A stretch of 64,000 nt of DNA from Bacteroidota bacterium (GTDB taxonomy: Bacteria > Bacteroidota > Bacteroidia > Flavobacteriales > Schleiferiaceae): contig JANSYJ010000003.1 of the NCBI GenBank assembly GCA_024742495.1, positions 310,001 to 374,000 of the forward strand. The letters run 5' to 3'. Numbering within the stretch: the stretch's first letter is position 1; the number at the start of each line of letters is the position of its first letter. The notes beneath the pieces are model-generated. The model searched no databases and was not told the origin of the DNA. It worked only from the letters and a program-made list of their open reading frames with translations. Shown here piece after piece: positions 1 to 64,000 of this stretch. The translations under genes were made by a program, and so were the position numbers.

Positions 1-118
1 TAGGAGCTGGTTGTATGGGACTTGCCTTACGGGGGCAAAATTAAGTCAAATACTGCTAAGGAAAAAGCTTAGAGCGACGATATTGATATATATTTGTGAA
101 TCTTCAAAAATCACAGAA

Positions 119-646
119 ATGGATAAGCCATCTTTTAAGCCCGCAGTGGAAATAGGATTGATCAGTTTAATGGTCTCTACCGTATTTTTAATCTCTGCCT
201 ATGTATTTGATTTAAGCCTACTTACTAGCTTCGGCGCGGGTATTGTTATAATCGTTATTCGAGCGGTGCTTTTAGCTTTAAGCCCTATTCAAGTGCGCAA
301 AAAAGCGGGTGGATATATCTCATTTAAGCATGCATTTTCTGCAGTTGTTATCAGTACCTTGGTTTCATCCATCCCATATTTGATCATTGCATTCCTACTT
401 TTTAAGGTAATTGATCCTGATGCGGCGGTGCAAATGAAGGAACTCACCATACAAGCCACGGCAGATTCGATGCAAAGTTGGGGGGTAGATCAGGCCACAA
501 TTGACCAAAGTATTGAGGAGATTGATAAAACGGATCAATACAGTTTTGGAAGCTTGTTCAAAGGACTATTAACTTCAGTTATTGTTGCAGCTCTTTACGG
601 TTTAATTGTGGCGGCTATCGTTAAGAAGAACCCAGAATTTGAATAA
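119..646 (+). CDS. DUF4199-like integral membrane protein
   Basis: ORF 11..646; the internal ATG at 119 (MDKPSFKPAVEIGLISL...) is the more plausible start. Multiple TM segments; sits upstream of a DPM1/GtrB-like GT2, a common Bacteroidota arrangement. Confidence 0.7.
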   Translation: MDKPSFKPAVEIGLISLMVSTVFLISAYVFDLSLLTSFGAGIVIIVIRAVLLALSPIQVRKKAGGYISFKHAFSAVVISTLVSSIPYLIIAFLLFKVIDPDAAVQMKELTIQATADSMQSWGVDQATIDQSIEEIDKTDQYSFGSLFKGLLTSVIVAALYGLIVAAIVKKNPEFE

Positions 647-659
647 GTAAAGCCATTAA

Positions 660-1619
660 ATGGATTTATCACTAGTAATTCCACTCTTCAATGAGGAGGA
701 ATCATTAAAGGAGCTTCATAGCTGGATTTGTCAAACGGCCGATCAAAACAATATTGATTTTGAAATCATATTTGTAAATGATGGCTCTACCGATAGCAGC
801 ATGGAGGTTCTTCACAGTCTCGCTAAGGACGATTCTCGGGTAAAGATTATTTCCTTTAGAAGAAATCATGGAAAGTCAGCCGGCCTAAACGTAGGTTTTG
901 CGGCAGCGAGCGGAGAAGTAGTAATTACTATGGACGCCGATTTACAGGATAGTCCAGATGAAATTCCAGAGCTGATGCGGCTTATTCAAATTGAAAAATA
1001 TGATTTGATAAGCGGTTGGAAGAAAAAGCGTTATGATCCGCTGTCCAAAACAATTCCAACGAAATTTTACAATTGGGCCACCCGCAGAATTAGCAAAATT
1101 GAATTACATGACTTCAATTGTGGCCTAAAGGCCTATCGCAATGAAGTTGTAAAAGCGGTAAATGTACAAGGAGAGATGCATCGTTACATCCCTGTACTCG
1201 CTAAAAATGCTGGCTTTACCAAAATTGGGGAGAAAGTAGTACAACATCAAGCGCGGAAATACGGAACTACAAAATTCGGCCTAAGCCGTTTTATAAATGG
1301 TCCCTTGGATTTAGTGACCCTGGCCTTTGTTTCAAAATTCTCCAAAAGGCCCATGCACTTTTTTGGACTCTATGGAACCCTAATGTTTGTAATTGGCTTT
1401 TTAGCGGCCATGTATCTGGGTATTGATAAAATCGTGGCCTTGCAGATGGGCGAAAAAGCCAGGCTGGTTACCGAGAATCCATTCTTTTATATTTCATTAA
1501 CCACCATGATGATTGGTTCGCAATTGTTTTTGGCAGGTTTTATTGCCGAATTAATTATTCGCAACAGTAATAAACCGGTAGAATACACCATAGAAGAACG
1601 CGTTAATTTTGGATCTTAG
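660..1619 (+). CDS. Glycosyltransferase family 2 (DPM1/GtrB-like, polyprenyl-phosphate sugar transferase)
   Basis: LSLVIPLFNEEESLKEL..., DADLQDSPDEIPEL, HDFNCGLKAYR, C-terminal TM helices. Confidence 0.9.
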   Translation: MDLSLVIPLFNEEESLKELHSWICQTADQNNIDFEIIFVNDGSTDSSMEVLHSLAKDDSRVKIISFRRNHGKSAGLNVGFAAASGEVVITMDADLQDSPDEIPELMRLIQIEKYDLISGWKKKRYDPLSKTIPTKFYNWATRRISKIELHDFNCGLKAYRNEVVKAVNVQGEMHRYIPVLAKNAGFTKIGEKVVQHQARKYGTTKFGLSRFINGPLDLVTLAFVSKFSKRPMHFFGLYGTLMFVIGFLAAMYLGIDKIVALQMGEKARLVTENPFFYISLTTMMIGSQLFLAGFIAELIIRNSNKPVEYTIEERVNFGS

Positions 1620-2604
1620 GCTTAGCTTAATCATTCCCCTCTACAATAGACCTGAAGAAATAAAGGAATTGCTAGAGAGTCTCTGCTTGCAATCAATTTC
1701 TGATTTTGAGGTTTTGGTGATTGAAGATGGATCCCAAGTGAAAAGCGAGGCCATTGTTCGCTCTTTTAGGGATCGCCTGGATCTTCATTATTATTACAAA
1801 GCTAATAGCGGTCCAGGCCAGTCGCGGAATTATGGCGCGGAACGTGCTCATGGAAATTATTTCATTTTCTTAGATTCAGATTGCATTATTCCACCCAAAT
1901 ATATTGAAGCGGTAAGGGCCTTTTTGGCTCAGAATCCCGTAGATGCTTTTGGTGGGCCCGATAGAGCCGATGAAAGTTTTTCATCAATTCAAAAGGCCAT
2001 TAATTATTCCATGACCTCCCTCTTTACCACTGGAGGTATAAGGGGATCAAAACACAGCGTGGAGAAATTTCACCCGCGTAGTTTCAATATGGGCTATACC
2101 AAAAGAGTGTTCCAGAAAACCAAGGGTTTTGCAAAAATGCGTTTTGGGGAAGATATTGATATGAGCATACGTATGATGAAGGCTGGATTTAGAACTGCTT
2201 TAATTCCAGAAGCCTATGTCTATCATAAGCGACGAAGCACTTGGCCTCAGTTTTACAAGCAAGTTCACAATTCGGGAATTGCCCGTATTAATCTTTATAA
2301 GAGACATCCTGAAAGCCTAAAACTCTTGCATTTTTTCCCAGCGGGATTTAGCGTATTTGTTGTCTCAGCGCTAATTTTGGCTTATTTCAGCCTCATTCCA
2401 CTCTTGCTGCTAGGTTTCTATTTAGTCTTGATATTTATAGATGCCAGCATTAAAAATAAAAGTCTTGCCGTGGGCTTGAAGGCAATACTGGCCTCTTTTA
2501 TTCAGCTTTTCTCCTATGGCTTAGGCTTCATAAAAGCTTTTTACCGGCGATTAATTCTCGGTAAAGGGGAATTTGCGGCTTATCAGAAAAACTTTTATAA
2601 GTAG
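1609..2604 (+). CDS. Glycosyltransferase family 2
   Basis: LSLIIPLYNRPEEIKELLESL, DSDCIIPP, GEDIDMSIRM; TTG start overlapping the upstream stop. Confidence 0.85.
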   Translation: MDLRLSLIIPLYNRPEEIKELLESLCLQSISDFEVLVIEDGSQVKSEAIVRSFRDRLDLHYYYKANSGPGQSRNYGAERAHGNYFIFLDSDCIIPPKYIEAVRAFLAQNPVDAFGGPDRADESFSSIQKAINYSMTSLFTTGGIRGSKHSVEKFHPRSFNMGYTKRVFQKTKGFAKMRFGEDIDMSIRMMKAGFRTALIPEAYVYHKRRSTWPQFYKQVHNSGIARINLYKRHPESLKLLHFFPAGFSVFVVSALILAYFSLIPLLLLGFYLVLIFIDASIKNKSLAVGLKAILASFIQLFSYGLGFIKAFYRRLILGKGEFAAYQKNFYK

Positions 2605-4055
2605 TCCTTTTTTAAGAAGAGCACCGCTCCATTTTCGTACTCCGCCACCATTTTGTAGTTAGAACTGGCCTGCTTCAATTCGGCAATCATTTCCTGATCC
2701 TTATAATTGAGCAAGTAATAGCCCGCGTAATTTTGGTCGCGGTAACCACTTCGACTTAATTCAGGCAGCCACTCCATAGACTTGCTTTCGCGATAGTAAT
2801 TTAGGGATGGCTCAAACAGCCAGTTTATTCCCAAATTAAAATCGGCAGATTTCGCCGCATTGCTGGCTTCTAAATCTTTTAGCATTTCCTTATGAGAGGC
2901 ATCATAAGTCCAAACTACACTTTGTTTGAGGTTGAAATTTTTAAAATTCCAGGCGAGCGAAGCCACTAACAATAAGTTTAAAGTTAATTGCACATGCTCC
3001 CCTTTGGGATAGCTATTAAAGCGTTGAAAAAGAAAGAGCGTAAAACAAAGAGTTAGGGGTGCATAAACCATGGTGGTGCGACCTACCAAATACTCAGTTC
3101 CTAGTATATAATGCTGCGCGATTTGTGCCATGGCGGTAAAAATCAGCCACAGCAAAAGCTCACTATAATAGTACCATCCCGCCTCACTCTTCTTCCGAAT
3201 ATGATCTAAGATGAAAAAGAGGATACCCATTAAAAGGATTAGCCCAATAATGTAGCTTATAGCAGTAGCGACACTGGAAGATTGTTGGTAGGAAAGGATG
3301 CGACTTAATCCGTAAATACTATCGTTCCAAAAGGAACTATTTCCTCCAAATAAATCGCCCGAAATGTTTTTTAAGGGTAAGAATATAAGCAAGGCTAAAA
3401 CCCCAGTTACAATTCCAACCGGGCGCCAAAGGATGCCTAAGCTTTTAGTTTGCTTATCTCCTTCAAGCCAATACAACAGAAGTAGGAGGGCTACTAAAGC
3501 CATATAAGCATATAAGAAGGTAAAGTTGGCATACACCGCAAATGCGGCAAAGAGAAGGGTGCGCCAGATGTGGTGACCATTATTTAATTCGCGGTAGCAA
3601 TAAAGATGGTATATAGAAGCCAAGCTTAAGCTAAGACCCATCCCATAACCGCGGGCCATGCCAAAGAAATCGATAAAATAAAGCTGTAAACCGAGGGCGA
3701 AAAAAGCCAATAATTGAATACCGGGAAAACGAAATTTTCGCGCGATAGCCGCGGCATATCGATAATAGACCATGGCCATTAAAATATTTGGCAGCCTCAT
3801 CGAAAAGTCATTCAAGCCAAAAATATTCACGCTTAGTTTTACGAGTAGGGTATTTAAAATGTGATTATTTGGAATATGTGGCGGCTTGTAGAGAATAATT
3901 CCCAACCAACTTTGTTTCACATAATGAAGGTAGGTGTATGCCTCATCGTGCGTGAGAGGAATACGTAAAGCTCTGAGTATTATGAGGGATATAAAGATCA
4001 TGCTTGCTAAAAACATGATCCAAACGACATATGGTTTTCTAATTTGTTTCCCCAT
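2595..4055 (-). CDS. Multi-TM glycosyltransferase (ArnT/PMT-like, GT-C fold)
   Basis: About 11 TM segments; N-terminal LTHDEAYTYLHYV acidic motif in the first loop, typical of GT-C enzymes. Confidence 0.65.
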   Translation of the reverse strand: MGKQIRKPYVVWIMFLASMIFISLIILRALRIPLTHDEAYTYLHYVKQSWLGIILYKPPHIPNNHILNTLLVKLSVNIFGLNDFSMRLPNILMAMVYYRYAAAIARKFRFPGIQLLAFFALGLQLYFIDFFGMARGYGMGLSLSLASIYHLYCYRELNNGHHIWRTLLFAAFAVYANFTFLYAYMALVALLLLLYWLEGDKQTKSLGILWRPVGIVTGVLALLIFLPLKNISGDLFGGNSSFWNDSIYGLSRILSYQQSSSVATAISYIIGLILLMGILFFILDHIRKKSEAGWYYYSELLLWLIFTAMAQIAQHYILGTEYLVGRTTMVYAPLTLCFTLFLFQRFNSYPKGEHVQLTLNLLLVASLAWNFKNFNLKQSVVWTYDASHKEMLKDLEASNAAKSADFNLGINWLFEPSLNYYRESKSMEWLPELSRSGYRDQNYAGYYLLNYKDQEMIAELKQASSNYKMVAEYENGAVLFLKKDYL

Positions 4056-4140
4056 CTTTAAATTTTAAAGGCCCGCAAATTTATTGATAAGCTCTGTTTA
4101 TGGCGGCAAGCATACCAATTAAAGCTAGTATTTTTGCAAT

Positions 4141-4848
4141 ATGAAGAAAACGACTCTGATCTTTTTACTTTTTGGATCCTTTCTTTTACAGGCACAAAGC
4201 CCAACCGATCCGAAAGATGCACAAGGCCGCCCTCATGGTGTTTGGCAAAAGCTTCATGCTAACGGCAAAATCCGCTACACCGGTACTTTTAATCATGGTA
4301 CACCCGTTGACACTTTTAAGTATTATTACGAAAGTGGGCAGCTGAAAACCGAGAATGTTTTCCGCGGGAAATCGGGTATCTGCATGAGTTTTCAATACGG
4401 CGAAAAAAAGATTCTCGCCGCCAAGGGGCTTTATAACAAGCGACAAAAAGATAGCGTTTGGACTTATTTTAATCGCGCTGGAGATGTGGTTTCTCGGGTT
4501 AGCTATAAGAATGGTTTAGAAGAAGGTCTTACCGAAAAGTACCATACCAACGGCAAGCTTGCAGAAAGCGTTAGTTTCAAAGAAGGGAAGGAACATGGGC
4601 CTTGGTTACAATTTTACGAAAGCGGCAAAAAGATGGCGCAAGGGCAATATGTCAATGGTAAATTACAGGGAGAAACCACTTACTTTTTCTCTTCCGGCCG
4701 GCCGCGATCAAGAGGGAATTATGTTCAAGGTTTAATGGATGGACCTTGGTATTTTTTTACTGATGATTTGAAATTGGATCATAAGGAAATTTGGAAACGC
4801 GGCCGATTGGTTGATGATGGATCTAAAAAAGAAGAAAAGGCAAATTAA
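4141..4848 (+). CDS. Secreted MORN/YwqK-like repeat protein
   Basis: Signal peptide; repeated G.W..Y..NGKL...Y.NGK pattern (HGVWQKLHANGKIRYTGTF..., EGLTEKYHTNGKLAESVSF...). Confidence 0.75.
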   Translation: MKKTTLIFLLFGSFLLQAQSPTDPKDAQGRPHGVWQKLHANGKIRYTGTFNHGTPVDTFKYYYESGQLKTENVFRGKSGICMSFQYGEKKILAAKGLYNKRQKDSVWTYFNRAGDVVSRVSYKNGLEEGLTEKYHTNGKLAESVSFKEGKEHGPWLQFYESGKKMAQGQYVNGKLQGETTYFFSSGRPRSRGNYVQGLMDGPWYFFTDDLKLDHKEIWKRGRLVDDGSKKEEKAN

Positions 4849-6033
4849 ATGGCACGCGTTGTAGTCGGTTTAAGTGGAGGTGTAGATAGTAGTGTTGCTG
4901 CTCAATTGCTTATTGAGCAGGGCCATGAAGTGATTGCCTTATTTATGCGCAATTGGCATGATGAGACTGTTACAATCCACGATGAATGCCCTTGGATTGA
5001 AGATAGTAACGATGCCATGCTGGTAGCGGAAAAGCTGGGGATACCATTTCAAGTAATTGACTTGAGTACCGAGTATAAAGAACGCATTGTTGATTATATG
5101 TTCGCGGAATATAAAGCGGGAAGGACTCCTAATCCTGATGTGCTTTGCAATCGCGAAATCAAGTTTGATGTTTTCCTGGATCGCGCCATGGCCTTAGGAG
5201 CAGACTATGTGGCCACCGGGCATTATTGCCGACGCGAAGAAACCATGGTAAACGGCGAAAAGGTTTATCAATTAAAGGCGGGCAAAGATCCTAACAAAGA
5301 CCAGAGTTACTTTTTATGTCAACTCAACCAAGAACAATTAGCTAAGGCCTTATTTCCCATCGGACATCTTCAGAAAAGTGAGGTGCGGGAAATTGCCAGC
5401 AAACTAGATTTAGTTACAGCGGATAAAAAGGATTCTCAAGGCCTGTGCTTTATTGGAAAGGTGCGTTTACCAGATTTTCTGCAACAGCAGTTAGCACCTA
5501 AAAAAGGGAAGGTGATTGAAATTCCCATTGAGACGGAAATCCCGCGAGATTTAAATCGCTTGCCCGAACAGAATGATTTCTCTGTAAAAGCCGCCCCCTA
5601 CACTTTCGTGGAAGATATGGGAAGTGTAAAGGGTGAACATAATGGAGCACATTACTTTACCATAGGTCAGCGTAAGGGTCTTGGCATTGGTGGTACTCCG
5701 GAGCCTTTATTTGTAATTGCTACGGATACCAAGGAGAATGTTATTTATACCGGTCAAGGGGATTCACATCCTGGCCTAAGAAAGGAAGCCCTTTTTGTAA
5801 GTTCTGATGATGTGCATTGGCTGAGAACAGACCTAGCCTTAAAAGCAGGAGAGTCGGCCGTTTATACCGCTCGTATTCGTTACCGTCAGCCCTTATTTAA
5901 AGTGCAATTGCATGCAACCGAACATGGATTATACGTCCTTTTTATTGAAGCTCAAAAGGCTGTTACCCCAGGCCAATTTGTGGCTTGGTACCAAGAGGAC
6001 GAATTAATTGGTTCTGGTGTAATACAATTTTGA
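4849..6033 (+). CDS. mnmA: tRNA-specific 2-thiouridylase MnmA
   Basis: [17 protein letters not shown]-loop, [38 protein letters not shown]. Confidence 0.97.
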
Positions 6034-6034
6034 T

Positions 6035-7609
6035 ATGAAGAAACTATTTACAATAACCTTTCTATGCCTAACAATGTCGGCTTATGTAAAGGCCCAGGAA
6101 GAAGGTTTACGCGTGTACTTTACCGATAAGGGAAGCAGTACCGCCATTTTGGAGCAAGCAGAATTGTTTTTAAGTCCAGAAGCTCTGGAAAGAAGAGCAG
6201 CCCAAGGCATTGCTGTTGAGAATAGCGATCTGCCGCTTGCCCCGGAATATCTTAAGGAATTGAGAAGGCAAGGAGCTAAGGTCTTAGCGCATTCAAAATG
6301 GCTGAATTACGCCTACCTGACTGGAATTTCAGAAGAGGAATTAAACAGGCTTCCTTTTGTTAAAAAGATTGAACGACCTAAGCAACATCGCAGCTATTTA
6401 GCAGGCACTACTTCCAATTTCGATTATGGTTTGGGTAGAACGCAAATTGAACAAATCAGTGGTCATTTGCTTCATCAGCAGGGCTTTACTGGAAGAGGCA
6501 GCACCATTGCCGTAATTGATGCTGGTTTTACCGGCACCTTACAAGCGGCGGTTTTGGATAGCTTACGCCAATCGGGACGCTTAAAAGGTTCTTACAATTT
6601 TATTAGTGGAGATACCAATGTGTATTCTGGTCAAGGAAGCCATGGTGCCTCAGTACTTTCAATTATGGCAGCCTTAGATACTGGGGCTTTTGTTGGAACC
6701 GCCCCTCATGCTAATTATTGGTTACTCACCTCCGAGAATGTAAGTTCCGAAACCCCTTTGGAGATGGATCATTGGTTAATGGCAGCTGAATTTGCCGATA
6801 GCGTTGGAGCGCATGTTATTAATACCTCTTTAGGTTACACAACTTTTGATGATCCGGCGGACTCCTATTCTTATTCAGATATGGATGGCAATACAACCAT
6901 AGTAACTCGTGCGGCAGATTGGGCTGCCTCTAAGGGCATTATCGTGGTTGCGAGCGCCGGGAATGAAGGATCAGGATCTTGGCAATACATTGGCGCTCCT
7001 GCGGATGGCGATAGTGTTTTAGCGGTGGGAGCGGTTGATGCTACAGGGGCTTATGTAGGATTTAGCAGTAGAGGTCCTTCCTATGATTGGCGCATTAAAC
7101 CCGATGTTGCGGCCATGGGAGCGGGAACGGTATTAATTAACTCTCAAGGTCAGGTACAAAGTGGTTTCGGAACCAGCTTCTCTTCGCCTTGTATTGCAGG
7201 GATGGCGGCTTGTCTCGTTCAAGCGCAACCTACATTGCATGGGGAAGTCATTGCTCGTAATATTCGCAAGAGCGGACACCTATTTGGTAATGCGGATAAT
7301 AATTTGGGCTTTGGAATTCCTAATTTCCAACAAGCATGGCTCATTAGCTCCAAAGAATATTCAGATGAATTTAAGTTTAGTGTTTATCCCAACCCTGCTC
7401 ATGAAAGAGTTTTCATTCACGGAAACTTTGAAAGAGGAGAGATGCTTCATATACAAGTTTTGGATCAATCCGCTAGATCACTCCTGGAACTAGATGTTGT
7501 TTGGGAGAATCAGGCGCTTCAATTAGACTTGACTGAAATTCCGGCGGGCTTTTATCTTCTTAAAATGAAAGGCAGCCAGTCTTATCAAGAAAAAATAATG
7601 TTGCGATGA
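6035..7609 (+). CDS. S8 (subtilisin-like) serine peptidase with T9SS type A sorting domain
   Basis: Asp motif IAVIDAGFTG, His motif SHGASVLSI, Ser motif GTSFSSPCIAGMAA; C-term FSVYPNPAHERV...GFYLLKMKGSQSYQEKIMLR. Confidence 0.92.
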   Translation: MKKLFTITFLCLTMSAYVKAQEEGLRVYFTDKGSSTAILEQAELFLSPEALERRAAQGIAVENSDLPLAPEYLKELRRQGAKVLAHSKWLNYAYLTGISEEELNRLPFVKKIERPKQHRSYLAGTTSNFDYGLGRTQIEQISGHLLHQQGFTGRGSTIAVIDAGFTGTLQAAVLDSLRQSGRLKGSYNFISGDTNVYSGQGSHGASVLSIMAALDTGAFVGTAPHANYWLLTSENVSSETPLEMDHWLMAAEFADSVGAHVINTSLGYTTFDDPADSYSYSDMDGNTTIVTRAADWAASKGIIVVASAGNEGSGSWQYIGAPADGDSVLAVGAVDATGAYVGFSSRGPSYDWRIKPDVAAMGAGTVLINSQGQVQSGFGTSFSSPCIAGMAACLVQAQPTLHGEVIARNIRKSGHLFGNADNNLGFGIPNFQQAWLISSKEYSDEFKFSVYPNPAHERVFIHGNFERGEMLHIQVLDQSARSLLELDVVWENQALQLDLTEIPAGFYLLKMKGSQSYQEKIMLR

Positions 7610-8550
7610 AAAACCGCATTTGCGCTTTATTCGGTATTGAAAAACCAATTATCCAAGCTGGGATGATTTGGTGCAGCGGTTGGGAATTAGCCTCTGCGGT
7701 TTCCCAGGCCGGAGGTTTAGGGATTATCGGCGCTGGATCAATGTATCCAGATATACTTAGAAGCCACATTAAAAAATGCAAAAAGGCACTAGGTGATTTA
7801 CCTTTTGCCGTAAATGTACCCATGCTTTATCCTCAAATTGAGGATTTGATGGAAATTATTGTTGAGGAAAAAGTACCCATAGTATTTACCTCCGCTGGGA
7901 ATCCAAAAACCTGGACCGCTCATTTAAAGGACAAAGGAATAAAAGTGGTTCACGTTGTGAGCTCCTTAAAATTCGCCTTAAAGGCAGAGGCAGCTGGTGT
8001 TGATGCAGTTGTAGCGGAAGGTTTTGAAGCAGGAGGTCACAATGGCCGGGATGAAACCACCAGTTTGGTGCTTTGGCCGATGGTGGCAAATGCCCTTCAA
8101 ATTCCCATGATAGCAGCAGGAGGGATCGCTTCTGGACAACAAATAATGGCCGCTTTTAGCCTTGGGGCAGAAGCGGTACAAATAGGCTCCAGATTTGTGG
8201 CCAGCGCCGAAAGTTCCGCCCATCTTAATTTTAAGGAGGCAGTAGTGGCGGCAAAGGAAGGCGACACGATATTGACCTTGAAAGAATTGGCTCCCGTTCG
8301 CTTGATAAAGAATCCTTTTTACGCCAAATTGCAAGAGGCTTACGCCGATGGTGCCCAGGCGGAAGAATTGAAATTAGTTTTAGGAAGGGCCAGAGCAAAA
8401 AAAGGCATGTTCGAAGGCGACCTGGAAGAAGGCGAATTGGAAATAGGGCAGGTGAGTGGAATGATTGATAATATTAAACCCGCAGCCCTTATCTTTGATG
8501 AGCTTTGGAAGGAATTCCAAGAAGTAAAAAGCAAAGCAATAGATTGGTAA
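7606..8550 (+). CDS. Nitronate monooxygenase / FabK-like FMN enzyme
   Basis: KPIIQAGMIWCSGWELASAVSQAGGLGIIGAG, EGFEAGGHNGRDE, AAGGIASGQQIMAAFSLGAEAVQIGSRF. Confidence 0.88.
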   Translation: MKNRICALFGIEKPIIQAGMIWCSGWELASAVSQAGGLGIIGAGSMYPDILRSHIKKCKKALGDLPFAVNVPMLYPQIEDLMEIIVEEKVPIVFTSAGNPKTWTAHLKDKGIKVVHVVSSLKFALKAEAAGVDAVVAEGFEAGGHNGRDETTSLVLWPMVANALQIPMIAAGGIASGQQIMAAFSLGAEAVQIGSRFVASAESSAHLNFKEAVVAAKEGDTILTLKELAPVRLIKNPFYAKLQEAYADGAQAEELKLVLGRARAKKGMFEGDLEEGELEIGQVSGMIDNIKPAALIFDELWKEFQEVKSKAIDW

Positions 8551-8602
8551 ATCTCTAAATGATACAATAACTAGGAAGAAGGGCGCATTAAATAAGTAAT
8601 AC

Positions 8603-8633
8603 TTGCCGTGTCCTTTATTATAAAATATATTTG
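8603..8633 (+). promoter_or_regulatory. Putative Bacteroidota sigma-A promoter (TTG-N20-TATATTTG)
   Basis: TTG at 8603-8605 and TATATTTG at 8626-8633, 20-nt spacer, 18 bp upstream of the ATG at 8651; matches the TTG-N19/20-TAnnTTTG consensus. Confidence 0.5.
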
Positions 8634-8650
8634 AAGCAAATCTCAATTAA

Positions 8651-11600
8651 ATGAAGAAGTTCCGTTTGTTGATTGTAACAGCATTAATTGCAATCACATC
8701 CTTCACCAGCCAAGCGTCCCACCTTTTAGGAGGTGAGATTTATTGGGAATGTACCCCGAATGGACAGTATATTTTCACTTTGGTACTTTACCGAGACTGC
8801 ACTGGTATTGGCATCCCTACGGGATCGCAACCCTTAAGTGGGCCAGTGCCAGTTACCTGTACTTATATACCAGCCTTGTCAGGAGATGTATCTCCAGACT
8901 GTCCTAATTCGGCCTTGGATATTAATTGTTCAACTGGTGATGATGGGGCTATCGAAAAAGGTGTTTATCGCAGTTCACCGGTGAGTTTAAATGGTATTCC
9001 ACCAGCAGGTGGTTGGGAATTTTCTTGGTCTTCATGTTGTCGTCCAACCTTAGAGAACACCAATGCCTCGGGTTATTACCTTAGGTCGAAGATGTATCCT
9101 TTTACCCCTCCAGGTTCTACTCAGCCTTTAAATACCTCTACTTGTTACGATAACAGTCCTGTTTTTGCTCAAGATGCCAATGCGGTAACTTGTCCAAACT
9201 TCTTATTTGAGTTTAACCACCTTCCATCCGATAAGGATATCGACAGCCTAGTATTTGACTGGGGAAATCCATGGGATAATGCTAATAATAACATCCAATT
9301 TGATGCTGGATATTCAGCTGGCGCACCCTTCCCTGATGGAACCGAAAACCCAAATAACGGTCCCAATACCCTAGACCCTTTTTCTGGAGAATTAACTGCT
9401 TTAGCCAATAACCCCACAGAAGGCTGGTACGCTTCCTGTGTGGTAATTAAAGAGTATCGTTGTGGGCAGTTAATCGGTGAGGTTTTCCGGGATGTACCTA
9501 TTTATTATTTGAGCACGGGCGATTGTCCGGTTAATGCCAGCACCCCTTCGGCGGAAGTAGATACCGCCATTTATAAGAATGTGGAGCGCACCGGAAATGT
9601 GTATCGCATTCGTACTTATCCTCAAGATACCGTTCAGTTCAGGATTGTTGCTCGAGATTTAGATCAGCGCGCAGATGGATCCTTCCAGCAAATTTGTATG
9701 AAAGCGGGTGGACTGCAGCTAAATAGTAATAACTACGCCTCGGCCACGGGATGTAACGGTGCCGCTCCATGTGCTACTTTAACATCTTTCAACTCTTCTG
9801 GTACCTATTGTAGTGTGATTCAGAATACGGTGGAGTTCTTTTGGATTCCCGATTGTGTTCACCTCAATTTTGGAGGTTGTGGAACGGCTTCCAATACTTA
9901 CTTCTTTACCGTTCGTATGGAAGATGATGGTTGTGCTGCGCCTAAAGTAGGTTTGGCCTCGATTATTGTTGAAGTGATTGCGGGTGATCCAACACCGCCA
10001 GATTTGCAATGTTCTAGTGTAAACCTCGATGGCACCATCGACCTGAGTTGGGGACAACCTGAATTAGATAGTGTCTTAGAATTTAATTACTATCGCATCT
10101 ATGGTTCTAGCTCTGCCACTGGCCCATGGACAGTAGTTGATAGCGTTCCTTATTACGATACCCTAACGACTCAAGTACCTTCTCAAGGTCCAACTAGTTA
10201 CTTCTATATGGAAATGAGTACTGGTCCTTGTGACTTTATCTCTTTACCTAGTCAGGTGATATCAACCATGACTATGTCCTTAACCGCCTTGCCGCCTGGT
10301 AGCCCGGAGATAGCCCAAATATCCTGGACGCCCTACAATGGAAGTGGCCTGGATCCCACCCGCGGAAATGTTTATGAAATTTGGGTGGAAGCTCCGCAAG
10401 GCAGTGAGAATTGGCAAAAGCTGGGAGAAACAACAGGAACATCCTATACCGATACGGTTAGCGTCTGTGATATGCTTGTAGCTTATCAAGTTCGAGTACC
10501 GGATACAGTCGTAGGCTGCTCGGCGGGATCTACTCAGGATACCGGTCGTTTTCAAGACCGTACTAATAATACCAATATTGGCCTCGGTAGAGTCCTGGTA
10601 AATCAGAACAATAAGGCCTTAGTCGATTTTGACGCCAATCCTGGTGGCGATATTATTGAGTTCTATTTATTGCATAATGATCCTCAAAATGGATGGGTGA
10701 TTGTTGATACGGTTCCGGCTGGAGCCACTATGCCTTATGAATGGACGGGCTCTATGGCCGATACGCGATCAGAGCAATTTAAAATTGTATCGGTAGATAG
10801 CTGCGGGAATCAGAGTGATGATTTAGCGGTTACACCATATAACACTGTTTATCTAAGGAATTACCTTAATAAATGTGAAGGCTATTCGAGATTAAGCTGG
10901 AACGAATACCGCGAATTCCCGAATGGGGTGCATGAGTACCGCGTTTGGACGCAAATTACCGAAGATGATGGTACGGTATTACCACCTACTATTCTCTTTA
11001 CCGCATCACCAGATGACACTACTTTCCGTCAGAATGTGATTAAGAAGGGCTACAGTTACTGCTACGTAATTGAAGCTCGCGATACCATCGCTAATCTTAG
11101 CTCTACCTCCAACACCGTGTGTGTAGAGGCTGCGGTACCGCAACAATCGGAGCAATTGTATATCTCAAGGGTTACTAATGACTTTACTCGTAACTCCATT
11201 GATCTTGAAGTGTATATCGATGGCAATGCCGATGTTAGAAGCTTCCAAATCCAGAGAGCACCGGAGTATTATGGTCCTTATCGCACTATAGCCACTTTAG
11301 GTAAACCTACCCAGGCACCTTATATCATCGACTTCCAAGATTTTGGAGTAGACGCCAATCGCTTCCAGTATTTCTACCGCGTAACGGCAACGGATAGCTG
11401 CGGTGGTTACGATACCATTAGTAATATCTCTGGAAATTTAAGATTAAGAGTTCGCTCGGCTGAAGATGTAACCAATCGCTTAAACTGGAATCGTTACCTC
11501 GGTTGGGGTGGAGTAGTAGAGCGTTATGAGATTTACCGTCGCCCTGCCGATGGCATTAGCTGGAAGAAGGTTGGTGAGAATATCTCCACCAATGGAAGAG

Positions 11601-12055
11601 AGGATACCACTTGGATCGATTATGATATTGCCGACCTAATTGAGGCGGACCCTCTAGCAGGTGATTTCTGCTACTATGTAAGAGCGGTAGAAACGGGTAA
11701 CCCACAGGGTATTATCGACAATCAAGGACAACCAATGAGCGTGCTTTCCAATCAGGCTTGTGCGCAGCAAGATGCTAAAGTCTATTTGGCAACGGCCTTC
11801 CGTCCAGGAAGTTCGGTTCCAGAGAACCAAGTCTATGGTCCATCTTTAAGATTAGTTGAATTAGAGAACTATCAATTCTACATCCTAAACCGTTGGGGTA
11901 AGAAAGTTTTTGAAACTAATAACCCTGATGAGAAATGGGATGGAACCTATGAAGGTGGTGCAGCCCCACAAGGTGTATACATCTATTATATCAAGTATCA
12001 AACGCCAGGTGGCGCAGAACAAGAGGATAGAGGGAACTTCTCTTTAGTCCGCTAA
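8651..12055 (+). CDS. Secreted protein with gliding-motility-associated (T9SS type B) C-terminal domain, copy A
   Basis: Signal peptide, SHLLGGEIYW N-terminus, fibronectin-like repeats, C-term YQFYILNRWGKKVFETNNPDEKWDGTYEGG..PQGVYIYYIKYQ. Confidence 0.88.
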   Translation: MKKFRLLIVTALIAITSFTSQASHLLGGEIYWECTPNGQYIFTLVLYRDCTGIGIPTGSQPLSGPVPVTCTYIPALSGDVSPDCPNSALDINCSTGDDGAIEKGVYRSSPVSLNGIPPAGGWEFSWSSCCRPTLENTNASGYYLRSKMYPFTPPGSTQPLNTSTCYDNSPVFAQDANAVTCPNFLFEFNHLPSDKDIDSLVFDWGNPWDNANNNIQFDAGYSAGAPFPDGTENPNNGPNTLDPFSGELTALANNPTEGWYASCVVIKEYRCGQLIGEVFRDVPIYYLSTGDCPVNASTPSAEVDTAIYKNVERTGNVYRIRTYPQDTVQFRIVARDLDQRADGSFQQICMKAGGLQLNSNNYASATGCNGAAPCATLTSFNSSGTYCSVIQNTVEFFWIPDCVHLNFGGCGTASNTYFFTVRMEDDGCAAPKVGLASIIVEVIAGDPTPPDLQCSSVNLDGTIDLSWGQPELDSVLEFNYYRIYGSSSATGPWTVVDSVPYYDTLTTQVPSQGPTSYFYMEMSTGPCDFISLPSQVISTMTMSLTALPPGSPEIAQISWTPYNGSGLDPTRGNVYEIWVEAPQGSENWQKLGETTGTSYTDTVSVCDMLVAYQVRVPDTVVGCSAGSTQDTGRFQDRTNNTNIGLGRVLVNQNNKALVDFDANPGGDIIEFYLLHNDPQNGWVIVDTVPAGATMPYEWTGSMADTRSEQFKIVSVDSCGNQSDDLAVTPYNTVYLRNYLNKCEGYSRLSWNEYREFPNGVHEYRVWTQITEDDGTVLPPTILFTASPDDTTFRQNVIKKGYSYCYVIEARDTIANLSSTSNTVCVEAAVPQQSEQLYISRVTNDFTRNSIDLEVYIDGNADVRSFQIQRAPEYYGPYRTIATLGKPTQAPYIIDFQDFGVDANRFQYFYRVTATDSCGGYDTISNISGNLRLRVRSAEDVTNRLNWNRYLGWGGVVERYEIYRRPADGISWKKVGENISTNGREDTTWIDYDIADLIEADPLAGDFCYYVRAVETGNPQGIIDNQGQPMSVLSNQACAQQDAKVYLATAFRPGSSVPENQVYGPSLRLVELENYQFYILNRWGKKVFETNNPDEKWDGTYEGGAAPQGVYIYYIKYQTPGGAEQEDRGNFSLVR

Positions 12056-12078
12056 TCGATAAATCATTCAAACCTAAT

Positions 12079-12112
12079 AAAGGCTCTCTTAAACGAGAGC
12101 CTTTATTTTTTT
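12079..12112 (+). terminator. Rho-independent terminator
   Basis: AAAGGCTCTC-ttaaac-GAGAGCCTTT followed by an A/T-rich run (ATTTTTTT), just after the 12055 stop. Confidence 0.85.
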
Positions 12113-12213
12113 AGATACCTGTAAAGCCCTTTACAATCTTTCAAAAGCCCTTTTAGCTAAACCACTATTCCTTCGCCTAAGGGCATCCGCTACTTTAGTC
12201 AAAACTTTATTAA

Positions 12214-15200
12214 ATGAAGAGCTACAAAAGATTATTAGTCCTACTTATCCTTTTCATTAGTCCCGCTTTAGATGCCTCCCATTATTTAGGTGGTGAGATT
12301 TACTGGCGTTGCGCAGGAAATGGAAATTACATCTTTACCCTAACGCTCTACCGCGATTGTACGGGTGCCAATATTACTACCACCCCCAAAACAATATCCG
12401 GACCAGTTCCCATTACCTGTAATTTTGTTTCACAAACGGATGTTTCACCCGATTGTCCGAATAGTGCCTTGAATTTAACTTGTGCAGGTGGAGATGACGG
12501 AGCGATTGAGAAATTTGTGTTTGTAAGTGCACCTGTAGCTCTAAATGGAATTCCTCCCGCCAATGGTTGGGAATTTAGCTGGACCGGTTTTGCCCGACCG
12601 ACCTTGGAAAATGCAGGCGGAAATACCGGCTATTATCTCCGCTCAGTGATGTATCCTTATACCGATCCCAACGGGGTTACTTTAAATGCTTCAACTTGCT
12701 ACGACAATAGCCCAACCTTCGATCAGGATGCCAATGCCGTAACCTGCCCTAACTTCTTATTTGAGTTTAATCACCTTCCGGCAGATAAGGATATCGATAG
12801 TCTTGTTTTTGATTGGGCCATGCCTAAATTAGGTGCAAATCAAAATATTTCATGGAATAGCGGTTACAGCTTAGGTGCGCCCTTTCCTGATGGATCAGAG
12901 AATCCGAATAATGGTCCAAATACCTTAGATCGCTTTTCAGGAGAAATAACAACTTTAGCTAATAACCCCACTGAAGGCTGGTATGCCTCCTGTGTGGTAA
13001 TTAAAGAATACCGCTGTGGACAGCTCATTGGCGAGGTATATCGGGATGTACCAGTATATTATTTAAGTACGGGCGATTGCCCCGTCAACCCTAGCACCCC
13101 TTCCGCAGAAGTAGATACCGCCATTTATCAAAATGTAGAGCGCACTGGAAATGTTTACCGCATCCGCACCTATCCTCAAGATACGGTCCAGTTTAGGGTA
13201 GTTGCCCGAGATTTAGATCAGCGGGCAGATGGATCTTTCCAACAAATTTGTATGAAAGCCGGTGGTCTACAATTAAATAGCAATAACTATGCTTCAAACA
13301 CGGGTTGTAATGGTGCCGCTCCTTGTGCGACCTTAACTTCTTTTAATTCTTCAGGTACCTATTGTAGTGTGATTCAAAATACGGTGGAGTTCTTTTGGAT
13401 TCCCGATTGTGTTCACCTCAATTTTGGTGGTTGTGGTACCGCCTCTAATACCTATTATTTTACGGTTCGAATGGAGGATGATGGTTGTGCCGCGCCTAAA
13501 GTGGGTTTAGCAACCATTATCGTTGAAGTAATTGCGGGTGATCCTACACCGCCGGATTTACAATGTTCGAGTGTAAACCTTGATGGCTCTATTGATTTAA
13601 GTTGGGGACAACCTGAACTCGATAGTATCTTGGAGTTTAATTACTACCGCATTTATGGTTCGAGTTCGCCCACTGGCCCTTGGACTGTCGTAGATAGTGT
13701 ACCGCATTATGACACCCTAACGACTCAAGTTGCTTCTCAAGGTCCAACGAGTTACTTCTACATGGAAATGAGTACTGGTCCTTGTGACTTTATCTCTTTA
13801 CCTAGCCCGGTGATATCAACCATGACCATGTCGCTAACTGCCTTGCCTCCTGGTAGTCCAGAAATAGCCCAGTTGACATGGACCGATCATAATGGTGTTG
13901 GTTTAGACCCCAGTCGAGGAAATATTTATGAAGTCTGGGTGGAAGCACCTCAAGGAAGTCAGAATTGGCAGAAACTAGGTGAAACCACAAGTAATACCTA
14001 TACCGATACGGTCAGTGTATGCGATATGCTGGTGGCTTATCAAATCCGAGTACCGGATACAATCGTAGGCTGTTCGGCAGGATCTACACAGGATACCGGT
14101 CGTTTCCAAGATCGCACTAATACTACCAATATTGGACTCGGTAGAGTCCTAGTAAATCAGAACAATAAGGCCTTAGTCGATTTTGACGCCAATCCTGGCG
14201 GCGATATTATTGAGTTCTATTTATTGCATAATGATCCTCAAAATGGATGGGTGATTGTTGATACGGTTCCAGCCGGAGCCACCATGCCTTATGAATGGAC
14301 GGGCTCAATGGCCGATACGCGTTCGGAGCAATTTAAAATTGTATCGGTAGATAGCTGCGGGAATCAGAGTGATGATTTAGCGGTTACGCCATATAACACT
14401 GTTTATCTAAGGAATTACCTTAATAAATGTGAAGGCTATTCGAGATTAAGCTGGAATGAATACCGCGAGTTCCCGAATGGGGTGCATGAGTACCGCGTTT
14501 GGACGCAAATTACCGAAGATGATGGAACGGTATTACCACCAACTATTCTTTTTACTGCTTCGCCAGATGATACCACTTTCCGTCAGAATGTGATTAAGAA
14601 GGGCTACAGTTACTGCTACGTAATTGAAGCTCGCGATACCATTGCCAACCTTAGTTCTACCTCCAACACCGTGTGTGTTGAGGCTGCGGTACCACAACAA
14701 TCGGAGCAATTGTATATCTCTAGGGTTACCAATGACTTTACTCGTAACTCTATTGATCTTGAAGTATATATCGATGGCAATGCCGATGTTAGAAGCTTCC
14801 AAATCCAGAGAGCACCGGAGTATTATGGCCCTTATCGCACTATAGCCACTTTAGGTAAACCTACCCAGGCACCTTATATCATCGACTTCCAAGATTTTGG
14901 TGTAGATGCCAATCGCTTCCAGTATTTCTACCGCGTAACGGCAACGGATAGCTGCGGTGGTTACGATACCATTAGTAATATCTCTGGAAATTTAAGATTA
15001 AGAGTTCGCTCGGCTGAAGATGTAACCAATCGCTTAAACTGGAATCGCTACCTCGGTTGGGGTGGAGTAGTAGAGCGTTATGAGATTTACCGTCGCCCTG
15101 CCGATGGCATTAGCTGGAAGAAGGTTGGTGAGAATATTTCCACCAATGGAAGAGAGGATACCACTTGGATCGATTATGATATTGCCGACTTAATTGAGGC

Positions 15201-15609
15201 TAATCCCTTAGCTGGTGATTTCTGCTACTATGTAAGAGCGGTAGAAGCGGGCAACCCACAAGGTATAATCGACAATCAAGGACGACCAATGAGTGTACTT
15301 TCCAATCAGGCTTGTGCGCAGCAAGATGCTAAGGTTTATTTGGCAACGGCCTTCCGTCCAGGAAGTTCGGTTCCAGAGAACCAGGTATATGGACCTTCTT
15401 TAAGACAAGTAGAAGTTGAGAACTATCAATTCTACATCCTAAACCGTTGGGGTAAGAAAGTATTTGAAACCAGTGATCCTGATGAGAAATGGAATGGTAA
15501 CTACGAAGGAGGCGATGCTCCACAAGGTGTTTACATCTATTATATCAAGTATCAAACACCGGGAGGCGCAGAGCAAGAAGACAGAGGAAACTTCTCCTTG
15601 ATAAGATAA
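12214..15609 (+). CDS. Secreted protein with gliding-motility-associated (T9SS type B) C-terminal domain, copy B (paralogue of 8651..12055)
   Basis: Collinear with the upstream protein over its full length; the C-terminal half is nearly identical at the protein level. Confidence 0.88.
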   Translation: MKSYKRLLVLLILFISPALDASHYLGGEIYWRCAGNGNYIFTLTLYRDCTGANITTTPKTISGPVPITCNFVSQTDVSPDCPNSALNLTCAGGDDGAIEKFVFVSAPVALNGIPPANGWEFSWTGFARPTLENAGGNTGYYLRSVMYPYTDPNGVTLNASTCYDNSPTFDQDANAVTCPNFLFEFNHLPADKDIDSLVFDWAMPKLGANQNISWNSGYSLGAPFPDGSENPNNGPNTLDRFSGEITTLANNPTEGWYASCVVIKEYRCGQLIGEVYRDVPVYYLSTGDCPVNPSTPSAEVDTAIYQNVERTGNVYRIRTYPQDTVQFRVVARDLDQRADGSFQQICMKAGGLQLNSNNYASNTGCNGAAPCATLTSFNSSGTYCSVIQNTVEFFWIPDCVHLNFGGCGTASNTYYFTVRMEDDGCAAPKVGLATIIVEVIAGDPTPPDLQCSSVNLDGSIDLSWGQPELDSILEFNYYRIYGSSSPTGPWTVVDSVPHYDTLTTQVASQGPTSYFYMEMSTGPCDFISLPSPVISTMTMSLTALPPGSPEIAQLTWTDHNGVGLDPSRGNIYEVWVEAPQGSQNWQKLGETTSNTYTDTVSVCDMLVAYQIRVPDTIVGCSAGSTQDTGRFQDRTNTTNIGLGRVLVNQNNKALVDFDANPGGDIIEFYLLHNDPQNGWVIVDTVPAGATMPYEWTGSMADTRSEQFKIVSVDSCGNQSDDLAVTPYNTVYLRNYLNKCEGYSRLSWNEYREFPNGVHEYRVWTQITEDDGTVLPPTILFTASPDDTTFRQNVIKKGYSYCYVIEARDTIANLSSTSNTVCVEAAVPQQSEQLYISRVTNDFTRNSIDLEVYIDGNADVRSFQIQRAPEYYGPYRTIATLGKPTQAPYIIDFQDFGVDANRFQYFYRVTATDSCGGYDTISNISGNLRLRVRSAEDVTNRLNWNRYLGWGGVVERYEIYRRPADGISWKKVGENISTNGREDTTWIDYDIADLIEANPLAGDFCYYVRAVEAGNPQGIIDNQGRPMSVLSNQACAQQDAKVYLATAFRPGSSVPENQVYGPSLRQVEVENYQFYILNRWGKKVFETSDPDEKWNGNYEGGDAPQGVYIYYIKYQTPGGAEQEDRGNFSLIR

Positions 15610-15684
15610 TAGACATCAGAGCTTTAAGGTTTTATACAAGCTTTGCACTAAAGATTTTTCGCTAAATTGGTTAAGGCGATTTTT

Positions 15685-15717
15685 AAAAGCCTCTCTATTT
15701 TTTAGAGGGGCTTTTTC
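15685..15717 (+). terminator. Putative rho-independent terminator
   Basis: AAAAGCCTCTCt..attttt..AGAGGGGCTTTTT hairpin with T run. Confidence 0.7.
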
Positions 15718-15818
15718 TATTTTAAGATAAGCTTAGCTAATATGCCAAGCACAATGGTTATTGGTCTCTATTTAATTGCTAATTTTGCGTGCAATTTAAT
15801 TCTAATTGCAAGCGCTCT

Positions 15819-17294
15819 ATGTCAACTTTCAGTGATAAAATCATGGGTGAAGGTCTTACCTATGATGATGTACTTCTCGTACCAGCCTATTCGCAAGTCT
15901 TACCGCGCGAAGTTGATCTATCCAGTCGTTTTACCCGTAATATAAAATTGAAGGCACCGATTATCTCGGCAGCCATGGATACGGTTACAGAAGCAACCAT
16001 GGCCATTGCCATTGCTCAGGATGGAGGTATTGGGGTTTTGCATAAAAACATGACCATTGAGCAGCAAGCTGTTGAAGTGCGTAATGTAAAGCGTGCGGAA
16101 AGCGGAATGATTCTCGACCCCGTTACCCTTAACGAAACAGCTTTGGTAAGCGATGCCAAGAAAATGATGAGAGATTATCGCATTGGCGGAATCCCCATTG
16201 TTGATGAAGGTAAAAAGCTCCTAGGTATAATTACCAATCGCGATTTGCGCTTTGAAAAGGATGATGATCGACCACTTTCTGAGATAATGACGCGTGAAGG
16301 CTTGGTTACCACCTTTGAAAATACCAGTTTATCGGAAGCAGAAGTTATTCTGCAAAAGCATAAAATTGAAAAACTACCCGTAGTCGATAAGGATAATCAC
16401 CTCATTGGACTAATCACTTACCGCGATATTACAAAGTCGAATATAAAGCCTAATGCGAATAAAGATGATTACGGTCGTTTAAGAGTAGCCGCTGCCGTTG
16501 GTGTTACTGGCGATATTCTCGAGAGAGTAAGCGCCCTTGTAGGCTCTAATGTTGACGCAATTATTATCGATACCGCCCATGGTCATACCGCAGGAGTCGT
16601 AAAGGCTTTGCAGGCTGTGAAGGCTAAATTTCCAAGTTTAGATGTGGTAGTGGGTAATGTAGCAACCGCTGAAGCAGCTCGTTATTTAGCCGACGCTGGA
16701 GCGGATGCAATCAAAGTAGGTATTGGCCCAGGATCTATCTGCACTACGCGAGTGGTAGCAGGAGTAGGAGTACCTCAATTAACAGCGGTAATGGAAGCCC
16801 GTAAGGGATTGGAAGGAACCGATGTTCCTATTATTGCCGATGGAGGAGTGCGCTTTACTGGTGATATCGTTAAGGCTATTGCCGCTGGAGCCGACACCGT
16901 AATGCTTGGATCATTATTAGCAGGCACCCACGAGGCGCCAGGAGAAACGATCATCTATGAAGGTCGTCGCTATAAAACCTATCGCGGAATGGGCTCCATT
17001 GAAGCCATGCAGCAAGGTTCAAAAGATCGATACTTCCAGGATGTGGAAGATGATATAAAAAAGTTAGTGCCAGAAGGTATCGTAGGTAGAGTAGCCTATA
17101 AAGGTGAGGTGGGCGAAGTTATGTATCAATTTATCGGTGGTTTACGTGCCGGTATGGGATATTGTGGCGCTGCAGATATTGCCACCTTGCAAAAAAATGG
17201 CACTTTCGTGCGAATTACATCGGCAGGGGTTAACGAAAGTCATCCTCACGATGTGCATATTACCCGTGAATCACCAAATTATAGCCGAAAATAA
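15819..17294 (+). CDS. guaB: Inosine-5'-monophosphate dehydrogenase
   Basis: CBS pair, [20 protein letters not shown] active-site loop, [34 protein letters not shown] at 15819 preferred over the ORF start at 15789. Confidence 0.97.
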
Positions 17295-17306
17295 ACTCTG
17301 TTAAAC

Positions 17307-19280
17307 ATGATGAAGAAGTACACACTTTTTCTGAGCCTTTGCCTTTTGGCAGGAGGACTCAATGCCCAAAAGCTGAATAAGAAAGTTTTGTTTACGGTAG
17401 AAAATGATACCGTAACTGCCGAAGAGTATATGGCAGTTTACAACAAGAATCGTGATATTGGGGAAGAGATCGACCCTAAAACACCCGAGGAGTATTTAGA
17501 CCTATACATCAACTTTAAGTTGAAAGTACATGAGGCTAAAGAATTAGGGAAGGATACGATGCCAGCCTTTAAACGCGAGTTTAAGAATTACCGTGAGCAG
17601 CTTACAAAGCCCTATCTCTCTGATAAGGATGTAACAAAGGAATTAATTAGAGAGGCTTATAGCCGCATGAAATGGGATATTAGAGCTTCTCATATTATGG
17701 TTTCTTTACCGCAAAACCCTACACCAGAAGATACCTTGGCGGCTTACAATAAGATTATTGCTCTGAAAGAAAAGATTGAGAAGGGCGAAAAATTTGAAGA
17801 TGTAGCAAAGAACGCTTCCGACGATACCTATAGCGCCAAGAAATGGGGCGACCTTGGATATTTTACCGTATTTGATATGGTTTATCCTTTCGAAACAGCC
17901 GCTTATGAAACTCGTGTGGGTAAAATCTCGAAGCCAATACGCAGTAAATTCGGTTATCATATTGTAAAACCAATGGATAAGCGCGAAGCTCGCGGTAAAG
18001 TAAAAGTTGCGCATTTAATGTTAGTTGATAATGATAAAACTAGCAATCAACAGCGTGAGGATGTTAAGAAAAAGATCGAGGAGATTTATCAAAAACTAGA
18101 GGAAGGTGCCGACTTCCGCACCTTGGTGAAACAGTATTCTGAGGATAAAAGCTCCATTCCACTTGGTGGGGTTTTAGATGAATTTGGAATCAATAAAATG
18201 TATCCAGAATTTGAATCTGCCGCCTTTGCATTGCAAGATAGTGGTCAGTATTCGGAGCCGGTAAAAACTCCGGTGGGTTGGCATATTATTATGCTTATTG
18301 ACAAAATTGGAATTGATGACTTCGAATCGGTTGAAGGTCAAATTCGCAATAAGGTTGAACGAGATGATCGTGCTCGTCAAAGCCAGGTGTCGGTGATGCG
18401 CAGAATTAAGAAGGATTATAAGTTTAAGGAGTATCCTAAGAATTTCGAGAAGCTATTTGGTCAAGTTGACGAGGGTTTCCTAACCAGATCTTATAAACTG
18501 CCGGCTAAAATTCGCAATCAGGAAGCCATCATTTTTGAGTTCGAAAAGCATCAGTATAAGGTAAAAGACCTTTTGGGTATTATCGCTAACCGTCAGGCTC
18601 GATATGGACGGGGAGGCAATATGGCCAATCAGCTTTATCGCTTGTTAAAAGATTATCAGGAAGAAGAGTTATTGGCTTATGAGAAAAGCAAATTATCCGA
18701 GAAGTACCCAGATTTTAGAAACTTGGAACGCGAGTACTATGAAGGAATACTGCTATTCGATTTAACCGAAGAAAAGGTTTGGCGTAAAGCAATGGCGGAT
18801 ACATTAGGACTGGAAGAGTTTTTTGAAGCAAACCGATCTTCCTATCAATGGGACAATCGATACCAAGTGTATTTGGTGGATGCCGCTAGTAAGAAAATTG
18901 CAAAGAAGGCTTCTAAAAAATTAGCCAAAGGCAATAGTCGCGAAAGCGTTATGACCGATTTAAATATCGAATCAAAGCTCAATCTAAATATTGATAGCGC
19001 TCTAGCGGAAGCAAATCAACTAGCTGATTGGAAGGAACTTGTACTAAGCGAGGAAGAGCCGGGAAAAACGGCGGTAAAGGAGTTTAATGGTCGCTTTAAG
19101 CAAGCGGTTATCCTCGATATTCAGAGTGCTCGACAAAAGGAACTTAGCGAAGCGAAAGGCCGAGTTGTAAGCGATTACCAAAACTACTTGGAAGAAGAGT
19201 GGATTAAAAGTCTGAAAGCTCGCTATACGGTTAAGATCAACCAGGACGTTCTTAGTGAAGTTGTAAAAGAACTTGAGTAA
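17307..19280 (+). CDS. Peptidylprolyl isomerase, PpiC/parvulin type (two parvulin domains)
   Basis: RASHIMVSLPQNPTPEDTLAAYNKI...GDLGYFTVFDMVYPFETAAY..G..SKPIRSKFGYHIVK and a second copy (VAHLMLVDN...GGVLDEFGINKMYPEFESAAFAL). Confidence 0.9.
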   Translation: MMKKYTLFLSLCLLAGGLNAQKLNKKVLFTVENDTVTAEEYMAVYNKNRDIGEEIDPKTPEEYLDLYINFKLKVHEAKELGKDTMPAFKREFKNYREQLTKPYLSDKDVTKELIREAYSRMKWDIRASHIMVSLPQNPTPEDTLAAYNKIIALKEKIEKGEKFEDVAKNASDDTYSAKKWGDLGYFTVFDMVYPFETAAYETRVGKISKPIRSKFGYHIVKPMDKREARGKVKVAHLMLVDNDKTSNQQREDVKKKIEEIYQKLEEGADFRTLVKQYSEDKSSIPLGGVLDEFGINKMYPEFESAAFALQDSGQYSEPVKTPVGWHIIMLIDKIGIDDFESVEGQIRNKVERDDRARQSQVSVMRRIKKDYKFKEYPKNFEKLFGQVDEGFLTRSYKLPAKIRNQEAIIFEFEKHQYKVKDLLGIIANRQARYGRGGNMANQLYRLLKDYQEEELLAYEKSKLSEKYPDFRNLEREYYEGILLFDLTEEKVWRKAMADTLGLEEFFEANRSSYQWDNRYQVYLVDAASKKIAKKASKKLAKGNSRESVMTDLNIESKLNLNIDSALAEANQLADWKELVLSEEEPGKTAVKEFNGRFKQAVILDIQSARQKELSEAKGRVVSDYQNYLEEEWIKSLKARYTVKINQDVLSEVVKELE

Positions 19281-20145
19281 AAAATTTAGCATATTAATCA
19301 TTTATACAGGCCTCCTGCTAACGACTGGGGCCTGTACTTTTTTTCTAAATCAGGAGGAAGAGGAAGATAAAGGCCCTGCGGTTGCCAGGGTTTATGATTC
19401 CTATTTGTATAGTACCGAATTAGCCGATATTACCCCGAGTAATCTGAGTTCGGAGGATAGTGTCAACTTTGTTCAGAACTACATTAATGTTTGGGCAAAA
19501 AATGAGTTGATGATCTATAAAGCGGAATTCAATCTCACTGAGGAGCAAAAGCAATTTGAAGAACAGATTGAGAAATACCGCAATGACCTGCTAAAATTCG
19601 CTTATCTACAAAAGTATGTAGATGACCGTTTAGACACGACCATCACCGATCCACAAATTAAGGACTACTACGATAATCATTTAGAGAACTTTCAGTTGAA
19701 GGAAAATATCTTAAGGTTAAGGTATTTAGCCGTGCCCTTAGATGCTCCCGATATTGATGATTTAGCCCAACTCTTTAAATCTTCTAAGCCAGAGGATAGA
19801 GCGGAATTAATGGATTATGCCTTAAGTTATGCTCGCGTATTTTCACTAGAAGATACGGCGTGGATGAGCTTCACTGATTTTCAACGTTTGATTCCCATTC
19901 GTAGTTATAATCAACAAGACTTTTTAACCAAGAATAAATTTGTTGAAATAGAAGAAGAAGGATTATTGTACTTAGCGGAAATCCGATCTTACAAAATTAA
20001 AAATGGCGTTTCCCCATTAATTTACGTTAAAGGAGTGATTCGTAGTACCTTATTGAATAAAAGACGTTTGGCTCTTATTGCAGAATTAGAGAAAAACCTT
20101 CTTAATGACGCCTTAAAAAAGAAAGAATTTGAAACCTATCCTTAA
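19273..20145 (+). CDS. Lipoprotein, SurA/PPIase-like helical protein without a clear parvulin domain
   Basis: TTG start; lipobox-like LLTTGAC; SurA-like N-terminal helical pattern, located between two PPIase genes with start/stop overlaps on both sides. Confidence 0.6.
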   Translation: MSKKFSILIIYTGLLLTTGACTFFLNQEEEEDKGPAVARVYDSYLYSTELADITPSNLSSEDSVNFVQNYINVWAKNELMIYKAEFNLTEEQKQFEEQIEKYRNDLLKFAYLQKYVDDRLDTTITDPQIKDYYDNHLENFQLKENILRLRYLAVPLDAPDIDDLAQLFKSSKPEDRAELMDYALSYARVFSLEDTAWMSFTDFQRLIPIRSYNQQDFLTKNKFVEIEEEGLLYLAEIRSYKIKNGVSPLIYVKGVIRSTLLNKRRLALIAELEKNLLNDALKKKEFETYP

Positions 20146-21481
20146 ACTATTAAGCCTCTTACTTTTCTTGGGATTTTCAGCCCAGGCTCAACCCAAATTG
20201 ATAGATGGCGTAATTGCCCAAGTGGGTAAAGAGATCATCCTGAAAAGCGATTTAGATCAAAGCGCAGAAGCTCAAAAAAGACAGAATCCTGCCTTGGAGA
20301 TTAATCAGTGTTTGGTTTTTGAAGACCTTTTGATGGAAAAGCTTTTACTGCATCAGGCGGCCTTGGATTCTGTAGAGGTAAGTGAAGAAGAAGTACAAGC
20401 TAATATCGAACGCCGGATACAAGTGTTTATTCAACAAATTGGTTCTCAGGCTAAATTGGAGCAGTATTATGGTAAATCCGTTTTGGAGATTAAAGAGGAA
20501 ATGACACCTTTAATCCGCAACCAACTTACCGCCCAAAGAATGCTTCAAGAAATTAATGGGCAAGTGGAAATAACCCCCTCGGAAGTAAGGGAGTTTTATG
20601 AAAGTATTCCCAAGGATAGTCTTCCCTTGATTAATGCGGAGGTGGAATATGCAGAGATTGTGGTTTATCCAGAGGTTAGTGCAGAAGCCAAGCAAGCTGC
20701 AATCGATAAGCTTAAGGAAATAAAGGGTCGCATAGAAAATGGATCTTCCTTTAGCACTATGGCGGTGCTTTATTCAGAGGATCCGGGAAGCTCTAGAAAT
20801 GGCGGGGAATACAAAGGGATAAAAAGAGGACAATTTGTAAAGGAGTTTGAAGCAGTGGCTTTTAACCTTGCACTCAATGAAATTTCTGATCCATTTAAAT
20901 CGGAGTATGGCTATCACATTGTGCAAGTCCAAAGGAAGATAGGGCAGGAGCTCGATTTAAGACATATCCTCATTAAACCAAAAATATCGGCGGAGAACTT
21001 AGAGGCCTCTAAAGTAGCTCTAGACAGCGTTCGGGCCCTGATTTTAGCCGATAGTTTAAACTTTGCAGAGGCAGCTGAAGAGTATTCGGATAGTGAAGAT
21101 TCAAAACTAAACGGCGGCAGGGTGATGAATCCCCAAACAGGCGATAGTAAATGGGAAACCGGTCAATTGGAGAAAAGCATTTTTTATGCCTTAGAAAGTA
21201 TTGAAGAAGGAACTATTTCGGAGCCCGTATTCTTTAGAACTCCCGATGAGAAGGAAGGCTATAAACTCATTAAGTTAATTGATCGCTCAGAAGCGCATGT
21301 TGCGGAAATGGCAACTGACTACCAACGAATAAAGCAGATTGCTTTGGCGATGAAAAAGCAGGAAGTGCTTGAAGACTGGACCAGAGATAAAATTAAGGAC
21401 ACTTTTGTGCGTGTAAATAACGATTATTTGCAATGCACTTTTCAACGACAATGGATCAACAATTCTTCCTATGCAGAATAA
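20129..21481 (+). CDS. SurA-like peptidylprolyl isomerase
   Basis: Signal peptide, LIDGVIAQVGKEIILKSDLD, two parvulin-type segments (GGEYKGIKRGQFVKEFEAVAFNL, LRHILIKPKIS...GGRVMNPQTGDSKWE). Confidence 0.88.
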   Translation: MKPILKLLSLLLFLGFSAQAQPKLIDGVIAQVGKEIILKSDLDQSAEAQKRQNPALEINQCLVFEDLLMEKLLLHQAALDSVEVSEEEVQANIERRIQVFIQQIGSQAKLEQYYGKSVLEIKEEMTPLIRNQLTAQRMLQEINGQVEITPSEVREFYESIPKDSLPLINAEVEYAEIVVYPEVSAEAKQAAIDKLKEIKGRIENGSSFSTMAVLYSEDPGSSRNGGEYKGIKRGQFVKEFEAVAFNLALNEISDPFKSEYGYHIVQVQRKIGQELDLRHILIKPKISAENLEASKVALDSVRALILADSLNFAEAAEEYSDSEDSKLNGGRVMNPQTGDSKWETGQLEKSIFYALESIEEGTISEPVFFRTPDEKEGYKLIKLIDRSEAHVAEMATDYQRIKQIALAMKKQEVLEDWTRDKIKDTFVRVNNDYLQCTFQRQWINNSSYAE

Positions 21482-22436
21482 CAGCGGTGATGTAGAAATG
21501 GTGAAGGACTTAGGTGATAAGTACCGGGAGCTAAAAAAGGAAATAGGAAAGGTAATTATTGGTCAGGATGAAGTAATTCACCTCCTTTTACTTTCAATTT
21601 TCTGCAAAGGACATTCATTGCTAGTTGGGGTGCCAGGATTGGCAAAAACCTTATTGGTAAACACCGTAGCCCAAGCCTTAGGCCTTAGTTTCCGTCGTAT
21701 ACAGTTTACCCCAGACTTAATGCCTTCCGACATTGTAGGAGCTGAAATTCTCGATGAGAATCGTCAGTTTAAATTTGTAAAAGGCCCCTTATTCTCCAAT
21801 ATTATTTTGGCGGATGAGATAAACCGTACCCCCCCTAAAACGCAATCGGCCTTGCTTGAAGCCATGCAGGAACGTTCGGTTACGGCTGGCGGACATACCT
21901 ATCAAATGGCAAAGCCTTTCTTTGTTTTAGCTACTCAAAACCCCATTGAGCAAGAAGGTACCTATCCTTTGCCAGAAGCGCAATTGGATCGATTCATGTT
22001 TAATATTGAAGTAGGTTATCCAAGCTTCGAGGAAGAGGTGAATATCGTTAAAAACACCACCATTGGTGTGGAGCAAGAAATTAAAGAGATACTTTCCATT
22101 GATGAAATTCTGAAGTTTCAGCAATTGGTGCGTAAAATCCCTGTGAGTGATCACCTTTACGAATACGCCATCCGTTTAGTGCAAGCTACAAGACCTAATA
22201 CCGAAATGGCCAAGGAAGTAACTAAAGAATACCTTTCTTGGGGTGCCGGACCGCGTGCCTCACAAAACTTAATCTTAGCGGCCAAGGCCCATGCTGCCTT
22301 GCAAGGGAAGTTTAGTCCAGATGCAGAAGATATTATGGCAGTCGCCAAACCGATACTTCGCCATCGTATAGTTAAAAACTACCGGGCTGAAGCGGAAGGT
22401 ATAAGTATTGAAAAGATCATTGAAGGCTTAGTTTGA
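21471..22436 (+). CDS. MoxR family AAA+ ATPase
   Basis: GHSLLVGVPGLAKTLLVNTVA, LADEINRTPPKTQSALLEAMQE, ATQNPIEQEGTYPLPEAQLDRF. Confidence 0.95.
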   Translation: MQNNSGDVEMVKDLGDKYRELKKEIGKVIIGQDEVIHLLLLSIFCKGHSLLVGVPGLAKTLLVNTVAQALGLSFRRIQFTPDLMPSDIVGAEILDENRQFKFVKGPLFSNIILADEINRTPPKTQSALLEAMQERSVTAGGHTYQMAKPFFVLATQNPIEQEGTYPLPEAQLDRFMFNIEVGYPSFEEEVNIVKNTTIGVEQEIKEILSIDEILKFQQLVRKIPVSDHLYEYAIRLVQATRPNTEMAKEVTKEYLSWGAGPRASQNLILAAKAHAALQGKFSPDAEDIMAVAKPILRHRIVKNYRAEAEGISIEKIIEGLV

Positions 22437-22492
22437 TAAAGGCCAATAAACTTTCTATTATTAGTAGCTTTGCGGCTCAGAAGCCAATGTAG

Positions 22493-24124
<1,632 letters not shown>

Positions 24125-24125
24125 A

Positions 24126-25970
24126 ATGAACAAGAAGTTAGATATCAGCCAAATCGTAGGTTTCCTTCTGATTGGCGCTATCATCATTTACTTTACCATT
24201 TTCAACCAGCCTCCAGCAGAAACTGCGGCGGCTTCCGGTGCAGCGGCTGACTCAACGGCGGTGGAAGAGGTAGTTGAACCTGAAATCTCGCAAGAACCCG
24301 AGCTTGTTTTAGAGCCAAGTACTGATACCTTAGTTGGTGACAGCATGGCACTTATGAAAGCCATGGTTTTATATGGCCCTTTTGCCAAGCAAATGCTAGC
24401 TCAGGAAGAGACTTCCTTTATAAGCTTAGAAAACGATCTTCTAAAATTGAAGTTTTCGAGCATGGGCGCTCAAATTGTGGAAGCGGAGGTAAAGCAGTAT
24501 AAAACTTACGATTCGCTGCCGCTCTATCTTATTAAGGAGAATAGCAACTTTGGCTTTAATCTGCAGGCGGGACAGCTTAATAGCACCGCTGATATTCAGT
24601 TTAGCATTCTTGATCAAGGGGTAGATTTTGTGGACTTCCAAGCTGTTACAGATGATGGTGCCAGCTTGACCTACCATTATAAATTACCAGAAAACGACTA
24701 TCGACTTGAGCTAGAGATTGAAAGTGATGGTCTGAGCGCTATGCTCGCTAATGTTGAGCCCAGCCTACTTTTTGAGCTGAAAGCAAACCGTCACGAAAAG
24801 AACAAGAAGAATGAAATTCAGAATTCAGAACTTCAATATCGACTGATTGAAGATCAGGATGTTGAAAGTTTAAATACTACTAGCAAGGACGAAGAAAGCT
24901 CGGAAGGAAGCTTAGACTGGTTAGCTTTTCGTCAACAGTTTTTTGCGACCATTATCCAGTCACGCGGCGAACCTTTTGCCAAAGCCGATTTCGCGATTGC
25001 CAATTTGGAGGAGGAAGGCCATACAAAGTATTATGCCGCCAATATTACTTATCCAAGAAATAGCAAGGGCGATCTTTCCTTGCCTTTGGGGATTTATCTT
25101 GGTCCTAATAAGTTTGAAGTTTTAGAATCTTATGAAGCGGGTTTTGAGGAATTAATCCCATTAGGATGGGGAATCCTTAGTTGGATTAACCGTGGCTTAG
25201 TCCTCACCATGTTTAACTGGTTAGAAGACTATGGAATCAATTATGGATTAATTATTCTGATTATCGCATTGGTGATCAAAATGATTCTTTTCCCGCTTAC
25301 CTATACCTCTTATCGTTCCATGGCGAAAATGCGGGTATTGAAGCCGGAAATTGATGAGCTTAATGAAAAGTATGACGATGCGGCTAAGAAGCAACAGGCG
25401 CAATTAGAACTCTACAATAAAGCCGGCGTTAGCCCTCTTGGTGGCTGTTTGCCGATGCTTTTACAGTTCCCAATTTTAATTGCTCTTTTCCGATTCTTCC
25501 CTTCATCGATAGAACTAAGACAACAACCATTTTTATGGGCGGATGATTTATCTACCTATGATTCTATTTATGACCTGCCTTTCGACATTCCCTTTTACGG
25601 CGATCATATTAGTCTTTTCACCTTATTGATGACGGTTTCTACCCTCATTTACACCTATATGAATCAGCAGCTGACGGGATCGGCCCAAAACCAGCAGTTC
25701 CCACAGATGAAGTACATCATTTACTTGATGCCTATTATGTTCCTAGGGGTGTTTAACAGCTATGCCGCTGGTTTAAGTTATTACTATTTTGTAGCCAACA
25801 TGATCACTTTCGGTCAGCAGTTTGCCATTCGTTCCTTTATTGATGAGGATAAGATTAAGGCCAAAATTGCCAAGCGAAAGGAGGGACCGCAAAAAGAAAA
25901 CCGCCTTATGCGTCGCATGAAGGAAGTTCAGGAGCAGCAAAACCGTCAGCAGAGAAGAAACAAGAAGTAA
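24126..25970 (+). CDS. yidC: Membrane protein insertase YidC
   Basis: Large periplasmic domain, then NYGLIILIIALVIKMILFPLTYTSYRSMAKMR..., GGCLPMLLQFPILIALFRFFPSSIELRQ. Confidence 0.96.
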   Translation: MNKKLDISQIVGFLLIGAIIIYFTIFNQPPAETAAASGAAADSTAVEEVVEPEISQEPELVLEPSTDTLVGDSMALMKAMVLYGPFAKQMLAQEETSFISLENDLLKLKFSSMGAQIVEAEVKQYKTYDSLPLYLIKENSNFGFNLQAGQLNSTADIQFSILDQGVDFVDFQAVTDDGASLTYHYKLPENDYRLELEIESDGLSAMLANVEPSLLFELKANRHEKNKKNEIQNSELQYRLIEDQDVESLNTTSKDEESSEGSLDWLAFRQQFFATIIQSRGEPFAKADFAIANLEEEGHTKYYAANITYPRNSKGDLSLPLGIYLGPNKFEVLESYEAGFEELIPLGWGILSWINRGLVLTMFNWLEDYGINYGLIILIIALVIKMILFPLTYTSYRSMAKMRVLKPEIDELNEKYDDAAKKQQAQLELYNKAGVSPLGGCLPMLLQFPILIALFRFFPSSIELRQQPFLWADDLSTYDSIYDLPFDIPFYGDHISLFTLLMTVSTLIYTYMNQQLTGSAQNQQFPQMKYIIYLMPIMFLGVFNSYAAGLSYYYFVANMITFGQQFAIRSFIDEDKIKAKIAKRKEGPQKENRLMRRMKEVQEQQNRQQRRNKK

Positions 25971-25971
25971 T

Positions 25972-26454
25972 ATGAAGAAACGCCTGGGATTTTTAGCTAT
26001 AGCGGTGATGGGATTAAATGCCTGCTCACCCACTATTTATAAAAGTCTTCAGGATCCTTCCATGGCGTGGAACTTCGATTATTCCGCAGGCGCATGCTTA
26101 GGTACCTGCCCAAATTTTGAAGCCAGTCTCAGTGAATCGGGCACTCTTCACTTTAAGGGTAAAAACTTCACCCAGCACCAAGGGGATACCATCCTCTTAA
26201 ATCAAAGCCTTTTAAGAGATTCTGTATTGGCCAAGCTAGAGCGGATGGCCTTCTTTCAAATGGATACCTTTTATGGGCACGAGGGCCTTATGGATGCCGC
26301 TTATTACAGCTTCGAGATTAATAAGTTAGATCAGGATTCCGAAGGTGGAGGAACGAATTTAAAATCGGTTAAGGCCAATATGGAAATCCCACAGGAACTG
26401 CGGGATTTTCAAAATTGGTATCATGATGAATTAAGGCAATTGGGATTGCTCTAA
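25972..26454 (+). CDS. DUF6438-like lipoprotein
   Basis: Lipobox LNAC; SAGACLGTCPNFEASLSESGTLHFKGKNF pattern. Confidence 0.6.
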   Translation: MKKRLGFLAIAVMGLNACSPTIYKSLQDPSMAWNFDYSAGACLGTCPNFEASLSESGTLHFKGKNFTQHQGDTILLNQSLLRDSVLAKLERMAFFQMDTFYGHEGLMDAAYYSFEINKLDQDSEGGGTNLKSVKANMEIPQELRDFQNWYHDELRQLGLL

Positions 26455-26461
26455 TTCCTTA

Positions 26462-28216
26462 TTATTTAAGAAGTTTAAAATAGGCCGACTGACCATTTTC
26501 GTTACGTACGCTTAGAAAGTAAATACCGCTGCTAACATTGATGCTTAGCTTATCCTTACGGCCTTCCAATTGCCCTTCCTCAATTTCCTTGCCTTGAGCG
26601 TCCCTCAGGCTATATGAGGCTAAATCGGAATTCTCACTTTCAATTAGTAAAGCTTCGCCCTTTAAAAAGCCTAAGCTATTGTAAAGGTTAATACCCGCAA
26701 TTTGGCTACTCTCGTTAATACTAAAGTCGGCCGGAAGAACATTCCTTCGCACAAATGCAGCTTTAATTACCTGAAAGTTAGCACCACTATAAAGCACATC
26801 ATCGGCATTAATAACCATGCGAGCGAAGTCGGCGTAGGTAGAGTTGTTTTGTAAAGTGAACAGGGCTTCCAAGATTACTCGATCAGCCACTTGGCGATTG
26901 GTATTATCTCTAATTTCGAGCAGGCAAGAAGCCATTAAATCGGTATGAGCATAAATATTAGAATTAAAGCTTAAGGTTTGATAATCCTTGGTGCTTACGG
27001 CGCTCCTTCCGTTCCAAAAGGCATTATGACCATCCCAATTAAAAACTCTCCCTCTTTGGTTTCCACTGAAGTGTAAGGACCAGGTAATCGCAAAATAGTC
27101 GCATATCGCTTCTTCCATTCCCGCTCTTTCACTAATGCGATTGGTATTAGCTGCTGCGCCGCTTACCAAAGAATGACCGAATTCGTGAATAACTACATCA
27201 GCATCTTCGGCATCATCAACACCACCTTCACCCATATAAATCTTTTGCTCTGAAGGGGTGTAATAACTCTGATCTGCATTGGAAAGGGCATGGACATCAA
27301 CTGATACTTGAGCACCAGGTATTGCCGAGAAACCTAGACTATCGATATAAGTCTTAAACTCCGACATGTGGAAAAAGGCATTAACATCTTCAAAACCATC
27401 TTGGCCACGGGTATAATTAAAAGTGCCGGTCGTGCTGGTTACAGGTGCCACATTAGGCATGCTAAAGTCATCGATCTTAATATCATTATTCTCTAACTTA
27501 AAAAGACCATTATCATAGGTTCCTCTAAAAGACTGAAGGTAACGAGAGGCCGTTAAGCTAGCATTATCAGCATCATTATTATCGATGTAGTTTCCACCAT
27601 AATTAACATTATTGGTGGTTAATGGGTCAGGTAAAAATACATAGCCATCGCAGGTGGTATCATTGGCATAGCGACGATTGTCGGCGAGGTTGAATATTTC
27701 ATTACCCGCCACAAAGCTTTGATAGTGTGCTCCTTCAGCACCAAAGAAGTTTAAGCTGAAACCAGGTAAAAGTTGATCATCAACACTTAAAAATGCCGCT
27801 TCCGAAAGCATGCGATTGCAATTCAACTCCACTTTTAAACCAGTAGTATCAACTTCCAGCGGACTAAAACTCGCTACTTGATTGGGTAATTCGGGATATT
27901 GAATCCACAGTTTACCATTATTGTATTGATGAATGGATAGCCCTTGAAAATCTAATTTCCGTCCATCTAAGTATAAATAGTAGTGGATATGATTCCCACC
28001 TGGGCTGTTCAAGTTTTTATATTCTACCAATTGCCAATCGAAGGTACCCAGCAAACTTTTAGCTAATTCTAAGGTTTCTGTTCCTTGCCAATTATCTAGT
28101 CGGTAGTCCAACATCTTAGCTGCCGAATGTTTACCATCAAAGTGGTGATGATCGTGCTTATGTTGGGCATTAAGGCTAAGACTTAAAAGTCCGAGAAATA
28201 GGATTCTTTTAATCAT
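26462..28216 (-). CDS. Zinc metallopeptidase (HEFGH gluzincin, M36-like) with T9SS type A sorting domain
   Basis: ADVVIHEFGHSLVSGAAANTNRISERAGMEEAICDYFA (HExxH plus a downstream E); C-term INLYNSLGFL...SGIYFLSVRNENGQSAYFKLLK. Confidence 0.8.
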   Translation of the reverse strand: MIKRILFLGLLSLSLNAQHKHDHHHFDGKHSAAKMLDYRLDNWQGTETLELAKSLLGTFDWQLVEYKNLNSPGGNHIHYYLYLDGRKLDFQGLSIHQYNNGKLWIQYPELPNQVASFSPLEVDTTGLKVELNCNRMLSEAAFLSVDDQLLPGFSLNFFGAEGAHYQSFVAGNEIFNLADNRRYANDTTCDGYVFLPDPLTTNNVNYGGNYIDNNDADNASLTASRYLQSFRGTYDNGLFKLENNDIKIDDFSMPNVAPVTSTTGTFNYTRGQDGFEDVNAFFHMSEFKTYIDSLGFSAIPGAQVSVDVHALSNADQSYYTPSEQKIYMGEGGVDDAEDADVVIHEFGHSLVSGAAANTNRISERAGMEEAICDYFAITWSLHFSGNQRGRVFNWDGHNAFWNGRSAVSTKDYQTLSFNSNIYAHTDLMASCLLEIRDNTNRQVADRVILEALFTLQNNSTYADFARMVINADDVLYSGANFQVIKAAFVRRNVLPADFSINESSQIAGINLYNSLGFLKGEALLIESENSDLASYSLRDAQGKEIEEGQLEGRKDKLSINVSSGIYFLSVRNENGQSAYFKLLK

Positions 28217-28838
28217 GGTCTTCGATTTCTTTAATCTTTAATTGATACAATTCATTTATTTGCTCCAGGGCCTGACTATTTTGTGACCGCCTCACCCTCA
28301 GGCGATAGCCAGCATCATCAGCCATAGCTTCATCCCTTATTTCAAATAAGGTTTGCGGTAAAATTCGCATTACATCATCCATTGCCGAGTAGGGGAAACG
28401 AATTTCGTAATGACGATATAAATATACATCCAAAGGCTTTACCTTTTTAAGGGCTTCTTCGGCCGCAGTACGGTAGGCATTAATAAGTCCACCTACTCCC
28501 AATTTAGTTCCCCCAAAGTAGCGCACTACGATTACGCCAACATCCCAAAGGTCGCAAGATTGAATAGCATTTAATATTGGGGTTCCCGCAGAGTGCGCCG
28601 GTTCGCCATCATCATTAAAACGCCATTTAGGATTAAGTGGTTGGCAGCGATAGGCATAGCAATGATGTCGGGCATCATAGTATTCCTTTCTTATCTTTTC
28701 TTGGATTGCTGCAAAATCAGATTCATCTGATAGGGGAAAGGCTAAGCCAATAAACTTAGATCCTCGATCTTTAAATAATGATTCTCCAGGTGTTTTAATG
28801 GTCTTATAATGATCTCCCTTTAAGGACTCCAACATCAT
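28209..28838 (-). CDS. YigZ/IMPACT family protein (UPF0029)
   Basis: GDHYKTIKTPGESLFKDRGSKFIGLAFPL, HHCYAYR, RFNDDGEPAHSAGTPIL. Confidence 0.92.
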   Translation of the reverse strand: MMLESLKGDHYKTIKTPGESLFKDRGSKFIGLAFPLSDESDFAAIQEKIRKEYYDARHHCYAYRCQPLNPKWRFNDDGEPAHSAGTPILNAIQSCDLWDVGVIVVRYFGGTKLGVGGLINAYRTAAEEALKKVKPLDVYLYRHYEIRFPYSAMDDVMRILPQTLFEIRDEAMADDAGYRLRVRRSQNSQALEQINELYQLKIKEIEDHD

Positions 28839-29701
28839 AGCACCAAAGCTATCAAAACAATAGAAACCATGGCCAGTAGAATTCCAGTAAGGTTAATTTT
28901 AGAGAGTTGTTCTTTAAAAAAGAAGTATCCAATTACGGCACTTAAAAATACCACGCCCACATTGTTTAAAGCAAAAATGCTAGAGCTCTCTAATCCATCT
29001 AAACTTAAAGCGCGAAGCAAGAAATAGATGCTACCATAATTGGGAATGCCCAAAGCAAAGCCGCCGATAACCGAGCGAATGGGGAATTTCTTCCCTTTAA
29101 AGATCATTTGATATAAGACCAACACTAATCCGAAAAGACCGGCACATCCAAAAATACTTGAAGCAAACCAAGCCTGATCCATTTTGGGTACAAGCTCCGC
29201 CTCATTGTACTTTAAGAAAGCATCCAAAAAGCCTGAGCCAATGAAAAGAATAATTGGAAACCATAGAGCGGTGGCTGAACGCTTCATTTTTTGGGGTTGG
29301 TAGGTGGTCATATATACCGCCACCAAGGCCAAAACGATTCCCATAAGTTTAAGCGGACCGGCCGATTCATGGAAATAGAGAATGCCAAAACTTACCGGGA
29401 CAATTACCGCCATTTTTACCGCAACGGAAACGGTGGCCATGCCGTAATTCTGACTAACCCAAGCCATTAAGCGGAAGAGGGTAATAAAGAGTAAACCCAA
29501 TACTATGACCGAGCTAAACCAGTCTTGCTCAAAAAGCATGGCGGGATTTTGACCTTCGCCGGCTTGCATTTGACCAATGCTGAATGCGATGAAATAATTT
29601 ACCAGTATGGCCTGAAGATTATCAACTTCAAACTTTTTAAAAAGCTTGAAAACAATAAATATTAATACCGAACAGCTGATGCTGAGAAATAGCCAAATCA
29701 T
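28835..29701 (-). CDS. EamA/DMT-family transporter
   Basis: About 10 TM helices; overlaps its neighbours by 4 nt on both sides (coupled operon). Confidence 0.75.
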   Translation of the reverse strand: MIWLFLSISCSVLIFIVFKLFKKFEVDNLQAILVNYFIAFSIGQMQAGEGQNPAMLFEQDWFSSVIVLGLLFITLFRLMAWVSQNYGMATVSVAVKMAVIVPVSFGILYFHESAGPLKLMGIVLALVAVYMTTYQPQKMKRSATALWFPIILFIGSGFLDAFLKYNEAELVPKMDQAWFASSIFGCAGLFGLVLVLYQMIFKGKKFPIRSVIGGFALGIPNYGSIYFLLRALSLDGLESSSIFALNNVGVVFLSAVIGYFFFKEQLSKINLTGILLAMVSIVLIALVL

Positions 29702-30720
29702 AATCTATGGTACTGCATTAACTGATCTTTTCCCAATTGTAATTTCCGACTAGGGCTCAATTCTAATTGGGGTGCTTTTAGTCCAGCTTCTATGATGTCT
29801 GAGCCCTTAATCAGCCAAGCCTCATCCCATAAATCGCTATCGATAAATTTTTGAAGGGTATAAGCGCCTCCTTCAATTAAAACACTTTGAAGACCTTCTT
29901 CGTACAAGGAATCAAGAAGCGATTCTAAGCCGAGCGTTCCATCCAATTTCCGATCATTCTCCCAAATAGGGGATGCCGTAAAGCGAAGGAAATGAGCATC
30001 TCTGAAAACTTTGGCCTTATCGCTGATTTGACCTTTAGGATCAATTACAATCCGGATAGGGTCTTGTCCTTTAAAGGCACGGCAATCCAAGCTGGGATCA
30101 TCAACTTCCACCGTTTTCCTTCCCACCAGAATAGCCTGGTTTTTAGCGCGTAATTGATGACTAAAAGTTTGGCTTTCAGGTTGTGATATCCAATGAATTC
30201 CTTTTTCATTTGACTCGCGGTCAATATCCATATAGCCATTCTCCGATTGCGCCCATTTAAGCGTAATGTAAGGACGTTTCTTGCCGTGAAAAGTTAGAAA
30301 CCTACGGTTCAAATATTGGGCTTCCGACTCTAATATTCCTTCGCTTACTTTTATCCCGGCCGCTCGGAGCCTGGCAATTCCCTTGCCGTTTACCTCCGCA
30401 TTATAATCGCGAGTGCCAATAATAACTTCGGGAAATTGCTTTTCAATAATTAAATCCGAGCAAGGCGGTGTTCTGCCATAATGCAAGCAGGGTTCTAGAT
30501 TTACATATAGCTTTGATTGCTTTAAAAGACCTTGCTTCGCTACTCGATTAATCGCTGCTACCTCCGCATGGGGGCCACCGGGATGATGATGGAAACCTTC
30601 CCCTATAATTTGGCCTTGATGCACTATCACTGAGCCCACCATTGGGTTTGGAGCGGCGGTGTACTGGCCCATTCTTGCCAGTTCCATACAGCGAAGCATA
30701 TAGATCTCATCCTGCGTCAT
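29698..30720 (-). CDS. ribD: Bifunctional pyrimidine deaminase/reductase RibD
   Basis: Deaminase motifs PHAEVAAI and LEPCLHYGRTPPCSDLI; reductase domain C-terminal. Confidence 0.96.
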   Translation of the reverse strand: MTQDEIYMLRCMELARMGQYTAAPNPMVGSVIVHQGQIIGEGFHHHPGGPHAEVAAINRVAKQGLLKQSKLYVNLEPCLHYGRTPPCSDLIIEKQFPEVIIGTRDYNAEVNGKGIARLRAAGIKVSEGILESEAQYLNRRFLTFHGKKRPYITLKWAQSENGYMDIDRESNEKGIHWISQPESQTFSHQLRAKNQAILVGRKTVEVDDPSLDCRAFKGQDPIRIVIDPKGQISDKAKVFRDAHFLRFTASPIWENDRKLDGTLGLESLLDSLYEEGLQSVLIEGGAYTLQKFIDSDLWDEAWLIKGSDIIEAGLKAPQLELSPSRKLQLGKDQLMQYHRL

Positions 30721-30785
30721 GCCGCAAAACTACAATTCCATCCATTGTACAATCACCTCTAGCTAGCATTTTATAAATTAGCTCT

Positions 30786-31325
30786 ATGAGCCAACCAAGC
30801 CTAAACGAATATCAATTGCGGCCGCGCTATAAGTTCCGCAATCAACGAGCCATTGCCGACCTGCGGGCCTCATTAAAAAGCGGTTTAGATAATGAAGCCG
30901 ATAAATGGCCTTTGAAGTTTAAGGACACCCATGGTCATTTGATCTTTTCCTACCGACCGCCGCATAAGCACACTTGGTCGCCAGAGATGGATTTAAATAT
31001 GGAAAGCGATAGCGAAGGAGGCACCTTAATTCGGGTTTTAATTGGACCAGCCGCCGGTGTGTGGACCTTTTTTATGTTCCTCTATTCAATTTGTGCCTTG
31101 CTTTTAGTGGGAGGTTTTGTGTTGAGCTATAGCCAGTTTGTTTTAGAAAAGAACATCTGGGGATTTTGGTTAATCCCAATTGCGGCAGTAGGAGGGGTGG
31201 CCATTTATGCTGCGGGCCTATACGGTAAAAAGAAGGCCATTCCACAAATGATTTTCTTAAAGAAATTCTTTGATGCTAGTCTTCCCCAAAGCGAGCTCAT
31301 TGAAGGGGATTTGAAGAAGGTTTGA
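30786..31325 (+). CDS. Hypothetical membrane protein
   Basis: 179 aa, two TM helices, clean intergenic placement; no family recognised. Confidence 0.6.
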   Translation: MSQPSLNEYQLRPRYKFRNQRAIADLRASLKSGLDNEADKWPLKFKDTHGHLIFSYRPPHKHTWSPEMDLNMESDSEGGTLIRVLIGPAAGVWTFFMFLYSICALLLVGGFVLSYSQFVLEKNIWGFWLIPIAAVGGVAIYAAGLYGKKKAIPQMIFLKKFFDASLPQSELIEGDLKKV

Positions 31326-31388
31326 TCTATTTAATCCCGACCTATTTTCTGCGATTAATGGCGAGGGATTAAGTAATTGGGGGCGGAG

Positions 31389-31820
31389 CTAAAGCCCGTA
31401 TTTTTCTTTTTTCAGTTCGATGAGTGCCTGTTTTGCTTCTTGCTGAAGGTCATTCTTTAAGCGAGCCTTAATTTCTTGCTCATTCAATTCTGCAAATTTC
31501 TCTTTAAACTTTCTTTTTCCCTGTTCAAACGCTTGCCTTTGGTCTTCTTCGCTTGTACCTAAAAAGTAGCGCATAATCCTGATTACCTGATGTTTTCGTT
31601 TGATAACGAGAATTGTCAAAAAGATCAAAGACAGCAATTGAATACCAGGTGATACAAGTACCCCTATGCCGAAACTAAAGACATAATTGAAAAAGTATAC
31701 GAAAGATGCCAGGTTAAGGGTTCCAATAGCTAAAAGAAATAAAAGGGATTCAGTTTTCTTGTCTGGCTTTAAAAAGAAAATTGATGTTTCACGGTCGATC
31801 TCTGTGTCTAAATGGTGCAT
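31389..31820 (-). CDS. Hypothetical 2-TM protein with charged C-terminal helix
   Basis: 143 aa; two TM segments and a Lys/Glu/Gln-rich C-terminus. Confidence 0.55.
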   Translation of the reverse strand: MHHLDTEIDRETSIFFLKPDKKTESLLFLLAIGTLNLASFVYFFNYVFSFGIGVLVSPGIQLLSLIFLTILVIKRKHQVIRIMRYFLGTSEEDQRQAFEQGKRKFKEKFAELNEQEIKARLKNDLQQEAKQALIELKKEKYGL

Positions 31821-31834
31821 GGGACTTCTCTTAA

Positions 31835-31856
31835 CACCTTCAAGATAAACCTATTG
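31835..31856. repeat. Left arm of an imperfect inverted repeat flanking the STAND-nuclease gene
   Basis: CACCTTCAAGATAAACCTATTG; its reverse complement CAATAGGTTTATCTTGAAGGTG aligns to CAGTAGGTTTATCGAAAGGTG at 38354-38374. Confidence 0.5.
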
Positions 31857-32090
31857 GTAGCAAAATCCTAGAAAAAAGCAGCTTGCTTTTAAATAAATGA
31901 GTGTGGGTTTTTGCGCGGTCTGACGGTTTGGCTATCGGCAGTGGTGTCCCGAAGGGCATTGTGTACAGGTGTTGTTTCACGCCTTTGCTTTTTCATTTTT
32001 TTTCTTCAGAATTGGGGCAGCCATAATCTTTGGCAAGTTTTGGAACGTGCTGCTGCCTTGTGCGACTTGGCAATGTGTATGGATTCATTT

Positions 32091-35000
32091 TCAAATTCTT
32101 GTCACTTTAATTTCTTGCTTACTCATTAGTACTGAATCTTCATATTTAGACCTAGTTAACTTCTTTTGAAGAAACAGATTCTTCTCGATCGATTTGATCT
32201 GTTTTAATCCATTCTCTGAAACTGTAACAAACCATCCTTCTCCAACCTCTCCATCTTTACGTGGTGTCATGCTCGTATTTCCATTTGACCAATAAATTGA
32301 TTCTGCCATTAGTTCACCTTCAGAGCTTTTCCAAGCAAATAGTTTAGTTGGTTCAGGATCCCACCCAAGATGTCTTGCCAAAACAGGGTTAATAGCAATC
32401 CATTTAGATTTTAAATCAAACTGATCGAATCTATGATCCCTAATTACAACTATAAAATGTCCACCACCTCTCATATCATGGTAGTTCTTACTCAATTCGT
32501 GAAAAACAGAGCCAAAAATGTAATTATCATCTTCTTTCAACTCGTCATTAACAGCAATCTGATTCATGTATTCTTCAGTTGGAGCTCCCCAGTCCAAGTT
32601 CCTAATTTGGCTGTATTCGCCAATTATTTTAAAATCATCATGATAGTTTAAAAGTGATTCACCTAGTCTATCTGATTCACCTATTCGATCTAACCAATGA
32701 TTGCCAACGCCTCCAAAATCTCTTTCTTTAATCGTCTGAATGAATTCGGGTTTATCTACTTCATTAAAAAACTGAACGGCATAATCATGCGATATCAAAA
32801 GATTCTGAATTCTCTCATCATCAATTGTTCCAGAGTCTATTAATTCATTTGTGACGTACATTATAGCTCTACGTGCAGCGATTACCATCGGTCTAGGGTA
32901 AGAGTATTTTAGGTAAATTTCTCCCAAATGATTTCTTAGCTTCTTTTCATATTCAACCGTCCATTCTTCCTCTCTACCAATTTCTTTCATGATAGAGTAG
33001 GCTCTATAAATAAGGTTAAGTTCATCAATTCCAGACTCATCTGATAAAATTTTGATTAAAAATTCAAACGGTCCTATCAAGTCTCGGGGGTCATTAATAT
33101 CAACTTCTGGAAAAAAAGGGTCAATCTCTTTTTTAAAATCTGGCTTCCCGTTTTCTGGAATATGTAAAGAGTATACTTTAGGTAATTGAATGCTTTTTGG
33201 AGTTGGAATTTCTTCCCCTATTGAGGAAAGTATGTCTATTGCATTTTTTCTTAATTGATAATCATTTGATAGAGCTAAACTGCTGATCTTTGATTTAAGC
33301 GAATGAACTTTTGGAGAGTCGAGTGCAGATAAGTTTATTATCACCTCCACACATGAGTAATCATCTAAACAACCATTCAGTAACTGAGTCAGGGCATAAT
33401 CATCATCTTGATTTATGTATTTTGACAATAGCAGTAAGGATTGTTCCTTTACTAACGATACAGGACTTTCTGCTAAATACACCAAGTAATCGACTAACGT
33501 TTCCATGATTGGTCGATTTAATGATGGGAGATTAGGTAAATCCGTAACCTGCTTACTATTCGACATCAATCTTTGTAGGTATCCATATATTTCAGGCCAA
33601 AGTTTTTCCTCATCATAATTTTCTGTTAGAAGTGGAACAATGTCTTCAAGATGTTCGATATATGAACTCGGATAATTACTGCTCACAGTGTCATGGGCAA
33701 ATACTTCAAATGCCTTATTGGATGAGATTACGGGATTGATTTGTTTCAGTGCATTAAACGCATTGATTCTTGTTCCTCCATCATAATATTTAACCCATCC
33801 TGATTCGCTTGATAGCTCAATACTTTTATTAGCTAAACTAGTTGCCAGTTCAGTATTGCCTAACCTTAAGGCGGCTTCGCTTAGTTTGGCATAGAAATCC
33901 GACTCTTTTCTTCCAATTCTTGCTAGTTTGGCAACTTCTTCAATTTGACCTGAAGACAATAATGGAGTTATTTTATCTATAACTTTTGACCAATGAAAAA
34001 ACGAATTTGCCTGATCTTCTTCTTGAATAATTTTCTTTAAATCATCAAAATTTGTAACACGTTCTAGCACTTCATTTTCATCAATAATTTCATGATCTTT
34101 TTTTAAAGTCAATGTATTAGAAGCGTTTTTAGAACTGCTTCTTTTGTTTTTTGCAGGTAGATTAAATGATGAATAATAATCTCCTGCTTTTAGTCCTTTA
34201 GAAGTATAGAAATCATCAATTTCAGATAGTAAGTAATGTCTAGTTTCTTCGTAAGCTTTAATTTCTATTGCCGAAATAATGGAGAGAATATGTTCTAGTA
34301 GAAAATCTTCTTTAAAAATTTCATATCCCTTTTCTAGAATTGAATTGAGCAGAGAAGAATCTGAAGATTCGGCAAGAAGCAGATATAAATCATTGTACAG
34401 TTGAACAATACTTTGGAACTCTTCCTCACTTTTTGTTCGGTTGACGAAATGTTTTATAAAAAGAGTAATGGTACCTTTAAAATCGACCAGATCATTTTCT
34501 AATTGCCAAATTGCCTGTTCAAGACCATCATTCAAATCATGTTCAAACGTTACTGCTAATAATTCTTCAGAAGCATTCCAATAAGCTCTTCCTTCCGTGG
34601 TTTCTTTAATATGGTTTAAATGAGATAAGAACCACTTTATTCTTTCAGTAGCTCCTGATGTGCCTTTATGGTTTATTTTTCTTAACCATTCGATCCATGT
34701 ACTAAATTGATAGTCTTTTCTATAACCTACTCCAATAGATTCTTGAATAGCTTGTTTGAGCCATTTTTCACCTTCCTCCAGCTTACCTAAAATGAACCAT
34801 ACTTCTGAATGAGCCAAGCATTCTGTTATACGACCATCTATATCATGATCTTCCAACATGGAATCTTCCAAGGATCTCAACTGTATTACTGCTTTTTCGG
34901 CATCAAACACATTATTAAAGAGGGATTTGATGATTTCACGTTGGATACTTGAACTCCAATATTTTGGAGAATTTTGAAACTCACCAAATAAATAATCTCC

Positions 35001-38000
35001 TAATAATTCTAGTTTTTCAGAGCCCAACTCAGATACTGCCGATATCAAAAAATCAAAATATTGCCCTTTTGCTTGTGTTAGCTTATACCAATAACTGTTT
35101 CTGTGTGATATTTCTTTGTAGTAAAACCGAACTATTGGAAATACTCTTTTAATAGGATCACCAGACATTGGCGTTTGAAGAATTCCTTCCGCTAGAATTT
35201 GAGTAGTAATACATAACATTCGTTCAAACTCTACTATGACTTCTTCATCAGTACCTTTTGCAACAGATGGAATTGCAGACGTAATAGAAATACCGTTCCC
35301 AGATAGGTAAAGTAATTTGTTAAGTTTGATTAATGGAAGGAAGGCGTCTAAGGAATCATCATATCCCAACCGATCTTTACTACCCACATTAGAAGGTTGT
35401 TCAACATCCTTAATCCAGCTATATGTTTCATTTAAGTCACGGGTGACTTTGTAAACTAAATCGGCAATGAATATTTTGCCAACAGGTTTTGTCTTCTCTT
35501 TAGTGAAATGAGATGTTAATAATGACAAATATTCATTCGCTCGACTATTATCTTTTAAGTCAAGGCATTGCTCGATGGCATATTTTATTAGTTGGAAAAG
35601 AGAATTCCTTCCTCTCGAAGACGTGTGATCTATTTTTTCTTTAACTTTATTGAAATCATCCCACTTATTTTGATCAACTAAACTATAACCAAGATTCGAG
35701 AGGAGCCTTAGCTGTAAATCAGATTCTTTTTCTTCAAATCTGTTTTCTCGGATGCTACCTGAGAATTTAATATTATCAATTATCGAGAAAATATTCTCAG
35801 TCGTTTCAAAAAAAGGAGAGGTATAAATCCATTCTTCTAAAGAGTCCCTTATTTCTTTGTATCTGTGAGAATCATCAATGTGTATTCCGGAATCTGTAAT
35901 GATTTCCGGATATGCTAAATTGTATAAAATTGCTCCTTCAGATTTGTATCCAAATTCTATAAACAAGCGACATGCTTTGAATGCATATGATTCGCTACAA
36001 TGTAAGGTATTACCAGTTCTTAGATAATCTCTGGCTAAATCAAATTTATTTAGGAATAAGAGCTCTTCTGTAAATGATGCAGGATCAATATTGAATAACC
36101 TTCTTTCGATTTCCGCTAATGAGAACAGATATCTTACAAGAACATTGATGTCCTTATTTTGTCTGGCTATTTCAACACCTAATTTTGCATCTTGCTTTAT
36201 TTCTTCTGCTGGTCTGAAGTTAAGTAGTTGTTCAGTAAAGCTATCTGGTGTAACGACTGAAACAAACCTCTCATATTGCTGTGCTTGAAATAGATGGTGA
36301 TTCTGTTTCCAAGAATTTTCGATTTCTGACTTTACATAATAATCAGCGAGTTCGTTATGATACTTGATATTGCTTGTTGGATCAAACTCATTTGTTAAAT
36401 AGTTTAAGGCAGTATGATGAAGAAGGAATTGCTTAAATGAATTATGAAAGAAAGACAAGGTTTTTTCTGATTCATTAAATAGAAACCTAGCTTTTTCACG
36501 AAAGGATTTTAGTACACTAATCTGGAAACCCCATTCCTGAATGAACTGAAGATTGATTGAACCATTAATTCTCGCAATTAAACCTAAGAATTGAATTTGG
36601 CTATCTTCTTTCTGTATAGGCTCCCATATTTTTTTATAATAATTATCAATACTACCATCTATGACTTCAAAAGATTCGATTGTATTGTCAATCCAATCTG
36701 CCATATTGATTTTATCAACTAAGTAAGACAGATATAAGGGGTGCCCTTGTGATTTCTCGAATACTTGCAACTTTTGTGAACTGGCAAGTTGAAATGTAGA
36801 ATCGATACTATCAATGTATTTGTATACTTCCTCTTTGTTAAGCGAATCAATTTGAATAGTTCTATTTCCGTTCTGAAATTCAGTTTTAATTTCCTGTTGA
36901 ATGTCTTCAAGTTCATAGGATTGGCTGCCTAAAATAATGAAGACTCCATCAGGTAGAGTAGATGGTAAAGGAAGCTCTCGTAGAAAGCTATTTGTTGTTG
37001 ATTTATATTCCCTTGGAACATGATCTAGACCATCAATCAATATTATGGTCGGTTGGCCATTTGTCGCAAAGTCCTCTCCAATTGCTCTTAGTTGTTCATT
37101 GAACACATCCTTTAAAAAAAGTAAGTCTTTATACGGAAGTATGTCTCTTTTATATATCCCTGCATCCTTTAATTGAAATACTAAATCGAATAAAAGATAG
37201 GTAGCATTTCCTCTTTCATGGAAGTTTCTGTGTGAAGATGGATTAACAAAATCAAAGGCATAGTAACTTATTACACGTGATTTTAGACTTTTCGACCATT
37301 GATTCAATAAGGTGGATTTTCCAGAGCCTGGGCCTCCCAGTAAAAATAGGTAGCCATTTTTATGCTCTTCTAATTTTGAATTTAATAAGTCAATTGTTGA
37401 TTGAATCGGTTGATATCTTTGTCTATCAACTATTAGCTCATGGTTAAAAATTGTTTTAAATCTGTCAGACCAACCTAGTTCTTTAATTATTTCTTGTCGA
37501 GTAAATTCAACGACTCTTTCTGGGCTGGCAACCTTTTCAACTATAAATCTGCTGATCTGTTGAAGGTCTTCGTCTTCCTTAGAATATTTAATTTTTCCAA
37601 CACTAAACTGTTTTTGTTTATAGTCAGGTTGAAAATCAAAACAGGCTACAAACTCTTCAAAATCAGAATCATTGAGTTTTGAACTCTTTTTGAACTCCCC
37701 AAGAACTGAATTCCACTGAGCATCAATTGTTTGATTTGATTTTATCCTTCTCCAAACTTCTGAAAAGAAGTCTTTAAATGAACCAATTTTAGCGTCGCCT
37801 TCTTTCAAGCTGTCATGGGAGGAAATAGGCTTATTAGTGATTAAATGAGGAATTATTTTTTTACTAGGATTAGCTGTTTTTAAACTCTTCCAACTAGAGG
37901 TTATCTGAGGTAGCAACTCTGTAAAATTTGCGAATGATATGTTCGCATCAGCGATAGTCCATTTTACTTGGTACGCATGAATTTCTGAATGAGAAGAGTA

Positions 38001-38165
38001 CTGTATATCATCCAGTTTTTCAGCCTTGGGGTCTGCTATTCGTATCCATTCAAGCTTTTTATTTATTAGGTTCAAATAGATAAACCAAGCGAACTCATCA
38101 AATTGAGGCAAATAGCCCCCCATTGCTGCTCTTTCTCCACTTGCTGATACTATTTCTTCGCTCAT
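32091..38165 (-). CDS. Giant STAND/NACHT-type ATPase with N-terminal DUF4297/Cap4-like nuclease; putative Avs-like antiphage defence protein
   Basis: 2024 aa. Nuclease-like IRIADPKAEKLDDIQYSSHSEIHAYQVKW (aa 41-69); Walker A GGPGSGKST (aa 277-285, nt 37311-37337); Walker B PTIILIDGLDHVP (about aa 372-384); long helical-repeat C-terminal half. Confidence 0.8.
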   Translation of the reverse strand: MSEEIVSASGERAAMGGYLPQFDEFAWFIYLNLINKKLEWIRIADPKAEKLDDIQYSSHSEIHAYQVKWTIADANISFANFTELLPQITSSWKSLKTANPSKKIIPHLITNKPISSHDSLKEGDAKIGSFKDFFSEVWRRIKSNQTIDAQWNSVLGEFKKSSKLNDSDFEEFVACFDFQPDYKQKQFSVGKIKYSKEDEDLQQISRFIVEKVASPERVVEFTRQEIIKELGWSDRFKTIFNHELIVDRQRYQPIQSTIDLLNSKLEEHKNGYLFLLGGPGSGKSTLLNQWSKSLKSRVISYYAFDFVNPSSHRNFHERGNATYLLFDLVFQLKDAGIYKRDILPYKDLLFLKDVFNEQLRAIGEDFATNGQPTIILIDGLDHVPREYKSTTNSFLRELPLPSTLPDGVFIILGSQSYELEDIQQEIKTEFQNGNRTIQIDSLNKEEVYKYIDSIDSTFQLASSQKLQVFEKSQGHPLYLSYLVDKINMADWIDNTIESFEVIDGSIDNYYKKIWEPIQKEDSQIQFLGLIARINGSINLQFIQEWGFQISVLKSFREKARFLFNESEKTLSFFHNSFKQFLLHHTALNYLTNEFDPTSNIKYHNELADYYVKSEIENSWKQNHHLFQAQQYERFVSVVTPDSFTEQLLNFRPAEEIKQDAKLGVEIARQNKDINVLVRYLFSLAEIERRLFNIDPASFTEELLFLNKFDLARDYLRTGNTLHCSESYAFKACRLFIEFGYKSEGAILYNLAYPEIITDSGIHIDDSHRYKEIRDSLEEWIYTSPFFETTENIFSIIDNIKFSGSIRENRFEEKESDLQLRLLSNLGYSLVDQNKWDDFNKVKEKIDHTSSRGRNSLFQLIKYAIEQCLDLKDNSRANEYLSLLTSHFTKEKTKPVGKIFIADLVYKVTRDLNETYSWIKDVEQPSNVGSKDRLGYDDSLDAFLPLIKLNKLLYLSGNGISITSAIPSVAKGTDEEVIVEFERMLCITTQILAEGILQTPMSGDPIKRVFPIVRFYYKEISHRNSYWYKLTQAKGQYFDFLISAVSELGSEKLELLGDYLFGEFQNSPKYWSSSIQREIIKSLFNNVFDAEKAVIQLRSLEDSMLEDHDIDGRITECLAHSEVWFILGKLEEGEKWLKQAIQESIGVGYRKDYQFSTWIEWLRKINHKGTSGATERIKWFLSHLNHIKETTEGRAYWNASEELLAVTFEHDLNDGLEQAIWQLENDLVDFKGTITLFIKHFVNRTKSEEEFQSIVQLYNDLYLLLAESSDSSLLNSILEKGYEIFKEDFLLEHILSIISAIEIKAYEETRHYLLSEIDDFYTSKGLKAGDYYSSFNLPAKNKRSSSKNASNTLTLKKDHEIIDENEVLERVTNFDDLKKIIQEEDQANSFFHWSKVIDKITPLLSSGQIEEVAKLARIGRKESDFYAKLSEAALRLGNTELATSLANKSIELSSESGWVKYYDGGTRINAFNALKQINPVISSNKAFEVFAHDTVSSNYPSSYIEHLEDIVPLLTENYDEEKLWPEIYGYLQRLMSNSKQVTDLPNLPSLNRPIMETLVDYLVYLAESPVSLVKEQSLLLLSKYINQDDDYALTQLLNGCLDDYSCVEVIINLSALDSPKVHSLKSKISSLALSNDYQLRKNAIDILSSIGEEIPTPKSIQLPKVYSLHIPENGKPDFKKEIDPFFPEVDINDPRDLIGPFEFLIKILSDESGIDELNLIYRAYSIMKEIGREEEWTVEYEKKLRNHLGEIYLKYSYPRPMVIAARRAIMYVTNELIDSGTIDDERIQNLLISHDYAVQFFNEVDKPEFIQTIKERDFGGVGNHWLDRIGESDRLGESLLNYHDDFKIIGEYSQIRNLDWGAPTEEYMNQIAVNDELKEDDNYIFGSVFHELSKNYHDMRGGGHFIVVIRDHRFDQFDLKSKWIAINPVLARHLGWDPEPTKLFAWKSSEGELMAESIYWSNGNTSMTPRKDGEVGEGWFVTVSENGLKQIKSIEKNLFLQKKLTRSKYEDSVLMSKQEIKVTRI

Positions 38166-38190
38166 TTTTAATCTATATGCGTTTGGCTAA

Positions 38191-38253
38191 AAACAGCTTT
38201 TTTGGTTTTTTCAGCGTTTGCCTCTGTGTCGGCAAAAACCAAATGTGCTGTTT
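38191..38253. repeat. Large imperfect inverted repeat (20-bp arms) 5' of the giant gene
   Basis: AAACAGCTTTTTTGGTTTTT (38191-38210) versus AAAAACCAAATGTGCTGTTT (38234-38253): 17 of 20 positions Watson-Crick paired plus one G.T, 23-nt loop. Confidence 0.7.
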
Positions 38254-38323
38254 GTGTGTTGGCTTTTTATCGCATGGCATACAACAATTAAGTAAACTTA
38301 ATAATATCCAAAACAAAAACGTG

Positions 38324-38338
38324 TCCGCCTCGGGCGGA
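38324..38338. repeat. Short perfect palindrome TCCGCC-tcg-GGCGGA
   Basis: Read directly from the sequence: 6-bp stem, 3-nt loop, in an otherwise AT-rich intergenic region. Confidence 0.65.
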
Positions 38339-38353
38339 TATGAATCCTCCGCT

Positions 38354-38374
38354 CAGTAGGTTTATCGAAAGGTG
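38354..38374. repeat. Right arm of the imperfect inverted repeat flanking the STAND-nuclease gene
   Basis: CAGTAGGTTTATCGAAAGGTG; shares exact TAGGTTTATC and AAGGTG with the reverse complement of 31835-31856. Confidence 0.5.
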
Positions 38375-38450
38375 AAAACTGAAGAGTCAAAATCCAGTTA
38401 AGCACTAAAAAAGAATTAATTTGATAGAAATAGTTTCATCCTGAACGTAG

Positions 38451-38484
38451 GACAAAAAATAAACCCCTCAGAAAGAGGGGTTTA
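38451..38484 (-). terminator. Rho-independent terminator of the tRNA-Met transcript
   Basis: On the minus strand, AAACCCCTCtttctGAGGGGTTTATTTTTTG, directly downstream of the tRNA 3' end. Confidence 0.85.
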
Positions 38485-38493
38485 TCTTATTTG

Positions 38494-38567
38494 TAGCGAG
38501 AACGAGAGTTGAACTCGTGACCTCCGGGTTATGAATCCGACGCTCTAACCAACTGAGCTACCTCGCC
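38494..38567 (-). tRNA. tRNA-Met (CAT)
   Basis: Minus strand GGCGAGGTAGCTCAGTTGGTTAGAGCGTCGGATTCATAACCCGGAGGTCACGAGTTCAACTCTCGTTCTCGCTA; acceptor, D and T arms fold; anticodon loop TTCATAA. Confidence 0.95.
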
Positions 38568-38680
38568 GTTTTGGGGCGGCAAATATACTTACTTATCCTT
38601 TTTTACAAAGACATTTCTTAAGGTTTTTCACACCTACTTTTTTTTATATTGCGCAACTCTACAGTATATAATACAATCAC

Positions 38681-39070
38681 ATGTCCGATAGAATAAAATT
38701 TGAAATTGAATTTCCCGTAAAAGCTTCACCTTCCATGTTGTTCCCCTATCTCTCCACACCGAGTGGTATGTCGGAATGGTTTTCGGATGATGTTAATTCG
38801 AGAGGTGAGAAGTACACTTTTATCTGGGAAGGAGAGGAGCGTGACGCTTTTCGTATTGCTAAAAAGAAAGATCAATACATTCGATTTCGTTGGGCTGAAG
38901 ACGAAGAAGAAGGCAATAAGTACTTTTTCGAATTTCGAATTGAAGTGGATGAACTCACCAATGATACATCCCTTATTATCGTGGATCACAGCGAGGAAGA
39001 CGAAATTGAAGAGGATAAACTCCTTTGGGATAGTCAAATTCACCAATTGTTGCACACTATAGGTTCTTAA
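38681..39070 (+). CDS. START-like/SRPBCC domain protein
   Basis: FPVKASPSMLFPYLSTPSGMSEWFSDDV; START-like fold pattern. Confidence 0.8.
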   Translation: MSDRIKFEIEFPVKASPSMLFPYLSTPSGMSEWFSDDVNSRGEKYTFIWEGEERDAFRIAKKKDQYIRFRWAEDEEEGNKYFFEFRIEVDELTNDTSLIIVDHSEEDEIEEDKLLWDSQIHQLLHTIGS

Positions 39071-39073
39071 TCT

Positions 39074-39724
39074 ATGCGCATTAACCAAATCATTCGGTCG
39101 CTGAATTTTTTTTTAACGCCGACCCTGATCTTTGGTTTAACCGCCCTATACTTTACGGCCAGCTATGGCCTGGCGGAAACTCAGTTGTGGTTTAATGGAT
39201 TTCACAATGCTACTTTAGATCAGCTAATGCCGATTTACACCTACCTGGGTGATGGATTGGTTTTCTTAGTCCTTATTCCTTTTTTCTTAATGTTTAAGAG
39301 AAGAGCATTATTGGCTCTAGTGTTTAGTGGAATAATGACCTTGCTATTTTCATCAGCCTTAAAGGCTTACTTTAATGAGCCCCGCCCAATAAAGTATTTT
39401 CAAGAAGTAGAGGGCATTGAACTCCGTCAGGTTCCGGGTGTAAAAGCGCATTATAATCATTCCTTCCCCAGTGGACATACCACAGCAGCCTTTGCGGCAT
39501 GGGGAGTGCTCGCATACTTTTGCCGACGAAAAAGCCTAAGCCTGCTTTTCTTTGCCCTTGCTTCGGGAGTGGCTTTTTCTCGAATATATTTGAATATGCA
39601 TTTTCTGCGCGATGTTGGAGCAGGAGCCTTCTTGGGCGCTTTTATCGCTATAAATGCCGTTTACCTTTCAAGTAAAATTAAAAGTCCGTGGGCCAATGCC
39701 ACGTGGTTTAAGTCGAGAGCGTGA
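39074..39724 (+). CDS. PAP2-family phosphatase
   Basis: KAYFNEPRPIKYF, HSFPSGHTTAAFAAWG, SRIYLNMHFLRDVGAGAFLG: the three PAP2 motifs. Confidence 0.92.
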   Translation: MRINQIIRSLNFFLTPTLIFGLTALYFTASYGLAETQLWFNGFHNATLDQLMPIYTYLGDGLVFLVLIPFFLMFKRRALLALVFSGIMTLLFSSALKAYFNEPRPIKYFQEVEGIELRQVPGVKAHYNHSFPSGHTTAAFAAWGVLAYFCRRKSLSLLFFALASGVAFSRIYLNMHFLRDVGAGAFLGAFIAINAVYLSSKIKSPWANATWFKSRA

Positions 39725-41385
39725 AGTATTTTGATAAAAATACCTGGTTTTGGATTCTAATTGGAGCCCTGTTCTTCCTTCCGTTTTTGGGAGGCGTGCA
39801 TCTTTTCGATTGGGATGAAATCAACTTTGCAGAATTAGCCCGTGAAATGGTACTTAGAGGGAATTGGTTACAAATGACCATTAACTTCGAGACCTTCACA
39901 GAAAAACCACCCTTATTCTTTTGGTTCCAAGCTTTATCCATGACCATTTTTGGAATAGGGGAGTATGCCGCCCGCTTTCCAAATGCGCTATTGGGAATTA
40001 TTGTACTTCCATTCCTTTACATCAGCGGAAAGTTTATGGTGGATCGGAAGTTTGGCTTCCTTTGGGCCTTAAGTTGGTTTGGGTCTACTTTGCCTTTTCT
40101 ATATTTCAAATCGGGCATTATTGATCCCTATTTCAATTTCTTCATCTTTAACGGACTCTTTTTCTTAATTCACTTTTTATGGAAGAGAAGGGACCTTAGC
40201 TTCATATTCCTATCACGATCGGCACGCTTCTATTTGGTAGTTGGAGGAATTTTTATCGGCCTGGGGATACTAACTAAAGGCCCCGTAGCTTACCTCATTG
40301 TAGTATTAACCCTCCTTAGTTATGCCCTCTCCAAGTCTTTAAAGTTTGGCATGAGCTTCATGGATTTTATCATTTACTCCTTAAGTGCTTTAGGCGTCTT
40401 TCTACTTTGGTTTGCGGTGGAGTATAGTTTTAATGGTCCCGACTTTATAGTGGAGTTTACCATCCGTCAATGGGAATTACTTACCACCAGTGATGCGGGC
40501 CATAAAGGGTTCCCGGCCTACCACTTTGTGGTCCTACTTTTAGGCTGCTTTCCTGCCAGTATCTTTGCATTACGCGGTTTGGGTAAGATCAAGGGTCTTC
40601 ACAGTCATGTAGTTGACTTTCAAAGGTGGATGATCATTCTGCTCTTAGTAGTGCTGGTGTTATTCTCCTTAGTAGGCACAAAAATTATTCATTACAGCTC
40701 CATGGCCTATTATCCGATCAGTTTTTTATCGGCGCTAAGCCTTTGGCAGATCTTGGAGTTTCCTAGAAAAAGACAAATTTGGATCGCCTTAGTGGTAAGT
40801 CTAATAGCCTTAATTGCCATTGCCATATCCATAGCCTTGCCCTATGCGGGGATGCATATTGAGGAAATAAGACCGCTTTTTGAAAAGGATCCATTTGCCA
40901 TGGCCAATTTAGATGCAGAAGTGCCTTGGTCTTATTGGGACTATTTACCAGCGGTGATCTTAACTATTAGTCTCATAGTCTATTGGCTGTATCGCAAGAG
41001 AAGTCCAAACTTTGCCATACGAACCTTATTTTTTGGCAATGCCATTTGGGTTTTTGCGGCCCTAATCTTCTTTATCGGGAAGGTTGAACGCATATCTCAA
41101 CGGGCTGCGGTAGAGTTTTTTCAGGAGTATAGCCAGGAGGATGTTTACCTGATAAATTATGGCTACAAAAGCTATGTGCCCGGTTTCTATGGAGAAGTAG
41201 AGCCTTATATAGATCCTAAGGCCTATAAAAAGGAATGGCTCTACCATGGTGAAATAGACCGTGATGTACTTATCGCAACCAAGATCAATCGAACCCTAGA
41301 ATTGGAAAGGGAAATTCCAGATGCGGAGTTGATGTACTCTAAAAATGGCTTTTACTTCTATCGCCGAAAGGCTTATGCCAAATAA
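39721..41385 (+). CDS. ArnT-like/GT39 membrane glycosyltransferase
   Basis: LFDWDEINFAELAREMVLRGNWL..TINFETFTEKPPLFFW; about 11 TM helices; GTG start. Confidence 0.85.
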   Translation: MKYFDKNTWFWILIGALFFLPFLGGVHLFDWDEINFAELAREMVLRGNWLQMTINFETFTEKPPLFFWFQALSMTIFGIGEYAARFPNALLGIIVLPFLYISGKFMVDRKFGFLWALSWFGSTLPFLYFKSGIIDPYFNFFIFNGLFFLIHFLWKRRDLSFIFLSRSARFYLVVGGIFIGLGILTKGPVAYLIVVLTLLSYALSKSLKFGMSFMDFIIYSLSALGVFLLWFAVEYSFNGPDFIVEFTIRQWELLTTSDAGHKGFPAYHFVVLLLGCFPASIFALRGLGKIKGLHSHVVDFQRWMIILLLVVLVLFSLVGTKIIHYSSMAYYPISFLSALSLWQILEFPRKRQIWIALVVSLIALIAIAISIALPYAGMHIEEIRPLFEKDPFAMANLDAEVPWSYWDYLPAVILTISLIVYWLYRKRSPNFAIRTLFFGNAIWVFAALIFFIGKVERISQRAAVEFFQEYSQEDVYLINYGYKSYVPGFYGEVEPYIDPKAYKKEWLYHGEIDRDVLIATKINRTLELEREIPDAELMYSKNGFYFYRRKAYAK

Positions 41386-42113
41386 GCGGGTTTAATAAGA
41401 CCCCATTTTGCCAAACGATATTCGAAACTCACTTTTAAAACGCCCAAGCCATAAATGGCTGATCGCTTAAAGTTAATAGATGAAGCCTCTTCGAAATACT
41501 TTGTGGGACAAGTGATTTCCGCGATTTCAAATCCCTTATAAAAGATCTGCGCCAGCATTTGATTGTCAAAAACAAAGTCATCGGAATTCGTATTGAATGA
41601 TGTCGACTCCAGCACTTCCTTAGAGAAGGCCCGATAACCGGTGTGGTATTCCGAAAGCTTTTGGCCCATGAGTATATTCTGACTTAAAGTAAGAATACGG
41701 TTGGCCACATATTTATACCAAGGCATTCCGCCTTTTAGAGCTCCTTTGCCAAGGATGCGAGAACCGAGCACTACCGGATATACGTCATTGGCAATTAAAT
41801 AGGCCATCGACTCAATTAGCTTGGGCGTATATTGATAATCGGGGTGAAGCATGATAACAATATCGCCACCTAGTTCTAGGGCTTTATTGTAACATGATTT
41901 CTGGTTACCGCCATAACCCTTATTCTTTTCATGGGGGATAATGTGACGAATTCCCAAAGACTTGGCCACTTCAACAGTATCATCAGTGGAGTTATCATCC
42001 ACTAAAACAACCTCGTCCACGATGTCACCGGGAATCTCTTTATAAGTGCGCTCCAAGGTTTTAGCTGCATTATAGGCAGGTAAAACAACTACAATTTTCT
42101 TTTGATCGATCAT
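41373..42113 (-). CDS. Glycosyltransferase family 2
   Basis: KIVVVLPAYNAAKTLERTYKEIP, VDDNSTDDT, MLHPDYQYTPKLI, YHTGYRAFSKEVL. Confidence 0.92.
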   Translation of the reverse strand: MIDQKKIVVVLPAYNAAKTLERTYKEIPGDIVDEVVLVDDNSTDDTVEVAKSLGIRHIIPHEKNKGYGGNQKSCYNKALELGGDIVIMLHPDYQYTPKLIESMAYLIANDVYPVVLGSRILGKGALKGGMPWYKYVANRILTLSQNILMGQKLSEYHTGYRAFSKEVLESTSFNTNSDDFVFDNQMLAQIFYKGFEIAEITCPTKYFEEASSINFKRSAIYGLGVLKVSFEYRLAKWGLIKPAYLA

Positions 42114-42206
42114 AGGTGCGCAAAATTAGATATTTCCACTGCATTGTAAAGCGATGTTTCGCTAAGAATTAATTAGTTTGCTAGACTATAACAACAGGAA
42201 AACAAG

Positions 42207-45086
42207 GTGCGAAGAATTATTATAGGATTATTACTGGTTTTTATTAGTCATACTATTGCCGCTCAGGAGCTTAAAGGAAGAGTGGTTGATGCCAAAACCA
42301 GTGAAGGTATCCCCATGGCGAGTGTCCTAATTGAGGGCACTAAGCAAGGAACTACTACAGATTTCGACGGAAATTTCAGTTTAGAGCTTAAAAATAAGAG
42401 CTTTCCTTTAAAACTTTCTGTCTCCTTTATAGGCTATCAGCAGGCTGTTTATACGGTGAAATCTGCAGATCAAACGATTCTTATAAGCATGCAGGAGGAT
42501 AGCGAAATGCTAGATGCAGTTGATGTTATCGAGCAGCGATTAAGCAAAAAGCAGCGCGAATCGGCCCTAACGGTAGAGGCCTTGGATAATCTTGCTATAA
42601 AAGAAACTCCAGCGGCAAATTTTTATGAAGCGCTGGGTAACCTTAAAGGGGTAGATCTTACCTCGGCCAGTATCGGCTTTAAAATTATTAATACCCGAGG
42701 TTTCAATTCTACCTCTCCTGTGCGCAGTCTGCAATTAATTGATGGAGTGGATAACCAAGCACCGGGGCTTAACTTTTCACTTGGTAATTTTTTGGGCGCC
42801 AATGAGTTGGATATCACTTCTGTGGATATCATTGCCGGAGCATCAACCGCCTTTTACGGTCCGGGAGCTTTTAATGGCGTAATATCCATGACCACCAAGG
42901 ATCCCTTTTATTTTCAAGGTCTTTCCTTCTCGCAGAAAATTGGTGAAAGAGCACTTTCGGAAACCGCCGTACGCTATGCTGAGTCTTTCCGACTATTCAG
43001 TGAAAAGCAGGATGATTTCGCCTTTAAGATCAACCTATTCTATCTCCGTGCCGATGATTGGGAGGCGGATAATTATGATCCCATAGATGGCTCTGAAGTG
43101 GCTAGGGATAATCCAGGTCGCTATGATGCCGTAAACATTTATGGTGATGAGAGCCTAGCCTCAAATAATGAAAGAAACTCCTTTGAGGACGTGAAGTTTA
43201 ATAACCGTCCGGGTTTAGGGATTTTTTACCGTCCGGGTTTCCAAGAAACGGATTTAGTAAACTACGATACTCGGAATTTTAAAGGGAATATTAATCTGGC
43301 TTATCGCACCGACAAAGACCTGCGTTTTGATTACACCCTTAATTATGGCACTGGAACCACGGTTTACCAAGGCGAAAACCGCTTTAGTCTGCAGGGTATT
43401 CAGTTTATGCAGAATATTTTCCAAGTTTCTAAAAAGGATAAATTTTTCGTTCGTGCCTATGCCACGGTAGAGGATGCTGGCAATAGTTATGATGCGGTTT
43501 TAACCGCTTTTAAAATGAATGATCAGATTTTAGGCGATGAAGCAACTTGGAATCAAGTTTATAGCTCAGCCTGGTCTGGCGCCCCTTTCCGCTTTTCAAA
43601 TGCTTTTCAAAATGAAGCTGGCTTTAATGTGGCTTCTCCCGATTTTGATTCGGCATTCTTTGCCAATGGTTACCAAGACCTGCTGCGAGAGTATAATGAT
43701 CTATTAGCGGGCTACCACGATTCTTTGCTAAATATTATTTCCGCCGATCGTCCAGCTCCAGGCTCGGCTTTATATGATTCTTTATTTAATGATGTTACCT
43801 CTCGCACCTTTACTGAAGGTGGATCCCGATTTTTCGATCGATCAGCCCTCTATCATATTATGGGCGAGTATAGCTTAGAGCCTTGGGAGGGTTATAAGAT
43901 GAGAGTAGGAGGGAATTTCCGCTTATACCGCCCCAATTCACGAGGCAATATCTTCGACGAGGTTATTCCTAGTTCTATTGTTACCGATAGCGTAGGTAAT
44001 ATTATCTCTCAAGATTATCGCCAAATAAGCAACACCGAATTTGGCTTGTACTATGGTGTGGAAAAGTACTTCTTTGGCGAGGTTTTAAAAGCGAGCTTTA
44101 CTTTAAGAATGGACAAGAATCAAAACTTTGATTACTTGTTTTCTCCCGCTGCCTCTTTGGTTTATACCATCGACCCCAACAATACCCTGCGTTTTTCCTT
44201 GGGTAGAGCGATTCGTAATCCAACCTTACAAGATCAATACCTACGCTATGATGTTGGTAGAGCGATTTTATTAGGAAACCTCAATGGCTACGACTCCCTA
44301 ATTACCTTCGATTCATTCGATTTTTACCGCAACCAGCAAAACCTGGATCGCGACAACCTTGATTTCTTTAATGTTGATCCTATTCAACCAGAGCGCGTTA
44401 CCACGGCAGAAGTGGGTTATCGTGCAACCTTGTTTAAGCGGATGTTTATCGACTTAAACTATTTCCATTCTTGGTACACTAGCTTTATTGGTTTTCAGTT
44501 TGGATTAGATCCCCGTTTCGATCCCACTTTCACCGATCGCATCCGAAGCTTGCGTGCTTATCGGGTTGCCGCTAATGCGGAGGGCTTAGTAACCACTCAA
44601 GGGTTTAATGCGGGTGTAAATTACTATTTGGATGATCATCTAAGTATTAATGGTAATTACAGCTACAATTCCATAAATCTCAATCCTTCTGCAAACTTCA
44701 TTACCGAAACATTTTACAAGGATGAGTTGGCCCAAACCGAAACGGGCGACCCTATTGTTCCTGCCTTTAATACGCCAGAGCATAAGTTTAACTTGGGCTT
44801 CACTGGGCGTGATTATAAGATTAGAAATAAGCAAGATCACATTCTCGGCTTTGCCGTGACCTATAAATGGATAGAAGGATTTTTGTTTGAGGGCTCACCT
44901 CAGTTTACCGGTTTTATTGATACCTATGATTTGCTTGATGCCCAAGTGAGTTACAATTACAAGCCTTGGAAAACCATTTTTAAGCTGGGTGCTTCGAATG
45001 TTCTTAACAATAAAGTATTTCAAGTTTACGGAGGTCCAAGAGTGGGGAGATTAGCTTACTTCTCAGTAACAGTGGAACTCAATTAA
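42207..45086 (+). CDS. TonB-dependent receptor with carboxypeptidase-like regulatory domain
   Basis: ELKGRVVDAKTSEGIPMASVLIEGTKQGTTTDFDGNFSL, plug domain, beta-barrel, terminal F; GTG start. Confidence 0.93.
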   Translation: MRRIIIGLLLVFISHTIAAQELKGRVVDAKTSEGIPMASVLIEGTKQGTTTDFDGNFSLELKNKSFPLKLSVSFIGYQQAVYTVKSADQTILISMQEDSEMLDAVDVIEQRLSKKQRESALTVEALDNLAIKETPAANFYEALGNLKGVDLTSASIGFKIINTRGFNSTSPVRSLQLIDGVDNQAPGLNFSLGNFLGANELDITSVDIIAGASTAFYGPGAFNGVISMTTKDPFYFQGLSFSQKIGERALSETAVRYAESFRLFSEKQDDFAFKINLFYLRADDWEADNYDPIDGSEVARDNPGRYDAVNIYGDESLASNNERNSFEDVKFNNRPGLGIFYRPGFQETDLVNYDTRNFKGNINLAYRTDKDLRFDYTLNYGTGTTVYQGENRFSLQGIQFMQNIFQVSKKDKFFVRAYATVEDAGNSYDAVLTAFKMNDQILGDEATWNQVYSSAWSGAPFRFSNAFQNEAGFNVASPDFDSAFFANGYQDLLREYNDLLAGYHDSLLNIISADRPAPGSALYDSLFNDVTSRTFTEGGSRFFDRSALYHIMGEYSLEPWEGYKMRVGGNFRLYRPNSRGNIFDEVIPSSIVTDSVGNIISQDYRQISNTEFGLYYGVEKYFFGEVLKASFTLRMDKNQNFDYLFSPAASLVYTIDPNNTLRFSLGRAIRNPTLQDQYLRYDVGRAILLGNLNGYDSLITFDSFDFYRNQQNLDRDNLDFFNVDPIQPERVTTAEVGYRATLFKRMFIDLNYFHSWYTSFIGFQFGLDPRFDPTFTDRIRSLRAYRVAANAEGLVTTQGFNAGVNYYLDDHLSINGNYSYNSINLNPSANFITETFYKDELAQTETGDPIVPAFNTPEHKFNLGFTGRDYKIRNKQDHILGFAVTYKWIEGFLFEGSPQFTGFIDTYDLLDAQVSYNYKPWKTIFKLGASNVLNNKVFQVYGGPRVGRLAYFSVTVELN

Positions 45087-45133
45087 TAAACCGCCATAAT
45101 TTTCTTAATTTCGAAAACTATAATAATCACTAC

Positions 45134-46776
45134 ATGAAAAAAACATTACTACTTCTTTTAGCCTTTAGTGGCGTGGCTGTAGCACAGCGCTATACCGCGG
45201 AAGTATTTACGCAAGTAAATGTAAATGCAAACCAGGCTTACGCCACCAATATCGATTTTCTAACTTCTAATTTAAGTGATCCAGCAGCGGTTGCTGCAGA
45301 TGTTACGGCAATCAAAACGGCATTAGCTACTGGTCAGCCCATTCCACCATCTCACTTTAATCCCTTTGATACCACAACTAAGGTTAAGGTTACTACTTTA
45401 AATATGGACGTTTACAGTCCAATGGGGGATACCGCGACTAACCGTCCGCTTGCGATTTATTTGCACACAGGAAATTTCCTTCCTCCAGGATTAAATGGTG
45501 GAATTAACGGTTCTAAAAACGATAGCTCGGTTATCGTAATGTGTGAAAAACTAGCGAAGAGAGGATTTGTAGCTGTGGCTCCAAACTACCGTTTAGGTTG
45601 GAACCCACTCGATCAAAACCAGTTTGTTCGTCGTGCTCAGTTGTTAAATGCTGTTTACCGTGCATTACACGATACCAAAGAATTAGTGCGCGTGCTTAAA
45701 GCGGACGCTTCTAATTTAGGAATCGATCCAAATCGCATTGTAATTTTTGGTGAAGGATCTGGAGGTTATGTAGCCTTGGCTTATGTTACTCTTGACAAAT
45801 GGGCCGAAGTTGAAATCCCGAAATTCATCAACCCAGCTACTTCTACTTCCTTTGTAGATTCTAACCTTGTTGGAAATATTGAAGGATTAAATGGCTTGCT
45901 AAACTTATATGCCGACAATGGTCAAACTACCGATGTTTCAATGTGTGTAAACCTTGGTGGTGCCTTAGCAGATATTTCTTGGTTAGAAGCTGGTGACGCT
46001 TCTATGATTTCTTTCCAAGCGGTACGTGATCCTTTTGCTCCTTTTGGAGAAGGAACAGTAGTTGTGCCAACTACTCAAGATGATGTAGTTGACGTAATGG
46101 GTGCAAACATCTTCCAAAAGAAGGCAAATGCCCTTGGTAACAACAGTCTTTGGATTAACAATACTTATAATGATCCTATCACTTTAGCGGCACGTGCTCG
46201 CTACGGAGCAACTGTAAATTATATTTTCCCAGCTCCATTTGATACGATTACTATTGCCAATGCCGAAGGTATGTTCCCAGTTTTACAGCCTTTAGCTTCT
46301 AGCTTATTTAACAATACCGGTGCTCCTTGGCAATGGTGGGATCCTAATGGTCCAATTGCTTCAGATACTTTATTAGCAGGTCCTCCGGTAATTACTTATC
46401 ACATGGCTGGTTTAGCTAGTAATCCAAATATGTCACCTCAGTTCGGACGTATGTATCAGGATACTGTATTGGGTTATGTAGCGCCTCGTTTAGTTTATCA
46501 AATGAACTTGATTAGTGCCAAAGAATTCGACTTTAATGCTTCGGTTTCTATGTACCCTAATCCTGCGAATGATGTGCTTAATATTGAGTTAATCAGTGCT
46601 GATTTAGAAATTAACAGCTTTAAGATACTTGACAATACCGGTAGAACGGTATTAGCAGGTGAGCTTAGTGATATCAAGAATCGCATCGCGGTAGACGCGC
46701 TTAAGCCAGGGGGGTTTATGTAATTAGCTTAAACACCGACCAAGGAAGCGCTTCATCACGCTTTATCAAGCAATAA
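45134..46776 (+). CDS. Alpha/beta-hydrolase (carboxylesterase-like) T9SS cargo; C-terminal sorting domain interrupted by an out-of-frame poly-G tract
   Basis: As read, the ORF stops at 46723 (...ALKPGGFM*). Removing 2 G or adding 1 G in the G6 run at 46709-46714 gives ...ALKPG(G)VYVISLNTDQGSASSRFIKQ* ending at 46776. GEGSGG nucleophile-elbow motif. Confidence 0.75.
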
Positions 46777-46799
46777 GCTTTTAAAAATTAATTATAGAG

Positions 46800-46832
46800 A
46801 AAGCCCCGAACCATTGGTTCGGGGCTTTTTTG
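46800..46832 (+). terminator. Rho-independent terminator
   Basis: AAGCCCCGAACC-att-GGTTCGGGGCTTTTTT. Confidence 0.9.
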
Positions 46833-46861
46833 CTTTTTACCTTTGCCGGCCAATATTTGAT

Positions 46862-47713
46862 ATGAATTACAATCTCAACGGCTACATTATTCGGAATAAA
46901 CACCTTTCCATTCAAGTCAACAATCGTGGCTTAAACTATGGTGATGGCATCTTTGAGACCCTAAAATACAGCAGAAAGCGCTTCAACTTTTGGGAAGACC
47001 ATTATTTCCGTTTAATGGCTTCAATGCGCATTGTTCGGATGGAAATTCCAATGGATTTTTCTCCAGAATATTTAGAGGAGCAAATGCTGAAAGCTTTAAA
47101 TGCTAATCAGTTAGAGGAACAAAGTGCTCGGGTTAAGATTTTAGTAGTTCGAAAGGCAGGCGGCTATTACAGTCCAAAAACCAATGAGATCGACTTCCTT
47201 ATTACGGTAGAGCCGCTCACGGATGCGTCTTATACCCTAAATGAGCAAGGTCTTGAGGTAGACCTTTTTAAGGATTTTTATAAACTCAGTGGCTTGTTGG
47301 GGAATTTAAAATCTACCTCCTCGCAATTATACACCATAGCCGGCGTTTTTGCGCAAGAAAACAATTTGGATGATGTTCTTCTTCTAAATGAAAAGAAGGA
47401 AGTTATCGAATCTACAAAGGCGAATATCTTCTTGGTAAAGGGTGACGATTTAATCACCCCACCTTTAGAAAGCGGTTGTTTGAAAGGGATCATGCGCAAG
47501 CAAATTATCGAACTAGCCCCGCAATTAGGCTTTACCGTTAAAGAAGAGGCGTTCTCGCCATTTGCTCTGCAAAAAGCAGATGAGTTATGGCTTACAAACA
47601 GTGTACAAGGATTGCAGTGGGTGGGAAAATATCGCAAGAAAACCTTTGCCGACCAGCGTGCACAAGAAATGGTAAAAAGATTGAATGTAAAGCTAGCGCT
47701 TAGTTTAGACTAG
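46862..47713 (+). CDS. Class IV (PLP fold IV) aminotransferase, IlvE/PabC-like
   Basis: NNRGLNYGDGIFETLKY, LGNLKSTSSQLYTIAG, ESTKANIFLVKGDDLITPPLESGCLKGIMR; ATG at 46862 preferred. Confidence 0.9.
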   Translation: MNYNLNGYIIRNKHLSIQVNNRGLNYGDGIFETLKYSRKRFNFWEDHYFRLMASMRIVRMEIPMDFSPEYLEEQMLKALNANQLEEQSARVKILVVRKAGGYYSPKTNEIDFLITVEPLTDASYTLNEQGLEVDLFKDFYKLSGLLGNLKSTSSQLYTIAGVFAQENNLDDVLLLNEKKEVIESTKANIFLVKGDDLITPPLESGCLKGIMRKQIIELAPQLGFTVKEEAFSPFALQKADELWLTNSVQGLQWVGKYRKKTFADQRAQEMVKRLNVKLALSLD

Positions 47714-48263
47714 GATCCATGGGAGCATTATGCCAAAGTGCATAGTCGCCTCCTAGCTGTTTCATAATGGTAGACCAAAGGCTCTCTATTTCGGTATTAA
47801 AAATTAGGTCCGAATGGCTTTCCGCAACTAACCAAGATTTAGAGGCTAACTCATCGTTTAATTGACCAGCCGACCATCCACTGTATCCCAAGAAAAATTT
47901 AATATCTCCGGGAGCGACCATTTCAAGGGCAATCATCTCCTTTAAAATTTCCAAGTCGCCACCCCAATAAACGCCATCCATAATTTCTTCGCTGCCAGGG
48001 ATTAGTTCTCCCTTCGAATGCAGGAAGAATAGATTGTCTTCTTGCACCGGTCCTCCTTCAAATATAGCTGCATCAAAAGAAGGAAAATCCAATACCAATT
48101 CATCAAAGTCTAAATCCACCGGTCGGTTTAAAACAAAACCCACCGTTCCTTCTGCATTATGATCCGCCAGAAGCACTACGGTTCGATCAAAATTTGGATC
48201 GCCTAAAAGTGGCTCGGCAATTAATATTCTACCCCTAGCGGGAACGGTGAAATTTCGAATCAT
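47700..48263 (-). CDS. YqgE/AlgH family protein (UPF0301)
   Basis: GRILIAEPLLGDPNFDRTVVLLADHNAEGTVGFVLNRP, FLGYSGWSAGQLNDEL; internal Met (48263) preferred. Confidence 0.93.
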   Translation of the reverse strand: MIRNFTVPARGRILIAEPLLGDPNFDRTVVLLADHNAEGTVGFVLNRPVDLDFDELVLDFPSFDAAIFEGGPVQEDNLFFLHSKGELIPGSEEIMDGVYWGGDLEILKEMIALEMVAPGDIKFFLGYSGWSAGQLNDELASKSWLVAESHSDLIFNTEIESLWSTIMKQLGGDYALWHNAPMDPSLN

Positions 48264-48338
48264 GATATACCGAAGATAGTAGCTTATGGGTACTTTTGCA
48301 AAGAGCATTTTAACTAATTTTCATATTAATTCACGGCC

Positions 48339-48977
48339 ATGAAAGAGAAGTTGCAAGATCAACGCATTGACTATACGATTGGCGCTTTAGATATAGATCA
48401 GGTTGATAAGGATCCCTTAAAACAGTTTGCCCTTTGGTATGCTGATTATGAGGCTGCTAAACCAAAAGACCCTAATGCATTTAGCCTCGCCACCGCCTCA
48501 AATGATGGCCAGCCACATAGTAGAGTTTTACTATTAAAAGGTGTAGACAAAGGAGGATTTGAGTTTTACAGTAATTATGAAAGTGATAAAGGGAAGGAGC
48601 TAGCGGAAAATCCCAAAGCTAGTATGTGTTTCTTTTGGCCAGAATTAGAGCGACAGATTAGAATAGAAGGTTTAGTCGAAAAACTGACTGAAGCAGAATC
48701 TACTGCCTATTTTAATAGCAGACCTCATGGTTCACAAGTGGGGGCCTGGGTTTCTCCTCAAAGCCAGGTTATTGCTTCCCGCACTATTTTAGAGGAAAGT
48801 GCCAAAGATTATAGCGAAAAATATCCTAATCAAGTTCCAAAACCCGCGCATTGGGGAGGCTATCGTTTAATGCCTCAACGCATTGAGTTTTGGCAAGGAC
48901 GAGCATCGCGCTTGCACGATCGTGTTTTATACGTGCGGAAAGAAAAGCAATGGATTCTACAACGCCTAGCACCTTAA
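48339..48977 (+). CDS. pdxH: Pyridoxamine 5'-phosphate oxidase
   Basis: NAFSLATASNDGQPHSRVLLLKGVDKGGFEFYSNY, SRPHGSQVGAWVSPQS, WGGYRLMPQRIEFWQGRASRLHDR, C-term LQRLAP. Confidence 0.97.
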   Translation: MKEKLQDQRIDYTIGALDIDQVDKDPLKQFALWYADYEAAKPKDPNAFSLATASNDGQPHSRVLLLKGVDKGGFEFYSNYESDKGKELAENPKASMCFFWPELERQIRIEGLVEKLTEAESTAYFNSRPHGSQVGAWVSPQSQVIASRTILEESAKDYSEKYPNQVPKPAHWGGYRLMPQRIEFWQGRASRLHDRVLYVRKEKQWILQRLAP

Positions 48978-49059
48978 ATTACTTCCCTAAGCATTTCGGA
49001 AACGTTTCTAAATAATTGAACTAAAAGGACTTAATAGTTTAGCCGCATCAAATTAATTT

Positions 49060-51201
49060 ATGATGCCTAAAGCCTTATTCTTTCTTCTTTTTAGTTTGAT
49101 CAGTCCATTCTGTTTTGCCCAAACGAATCTCTATTTAGAGAACTTCACTGGTCAAAACGCTTTTGGCGCAATTGGTCAAAGCAGCGGAATTCCCATTATA
49201 AGCCCTTCTACCGGAAGCTGGTCATTGGATGTTTCCCAATGTAATTTGAGTGCCGCAAGCGATTGGTTTCAAGTACTAAATGAACGTTTTGAAGGTCGCG
49301 ACCTAGATGGAGAGGCGATCTGGTATAGCCCTTGGATAAATAGCAGCGCATTTAAAGCTGTCGGGTTTAGCCTTCTAGCATCCGAACTAGGAAGTTTAGA
49401 AGGATCAGATTATCTACTTACCGAATTTAGCCTCGATAATCAAGTTTGGCAACAAGCGCAAATTTATGGATCGCTAAGCGATGATTTCGACAATTTGGAA
49501 ATAAGTCATTTTGGTATTTCTGCCGACTCTCTGCGCATTCGAATTAGAATGCGAAATAATGCCAGTACCGAATATATCCGATTCGATAGTATCCATGTCT
49601 TTGGCTTTAATCAATTGACCTACAGCAATGGTATTTGGAATAAGTACCCGGATGAATTTACGGATTCCTTAAGCTTGCAATTAGCTGCTGGCGATAGCAT
49701 TTATCTAAACAGCCCTGCCGACCTTAAGAATCTAATTCTTGATAGCGGCTCTTACTTGGACCTTGGACCTTTAGCGCGATTGAGCATTCATGGCCAAATA
49801 AGCAATGGCGCACAAATAAATATTCAAAATGGAGCCACCATTCTCCAAACCTTACAAGCCGATTTAAACCAAGGAAACGGCTTAGTGAGCTATCAGAAGG
49901 AATATACGGCAGTTGACCATAGGCGTTTCTCTTTTTGGTCAAGCCCCATGGCAAATGATTCCATCCAAGAGGTATTTGCTCAAAGCTTAGAGGCAGATCG
50001 CTACTGCTTTGATCCAATCAACCAAAGTTATGTTCAATGCGATTCTGGGCTCTTAGCGCCTGGTTTAGGTTTCGCTTTTACTCCGAGCGTTCAGAATCCG
50101 ATAACGCGACAGAATTTCGTCGATCAACGCAATTTTAAAGGACAATTAAACAATGGCACTATTTCAATAAACTTCAATTCAGTGCAGGCAGGAGATTGGC
50201 TGCTATTGGGCAATCCATACCCCAGTCCTTTAAACTTTCAGTCCTTTATTCAAGCGAATCCCGATCTTTTAGGAACCGTTTATTTTTGGGACTCAAGTAC
50301 ACCATTAGCTTCCGGTTCGGCCTATGCCAATTGGAATTCAGCAGGGGCCAATGCCGTTCCCTTTTCGAGCAGAAACGCACCTAATAGTGCTGTAGATGTG
50401 GCACAGGGGTTTATGGTACAAGTGTCCCATAGTTTTAGTGGAGCTTCTTTGTCGCTTCAATTTACTAATGCTATGCGCCTTTTTAGCAGCGTTCCCAATC
50501 CACCTTTCTTCAAAAAGGAGCTTGAAAATCAGCAGTTTTGGTTTAGCCTAAGGAATGAGGAAATTGGCATTTCTACCTTAATTCGCTTTTCTTCAGATTC
50601 GGCTTTTAATTCTAGTCAAGCTTTAGATGCTCCCATAAAGCCCAGTGCCTCGGGGCTGAACCTCTTTTCATTGAAAGAGAAAAACGAGCTAAGCATACAA
50701 TCTTTACCTTGGAAAGATGCCGTTGTAGTCCCAATTGGGATGAATATTCATAGTTCGGGGAAATTCAGTTTGAGCTTAGACTCATCACGATCTAAATCAC
50801 CAACTATCGTTTATCTATACGATACAAAGCAAGAGACCTATTATAATTTAAATGATAGCCTTGTTAGTCTTCAATTTCCTAATACTGGTAAGAATACTTC
50901 TCGGTATGAATTGCACTTTTATGATGCAGCTAGCCTTGAAATAAGATCATTTCAAACAGTAAACTTTAATCTCGATTGGCGCTTGCAAAATGATCGTTTG
51001 ATTGTCATGAGGCCGCAAAATCATCCCTTCGCATTAGAAGTGGAGCTGTTGGATTTAAAAGGCCAAGTGCTTCGAAGTCAGTCCATGGCTTTAGAGGAGG
51101 AAATTTCCTTTCCGATAAACGACTTAGTCCAAGGTATTTACCTCTTGCAGCTTAAAAGCGACAATTCCAATAAGGCAACTGTAAAAATTTATCTGCCTTA
51201 A
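49060..51201 (+). CDS. Secreted protein with T9SS type A sorting domain
   Basis: Signal peptide; LLGNPYPSPLNF motif; C-term GIYLLQLKSDNSNKATVKIYLP. Confidence 0.8.
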   Translation: MMPKALFFLLFSLISPFCFAQTNLYLENFTGQNAFGAIGQSSGIPIISPSTGSWSLDVSQCNLSAASDWFQVLNERFEGRDLDGEAIWYSPWINSSAFKAVGFSLLASELGSLEGSDYLLTEFSLDNQVWQQAQIYGSLSDDFDNLEISHFGISADSLRIRIRMRNNASTEYIRFDSIHVFGFNQLTYSNGIWNKYPDEFTDSLSLQLAAGDSIYLNSPADLKNLILDSGSYLDLGPLARLSIHGQISNGAQINIQNGATILQTLQADLNQGNGLVSYQKEYTAVDHRRFSFWSSPMANDSIQEVFAQSLEADRYCFDPINQSYVQCDSGLLAPGLGFAFTPSVQNPITRQNFVDQRNFKGQLNNGTISINFNSVQAGDWLLLGNPYPSPLNFQSFIQANPDLLGTVYFWDSSTPLASGSAYANWNSAGANAVPFSSRNAPNSAVDVAQGFMVQVSHSFSGASLSLQFTNAMRLFSSVPNPPFFKKELENQQFWFSLRNEEIGISTLIRFSSDSAFNSSQALDAPIKPSASGLNLFSLKEKNELSIQSLPWKDAVVVPIGMNIHSSGKFSLSLDSSRSKSPTIVYLYDTKQETYYNLNDSLVSLQFPNTGKNTSRYELHFYDAASLEIRSFQTVNFNLDWRLQNDRLIVMRPQNHPFALEVELLDLKGQVLRSQSMALEEEISFPINDLVQGIYLLQLKSDNSNKATVKIYLP

Positions 51202-51244
51202 GCAAGAAGCTCTCGGGAAAAATTTAAACCACTAATAATTTGCT

Positions 51245-51424
51245 ATGAAAAGACTCGCGCTTACCATTGCCCTTCTTTTATATTTTCATGCCTTAGAGGC
51301 CCAACCAATACCTCCAGATTCAGGGAACTCAGTAACGCCAATTTCAGGTATTGCCTGCTTGGTCATCGCTGGGACTGGGGTAGGAGTCAAGAGGCTATTG
51401 CATTCAAAATCAAATGAAACCTAA
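51245..51424 (+). CDS. 59-aa small secreted protein with PID-CTERM-like C-terminal sorting signal
   Basis: Not in the ORF track (<60 aa): MKRLALTIALLLYFHALEAQPIPPDSGNSVTPISGIACLVIAGTGVGVKRLLHSKSNET*. Signal peptide, PI.G motif, one hydrophobic helix, basic tail. Confidence 0.65.
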   Translation: MKRLALTIALLLYFHALEAQPIPPDSGNSVTPISGIACLVIAGTGVGVKRLLHSKSNET

Positions 51425-51486
51425 TATTTTTGCCGAACTAAGAAATTTGGTATAGTTTTAGAATAAGCAGGCAAAAAATCTAAAAC

Positions 51487-52074
51487 ATGAAGAAATTTAT
51501 CTTTTTACTAGCAACTTTTTCGATGGCTTTTCAAAGTCAGGCTCAAACAGAAACCCTCTTCGATGGGGATCACAAAATTGGCGGATTTGGTGGCCCCATG
51601 ATGCAATTCGCATCGCTTAATGGCGACTTTGCCTTTTACAGTGGAGGCGGGGGTGCCGCAATCTTAAATGGCAACTTTTACCTCGGTGGCTTTGGCATGG
51701 GCTTGAGTTCGGAGCATCAATACACTTATTTGGATCAGCCTCATTATGCCGACATTGGATTTGGAGGATTATGGCTGGGATATATTCACAAACCGAATAA
51801 GCTGATTCACCTTAATTTTTCTCTTCCAATTGGCGGCGGTGGAATTAGTTTATTTCCCGTTAATGATCGTTTTGATGAGCCCAATTTCGACGATTCCTTT
51901 TTAATGATTAACCCAAGCATCGGCGCGGAACTCAATGTGGCTTCATTTATGAAAATAGCCCTGAATGGTGGCTATATGTACTTTGCAGGGGTTAACAATG
52001 ATATTATTCCTGCTGGTCATTTGAATTCTCCCAGCGTGATGCTCTCTTTTAAATTTGGCTACTTCGCTGAATAA
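51487..52074 (+). CDS. Hypothetical secreted/outer-membrane beta-rich protein
   Basis: Signal peptide MKKFIFLLATFSMAFQSQAQ; Gly-rich alternating beta pattern, terminal KFGYFAE. Confidence 0.55.
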   Translation: MKKFIFLLATFSMAFQSQAQTETLFDGDHKIGGFGGPMMQFASLNGDFAFYSGGGGAAILNGNFYLGGFGMGLSSEHQYTYLDQPHYADIGFGGLWLGYIHKPNKLIHLNFSLPIGGGGISLFPVNDRFDEPNFDDSFLMINPSIGAELNVASFMKIALNGGYMYFAGVNNDIIPAGHLNSPSVMLSFKFGYFAE

Positions 52075-52091
52075 GATTTCCTAATTTCCAC

Positions 52092-52128
52092 AAAGGCCTC
52101 AAGCACTATTGTTTGGGGCCTTTTTTTA
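52092..52128. terminator. Terminator between convergent genes, possibly bidirectional
   Basis: AAAGGCCTCAAgcactattgTTTGGGGCCTTTTTTT. Confidence 0.75.
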
Positions 52129-54876
52129 ATAGAATCCGCGTCGGGCTCTATTAATGATATTCCCCAATTTGAGATCCAATACAAAGCGAATATTGGAAAG
52201 GTAATTTGCCTCCGAATAAAAATTGCGATCTTGATTCTGCATCGGTAAATACAGCTCTAAAAAATCAGTGAGAATAGCGACCCGCAGCCCGTAGTCCCAA
52301 TAAATGGCTTCTTCGCTTAAAGCCAGGTCTCCAAAAACACCGAAGGGACCATAAAACGGTATACTCAAATTGCTACTCACCAGGAACTCATCGGCAAAAG
52401 CATTGGTCTCACTTTTAAAACCTCCATCGGTGGTAAAGAATTGACGACTCCAAACACCATCCTGGTCAGATCGCCCAATGAAATAATAGTCAAACAAATA
52501 ATCCGGAGTACCGCTAATACCCAAGCTATAGAAGTTATCCCTAGAACCATTGCTGGCCAATTCATTCTTTAAAAATCCACCCGCAAATGCTCTCAATATT
52601 AACCACTTCTTATTGGGCAACATCCACCTTTGATCGTATTCCGCAAACATCTTTGTAAACTGTTCTGCAGCTTCTATGTGAAATCTAAAAATGGTAGGCC
52701 TCAATAGGGAGGTGTATTCCAGGCGATAATTGGCATTAAACACCGAATAACTGGCGGTTTGTAGCGTACTTAAGTCTTGAATATCAGGACTCACCTCTCT
52801 ATTTAAAATAACGCCCCTCAGTCGTATACCTTGAATATAGGGGCTGCGTGGATAGGGCTTTCTAATTTGGAAATTTAGAGAGGGGGATAATCGCCAAAAA
52901 GCCAAATCTTCGTCATAATGATTGTAGCGCGAATAAACCCCTAACCTTATCTGACGGAAAAAACTACTTTTTGGACTTACCCAATTATAGGCAAAGGATG
53001 CCGTTCCCGCTAGTTTTCCAGAACCAGTGCTGTATTCGGGAACCAAGGTATATTCGAATGGCTTTTGAACTAATAAGGATCGATTGGACAAATTTACTCC
53101 TAGCAAAAGCTTATCGTAGGCATTGTAATAAATGCTTGGGACATAAAACACCTGACTTGCTTCTGCTGCTTCAAAACTGTTGTAAAGTTGGAAGCGAATG
53201 GGTTCCATCCGTGGCAATAAAAAACGATCGTAATAGGTGTTGTTTTTCTGTCGATACTCGGCATGAATTAGATGCGCGTTAATCACCACTTTATCGTATT
53301 CATCATGAAAAAGCTGAACGGTTTTTTCCTTATCATGACCTTCATACCATTGCGTGATTATTGGCTTACCATCTTTAAATCCTGTTAAAGCGTAGGGTAA
53401 AGCCAAATCGCCCGAATTGTAAACGGTAGCGGTACTCACTGTAGGACAATACTCATAATCCCTAAGTTGATAGTCATATAGGTCGGCCGACTCCAAGGCA
53501 GGTCCAAAAAACCATTCGAGATCTTTATTGCAGAAATAGTTTAATCCAAATTGGAAGCTTTCATAAGTATCCAGACTGTCAGCCTTTTGTAGCATTTGAG
53601 CCATGGAACGTTTAAAGGTTCGTTCTCCGGTATAAGCTCTAAGATGACTTAGCATTAAATAGGCTTTGGCTTGAGAAATCGCCTCATAGTTTAATCGCGA
53701 AAGCGAATCTACGGGAGTGGCTAAGGCCTGATCTAAGCCTTGCCTTTGAAGAAATAGAAATAGGAATCTATTCTGATATCCGAAGTCAAAGGCATCAAAG
53801 CCAAAAAGACCATTTAATATTGGACTTTGAAAAGGAATCCATCGCTTTTGGGGATAACGACTTTTAACAAAAAGGTATTTGTAAAAGTAGGGAAGGCCTC
53901 TGGCTAACCAGGGCTGATTCCAGCCATCCGTATTTTTGGCATACCGCAGTTTCGCCTCCGCTTGAGCTTGCACAAGATCAATTCTTAAATCAATCCAGTC
54001 CTTTGGACGCTTTAAGGCAATTAATTTAGAGGATTGGTATTCCCCCTTTTTTTCATCTAAAAAAACAAAGCTAAGGTCCTGATTAATAGAATCATTTAGC
54101 TCCGACTTGAAAAAGGAACTAGACTCCTGAAAAGCAAGTAAGAAATTACGGTAGAAGTTTTGATCCGCTTCTGGTAAATACAAATATCCGCCATTAGCTA
54201 AAGGGTATTTATGGAAAATGGGCTCCATAAAAAGTTGTAATTGCCGAGCTTGCCCTGCCAAAATATGGACCTCGTTCTCAATATCATGTTCGCTAAGATT
54301 AGATAGCACTTGCATGCCAGGGCCAAGTTTAAGCTTCACCTTAAATTCCTCCAAAGGATAATGGGTATCGTAGTAATAGCTTAATGGATGGGCCTGACTG
54401 GCATTTTCATAGAAACGCGGAAGGAGGTCGATAATTCGCGTATTTGATTTTCCTCTACCATTACCGGTTATTTTTTGTGTCGGTAAGCGAAATGAAAAGG
54501 CCATGCTTATTTCTAGGGCTTCATTAGGCTTTACCTTTATGGCATACAGCTCTTTAAGCTCAGAAATGGAATACTCTACTCCATTAATTAGCAGGTGATT
54601 AATCCTGAAGTAAGCTTTATCCTCTTTGGGTGAAAAATGTAAATCAGGATCTTGGAACTCCCGTAATTGTTGATTTAAAAATGAGGTCTTGTCGATATAA
54701 GCCAGCAAGGGCAAATGAAGAATGGCTGAGTCTTTAGTTAATGATTGTTTAAGCTGATAATTCCAAGTGGCCTTAATAGTATCACTTCTTAAATCAAGAT
54801 CATAAGAATTCAATTGCCCCCATGTTGAATAGGAAAGGAGGAAAAGTGTGAATACAAAGAATCGCTTTTGGAACAT
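52126..54876 (-). CDS. Degenerate M1-peptidase-like protein with C-terminal outer-membrane beta-barrel-like region
   Basis: M1-like PRF..., GWNQPWLARGLPYFYKYLF region without HExxH; beta-strand-rich C-terminal ~350 aa. Confidence 0.5.
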   Translation of the reverse strand: MFQKRFFVFTLFLLSYSTWGQLNSYDLDLRSDTIKATWNYQLKQSLTKDSAILHLPLLAYIDKTSFLNQQLREFQDPDLHFSPKEDKAYFRINHLLINGVEYSISELKELYAIKVKPNEALEISMAFSFRLPTQKITGNGRGKSNTRIIDLLPRFYENASQAHPLSYYYDTHYPLEEFKVKLKLGPGMQVLSNLSEHDIENEVHILAGQARQLQLFMEPIFHKYPLANGGYLYLPEADQNFYRNFLLAFQESSSFFKSELNDSINQDLSFVFLDEKKGEYQSSKLIALKRPKDWIDLRIDLVQAQAEAKLRYAKNTDGWNQPWLARGLPYFYKYLFVKSRYPQKRWIPFQSPILNGLFGFDAFDFGYQNRFLFLFLQRQGLDQALATPVDSLSRLNYEAISQAKAYLMLSHLRAYTGERTFKRSMAQMLQKADSLDTYESFQFGLNYFCNKDLEWFFGPALESADLYDYQLRDYEYCPTVSTATVYNSGDLALPYALTGFKDGKPIITQWYEGHDKEKTVQLFHDEYDKVVINAHLIHAEYRQKNNTYYDRFLLPRMEPIRFQLYNSFEAAEASQVFYVPSIYYNAYDKLLLGVNLSNRSLLVQKPFEYTLVPEYSTGSGKLAGTASFAYNWVSPKSSFFRQIRLGVYSRYNHYDEDLAFWRLSPSLNFQIRKPYPRSPYIQGIRLRGVILNREVSPDIQDLSTLQTASYSVFNANYRLEYTSLLRPTIFRFHIEAAEQFTKMFAEYDQRWMLPNKKWLILRAFAGGFLKNELASNGSRDNFYSLGISGTPDYLFDYYFIGRSDQDGVWSRQFFTTDGGFKSETNAFADEFLVSSNLSIPFYGPFGVFGDLALSEEAIYWDYGLRVAILTDFLELYLPMQNQDRNFYSEANYLSNIRFVLDLKLGNIINRARRGFY

Positions 54877-54998
54877 GGCTCAAAGATAGAAAGCTCAGGG
54901 AAGGGTAGAGGCCTTTTTTTAGAAGCCAAAACCTGGAAGTTGATGTTAGTCTAATGAGTTATAGAACAGTGCTTTAAACCCGTGTAAGAAGGCTAAAA

Positions 54999-55853
54999 TC
55001 AATAGATTGCAGCAGGATCCTGCCTAAGAATACGGACCATTAAGCGATAGAGTGCAGGAACTTTAGATTGAAACTCTTTGGGACGCTCAATAAAGTTCTC
55101 GCAACAAACGGCAAAAAACTCATGGATATTGGTTTTGGCATAATCTCTTAAAAAACCATGCGCATTACCATAGCCATCAATGAAGCTCTTATAAGCCATT
55201 TGAAAGTCTTTATAGTCTTTGGGCTGTATAAAGCTATGATTGCGATTAATAATTTTATTCTCCAGCTTTAGGGCATGGGCTATTTCATGCACGCCTAAAT
55301 TAATACCATCCTCACGGTCGGCATTGCCTTTCTCAAAATTGGTCCAAGAGAGCACAATTAAGCCTCTAATATTTACTTCACCCTGATGATATTGCTGACT
55401 AATTTTTGAGTAGTAATTGTCGCGATAGATTAAAATCCTTTGGAAATGATCAAAATTAAAACGCGTAAAGCCAAAGGTCAATTCTACCGCTGTGCCTGCT
55501 ATTAGAGCTTTTTTACGATCGTCGATCACTAAACCCCTGGACCGGGGAATGAACTGCTTCTGATTAATAAAGTATTGTACGCGTTTTTCAAATCGTTGCT
55601 TAGCCTTGGGATCCAGATGTCTATAAAGCGGAATTTCGGCCAGGAATAGTTTATACCGTGGTTTTATTTTCCGAGGTGGCAGCTTTCCTATCGATTGAGC
55701 CAGTCCGATTATTGGAACTACTATTAACAAAAAAAAGGCTAGAGCCAAGGCTAGACCAATAGCAAGGGCTGAAGGTTCCTCCCTAGAATCGCCTACGGTA
55801 TTCCAAATGACAAGAAAAGAAGATAAAATCATAGCGGCCACTAAATTAGCCAA
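54999..55853 (-). CDS. MtfA/M90-family zinc peptidase
   Basis: GINLGVHEIAHALKLENKIINRNH, TNIHEFFAVCCENFIERPKEF. Confidence 0.85.
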   Translation of the reverse strand: MANLVAAMILSSFLVIWNTVGDSREEPSALAIGLALALAFFLLIVVPIIGLAQSIGKLPPRKIKPRYKLFLAEIPLYRHLDPKAKQRFEKRVQYFINQKQFIPRSRGLVIDDRKKALIAGTAVELTFGFTRFNFDHFQRILIYRDNYYSKISQQYHQGEVNIRGLIVLSWTNFEKGNADREDGINLGVHEIAHALKLENKIINRNHSFIQPKDYKDFQMAYKSFIDGYGNAHGFLRDYAKTNIHEFFAVCCENFIERPKEFQSKVPALYRLMVRILRQDPAAIY

Positions 55854-55887
55854 TCATCAAATTGTATATTCGTTTTAAAGCCAATAA

Positions 55888-56394
55888 ATGAATCTCAGTC
55901 AACTTTATTCCAAAGCTCAGAAGAGCTCCTTCCATAAATTTCTATTGGAAAAAGCCTTAGGCCGATTTGTACCCTTTAATGGTTCTCATCGATTTAAAGT
56001 TGCTCATATTTCCCAGTACAGCTTAAGGATAATGGCTCCCTATCGCCGTTCTAATATGAATCACCTCAAGGGGATTCACGCCTGCGCCATGGCCACTATT
56101 GCCGAAATTAGCTCTGGTCTGCTTTTAATTAGCATCCTTGATGCTAAACGGTATAGAATCATCCTTCAAAAACTAGAATTGGAATATCATTATCAAGCTA
56201 AAAGCGATACCATTGCTCGCTTTGAAATTGATGAAGAATGGTTGCAAGATCGAATCTTGGAGCCTCTGGAAAACTCGGATCGGGTTTTTGTTGATTGCTC
56301 CATTGCCCTTTTTGACGCGAAAGGCAATGAGGTTGCAACCGCTATTGCGCGCTGGCAGATTAAAAATTGGCAAGCAGTGAAAACCAAGGTTTAA
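55888..56394 (+). CDS. DUF4442 (hotdog-fold thioesterase-like) protein
   Basis: HRFKVAHISQYSLRIMAPYRRSNMNHLKGIHACAMATIAEISSGLL. Confidence 0.8.
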   Translation: MNLSQLYSKAQKSSFHKFLLEKALGRFVPFNGSHRFKVAHISQYSLRIMAPYRRSNMNHLKGIHACAMATIAEISSGLLLISILDAKRYRIILQKLELEYHYQAKSDTIARFEIDEEWLQDRILEPLENSDRVFVDCSIALFDAKGNEVATAIARWQIKNWQAVKTKV

Positions 56395-57248
56395 TGAATG
56401 AACGGGCCAGTCCTTATTTTCAACTTCATCTGGCCGTGGCACTTTTTGGCTTAGCAGGACTATTTGGTCGTTGGTTAAACCTGCATCCCATACTTATCGT
56501 ACAGGGTCGCACAGGCTTTGCGGCCTTAGGTCTACTACTTTTTTTACTCTTTAGCCGCGGATTTGAAAAAGGAACTTTAAGCTACTACCGGAATACCGCC
56601 ATTCTTGGATTGGTGCTAGCATTTCATTGGTTTGCATTTTTTAAAGCCATTCAACTAACAAGTTTGGCCTTGGCTCTTTTAAGTTTTGCCAGTTTCCCGC
56701 TATTCACCCTAATGCTCGAATGGCTGCAGGGTAAAGAGAAAATATTCAAGTTCGATTTCCTTCTGGTTCTGCTCAGTTTGGGAGGTACTTTTCTAATTAT
56801 CCCGAGTGATGTGAATTCACCAAATTTTAGAGGGGTAATTTGGGGTTTGGCCTCTGGTTTAAGTTTTGCCCTAATGACGGTATTAAATAGAAGCTTAGTG
56901 CAAAATGTAAAGGCCCTTCGATTGGCATTTCATCAAAATGCCTTTGCAGCCTTATTTTTATTGGGATTTAGTTTGCAGTTGGATCTAAGTTTTTCTGCGA
57001 GCGAAATCAGCCTTTTAGTGCTGCTTGGTTTGGTGTTTACCGCTTTATCTCACAGTTTGTTTGTAAATGCCCTAAAATCGGTGAAAGCCAAAACGGCCTC
57101 ATTAATAGCGGCCTTAGAACCCATATATGGCATTGTTGCAGCCTATTTTTTATTTTCCGAGATTCCCAGCATGCGATCCTTATTGGGAGGAGCGCTGATT
57201 ATTAGCGCGGGCCTTATATCTCAATTTAGAAATAAGCTTAAAACTTAA
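56394..57248 (+). CDS. DMT-family (EamA) transporter
   Basis: 10 TM helices; ATG at 56394 overlaps the upstream TAA and is preferred over the 56367 ORF start. Confidence 0.85.
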   Translation: MNERASPYFQLHLAVALFGLAGLFGRWLNLHPILIVQGRTGFAALGLLLFLLFSRGFEKGTLSYYRNTAILGLVLAFHWFAFFKAIQLTSLALALLSFASFPLFTLMLEWLQGKEKIFKFDFLLVLLSLGGTFLIIPSDVNSPNFRGVIWGLASGLSFALMTVLNRSLVQNVKALRLAFHQNAFAALFLLGFSLQLDLSFSASEISLLVLLGLVFTALSHSLFVNALKSVKAKTASLIAALEPIYGIVAAYFLFSEIPSMRSLLGGALIISAGLISQFRNKLKT

Positions 57249-57909
57249 GTTGAAGGTGCTGTTCCACCAATTGACGGATACATCCTTCGCCACCTTTTTT
57301 GTTGAGGACTTTAACATCTGGGTGTAATAGCACTTCCTCAACCGCATCAGCAGGAGCGAAGGCCGCACCAACTGCTTCCAAAACAGGAATATCATTCACA
57401 TCGTCACCGATATAAGCCACTTCATCAAAACCAAGATTTTCGGCTTTAAGCCATTTTTCTAAGATTTCTATTTTCGGCTCTTTGCCCACATAAACGAGCT
57501 CAATTCCCAATTGCTTGGCCCTTGCCTCCACAACACCCGTTGAGTGACCGTGGGAGATTATCCCCACTATAATATCGGATTCTTGGGCCCTTTTAATGCC
57601 CATTCCATCTTTTACATTGAAAATCTTAGTGTGCTCGCCATCAGTGCTAACAATCATCTCACCTTTAGTAAGAACACCGTCGCAGTCCATTACCAGCATC
57701 TTCACCTTTTTGGGTGCCTGATCAATTCGCTTTTTAAACAGGACTTCTGCAGGATAGCCAGTTTCTTCCGCAATTCTAAAAAGGTCGAAAACCTCCAAGC
57801 TCGCCCCGCGGGAAAAACGCTCTATGGTAGCGTATAAGCGATGAGTAGGGGATATTGATCTTTGTAGATAATGCAGATTTGCCCTTAAATTATCCCAATG
57901 ATCGGTCAT
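57238..57909 (-). CDS. kdsC: KdsC-type HAD phosphatase (Kdo-8-P phosphatase) with N-terminal HTH-like extension
   Basis: KVKMLVMDCDGVLTKGEMIVSTDGEHTKIFNVKDGMGIKRAQ, YIGDDVNDIPVLEAVGAAFAPADA; next to kdsA and kdsD. Confidence 0.88.
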   Translation of the reverse strand: MTDHWDNLRANLHYLQRSISPTHRLYATIERFSRGASLEVFDLFRIAEETGYPAEVLFKKRIDQAPKKVKMLVMDCDGVLTKGEMIVSTDGEHTKIFNVKDGMGIKRAQESDIIVGIISHGHSTGVVEARAKQLGIELVYVGKEPKIEILEKWLKAENLGFDEVAYIGDDVNDIPVLEAVGAAFAPADAVEEVLLHPDVKVLNKKGGEGCIRQLVEQHLQLKF

Positions 57910-58679
57910 GCTAAGGCTTTACGGATTTTCATGCACTTCTCTAAAATGGGAGCCAGGCGTTTAAGTTCCAGCATGGTATAAGGATCGGAACTTGCATTAT
58001 GTGGCTCGGGATGGGTTTCAATGAAAAAGCCATCGGCACCAGTGGCAATGGCCGAAAGGGCAATGGTTTCAATTAATCGAGGATCACCGCCAGTTACACC
58101 CTCAGTGCGATTTGGTTTTTGTACCGAATGGGTGCAATCCATAATTACGGGAACGCCAAGATCTTTCATCCGGGCAATGCTGGTCGCATCCACAATTAAA
58201 TCGGAATAACCAAAAGTAACGCCACGCTCGCAGGCCCAAACCTTATTATTCCCAGTACTGCGCACTTTTTCAATAGGCCACTTCATGGCTTCCGGGGAAA
58301 GGAATTGACCTTTTTTAACATTCACGCCTTTGCCCGTATTGCCGGCGGCCAGCAGTAAATCGGTTTGGCGACATAGGAAAGCTGGAATTTGCAGGTGATC
58401 TACGTATTGGGCGGCCAGGGCGGCTTCATCACTTTCGTGGATATCGGTGATGGTTTCAATATTCAATTCGCGACCAATATCCCTTAGGATTTCGAGGGCT
58501 TCTTGGTCTCCAATGCCGGTAAATGAGTCCAATCGCGAACGGTTGGCCTTGCGGTAACTGCCTTTAAAGATATAATGGATATCGAGGTCTTCGCAGATGG
58601 ACTTTACGGTCTTGGCAATGCTGAAGGCAAGATCCCTATCTTCAATGGCACAAGGCCCGGCTATTAAAGTGAATTTCAT
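57906..58679 (-). CDS. kdsA: 3-deoxy-8-phosphooctulonate synthase
   Basis: IAGPCAIEDRDLAF, FKGSYRKANRSRLDSFTGIG, DCTHSVQKPN, FFIETHPEPHNASSDPYTML. Confidence 0.97.
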   Translation of the reverse strand: MKFTLIAGPCAIEDRDLAFSIAKTVKSICEDLDIHYIFKGSYRKANRSRLDSFTGIGDQEALEILRDIGRELNIETITDIHESDEAALAAQYVDHLQIPAFLCRQTDLLLAAGNTGKGVNVKKGQFLSPEAMKWPIEKVRSTGNNKVWACERGVTFGYSDLIVDATSIARMKDLGVPVIMDCTHSVQKPNRTEGVTGGDPRLIETIALSAIATGADGFFIETHPEPHNASSDPYTMLELKRLAPILEKCMKIRKALA

Positions 58680-59275
58680 TATTTACGTGCTTTATCGCCC
58701 AGATAACCAGAATGATGGCGTTTGGCGTATTCTTCTTTGGTGAATCCTATTTTTTCCATTAATAGGGTGACTAAAACATCTCCAACTACGGTCATGGCGG
58801 TGGTGGAAGTGGTGGGAGTAAGGCCTAATGGGCAAATTTCCTGAGGATTTCCAGTATTTAAAACCACATCTGAAAAATCTGAAAGCGCGCCATCGGGATG
58901 ACCCGTTAGCCCAATGATTTTAATTTCGGGATGCAGGTTTTTTACCAGATACTCCAACTCCACAATTTCTCGAGTTTTCCCCGAATTGGAAATTAGAAAC
59001 ATAATGTCGTTTTCCTGCACCATACCCAAATCTCCATGCTGCGATTCACTTGGGTGTAAGAATATAGCTGGCGTTCCAGTAGAACTTAAGGTAGTGGCAA
59101 TGTTTACCCCAATTTGACCTGCCTTGCCCATTCCGGAAACAACCACTTTTCCTTTTTTAAGATGAACTTGTTGGTGGATTAGGTCAATGGCTTTTTCAAT
59201 GACCCCATCAATAGGAATATTTTGAATTGCCTCAATTTCTTTGGCAATAAGCGATTTAATTTTTTCTTGAATCAT
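58679..59275 (-). CDS. kdsD: SIS-domain arabinose-5-phosphate isomerase (KdsD-like, lacks CBS domains)
   Basis: KGKVVVSGMGKAGQIGVNIATTLSSTGTPAIFLHPSESQHGDLGM, SNSGKTREIVEL, ICPLGLTPTTSTTAMTVVGD; ATG at 59275 preferred. Confidence 0.88.
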   Translation of the reverse strand: MIQEKIKSLIAKEIEAIQNIPIDGVIEKAIDLIHQQVHLKKGKVVVSGMGKAGQIGVNIATTLSSTGTPAIFLHPSESQHGDLGMVQENDIMFLISNSGKTREIVELEYLVKNLHPEIKIIGLTGHPDGALSDFSDVVLNTGNPQEICPLGLTPTTSTTAMTVVGDVLVTLLMEKIGFTKEEYAKRHHSGYLGDKARK

Positions 59276-59285
59276 TGGGAGACAA

Positions 59286-59939
59286 TTATAGCAAAAGTTT
59301 TCCGTCGCGCATTTCAATTAAGCGATCCGCTTTTTCCGCTAAGTTGCGATTATGAGTAATTATAATGAAGCTGGTTCCAAACTCCTTTCTAATCTGATCA
59401 AAAAGAAGGTGAATGTCATTGGCATTTTTACTATCCAAATTACCGGTAGGCTCATCGGCTAATACTAAATCGGGTTGGTTCATAAGGGCCCGAGCAATGG
59501 CCACCCTTTGTTGTTCACCACCGGAGAGGGCGGAAGGCTTATGCAGCAGGCGATCACTCAATCCCATGAAATCCAGTAATTCTGCGGCCCGCTTTAAACT
59601 TTCAGATTTAGGCTTTTTAGCAATTAAGCCTGGAATGGCAACATTTTCTTGGGCCGTGAACTCGGGTAGTAAATGATGAAACTGAAAAATAAAGCCCAGG
59701 TGTTCATTGCGAAATTGATTGAGTCGCTTGCGGCTAAATTGGGTTATATCCTCACCATTAAATAGAATCTGCCCTTTATCGGCCTCTTCTAAGGTGCCTA
59801 TTATTTGTAGTAGAGTGGTTTTTCCTGCGCCACTTGCTCCCATAATAGATACTAGCTCGGCCTTTTCCACCGTGAGGTCTACACCTTTTAATACGGCCAG
59901 CTCTCCAAAGGATTTATAGATTCCTACTGTTTTAATCAT
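59286..59939 (-). CDS. ABC transporter ATP-binding protein (LolD/MacB-like)
   Basis: Walker [12 protein letters not shown], signature [33 protein letters not shown]. Confidence 0.93.
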
Positions 59940-59940
59940 A

Positions 59941-62355
59941 TTAATTCCTTTCTCCTTTTAATTGCCTGCGGGTACGATCATAGTCTAAAAAGTAGGCTAA
60001 ACGAATCGAAAGGTTGTTTTGAACCGGTGATGTGAAGGCATTGTCGAGGTTTTGAAGATAACTATCTTCAATATTATCGCCAACATTGGAAAGTGCTACT
60101 CGATATAGTATAACCATTTCACTCGCCGGAGCAAACCACCATGAAAAGCGAAGGTCGAGGTTTAAAGTATTGAAATAAAGGTCATTATTCAAATCATCGT
60201 CGCGCAAGCTCAAATTGCCATCACTTCTTAAATCATAATAACTATCGTATTCCACTCTGCTCCAAAATTGACGTAAACGCAAACCTAAAGTAGCTTTAGG
60301 GTTAATGGCATAACGACCATCAATTAATAGGGTGAGGTTTTTTACATCCCGCTCACCAAACACGGGCTCTCCCGCTTCAATGGATGCAAATCCACGATCG
60401 GCATAAGTAAGGTCAAAAGTGGCTTGAGGGATTATAAAGAAATGGTCTCCTAATCGAACACGCGGTTCAATATTTATATTGTAATAATTACGGCCCCACT
60501 CGGGGGTACTGCTGTAAACTAAATCGAGATCTAAAGCTAGAGGCTTTCTATAATCGGTAGATAGAAAGTAGGTAGTTGAATAGTTTAATGGCTTTCTAAA
60601 ACTAGCGTCTGCCACTCTTGGCTCAAAATAATCGTTGGCTGGAATGGGCCTAAATCGCAGCCGAAGCCCAGTTCCTGTAAAGTCTCTTAGTAGAAAAAAG
60701 CTGTTGAGGCCCAAATAAAACTCTTCGAACTTCTGGTTTTCATAAAGCATCGAATAGACCGAGAAAATGGTGAAGGAAGTTCTATTGAATAATCCACTAG
60801 GCTTAAAGGTGGCATATTCGAGTTCACTGTAATTGCGAATCCAGTTATTTCGGGCCTGAAAACCAAGGTCATTAGGATTGTAGTCTTCCGTTATAACCGT
60901 TTGCTGGGTAGCCCATCGCCAATTGCCATCTACATCTCCAAAGCGAAAGTAATATTGCTCGCCACTGGTATTGGCTCGACCTTCATTAAATTGATCACTT
61001 CGCTTTAATTCAAGATCCACTCTATACTGACCGCTTTTAGTAAAAATACTGGCCAGAAGCCCCGCGACATTGGCATCCGTAAACTCTCCATTTCTTAAGG
61101 TATTGGTGTTGATGAAGCTCACACTGGAGTTGCGATTAAAGCGCTGATCAAGCACAAAAATATTGTAATTGGTAAGCGGTTCTAATAGGGCCTTTTTTTG
61201 AGTGCCTGCCGAATCAATTATACTATAGTTATTATCGGTAACCGCATTTAATACTCCGATACCCAGATTGCCATTAGTGCGCCCGGATATTTTGGTAGCA
61301 TTTAAGAGACGGGTAAACTCAGTTCGTACCGTAATATTGGTGTCATTACCGCTCAAATCTTGATTGGTAATATTCCGTGGAGCTCCGCCAATTCTCCGCG
61401 AATAAAAAAGGTTTCCCAAGCTAAATAGCTCCGTACCCTCATTAAAAAACTGCCGATTTTCATCGAACTGTATTTCAAAGGCGCTCAAGTTTAAAAACTG
61501 ATCGTCAAAAGCCACCTGTCCAAAATCCGGAATTAGGGTAGCATCAAGGGTGAAACTTTCATTAATCCCATACTTCAAATCCATTCCGGCATTAAAATCC
61601 AAATTGGTTTCTCCCATGAAGTTATCTACATAAGAAGAGGCGTAAGGCATTAGGGATAAGCGAATGGGCGGATTAATATCTCTTATATTCTTTAATACCC
61701 CAGCTTGATATTCCCAACTATAACCTGATCCGCGGTCAATGTAATTCCAAGAATACTCCTTACGTGAGCGCCGAATACTGCGAATAACATTAAAGCCCCA
61801 ATCCTTTTGCATCTGACTGGGAAAGCGCAGAGATATATAGGGGATTTTCACTTCACAAACCCATCCTTCATCGGTAATTTGAACGGCCGAATACCAAATT
61901 GAATTAATGGAATAGTCATCCCCATTAGCAGTGGTTCTGCTATCGCCTTGAGTGCCAGCAGCGGTTACAAAAAAGGAAAAGTCATTCTGACCATCATTAA
62001 ATGGATTAATGGCAATGGCTAACCAATCATGGTTTTGATTAACATCATCTCTTTGGGTAATTTGTTTGAGAATAGAATCGGGGGCAGGATCCTTCATTAT
62101 TAAGCCAAAACAGATGGCTTCATCGGTATAAAAGACTTTTACTTTAGTTTCAAACTGTTTGGGGATTTCGTCACCATTTCCAGGCGAAAGCATCACAAAA
62201 TCAAGGGCTTCTGGGGCATGCTGCCAAATCGAATCATTTAAGAAGCCATCTACAATTATATCGGCATCCGTTTTTAGAGGTTCCAAACTTTTCTTCTGGG
62301 CATTTGCCGTGGAAAAGCAGAGTAGGCAGAGCAAAAATGCGGTTTGTTTAAACAT
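59941..62355 (-). CDS. DUF5916 / CBM9-like outer-membrane protein
   Basis: IIVDGFLNDSIWQHAPEALDFVMLSPGNGDEIPKQFETKVKVFYTDEAICFGLIMKD; large beta-barrel-like C-terminus; ATG at 62355 preferred. Confidence 0.85.
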   Translation of the reverse strand: MFKQTAFLLCLLCFSTANAQKKSLEPLKTDADIIVDGFLNDSIWQHAPEALDFVMLSPGNGDEIPKQFETKVKVFYTDEAICFGLIMKDPAPDSILKQITQRDDVNQNHDWLAIAINPFNDGQNDFSFFVTAAGTQGDSRTTANGDDYSINSIWYSAVQITDEGWVCEVKIPYISLRFPSQMQKDWGFNVIRSIRRSRKEYSWNYIDRGSGYSWEYQAGVLKNIRDINPPIRLSLMPYASSYVDNFMGETNLDFNAGMDLKYGINESFTLDATLIPDFGQVAFDDQFLNLSAFEIQFDENRQFFNEGTELFSLGNLFYSRRIGGAPRNITNQDLSGNDTNITVRTEFTRLLNATKISGRTNGNLGIGVLNAVTDNNYSIIDSAGTQKKALLEPLTNYNIFVLDQRFNRNSSVSFINTNTLRNGEFTDANVAGLLASIFTKSGQYRVDLELKRSDQFNEGRANTSGEQYYFRFGDVDGNWRWATQQTVITEDYNPNDLGFQARNNWIRNYSELEYATFKPSGLFNRTSFTIFSVYSMLYENQKFEEFYLGLNSFFLLRDFTGTGLRLRFRPIPANDYFEPRVADASFRKPLNYSTTYFLSTDYRKPLALDLDLVYSSTPEWGRNYYNINIEPRVRLGDHFFIIPQATFDLTYADRGFASIEAGEPVFGERDVKNLTLLIDGRYAINPKATLGLRLRQFWSRVEYDSYYDLRSDGNLSLRDDDLNNDLYFNTLNLDLRFSWWFAPASEMVILYRVALSNVGDNIEDSYLQNLDNAFTSPVQNNLSIRLAYFLDYDRTRRQLKGERN

Positions 62356-62469
62356 TATTAAACAGGGGAGATTAGTAAATGCGGGCAAAGGTAGATAAAA
62401 GGCTTGCAAAATTTTCCTGCCTTGATTTTGGATGGTATTTTTGCGGCGATTAGCATAAATAGCAAATTC

Positions 62470-63660
62470 ATGAATTTACACGAGTATCAAGGAAAAGATA
62501 TTTTAGCCTCTTATGGAGTACGCGTACAACGTGGTGTTGTAGCCTCTACCCCTGATGAAGCAGTAGCGGCGGCTGAAAAGCTAAATGAGGAAACAGGAAC
62601 CTCCTGGTGGGTGATTAAAGCTCAGATTCACGCCGGTGGCCGCGGTAAAGGTGGTGGCGTAAAATTGGCCAAGTCATTGGACGACGTTCGCCGCATTTCC
62701 GGAGAGATTCTCGGTATGATGCTTAAAACGCCTCAAACTTCGGCTGAAGGTAAATTAGTAAACCAAGTGCTTGTTGCAGAAGACGTTTACTATCCCGGAG
62801 AGAGCGAGACTTCTGAAATTTACATGTCGGTTCTTTTAAATAGAAATACAGGTCGCAATATGATCATGTATTCTACCGAAGGAGGAATGGATATCGAGGA
62901 AGTAGCGGATAAAACTCCAGAGCTTATTTTCACTGAGGAAATTGACCCTAAAGTAGGTTTACAAGGTTTCCAAGCTCGCAAAATCGCTTTCAACCTAGGT
63001 TTGAGTGGATTGGCATTTAAAGAAATGGTGAAGTTTGTGAGTAGCCTTTATAAGGCCTATGACGGAATTGATGCCAGCTTATTTGAGATTAATCCAGTAT
63101 TAAAAACTTCAGACGACAAGATTTTGGCCGTTGATGCTAAGGTAACCTTAGACGATAATGGCTTATTCCGTCACAAGGATTACGCTGAACTTCGCGACAA
63201 GCGTGAGGAGGACCCAATTGACGTAGAGGCAGGAGAAGCAGGTCTAAACTTCGTAAACCTTGATGGCAATGTTGGCTGTATGGTTAACGGTGCTGGACTG
63301 GCCATGGCAACCATGGATATTATTAAAATGGCGGGTGGAAATCCTGCTAACTTCTTGGATGTTGGTGGTACCGCTGATGCCGCAAGGGTAGAAAAAGCTT
63401 TTAGAATTATCCTTCAGGATGATAATGTAAAGGCCATCTTGGTGAATATTTTTGGTGGTATTGTTCGTTGTGACCGCGTGGCACAGGGAATTATTGATGC
63501 CTATAAAAACATCGAGAATATTAACATTCCAATTATTGTGCGATTACAAGGTACCAATGCAATTGTTGCTAAGGAAATGATCGACAATTCAGGTTTGGAA
63601 GTGCACTCCGCTATCGCATTGGCAGAGGCTGCTTCTAAAGTTCAGGAATTAGTAGGTTAA
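62470..63660 (+). CDS. sucC: Succinate-CoA ligase (ADP-forming) subunit beta
   Basis: MNLHEYQGKDILASYGV, KAQIHAGGRGKGGGVKL, NFLDVGGTADAARVEKAFRIIL, NIFGGIVRCDRVAQGI; ATG at 62470 preferred. Confidence 0.98.
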   Translation: MNLHEYQGKDILASYGVRVQRGVVASTPDEAVAAAEKLNEETGTSWWVIKAQIHAGGRGKGGGVKLAKSLDDVRRISGEILGMMLKTPQTSAEGKLVNQVLVAEDVYYPGESETSEIYMSVLLNRNTGRNMIMYSTEGGMDIEEVADKTPELIFTEEIDPKVGLQGFQARKIAFNLGLSGLAFKEMVKFVSSLYKAYDGIDASLFEINPVLKTSDDKILAVDAKVTLDDNGLFRHKDYAELRDKREEDPIDVEAGEAGLNFVNLDGNVGCMVNGAGLAMATMDIIKMAGGNPANFLDVGGTADAARVEKAFRIILQDDNVKAILVNIFGGIVRCDRVAQGIIDAYKNIENINIPIIVRLQGTNAIVAKEMIDNSGLEVHSAIALAEAASKVQELVG

Positions 63661-63683
63661 TTACTGCCTAACTAGATATTTAG

Positions 63684-63712
63684 ACCCCGGCTATGCAGTC
63701 GGGGTTTTTTTA
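63684..63712 (+). terminator. Rho-independent terminator after sucC
   Basis: ACCCCGgctatgcagtCGGGGTTTTTTTA. Confidence 0.88.
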
Positions 63713-63754
63713 TACTAAAAATCAAAAGAGCCGTTATTGAGGCAAAAAGATAGC

Positions 63755-64000
63755 ATGAAAAAGAAGGGACTTACCTATTTGATTTTCACTATTGTGGTAC
63801 TCCTATTAATAATAATCTTTCGTCCTGTTCCGCAAATAGAAGAAGAGGATGCCCTCGTTTATGAAGGTCTTGTGGCGGATATTTATGAAACGGGAGAAAA
63901 GGATATTGCCTTTAAGCTCGAAGACGGAATGCTCTTTTATATTAATCGAGGTTTGGAGAGTGGATTGAACATCGATAGCCTAAAAACCGCTTATATGGGA
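63755..64000 (+). CDS. Hypothetical membrane-anchored protein (truncated by window end)
   Basis: Open to the window edge: MKKKGLTYLIFTIVVLLLIIIFRPVPQIEEEDALVYEGLVADIYETGEKDIAFKLEDGMLFYINRGLESG... Confidence 0.65.
   Translation, partial: MKKKGLTYLIFTIVVLLLIIIFRPVPQIEEEDALVYEGLVADIYETGEKDIAFKLEDGMLFYINRGLESGLNIDSLKTAYMG

Follow-up and report, generated by a model that had tools for sequence, protein, structure and literature searches.

A Candidate Single-Gene Avs-Type Anti-Phage Protein Combining an Avs1-Related STAND/Sensor Chassis with a Fused PD-(D/E)xK-Type Nuclease in a Bacteroidota Genome

Described Avs Systems and the Window Gene

Among the characterised Avs proteins, Avs1 to Avs3 sense the terminase (as cited in PMC12724215) and Avs4 the portal, ATP-dependent oligomerisation and nuclease effectors leading to cell death being reported in PMC12931631 and PMC12724215. 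In addition, Avs5 shows that Avs proteins are able to sense quite different proteins (PMC12931631). Two of these systems serve for comparison here: Avs1, composed of the MBL pro-nuclease Avs1a, the protease-STAND protein Avs1b and Avs1c, and Avs3, a single-gene nuclease-STAND protein (8dgc).

The gene under study lies in the window, that is, the whole stretch of 64,000 nucleotides that was analysed, and encodes a complete protein of 2024 aa, as supported by the ORF call and by full-length relatives. In layout and size it resembles Avs3, whose chain in 8dgc has 2028 aa, although no sequence match links it to the Avs2-5 models. With Avs1 it shares the STAND core and, within the sensor, the first ~520 columns or more, and it is related to this system end to end by way of a Bacteroidota locus (L034) presented below; however, a PD-(D/E)xK nuclease replaces the trypsin-like protease, and there is no MBL or Avs1c partner. 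The architecture of Avs/AVAST proteins in the broad sense, namely an effector-type N-terminus, a STAND module with Walker A and B motifs and a helical-repeat sensor, is thus present. We therefore regard the window gene as probably encoding a single-gene Avs-type (STAND NTPase) anti-phage protein that is both effector and sensor.

By analogy with the characterised systems, the helical C-terminal sensor would bind a conserved phage protein, and the large terminase is the first candidate trigger because the STAND and sensor parts are related to Avs1. Such binding would lead the NACHT/STAND module to load ATP and to oligomerise, oligomerisation would join the N-terminal PD-(D/E)xK domains so that DNA is cut, and this cutting would halt the phage while sacrificing the cell. 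It is from this analogy that we infer phage binding, oligomerisation, DNA cleavage and cell death for the window protein.

The Gene and Its Three Parts

The original prediction had placed a single 2024-aa ORF at 32091-38165, and the ORF is found at exactly those positions. The strand, which had not been given, is the minus strand, where this very large frame is intact, the plus strand over the same interval being crowded with stops. The further claim that one ORF unites a nuclease, a STAND module and a long helical sensor is supported by invariant motifs, Foldseek matches, profile similarity and a patchy distribution.

The N-terminal PD-(D/E)xK-type nuclease domain, delimited from the family alignment, the model and profile comparison, covers aa 1-185 (37611-38165, minus strand). 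The D...DD...QVK pattern expected there is located as predicted, at D45, D52-D53 and Q66-V-K68, and is invariant family-wide, the latter as Q66-x-K68. In total, 95 residues are invariant over the aligned family, including D45, D52, D53, Q66, K68 and the Walker A and B sets, and this invariance extends to homologues from Proteobacteria and Rhodococcus whose overall identity is ~20-26%. Since they are identical in all aligned members, the nuclease and Walker motifs do not occur by chance. The predicted structure of the N-terminal part has the order helix-strand-strand-strand-helix-strand, with D52/D53 at the start of the second strand and Q66-x-K68 at the end of the third, which is the topology expected of PD-(D/E)xK nucleases, but its low confidence (pLDDT 59) makes this model supporting only. 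As both structure models are of low confidence (pLDDT 59 for this one and 62 for the other), the nuclease fold proposed in the original prediction rests on the invariant motifs, on profile similarity of the Cap4/CBASS type and on a weak model of the right topology.

Regarding this profile similarity, an hhalign comparison of the first 240 residues of the family with the N-terminus of the L037 protein gave E 6e-6, compared to E 0.3-0.7 for the controls (shuffled, reversed, protease), and the same L037 N-terminus matches CBASS SAVED-linked PD-DExK endonucleases/effectors in PADLOC with E 2.6e-15. The L037 protein itself (L037:8443-14460; 2005 aa) joins an Avs1b-like STAND to an N-terminal PD-DExK nuclease of the SAVED type, so that a related chassis is seen here with another kind of nuclease. 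Weak Cap4-type matches occur in two relatives, to a PADLOC Effector model in L026 (E 5.5e-4) and to the Pfam family Cap4_nuclease, PF14130, in L027; the latter (E 0.038, 14.6 bits against a cut-off of 26.2) is the best among the scanned members, none of which reaches the cut-off. No match to PF14130 is present in the window protein, and a PF14130 search in relatives gave no match anywhere, not even in the controls, which deprives it of informative value. The likeness to the Cap4-type/SAVED-associated PD-(D/E)xK domain (PF14130, CBASS effectors) lies in the D...DD...QxK motif, whereas the window family stays below the curated cut-offs and has its domain attached to a STAND sensor and not to SAVED.

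The STAND/NACHT ATPase and the winged-helix region that follows it span aa 250-640 (36246-37418, minus strand), according to Pfam, PADLOC and the family alignment. Walker A, GGPGSGKST (aa 277-285, with K283; 37311-37337, minus strand), and Walker B, ILIDGLDH (aa 375-382; 37020-37043, minus strand), were read in the translation at the residues predicted and are invariant across the family, with G277, G280, G282, K283, S284 and T285, and D378, G379, L380, D381 and H382, identical in all aligned members. Pfam NACHT matches aa 273-451 above its cut-off (E 4.9e-8), and PDB sequence searches returned only P-loop similarity. The top Foldseek match for the model of aa 1-674 (pLDDT 59) is the Avs3-terminase complex 8dgc, with E 2e-13; a HerA-DUF assembly, LmuA and the regulator MalT are also among the matches. 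STAND proteins serve as regulators too, and the presence of MalT among these matches would fit a STAND protein that has decayed or been domesticated and now serves the cell otherwise, for instance in regulation; this is nevertheless unlikely, given an invariant nuclease motif, a patchy and mobile distribution, a between-family transfer at 91% nucleotide identity and the lack of a conserved host partner gene.

The C-terminal helical-repeat sensor, defined from the model, Foldseek and hhalign, comprises aa 641-2024 (~1,380 aa; 32094-36245, minus strand). It is modelled almost entirely as helix up to ~aa 1780, the last ~240 residues being of low confidence with some strands, and the family alignment shows a conserved, partly beta segment at aa 1840-1985 (32211-32648, minus strand), also found in the protease-type L034, in which E1850, P1927, W1935 and G1962 are family-invariant. 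With the C-terminal half, Foldseek retrieved generic helical solenoids only. By hhalign, the sensor aligns with the protease-type alignment led by L034 at 100% probability over 1,231 columns, and with canonical Avs1b from Cupriavidus/G500 at 97.6% over 519 columns. The original prediction recognised no family in this half, and indeed none of the libraries searched names the window family; yet the relation of STAND and sensor to Avs1b means that the C-terminal half is at least partly recognisable.

The chassis of the window family is ~16% identical to canonical Avs1b, the sensor match to it is limited to the 519 columns, and family members reside on plasmids and mobile elements, so that the same tripartite defence protein could respond to something other than terminase or portal, for instance the entry of a plasmid, a protein of jumbo phages or some other structural protein, with Avs5 as a precedent for quite different sensed proteins (PMC12931631). 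We hold such a trigger to be possible at somewhat less than even chances, considering that Avs1 to Avs3 sense terminase (as cited in PMC12724215) and that no positive evidence points to another trigger. The reading preferred here keeps the large terminase as the first candidate.

Relationship to Avs1 and Probable Exchange of Effectors

The PADLOC Avs models, a check suggested along with the original prediction, returned Avs1b as the sole match, over the STAND core (aa 259-587, E 1.5e-39). NCBIfam likewise gave only Avs1b (NF041810), with 110 bits against an equivalog cut-off of 1500 and over aa 259-586 only. The Avs2, Avs3, Avs4 and Avs5 models of PADLOC/NCBIfam did not match at E up to 1, the Avs2 model NF041813 being confirmed as present in the NCBIfam set. 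The defence role is supported as a prediction, and the subtype, formerly described as unassignable, can be narrowed to an Avs1b-related STAND/sensor with no match to Avs2-5. That only Avs1b models match might even suggest AVAST type I proper, with partner genes elsewhere, but this is highly improbable in view of the score of 110 against 1500, the nuclease-like N-terminus and the lack of an adjacent MBL gene: no trypsin-like protease match was found in the window protein (hhalign against the L034 protease domain, E 0.71), and no MBL-like protein was seen by eye among the neighbours of the gene. The absence of protease and MBL partner is the reason to call the window protein Avs-like but not Avs1.

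A Bacteroidota Avs1-like locus (L034:365-8209) combines an MBL nuclease gene and a protease-STAND gene. Its MBL protein matches Avs1a with E 2e-91, though below the Avs1a-family cut-off, and its second protein, of 1892 aa, bears an Avs1b-type protease domain on a STAND and sensor that share 27-31% identity with the window protein (aa 238-1314 and 1407-2007). Of the window family and canonical Avs1b, the former is the closer relative of this protease-STAND protein. Downstream, a 291-aa gene without NCBIfam match may be the Avs1c counterpart. In a STAND plus sensor tree (1,805 columns), L034 falls inside the nuclease-type clade (96/95), and the grouping of the protease-type proteins as one clade is rejected (AU p 0.012). 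With STAND only this grouping is not rejected (AU p 0.29), so the reading as an effector swap depends on the sensor columns. Exchange of effector modules on one sensor-STAND chassis is the likeliest explanation of these comparisons, in line with a report that different immune systems have repeatedly acquired nuclease-protease pairs (PMC12799240). The occurrence of two unrelated killing modules on nearly the same sensor and switch would amount to a natural experiment on the modularity of bacterial NLR-like immunity, and implies that sensing and killing are separable. Besides, two further family members (L012:10001-16072 and L020:10001-16069) are mosaic, their upstream flanks being nearly identical and their sensors similar, with codons 100-500 only 63-75% identical, which suggests recombination in the nuclease/STAND part.

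Distribution

The window gene is absent from all 58 relatives screened, among which six belong to the same genus, and in a phylum-wide draw of 396 genomes three others match, one over the STAND core only. About 20 full-length relatives with 20-91% identity were collected from Bacteroidota and from plasmids of Proteobacteria and Rhodococcus; one genome scan alone gave thirteen full-length relatives (55-91%). The closest copy, from Flexithrix (Flammeovirgaceae, another family), shows 91.3% DNA identity and a dN/dS of 0.14, which indicates purifying selection on the window gene. Other hosts are Psychroflexus, Marixanthomonas, Wenyingzhuangia, Marinifilum and Chryseobacterium, and full-length homologues sit on plasmids of Vibrio, Nitrosococcus, Rhizobium, Agrobacterium and Rhodococcus. 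A more distant homologue occurs on large Enterobacteriaceae plasmids and in 11 of 5,426 E. coli genomes, in nine cases as a chromosomal copy. It is over 99% identical across the 11 E. coli genomes, and with this E. coli homologue the trigger is directly testable. The plasmid and Enterobacteriaceae records are labelled 'ATP-binding protein' or 'hypothetical protein', and the protein accessions of four homologues are mentioned in none of the papers searched. A scan of viral contigs with the family profile retrieved no relatives, nor did phage records.

The original prediction had named two findings that would speak against it, the lack of a predicted nuclease fold at the N-terminus and close homologues that are conserved housekeeping genes; on examination neither spoke against it, and the homologues are patchy and accessory. 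On sequence comparison, the window gene is an acquired, horizontally spread accessory gene. Its family can be described as an unnamed one of the Avs type, widely but thinly distributed and made of an Avs1-related chassis with a fused nuclease, a description that is well supported as regards the Avs-like reading.

As for gene neighbourhoods, the window gene lies outside any defence island, its neighbours, read by eye, being housekeeping-looking (a ribD-type deaminase-reductase, a START-like protein, a PAP2-like protein and a glycosyltransferase). In other hosts, the Nitrosococcus copy is near a Dsr1 gene, and a truncated copy in G220 adjoins SspB, SspC and SspD genes (SspD, E 7.5e-114). At L035:10522-15309 the homologue is cut to 1595 aa by a converging DUF3883-like gene, inside an Ssp (phosphorothioate-linked) locus whose SspC is split in two. 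These Ssp and Dsr1 neighbourhoods support a defence role.

An Integron-Like Cassette

In Psychroflexus (L013), the gene forms a 6.4-kb integron-like cassette with attC-like sites at its bounds, other hosts being less complete. Upstream homology between hosts starts at the R'-like box GTTGTATGCC, at 38285 in the window and at 9875 in both L013 and L019; in the window this 5' boundary occupies 38276-38285 (minus strand). In L013, an attC-like imperfect inverted repeat of 124 nt (AAC...GTT) ends exactly at the GTTGTATGCC boundary, a second attC-like site lies behind the gene and a third delimits the cassette after it, the z values of their single-strand folds being -1.6, -5.6 and -7.1, respectively. 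Such sites are flush at both ends in L013, at the 3' end in L019 and L016 and at the 5' end in L021, the 3' site of L019 folding no better than shuffles, and the outer boxes covary between hosts, with GTTGTATGCC/GGCATACAAC in L013 and GTTAGCTGC/GCAGCTAAC in L016. Flush attC-like sites and complementary R'/R'' boxes, the marks of a cassette, are therefore found in relatives. These sites were searched for with a home-made direct scan of arm complementarity with shuffles, because the MAFFT alignment of these sites did not resolve the 3' arm well enough to build a covariance model.

L013 resembles integron gene cassettes in its attC-like ends, in a tyrosine recombinase 4 kb upstream and in a neighbouring small toxin-like cassette. 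The family unit differs from them in its 6.4 kb, far above the usual size of integron cassettes, in a recombinase below the TIGR02249 integron-integrase cut-off (as in G003, it is above that of NF040815, 'tyrosine recombinase/integron integrase') and in a window copy with no recognisable 3' attC. In this copy the 5' R' box is intact, but the 3' boundary is a degenerate R''-like box, GGCGTGAAAC (31974-31983, minus strand), followed by no attC hairpin better than shuffles, which is why the 3' site may have decayed and the copy may be locked in place. Elsewhere in the genome of the window organism, an integron-like array (L070, G000:C22:4500-24400, at ~1-11150) encodes a 376-aa tyrosine recombinase and has nine attC-like sites, 123-127 bp long, that delimit small cassettes.

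Two hairpins are conserved inside the unit: one in the 5' leader, formed by an imperfect inverted repeat with a T-run after it (38192-38252, minus strand) and kept in seven hosts, and a hairpin directly 3' of the stop codon (32021-32082, minus strand), kept in five hosts with two compensated pairs. They are perhaps terminators insulating the cassette. The former scores as attC-like in the scan, yet it is a 61-bp leader hairpin located within the cassette and was rejected as an attC.

We give about an even chance to a wider proposal: that these proteins form a separate AVAST clade without a name, whose phage-sensing STAND chassis is combined with either a fused PD-(D/E)xK nuclease or the Avs1 protease together with an MBL pro-nuclease, and that this clade travels among Bacteroidota as an integron-like cassette of exceptional size (6.4 kb). 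If true, cassette-borne phage defence would extend to giant NLR-like sensors, and integron-like arrays could carry immune receptors of 6 kb from one bacterial family to another, far exceeding the small defence cassettes that are generally considered.

The Insertion Site at tRNA-Met

The window gene is a low-GC single-gene insertion (GC 0.33-0.35 against 0.40-0.43 in the surroundings) beside a tRNA-Met (38493-38567, minus strand; tRNA evidence and comparison with G005), an Rfam scan giving no other credible RNA match. The site is nearly empty in two genomes of the same genus: the spacing of the flanking genes is 7.36 kb in the window, 0.7 kb in G004 and 0.47 kb in G005, compared to ~19 kb in G003, and homology between the window and G005 ends near 31293 and resumes at 38320. 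In G003, the same tRNA-Met site holds a ~19-kb array of small genes (L064/L065, G003:C1:1109500-1130500), with toxin-antitoxin-like ones among them and an integron-type recombinase. At the empty site of G005, a partial second tRNA-Met-like copy (L063:1700-2135) was observed, hinting at past integration events at tRNA-Met.

Follow-up and report, generated by a model that had tools for sequence, protein, structure and literature searches.

A single-genome frame break near a six-G run displaces the end of a T9SS sorting domain in a flavobacterial hydrolase gene

Does a run of six G near the 3' end of a hydrolase gene from an environmental flavobacterium act as a switch of surface export, or is the frame break found there a one-off mutation or a sequence error? 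The preliminary description of the window, that is, the whole 64,000-nt stretch of DNA that was analysed, had noticed that the ORF ends in ALKPGGFM* at this run and that the end of a T9SS sorting domain continues in another frame. It offered phase variation, programmed slippage and sequence error as explanations. The features of the locus are collected in Table 1.

Table 1 Features of the hydrolase locus, in window coordinates
Feature	Position	Strand	Remarks
TonB-dependent receptor	42207..45086	+	Adjoins the hydrolase ORF upstream
Hydrolase ORF	45134..46723	+	529 aa; ends in ALKPGGFM*
In-frame part of the T9SS C-terminal domain	46550..46714	+	PF18962 positions 1-57 of 75
G6 run	46709..46714	+	Where the net +2 nt change most likely occurred
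Final 20 sorting-domain codons, displaced, VYVISLNTDQGSASSRFIKQ*	46714..46776	+	Other frame than the ORF
Intrinsic terminator	46797..46831	+	16-bp stem and T-run; 3' of the ancestral stop codon

The hydrolase gene and its displaced tail

The ORF product has a signal-peptide-like N-terminus, a BD-FAE/carboxylesterase-like alpha/beta-hydrolase domain (PF20434, BD-FAE; E 3.9e-11), a GEGSGG motif and a PF18962 sorting domain (E 4.5e-7; 30.5 bits versus a cut-off of 27). Its TIGR04183 score is 17.2 versus a curated cut-off of 23, because the tail is cut off. The genes at 6035, 26462 and 49060, named earlier as comparators within the window, indeed have intact TIGR04183 tails that score above the curated cut-off. 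The neighbour directly upstream was identified as a TonB-dependent receptor, as had been proposed, and its adjacency to the hydrolase gene is kept in four same-genus genomes (G002-G005). This suggests that the genus-conserved pair of receptor and T9SS hydrolase is a functional unit.

The 3' end of the ORF reads GAC GCG CTT AAG CCA GGG GGG TTT ATG TAA, and the frame break was thus confirmed. From 46705 the other frame stays open until the stop at 46776. It encodes ARGVYVISLNTDQGSASSRFIKQ* and runs free of stops, as described, to a point just before a strong terminator, which proved to be real; C-terminal peptides specific to the displaced tail would derive from VYVISLNTDQGSASSR. Restoration of the frame had been thought possible by a change of -2 or of +1. 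The first is supported by the L-x-x-G-V-Y spacing, which is constant among close orthologues and makes the window net +2 nt relative to its relatives. The second, which would create G7 and the sequence PGGVY, has no counterpart in any orthologue read. The G run is the most economical place for the indel, because AAG CCA GGG matches the same-genus LKPG; the KP of LKPGVY in two relatives corresponds to AAG CCA of the window. The adjoining CTTAAG could also hold the net +2 change, giving LARGVY, which is normal CTD sequence.

Comparison with relatives and with the rest of the genome

Homologues were searched in 57 related genomes, and orthologues were found in six same-genus genomes (one with the gene in two pieces, two being single-contig genomes) and in other genera as well. 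The comparison of 3' ends covered 16 orthologues and three more distant homologues, including the six from the same genus, with identities of 40-88%. The tail is intact in all 19: after G-V/I/L-Y come about 18-23 residues before the stop. No G run of five or more occurs at the site in any of them; the longest is four, with GGGG present in three, and the codons at the site differ among homologues (GGA GTT, GGT GTG, GGC GTT, GGG GTG and GGT GTA). It had been set out beforehand that orthologues with an intact frame and no G tract would argue for a simple error or a one-off mutation, and this is the pattern in 19 of 19. The G6-motif pattern CCNGGGGGGTNTAY has 16 matches in the 57 genomes. Among the ten that were located, the target is the only one in a broken T9SS tail, and the others lie elsewhere, mostly in visibly intact long ORFs, for example, nucleotide-sugar epimerase-like genes. 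The genome collections searched yielded no further assembly of this species.

The tail of the nearest orthologue (88% identical) reads EALTPGVYFITIKTDQGSASSRFIKQ and is identical to the displaced tail at 16 of 20 residues, so that the homology of these 20 residues is, judged from the sequence, not a chance likeness. The differences between the two tails fall 3, 2 and 11 times on the first, second and third codon positions (15/10/55%, over 20 codons only), compared with 9.5/4/43.5% for residues 1-455. The third-position excess (11 of 16 differences) departs from an even spread with P=0.004 in this 20-codon sample. The displaced tail still carries coding constraint; selection at the protein level thus acted on it until very recently or continues to do so, indicating that the frame break is either very recent or not real.

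As a baseline, 264 kb of sampled stretches around and including the window were considered, and their genes were compared with the corresponding stretches of the four same-genus genomes. Among the 85 genes compared, the target was the sole frame break. Three apparent N- or C-terminal frame differences in neighbour genes, considered as signs of general assembly damage, were upstream or low-complexity alignment ends. Runs of exactly six G/C are common, with 168 on both strands of the 3.6-Mb genome, and about 22 are longer. Of all runs of six or more, 47 were examined in context, and none of the 46 others interrupts a gene; those sampled are either intergenic or within genes that are intact. The absence of other breaks in the 85 genes and at the 46 runs indicates that the assembly is not generally damaged at homopolymers, and genome completeness is 99.92%. 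In a sufC-like ABC ATPase gene, a G8 within the SGGE signature motif (G000:C32:60925-60932) is in frame; as a control for homopolymer calling, it makes neither gross miscalling nor obligatory run instability evident.

The longest G/C run seen in the genome is a C10 on the coding strand (G000:C31, 3109-3118 of the stretch examined). It lies some 20 codons from the start of an RHS-core-like ORF, and the 4.96-kb contig carrying it has several RHS-like 3' cassettes. This run is a better slippage candidate than the G6. Two nine-base G/C runs (G000:C19:81310-81318 and C29:19082-19090) are both outside long ORFs.

PF18962 has 111 matches in the genome. Two were flagged with internal stops; in both, the alignment had run through a natural stop codon. 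In the rest of the genome, the 30 CTDs with the highest scores are all intact and have at most four G in a row.

Origin of the frame break

We consider it somewhat probable that an isolated, very recent net +2-nt indel arose in the sequenced strain. Most likely, strand slippage lengthened an ancestral run of four G (compare LKPGVY in relatives) to G6, and the two added nucleotides would put the final 20 codons of the type A T9SS sorting domain out of frame. Non-clustered frameshifts have been attributed to error or recent indel, with an indel likelier near the 3' end (PMC3711429), and on this scheme an indel is favoured over an error, because the break is non-clustered and near the 3' end. On this reading the deposited base count would be real. 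Against the indel, the same data would be expected from a base-call or consensus error at this one site, and a gain of two in a four-base run is less usual than a change of one in either direction.

A sequencing or assembly error, with a truly intact gene and a wrong base count at the run in the deposited consensus, is a possibility to be taken seriously, if not a probable one. None of the relatives read shares this singleton break, coding constraint on the tail is normal, and many homology-confirmed singletons are expected to be errors (PMC3711429). However, the genes and runs examined, the in-frame G8 and the completeness of the genome are at odds with such an error, and a two-base excess in a short run is untypical of errors.

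Phase variation, in which slipped-strand changes at the G run toggle the T9SS tail and hence surface export, is improbable. In its favour, surface exposure of the product is predicted and the alternative frame has kept the tail, but the tract is unconserved even within the genus (0 of 19 homologues), six G is short and common in this genome, and recurrence was seen in 0 of 30 sampled CTDs of the same genome. Moreover, the frame would be regained only by losing two G or by gaining one, and the G7 made by such a gain has no known counterpart. A homopolymer switch confined to one species, toggling the export signal and so the location of the hydrolase between surface and periplasm, is more doubtful still. 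Programmed -1 ribosomal frameshifting or RNA-polymerase slippage yielding some full-length protein is the least credible, since the site is unconserved in relatives and the downstream RNA structure is not unusual (fold z = -0.74, with no stimulatory fold), even though, on the sequence reading, a P-site GGG could shift back by one base with perfect pairing and would then read the tail frame. Slippage at a low level may nevertheless occur. Were the site a conserved switch or a recoding signal, one would expect it to turn up again in relatives or in paralogues, or else to show a long tract or a stimulatory fold. None of these features was seen, which leaves both of these earlier proposals unsupported.

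Export of the hydrolase and relation to known systems

The same genome encodes T9SS machinery, including GldK (567 bits) and PorV (453 bits). An AlphaFold2 model of the nearest orthologue was poor over the hydrolase (mean pLDDT 35.8, from a shallow alignment) and fair over the sorting domain, where ten-residue blocks score 61-81 from residue 471 and seven strands are formed. The last two strands of the model (526-534 and 538-545) are absent from the window ORF, which has neither intact C-terminal strands nor the conserved terminal Lys motif; these two strands are encoded only in the other frame. Mapping in P. gingivalis placed the T9SS signal in the C-terminal 22 residues, equivalent to the last two strands (PMC4804311), and RgpB lacking two C-terminal residues stays in the periplasm (PMC11285876). 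With the two strands missing and GldK and PorV present, loss of surface export is a well-founded prediction from homology, the structure model and the literature, in line with the preliminary description. If the indel is real, the shortened protein would retain its hydrolase domain and signal-peptide-like N-terminus without the last two CTD strands, and one would expect it to enter the periplasm but not to be exported to the surface.

If real, the break would have truncated a T9SS export signal naturally and would cleanly test whether the last ~20 residues are needed in this genus; an error would mean only that the gene model is wrong. In either case, a frameshift at a homopolymer that is seen in a single genome should be compared with orthologues before phase variation is called.

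Compared with the T9SS type A sorting domain (PF18962/TIGR04183 Por_Secre_tail), the in-frame part scores above the PF18962 cut-off and the displaced tail matches orthologous tails, whereas the ORF itself, without the last ~20 residues and the final two strands, falls below the TIGR04183 cut-off. Poly-G tracts make surface genes phase-variable by slipped-strand mispairing in Campylobacter or Neisseria. The hydrolase gene resembles these in encoding a secreted protein and in having a run of G where the frame breaks, but its tract is short, unconserved and non-recurrent in the sampled paralogous tails. With the terms used, a literature search for poly-G phase variation in Flavobacterium turned up no open-access paper. 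As a feature of the sequence the frame break is real; biologically it is ordinary. Like the GeneTack 'fs-gene' singletons (PMC3711429), from which we found no difference, it is a homology-confirmed break, present in one genome only and located near the 3' end.
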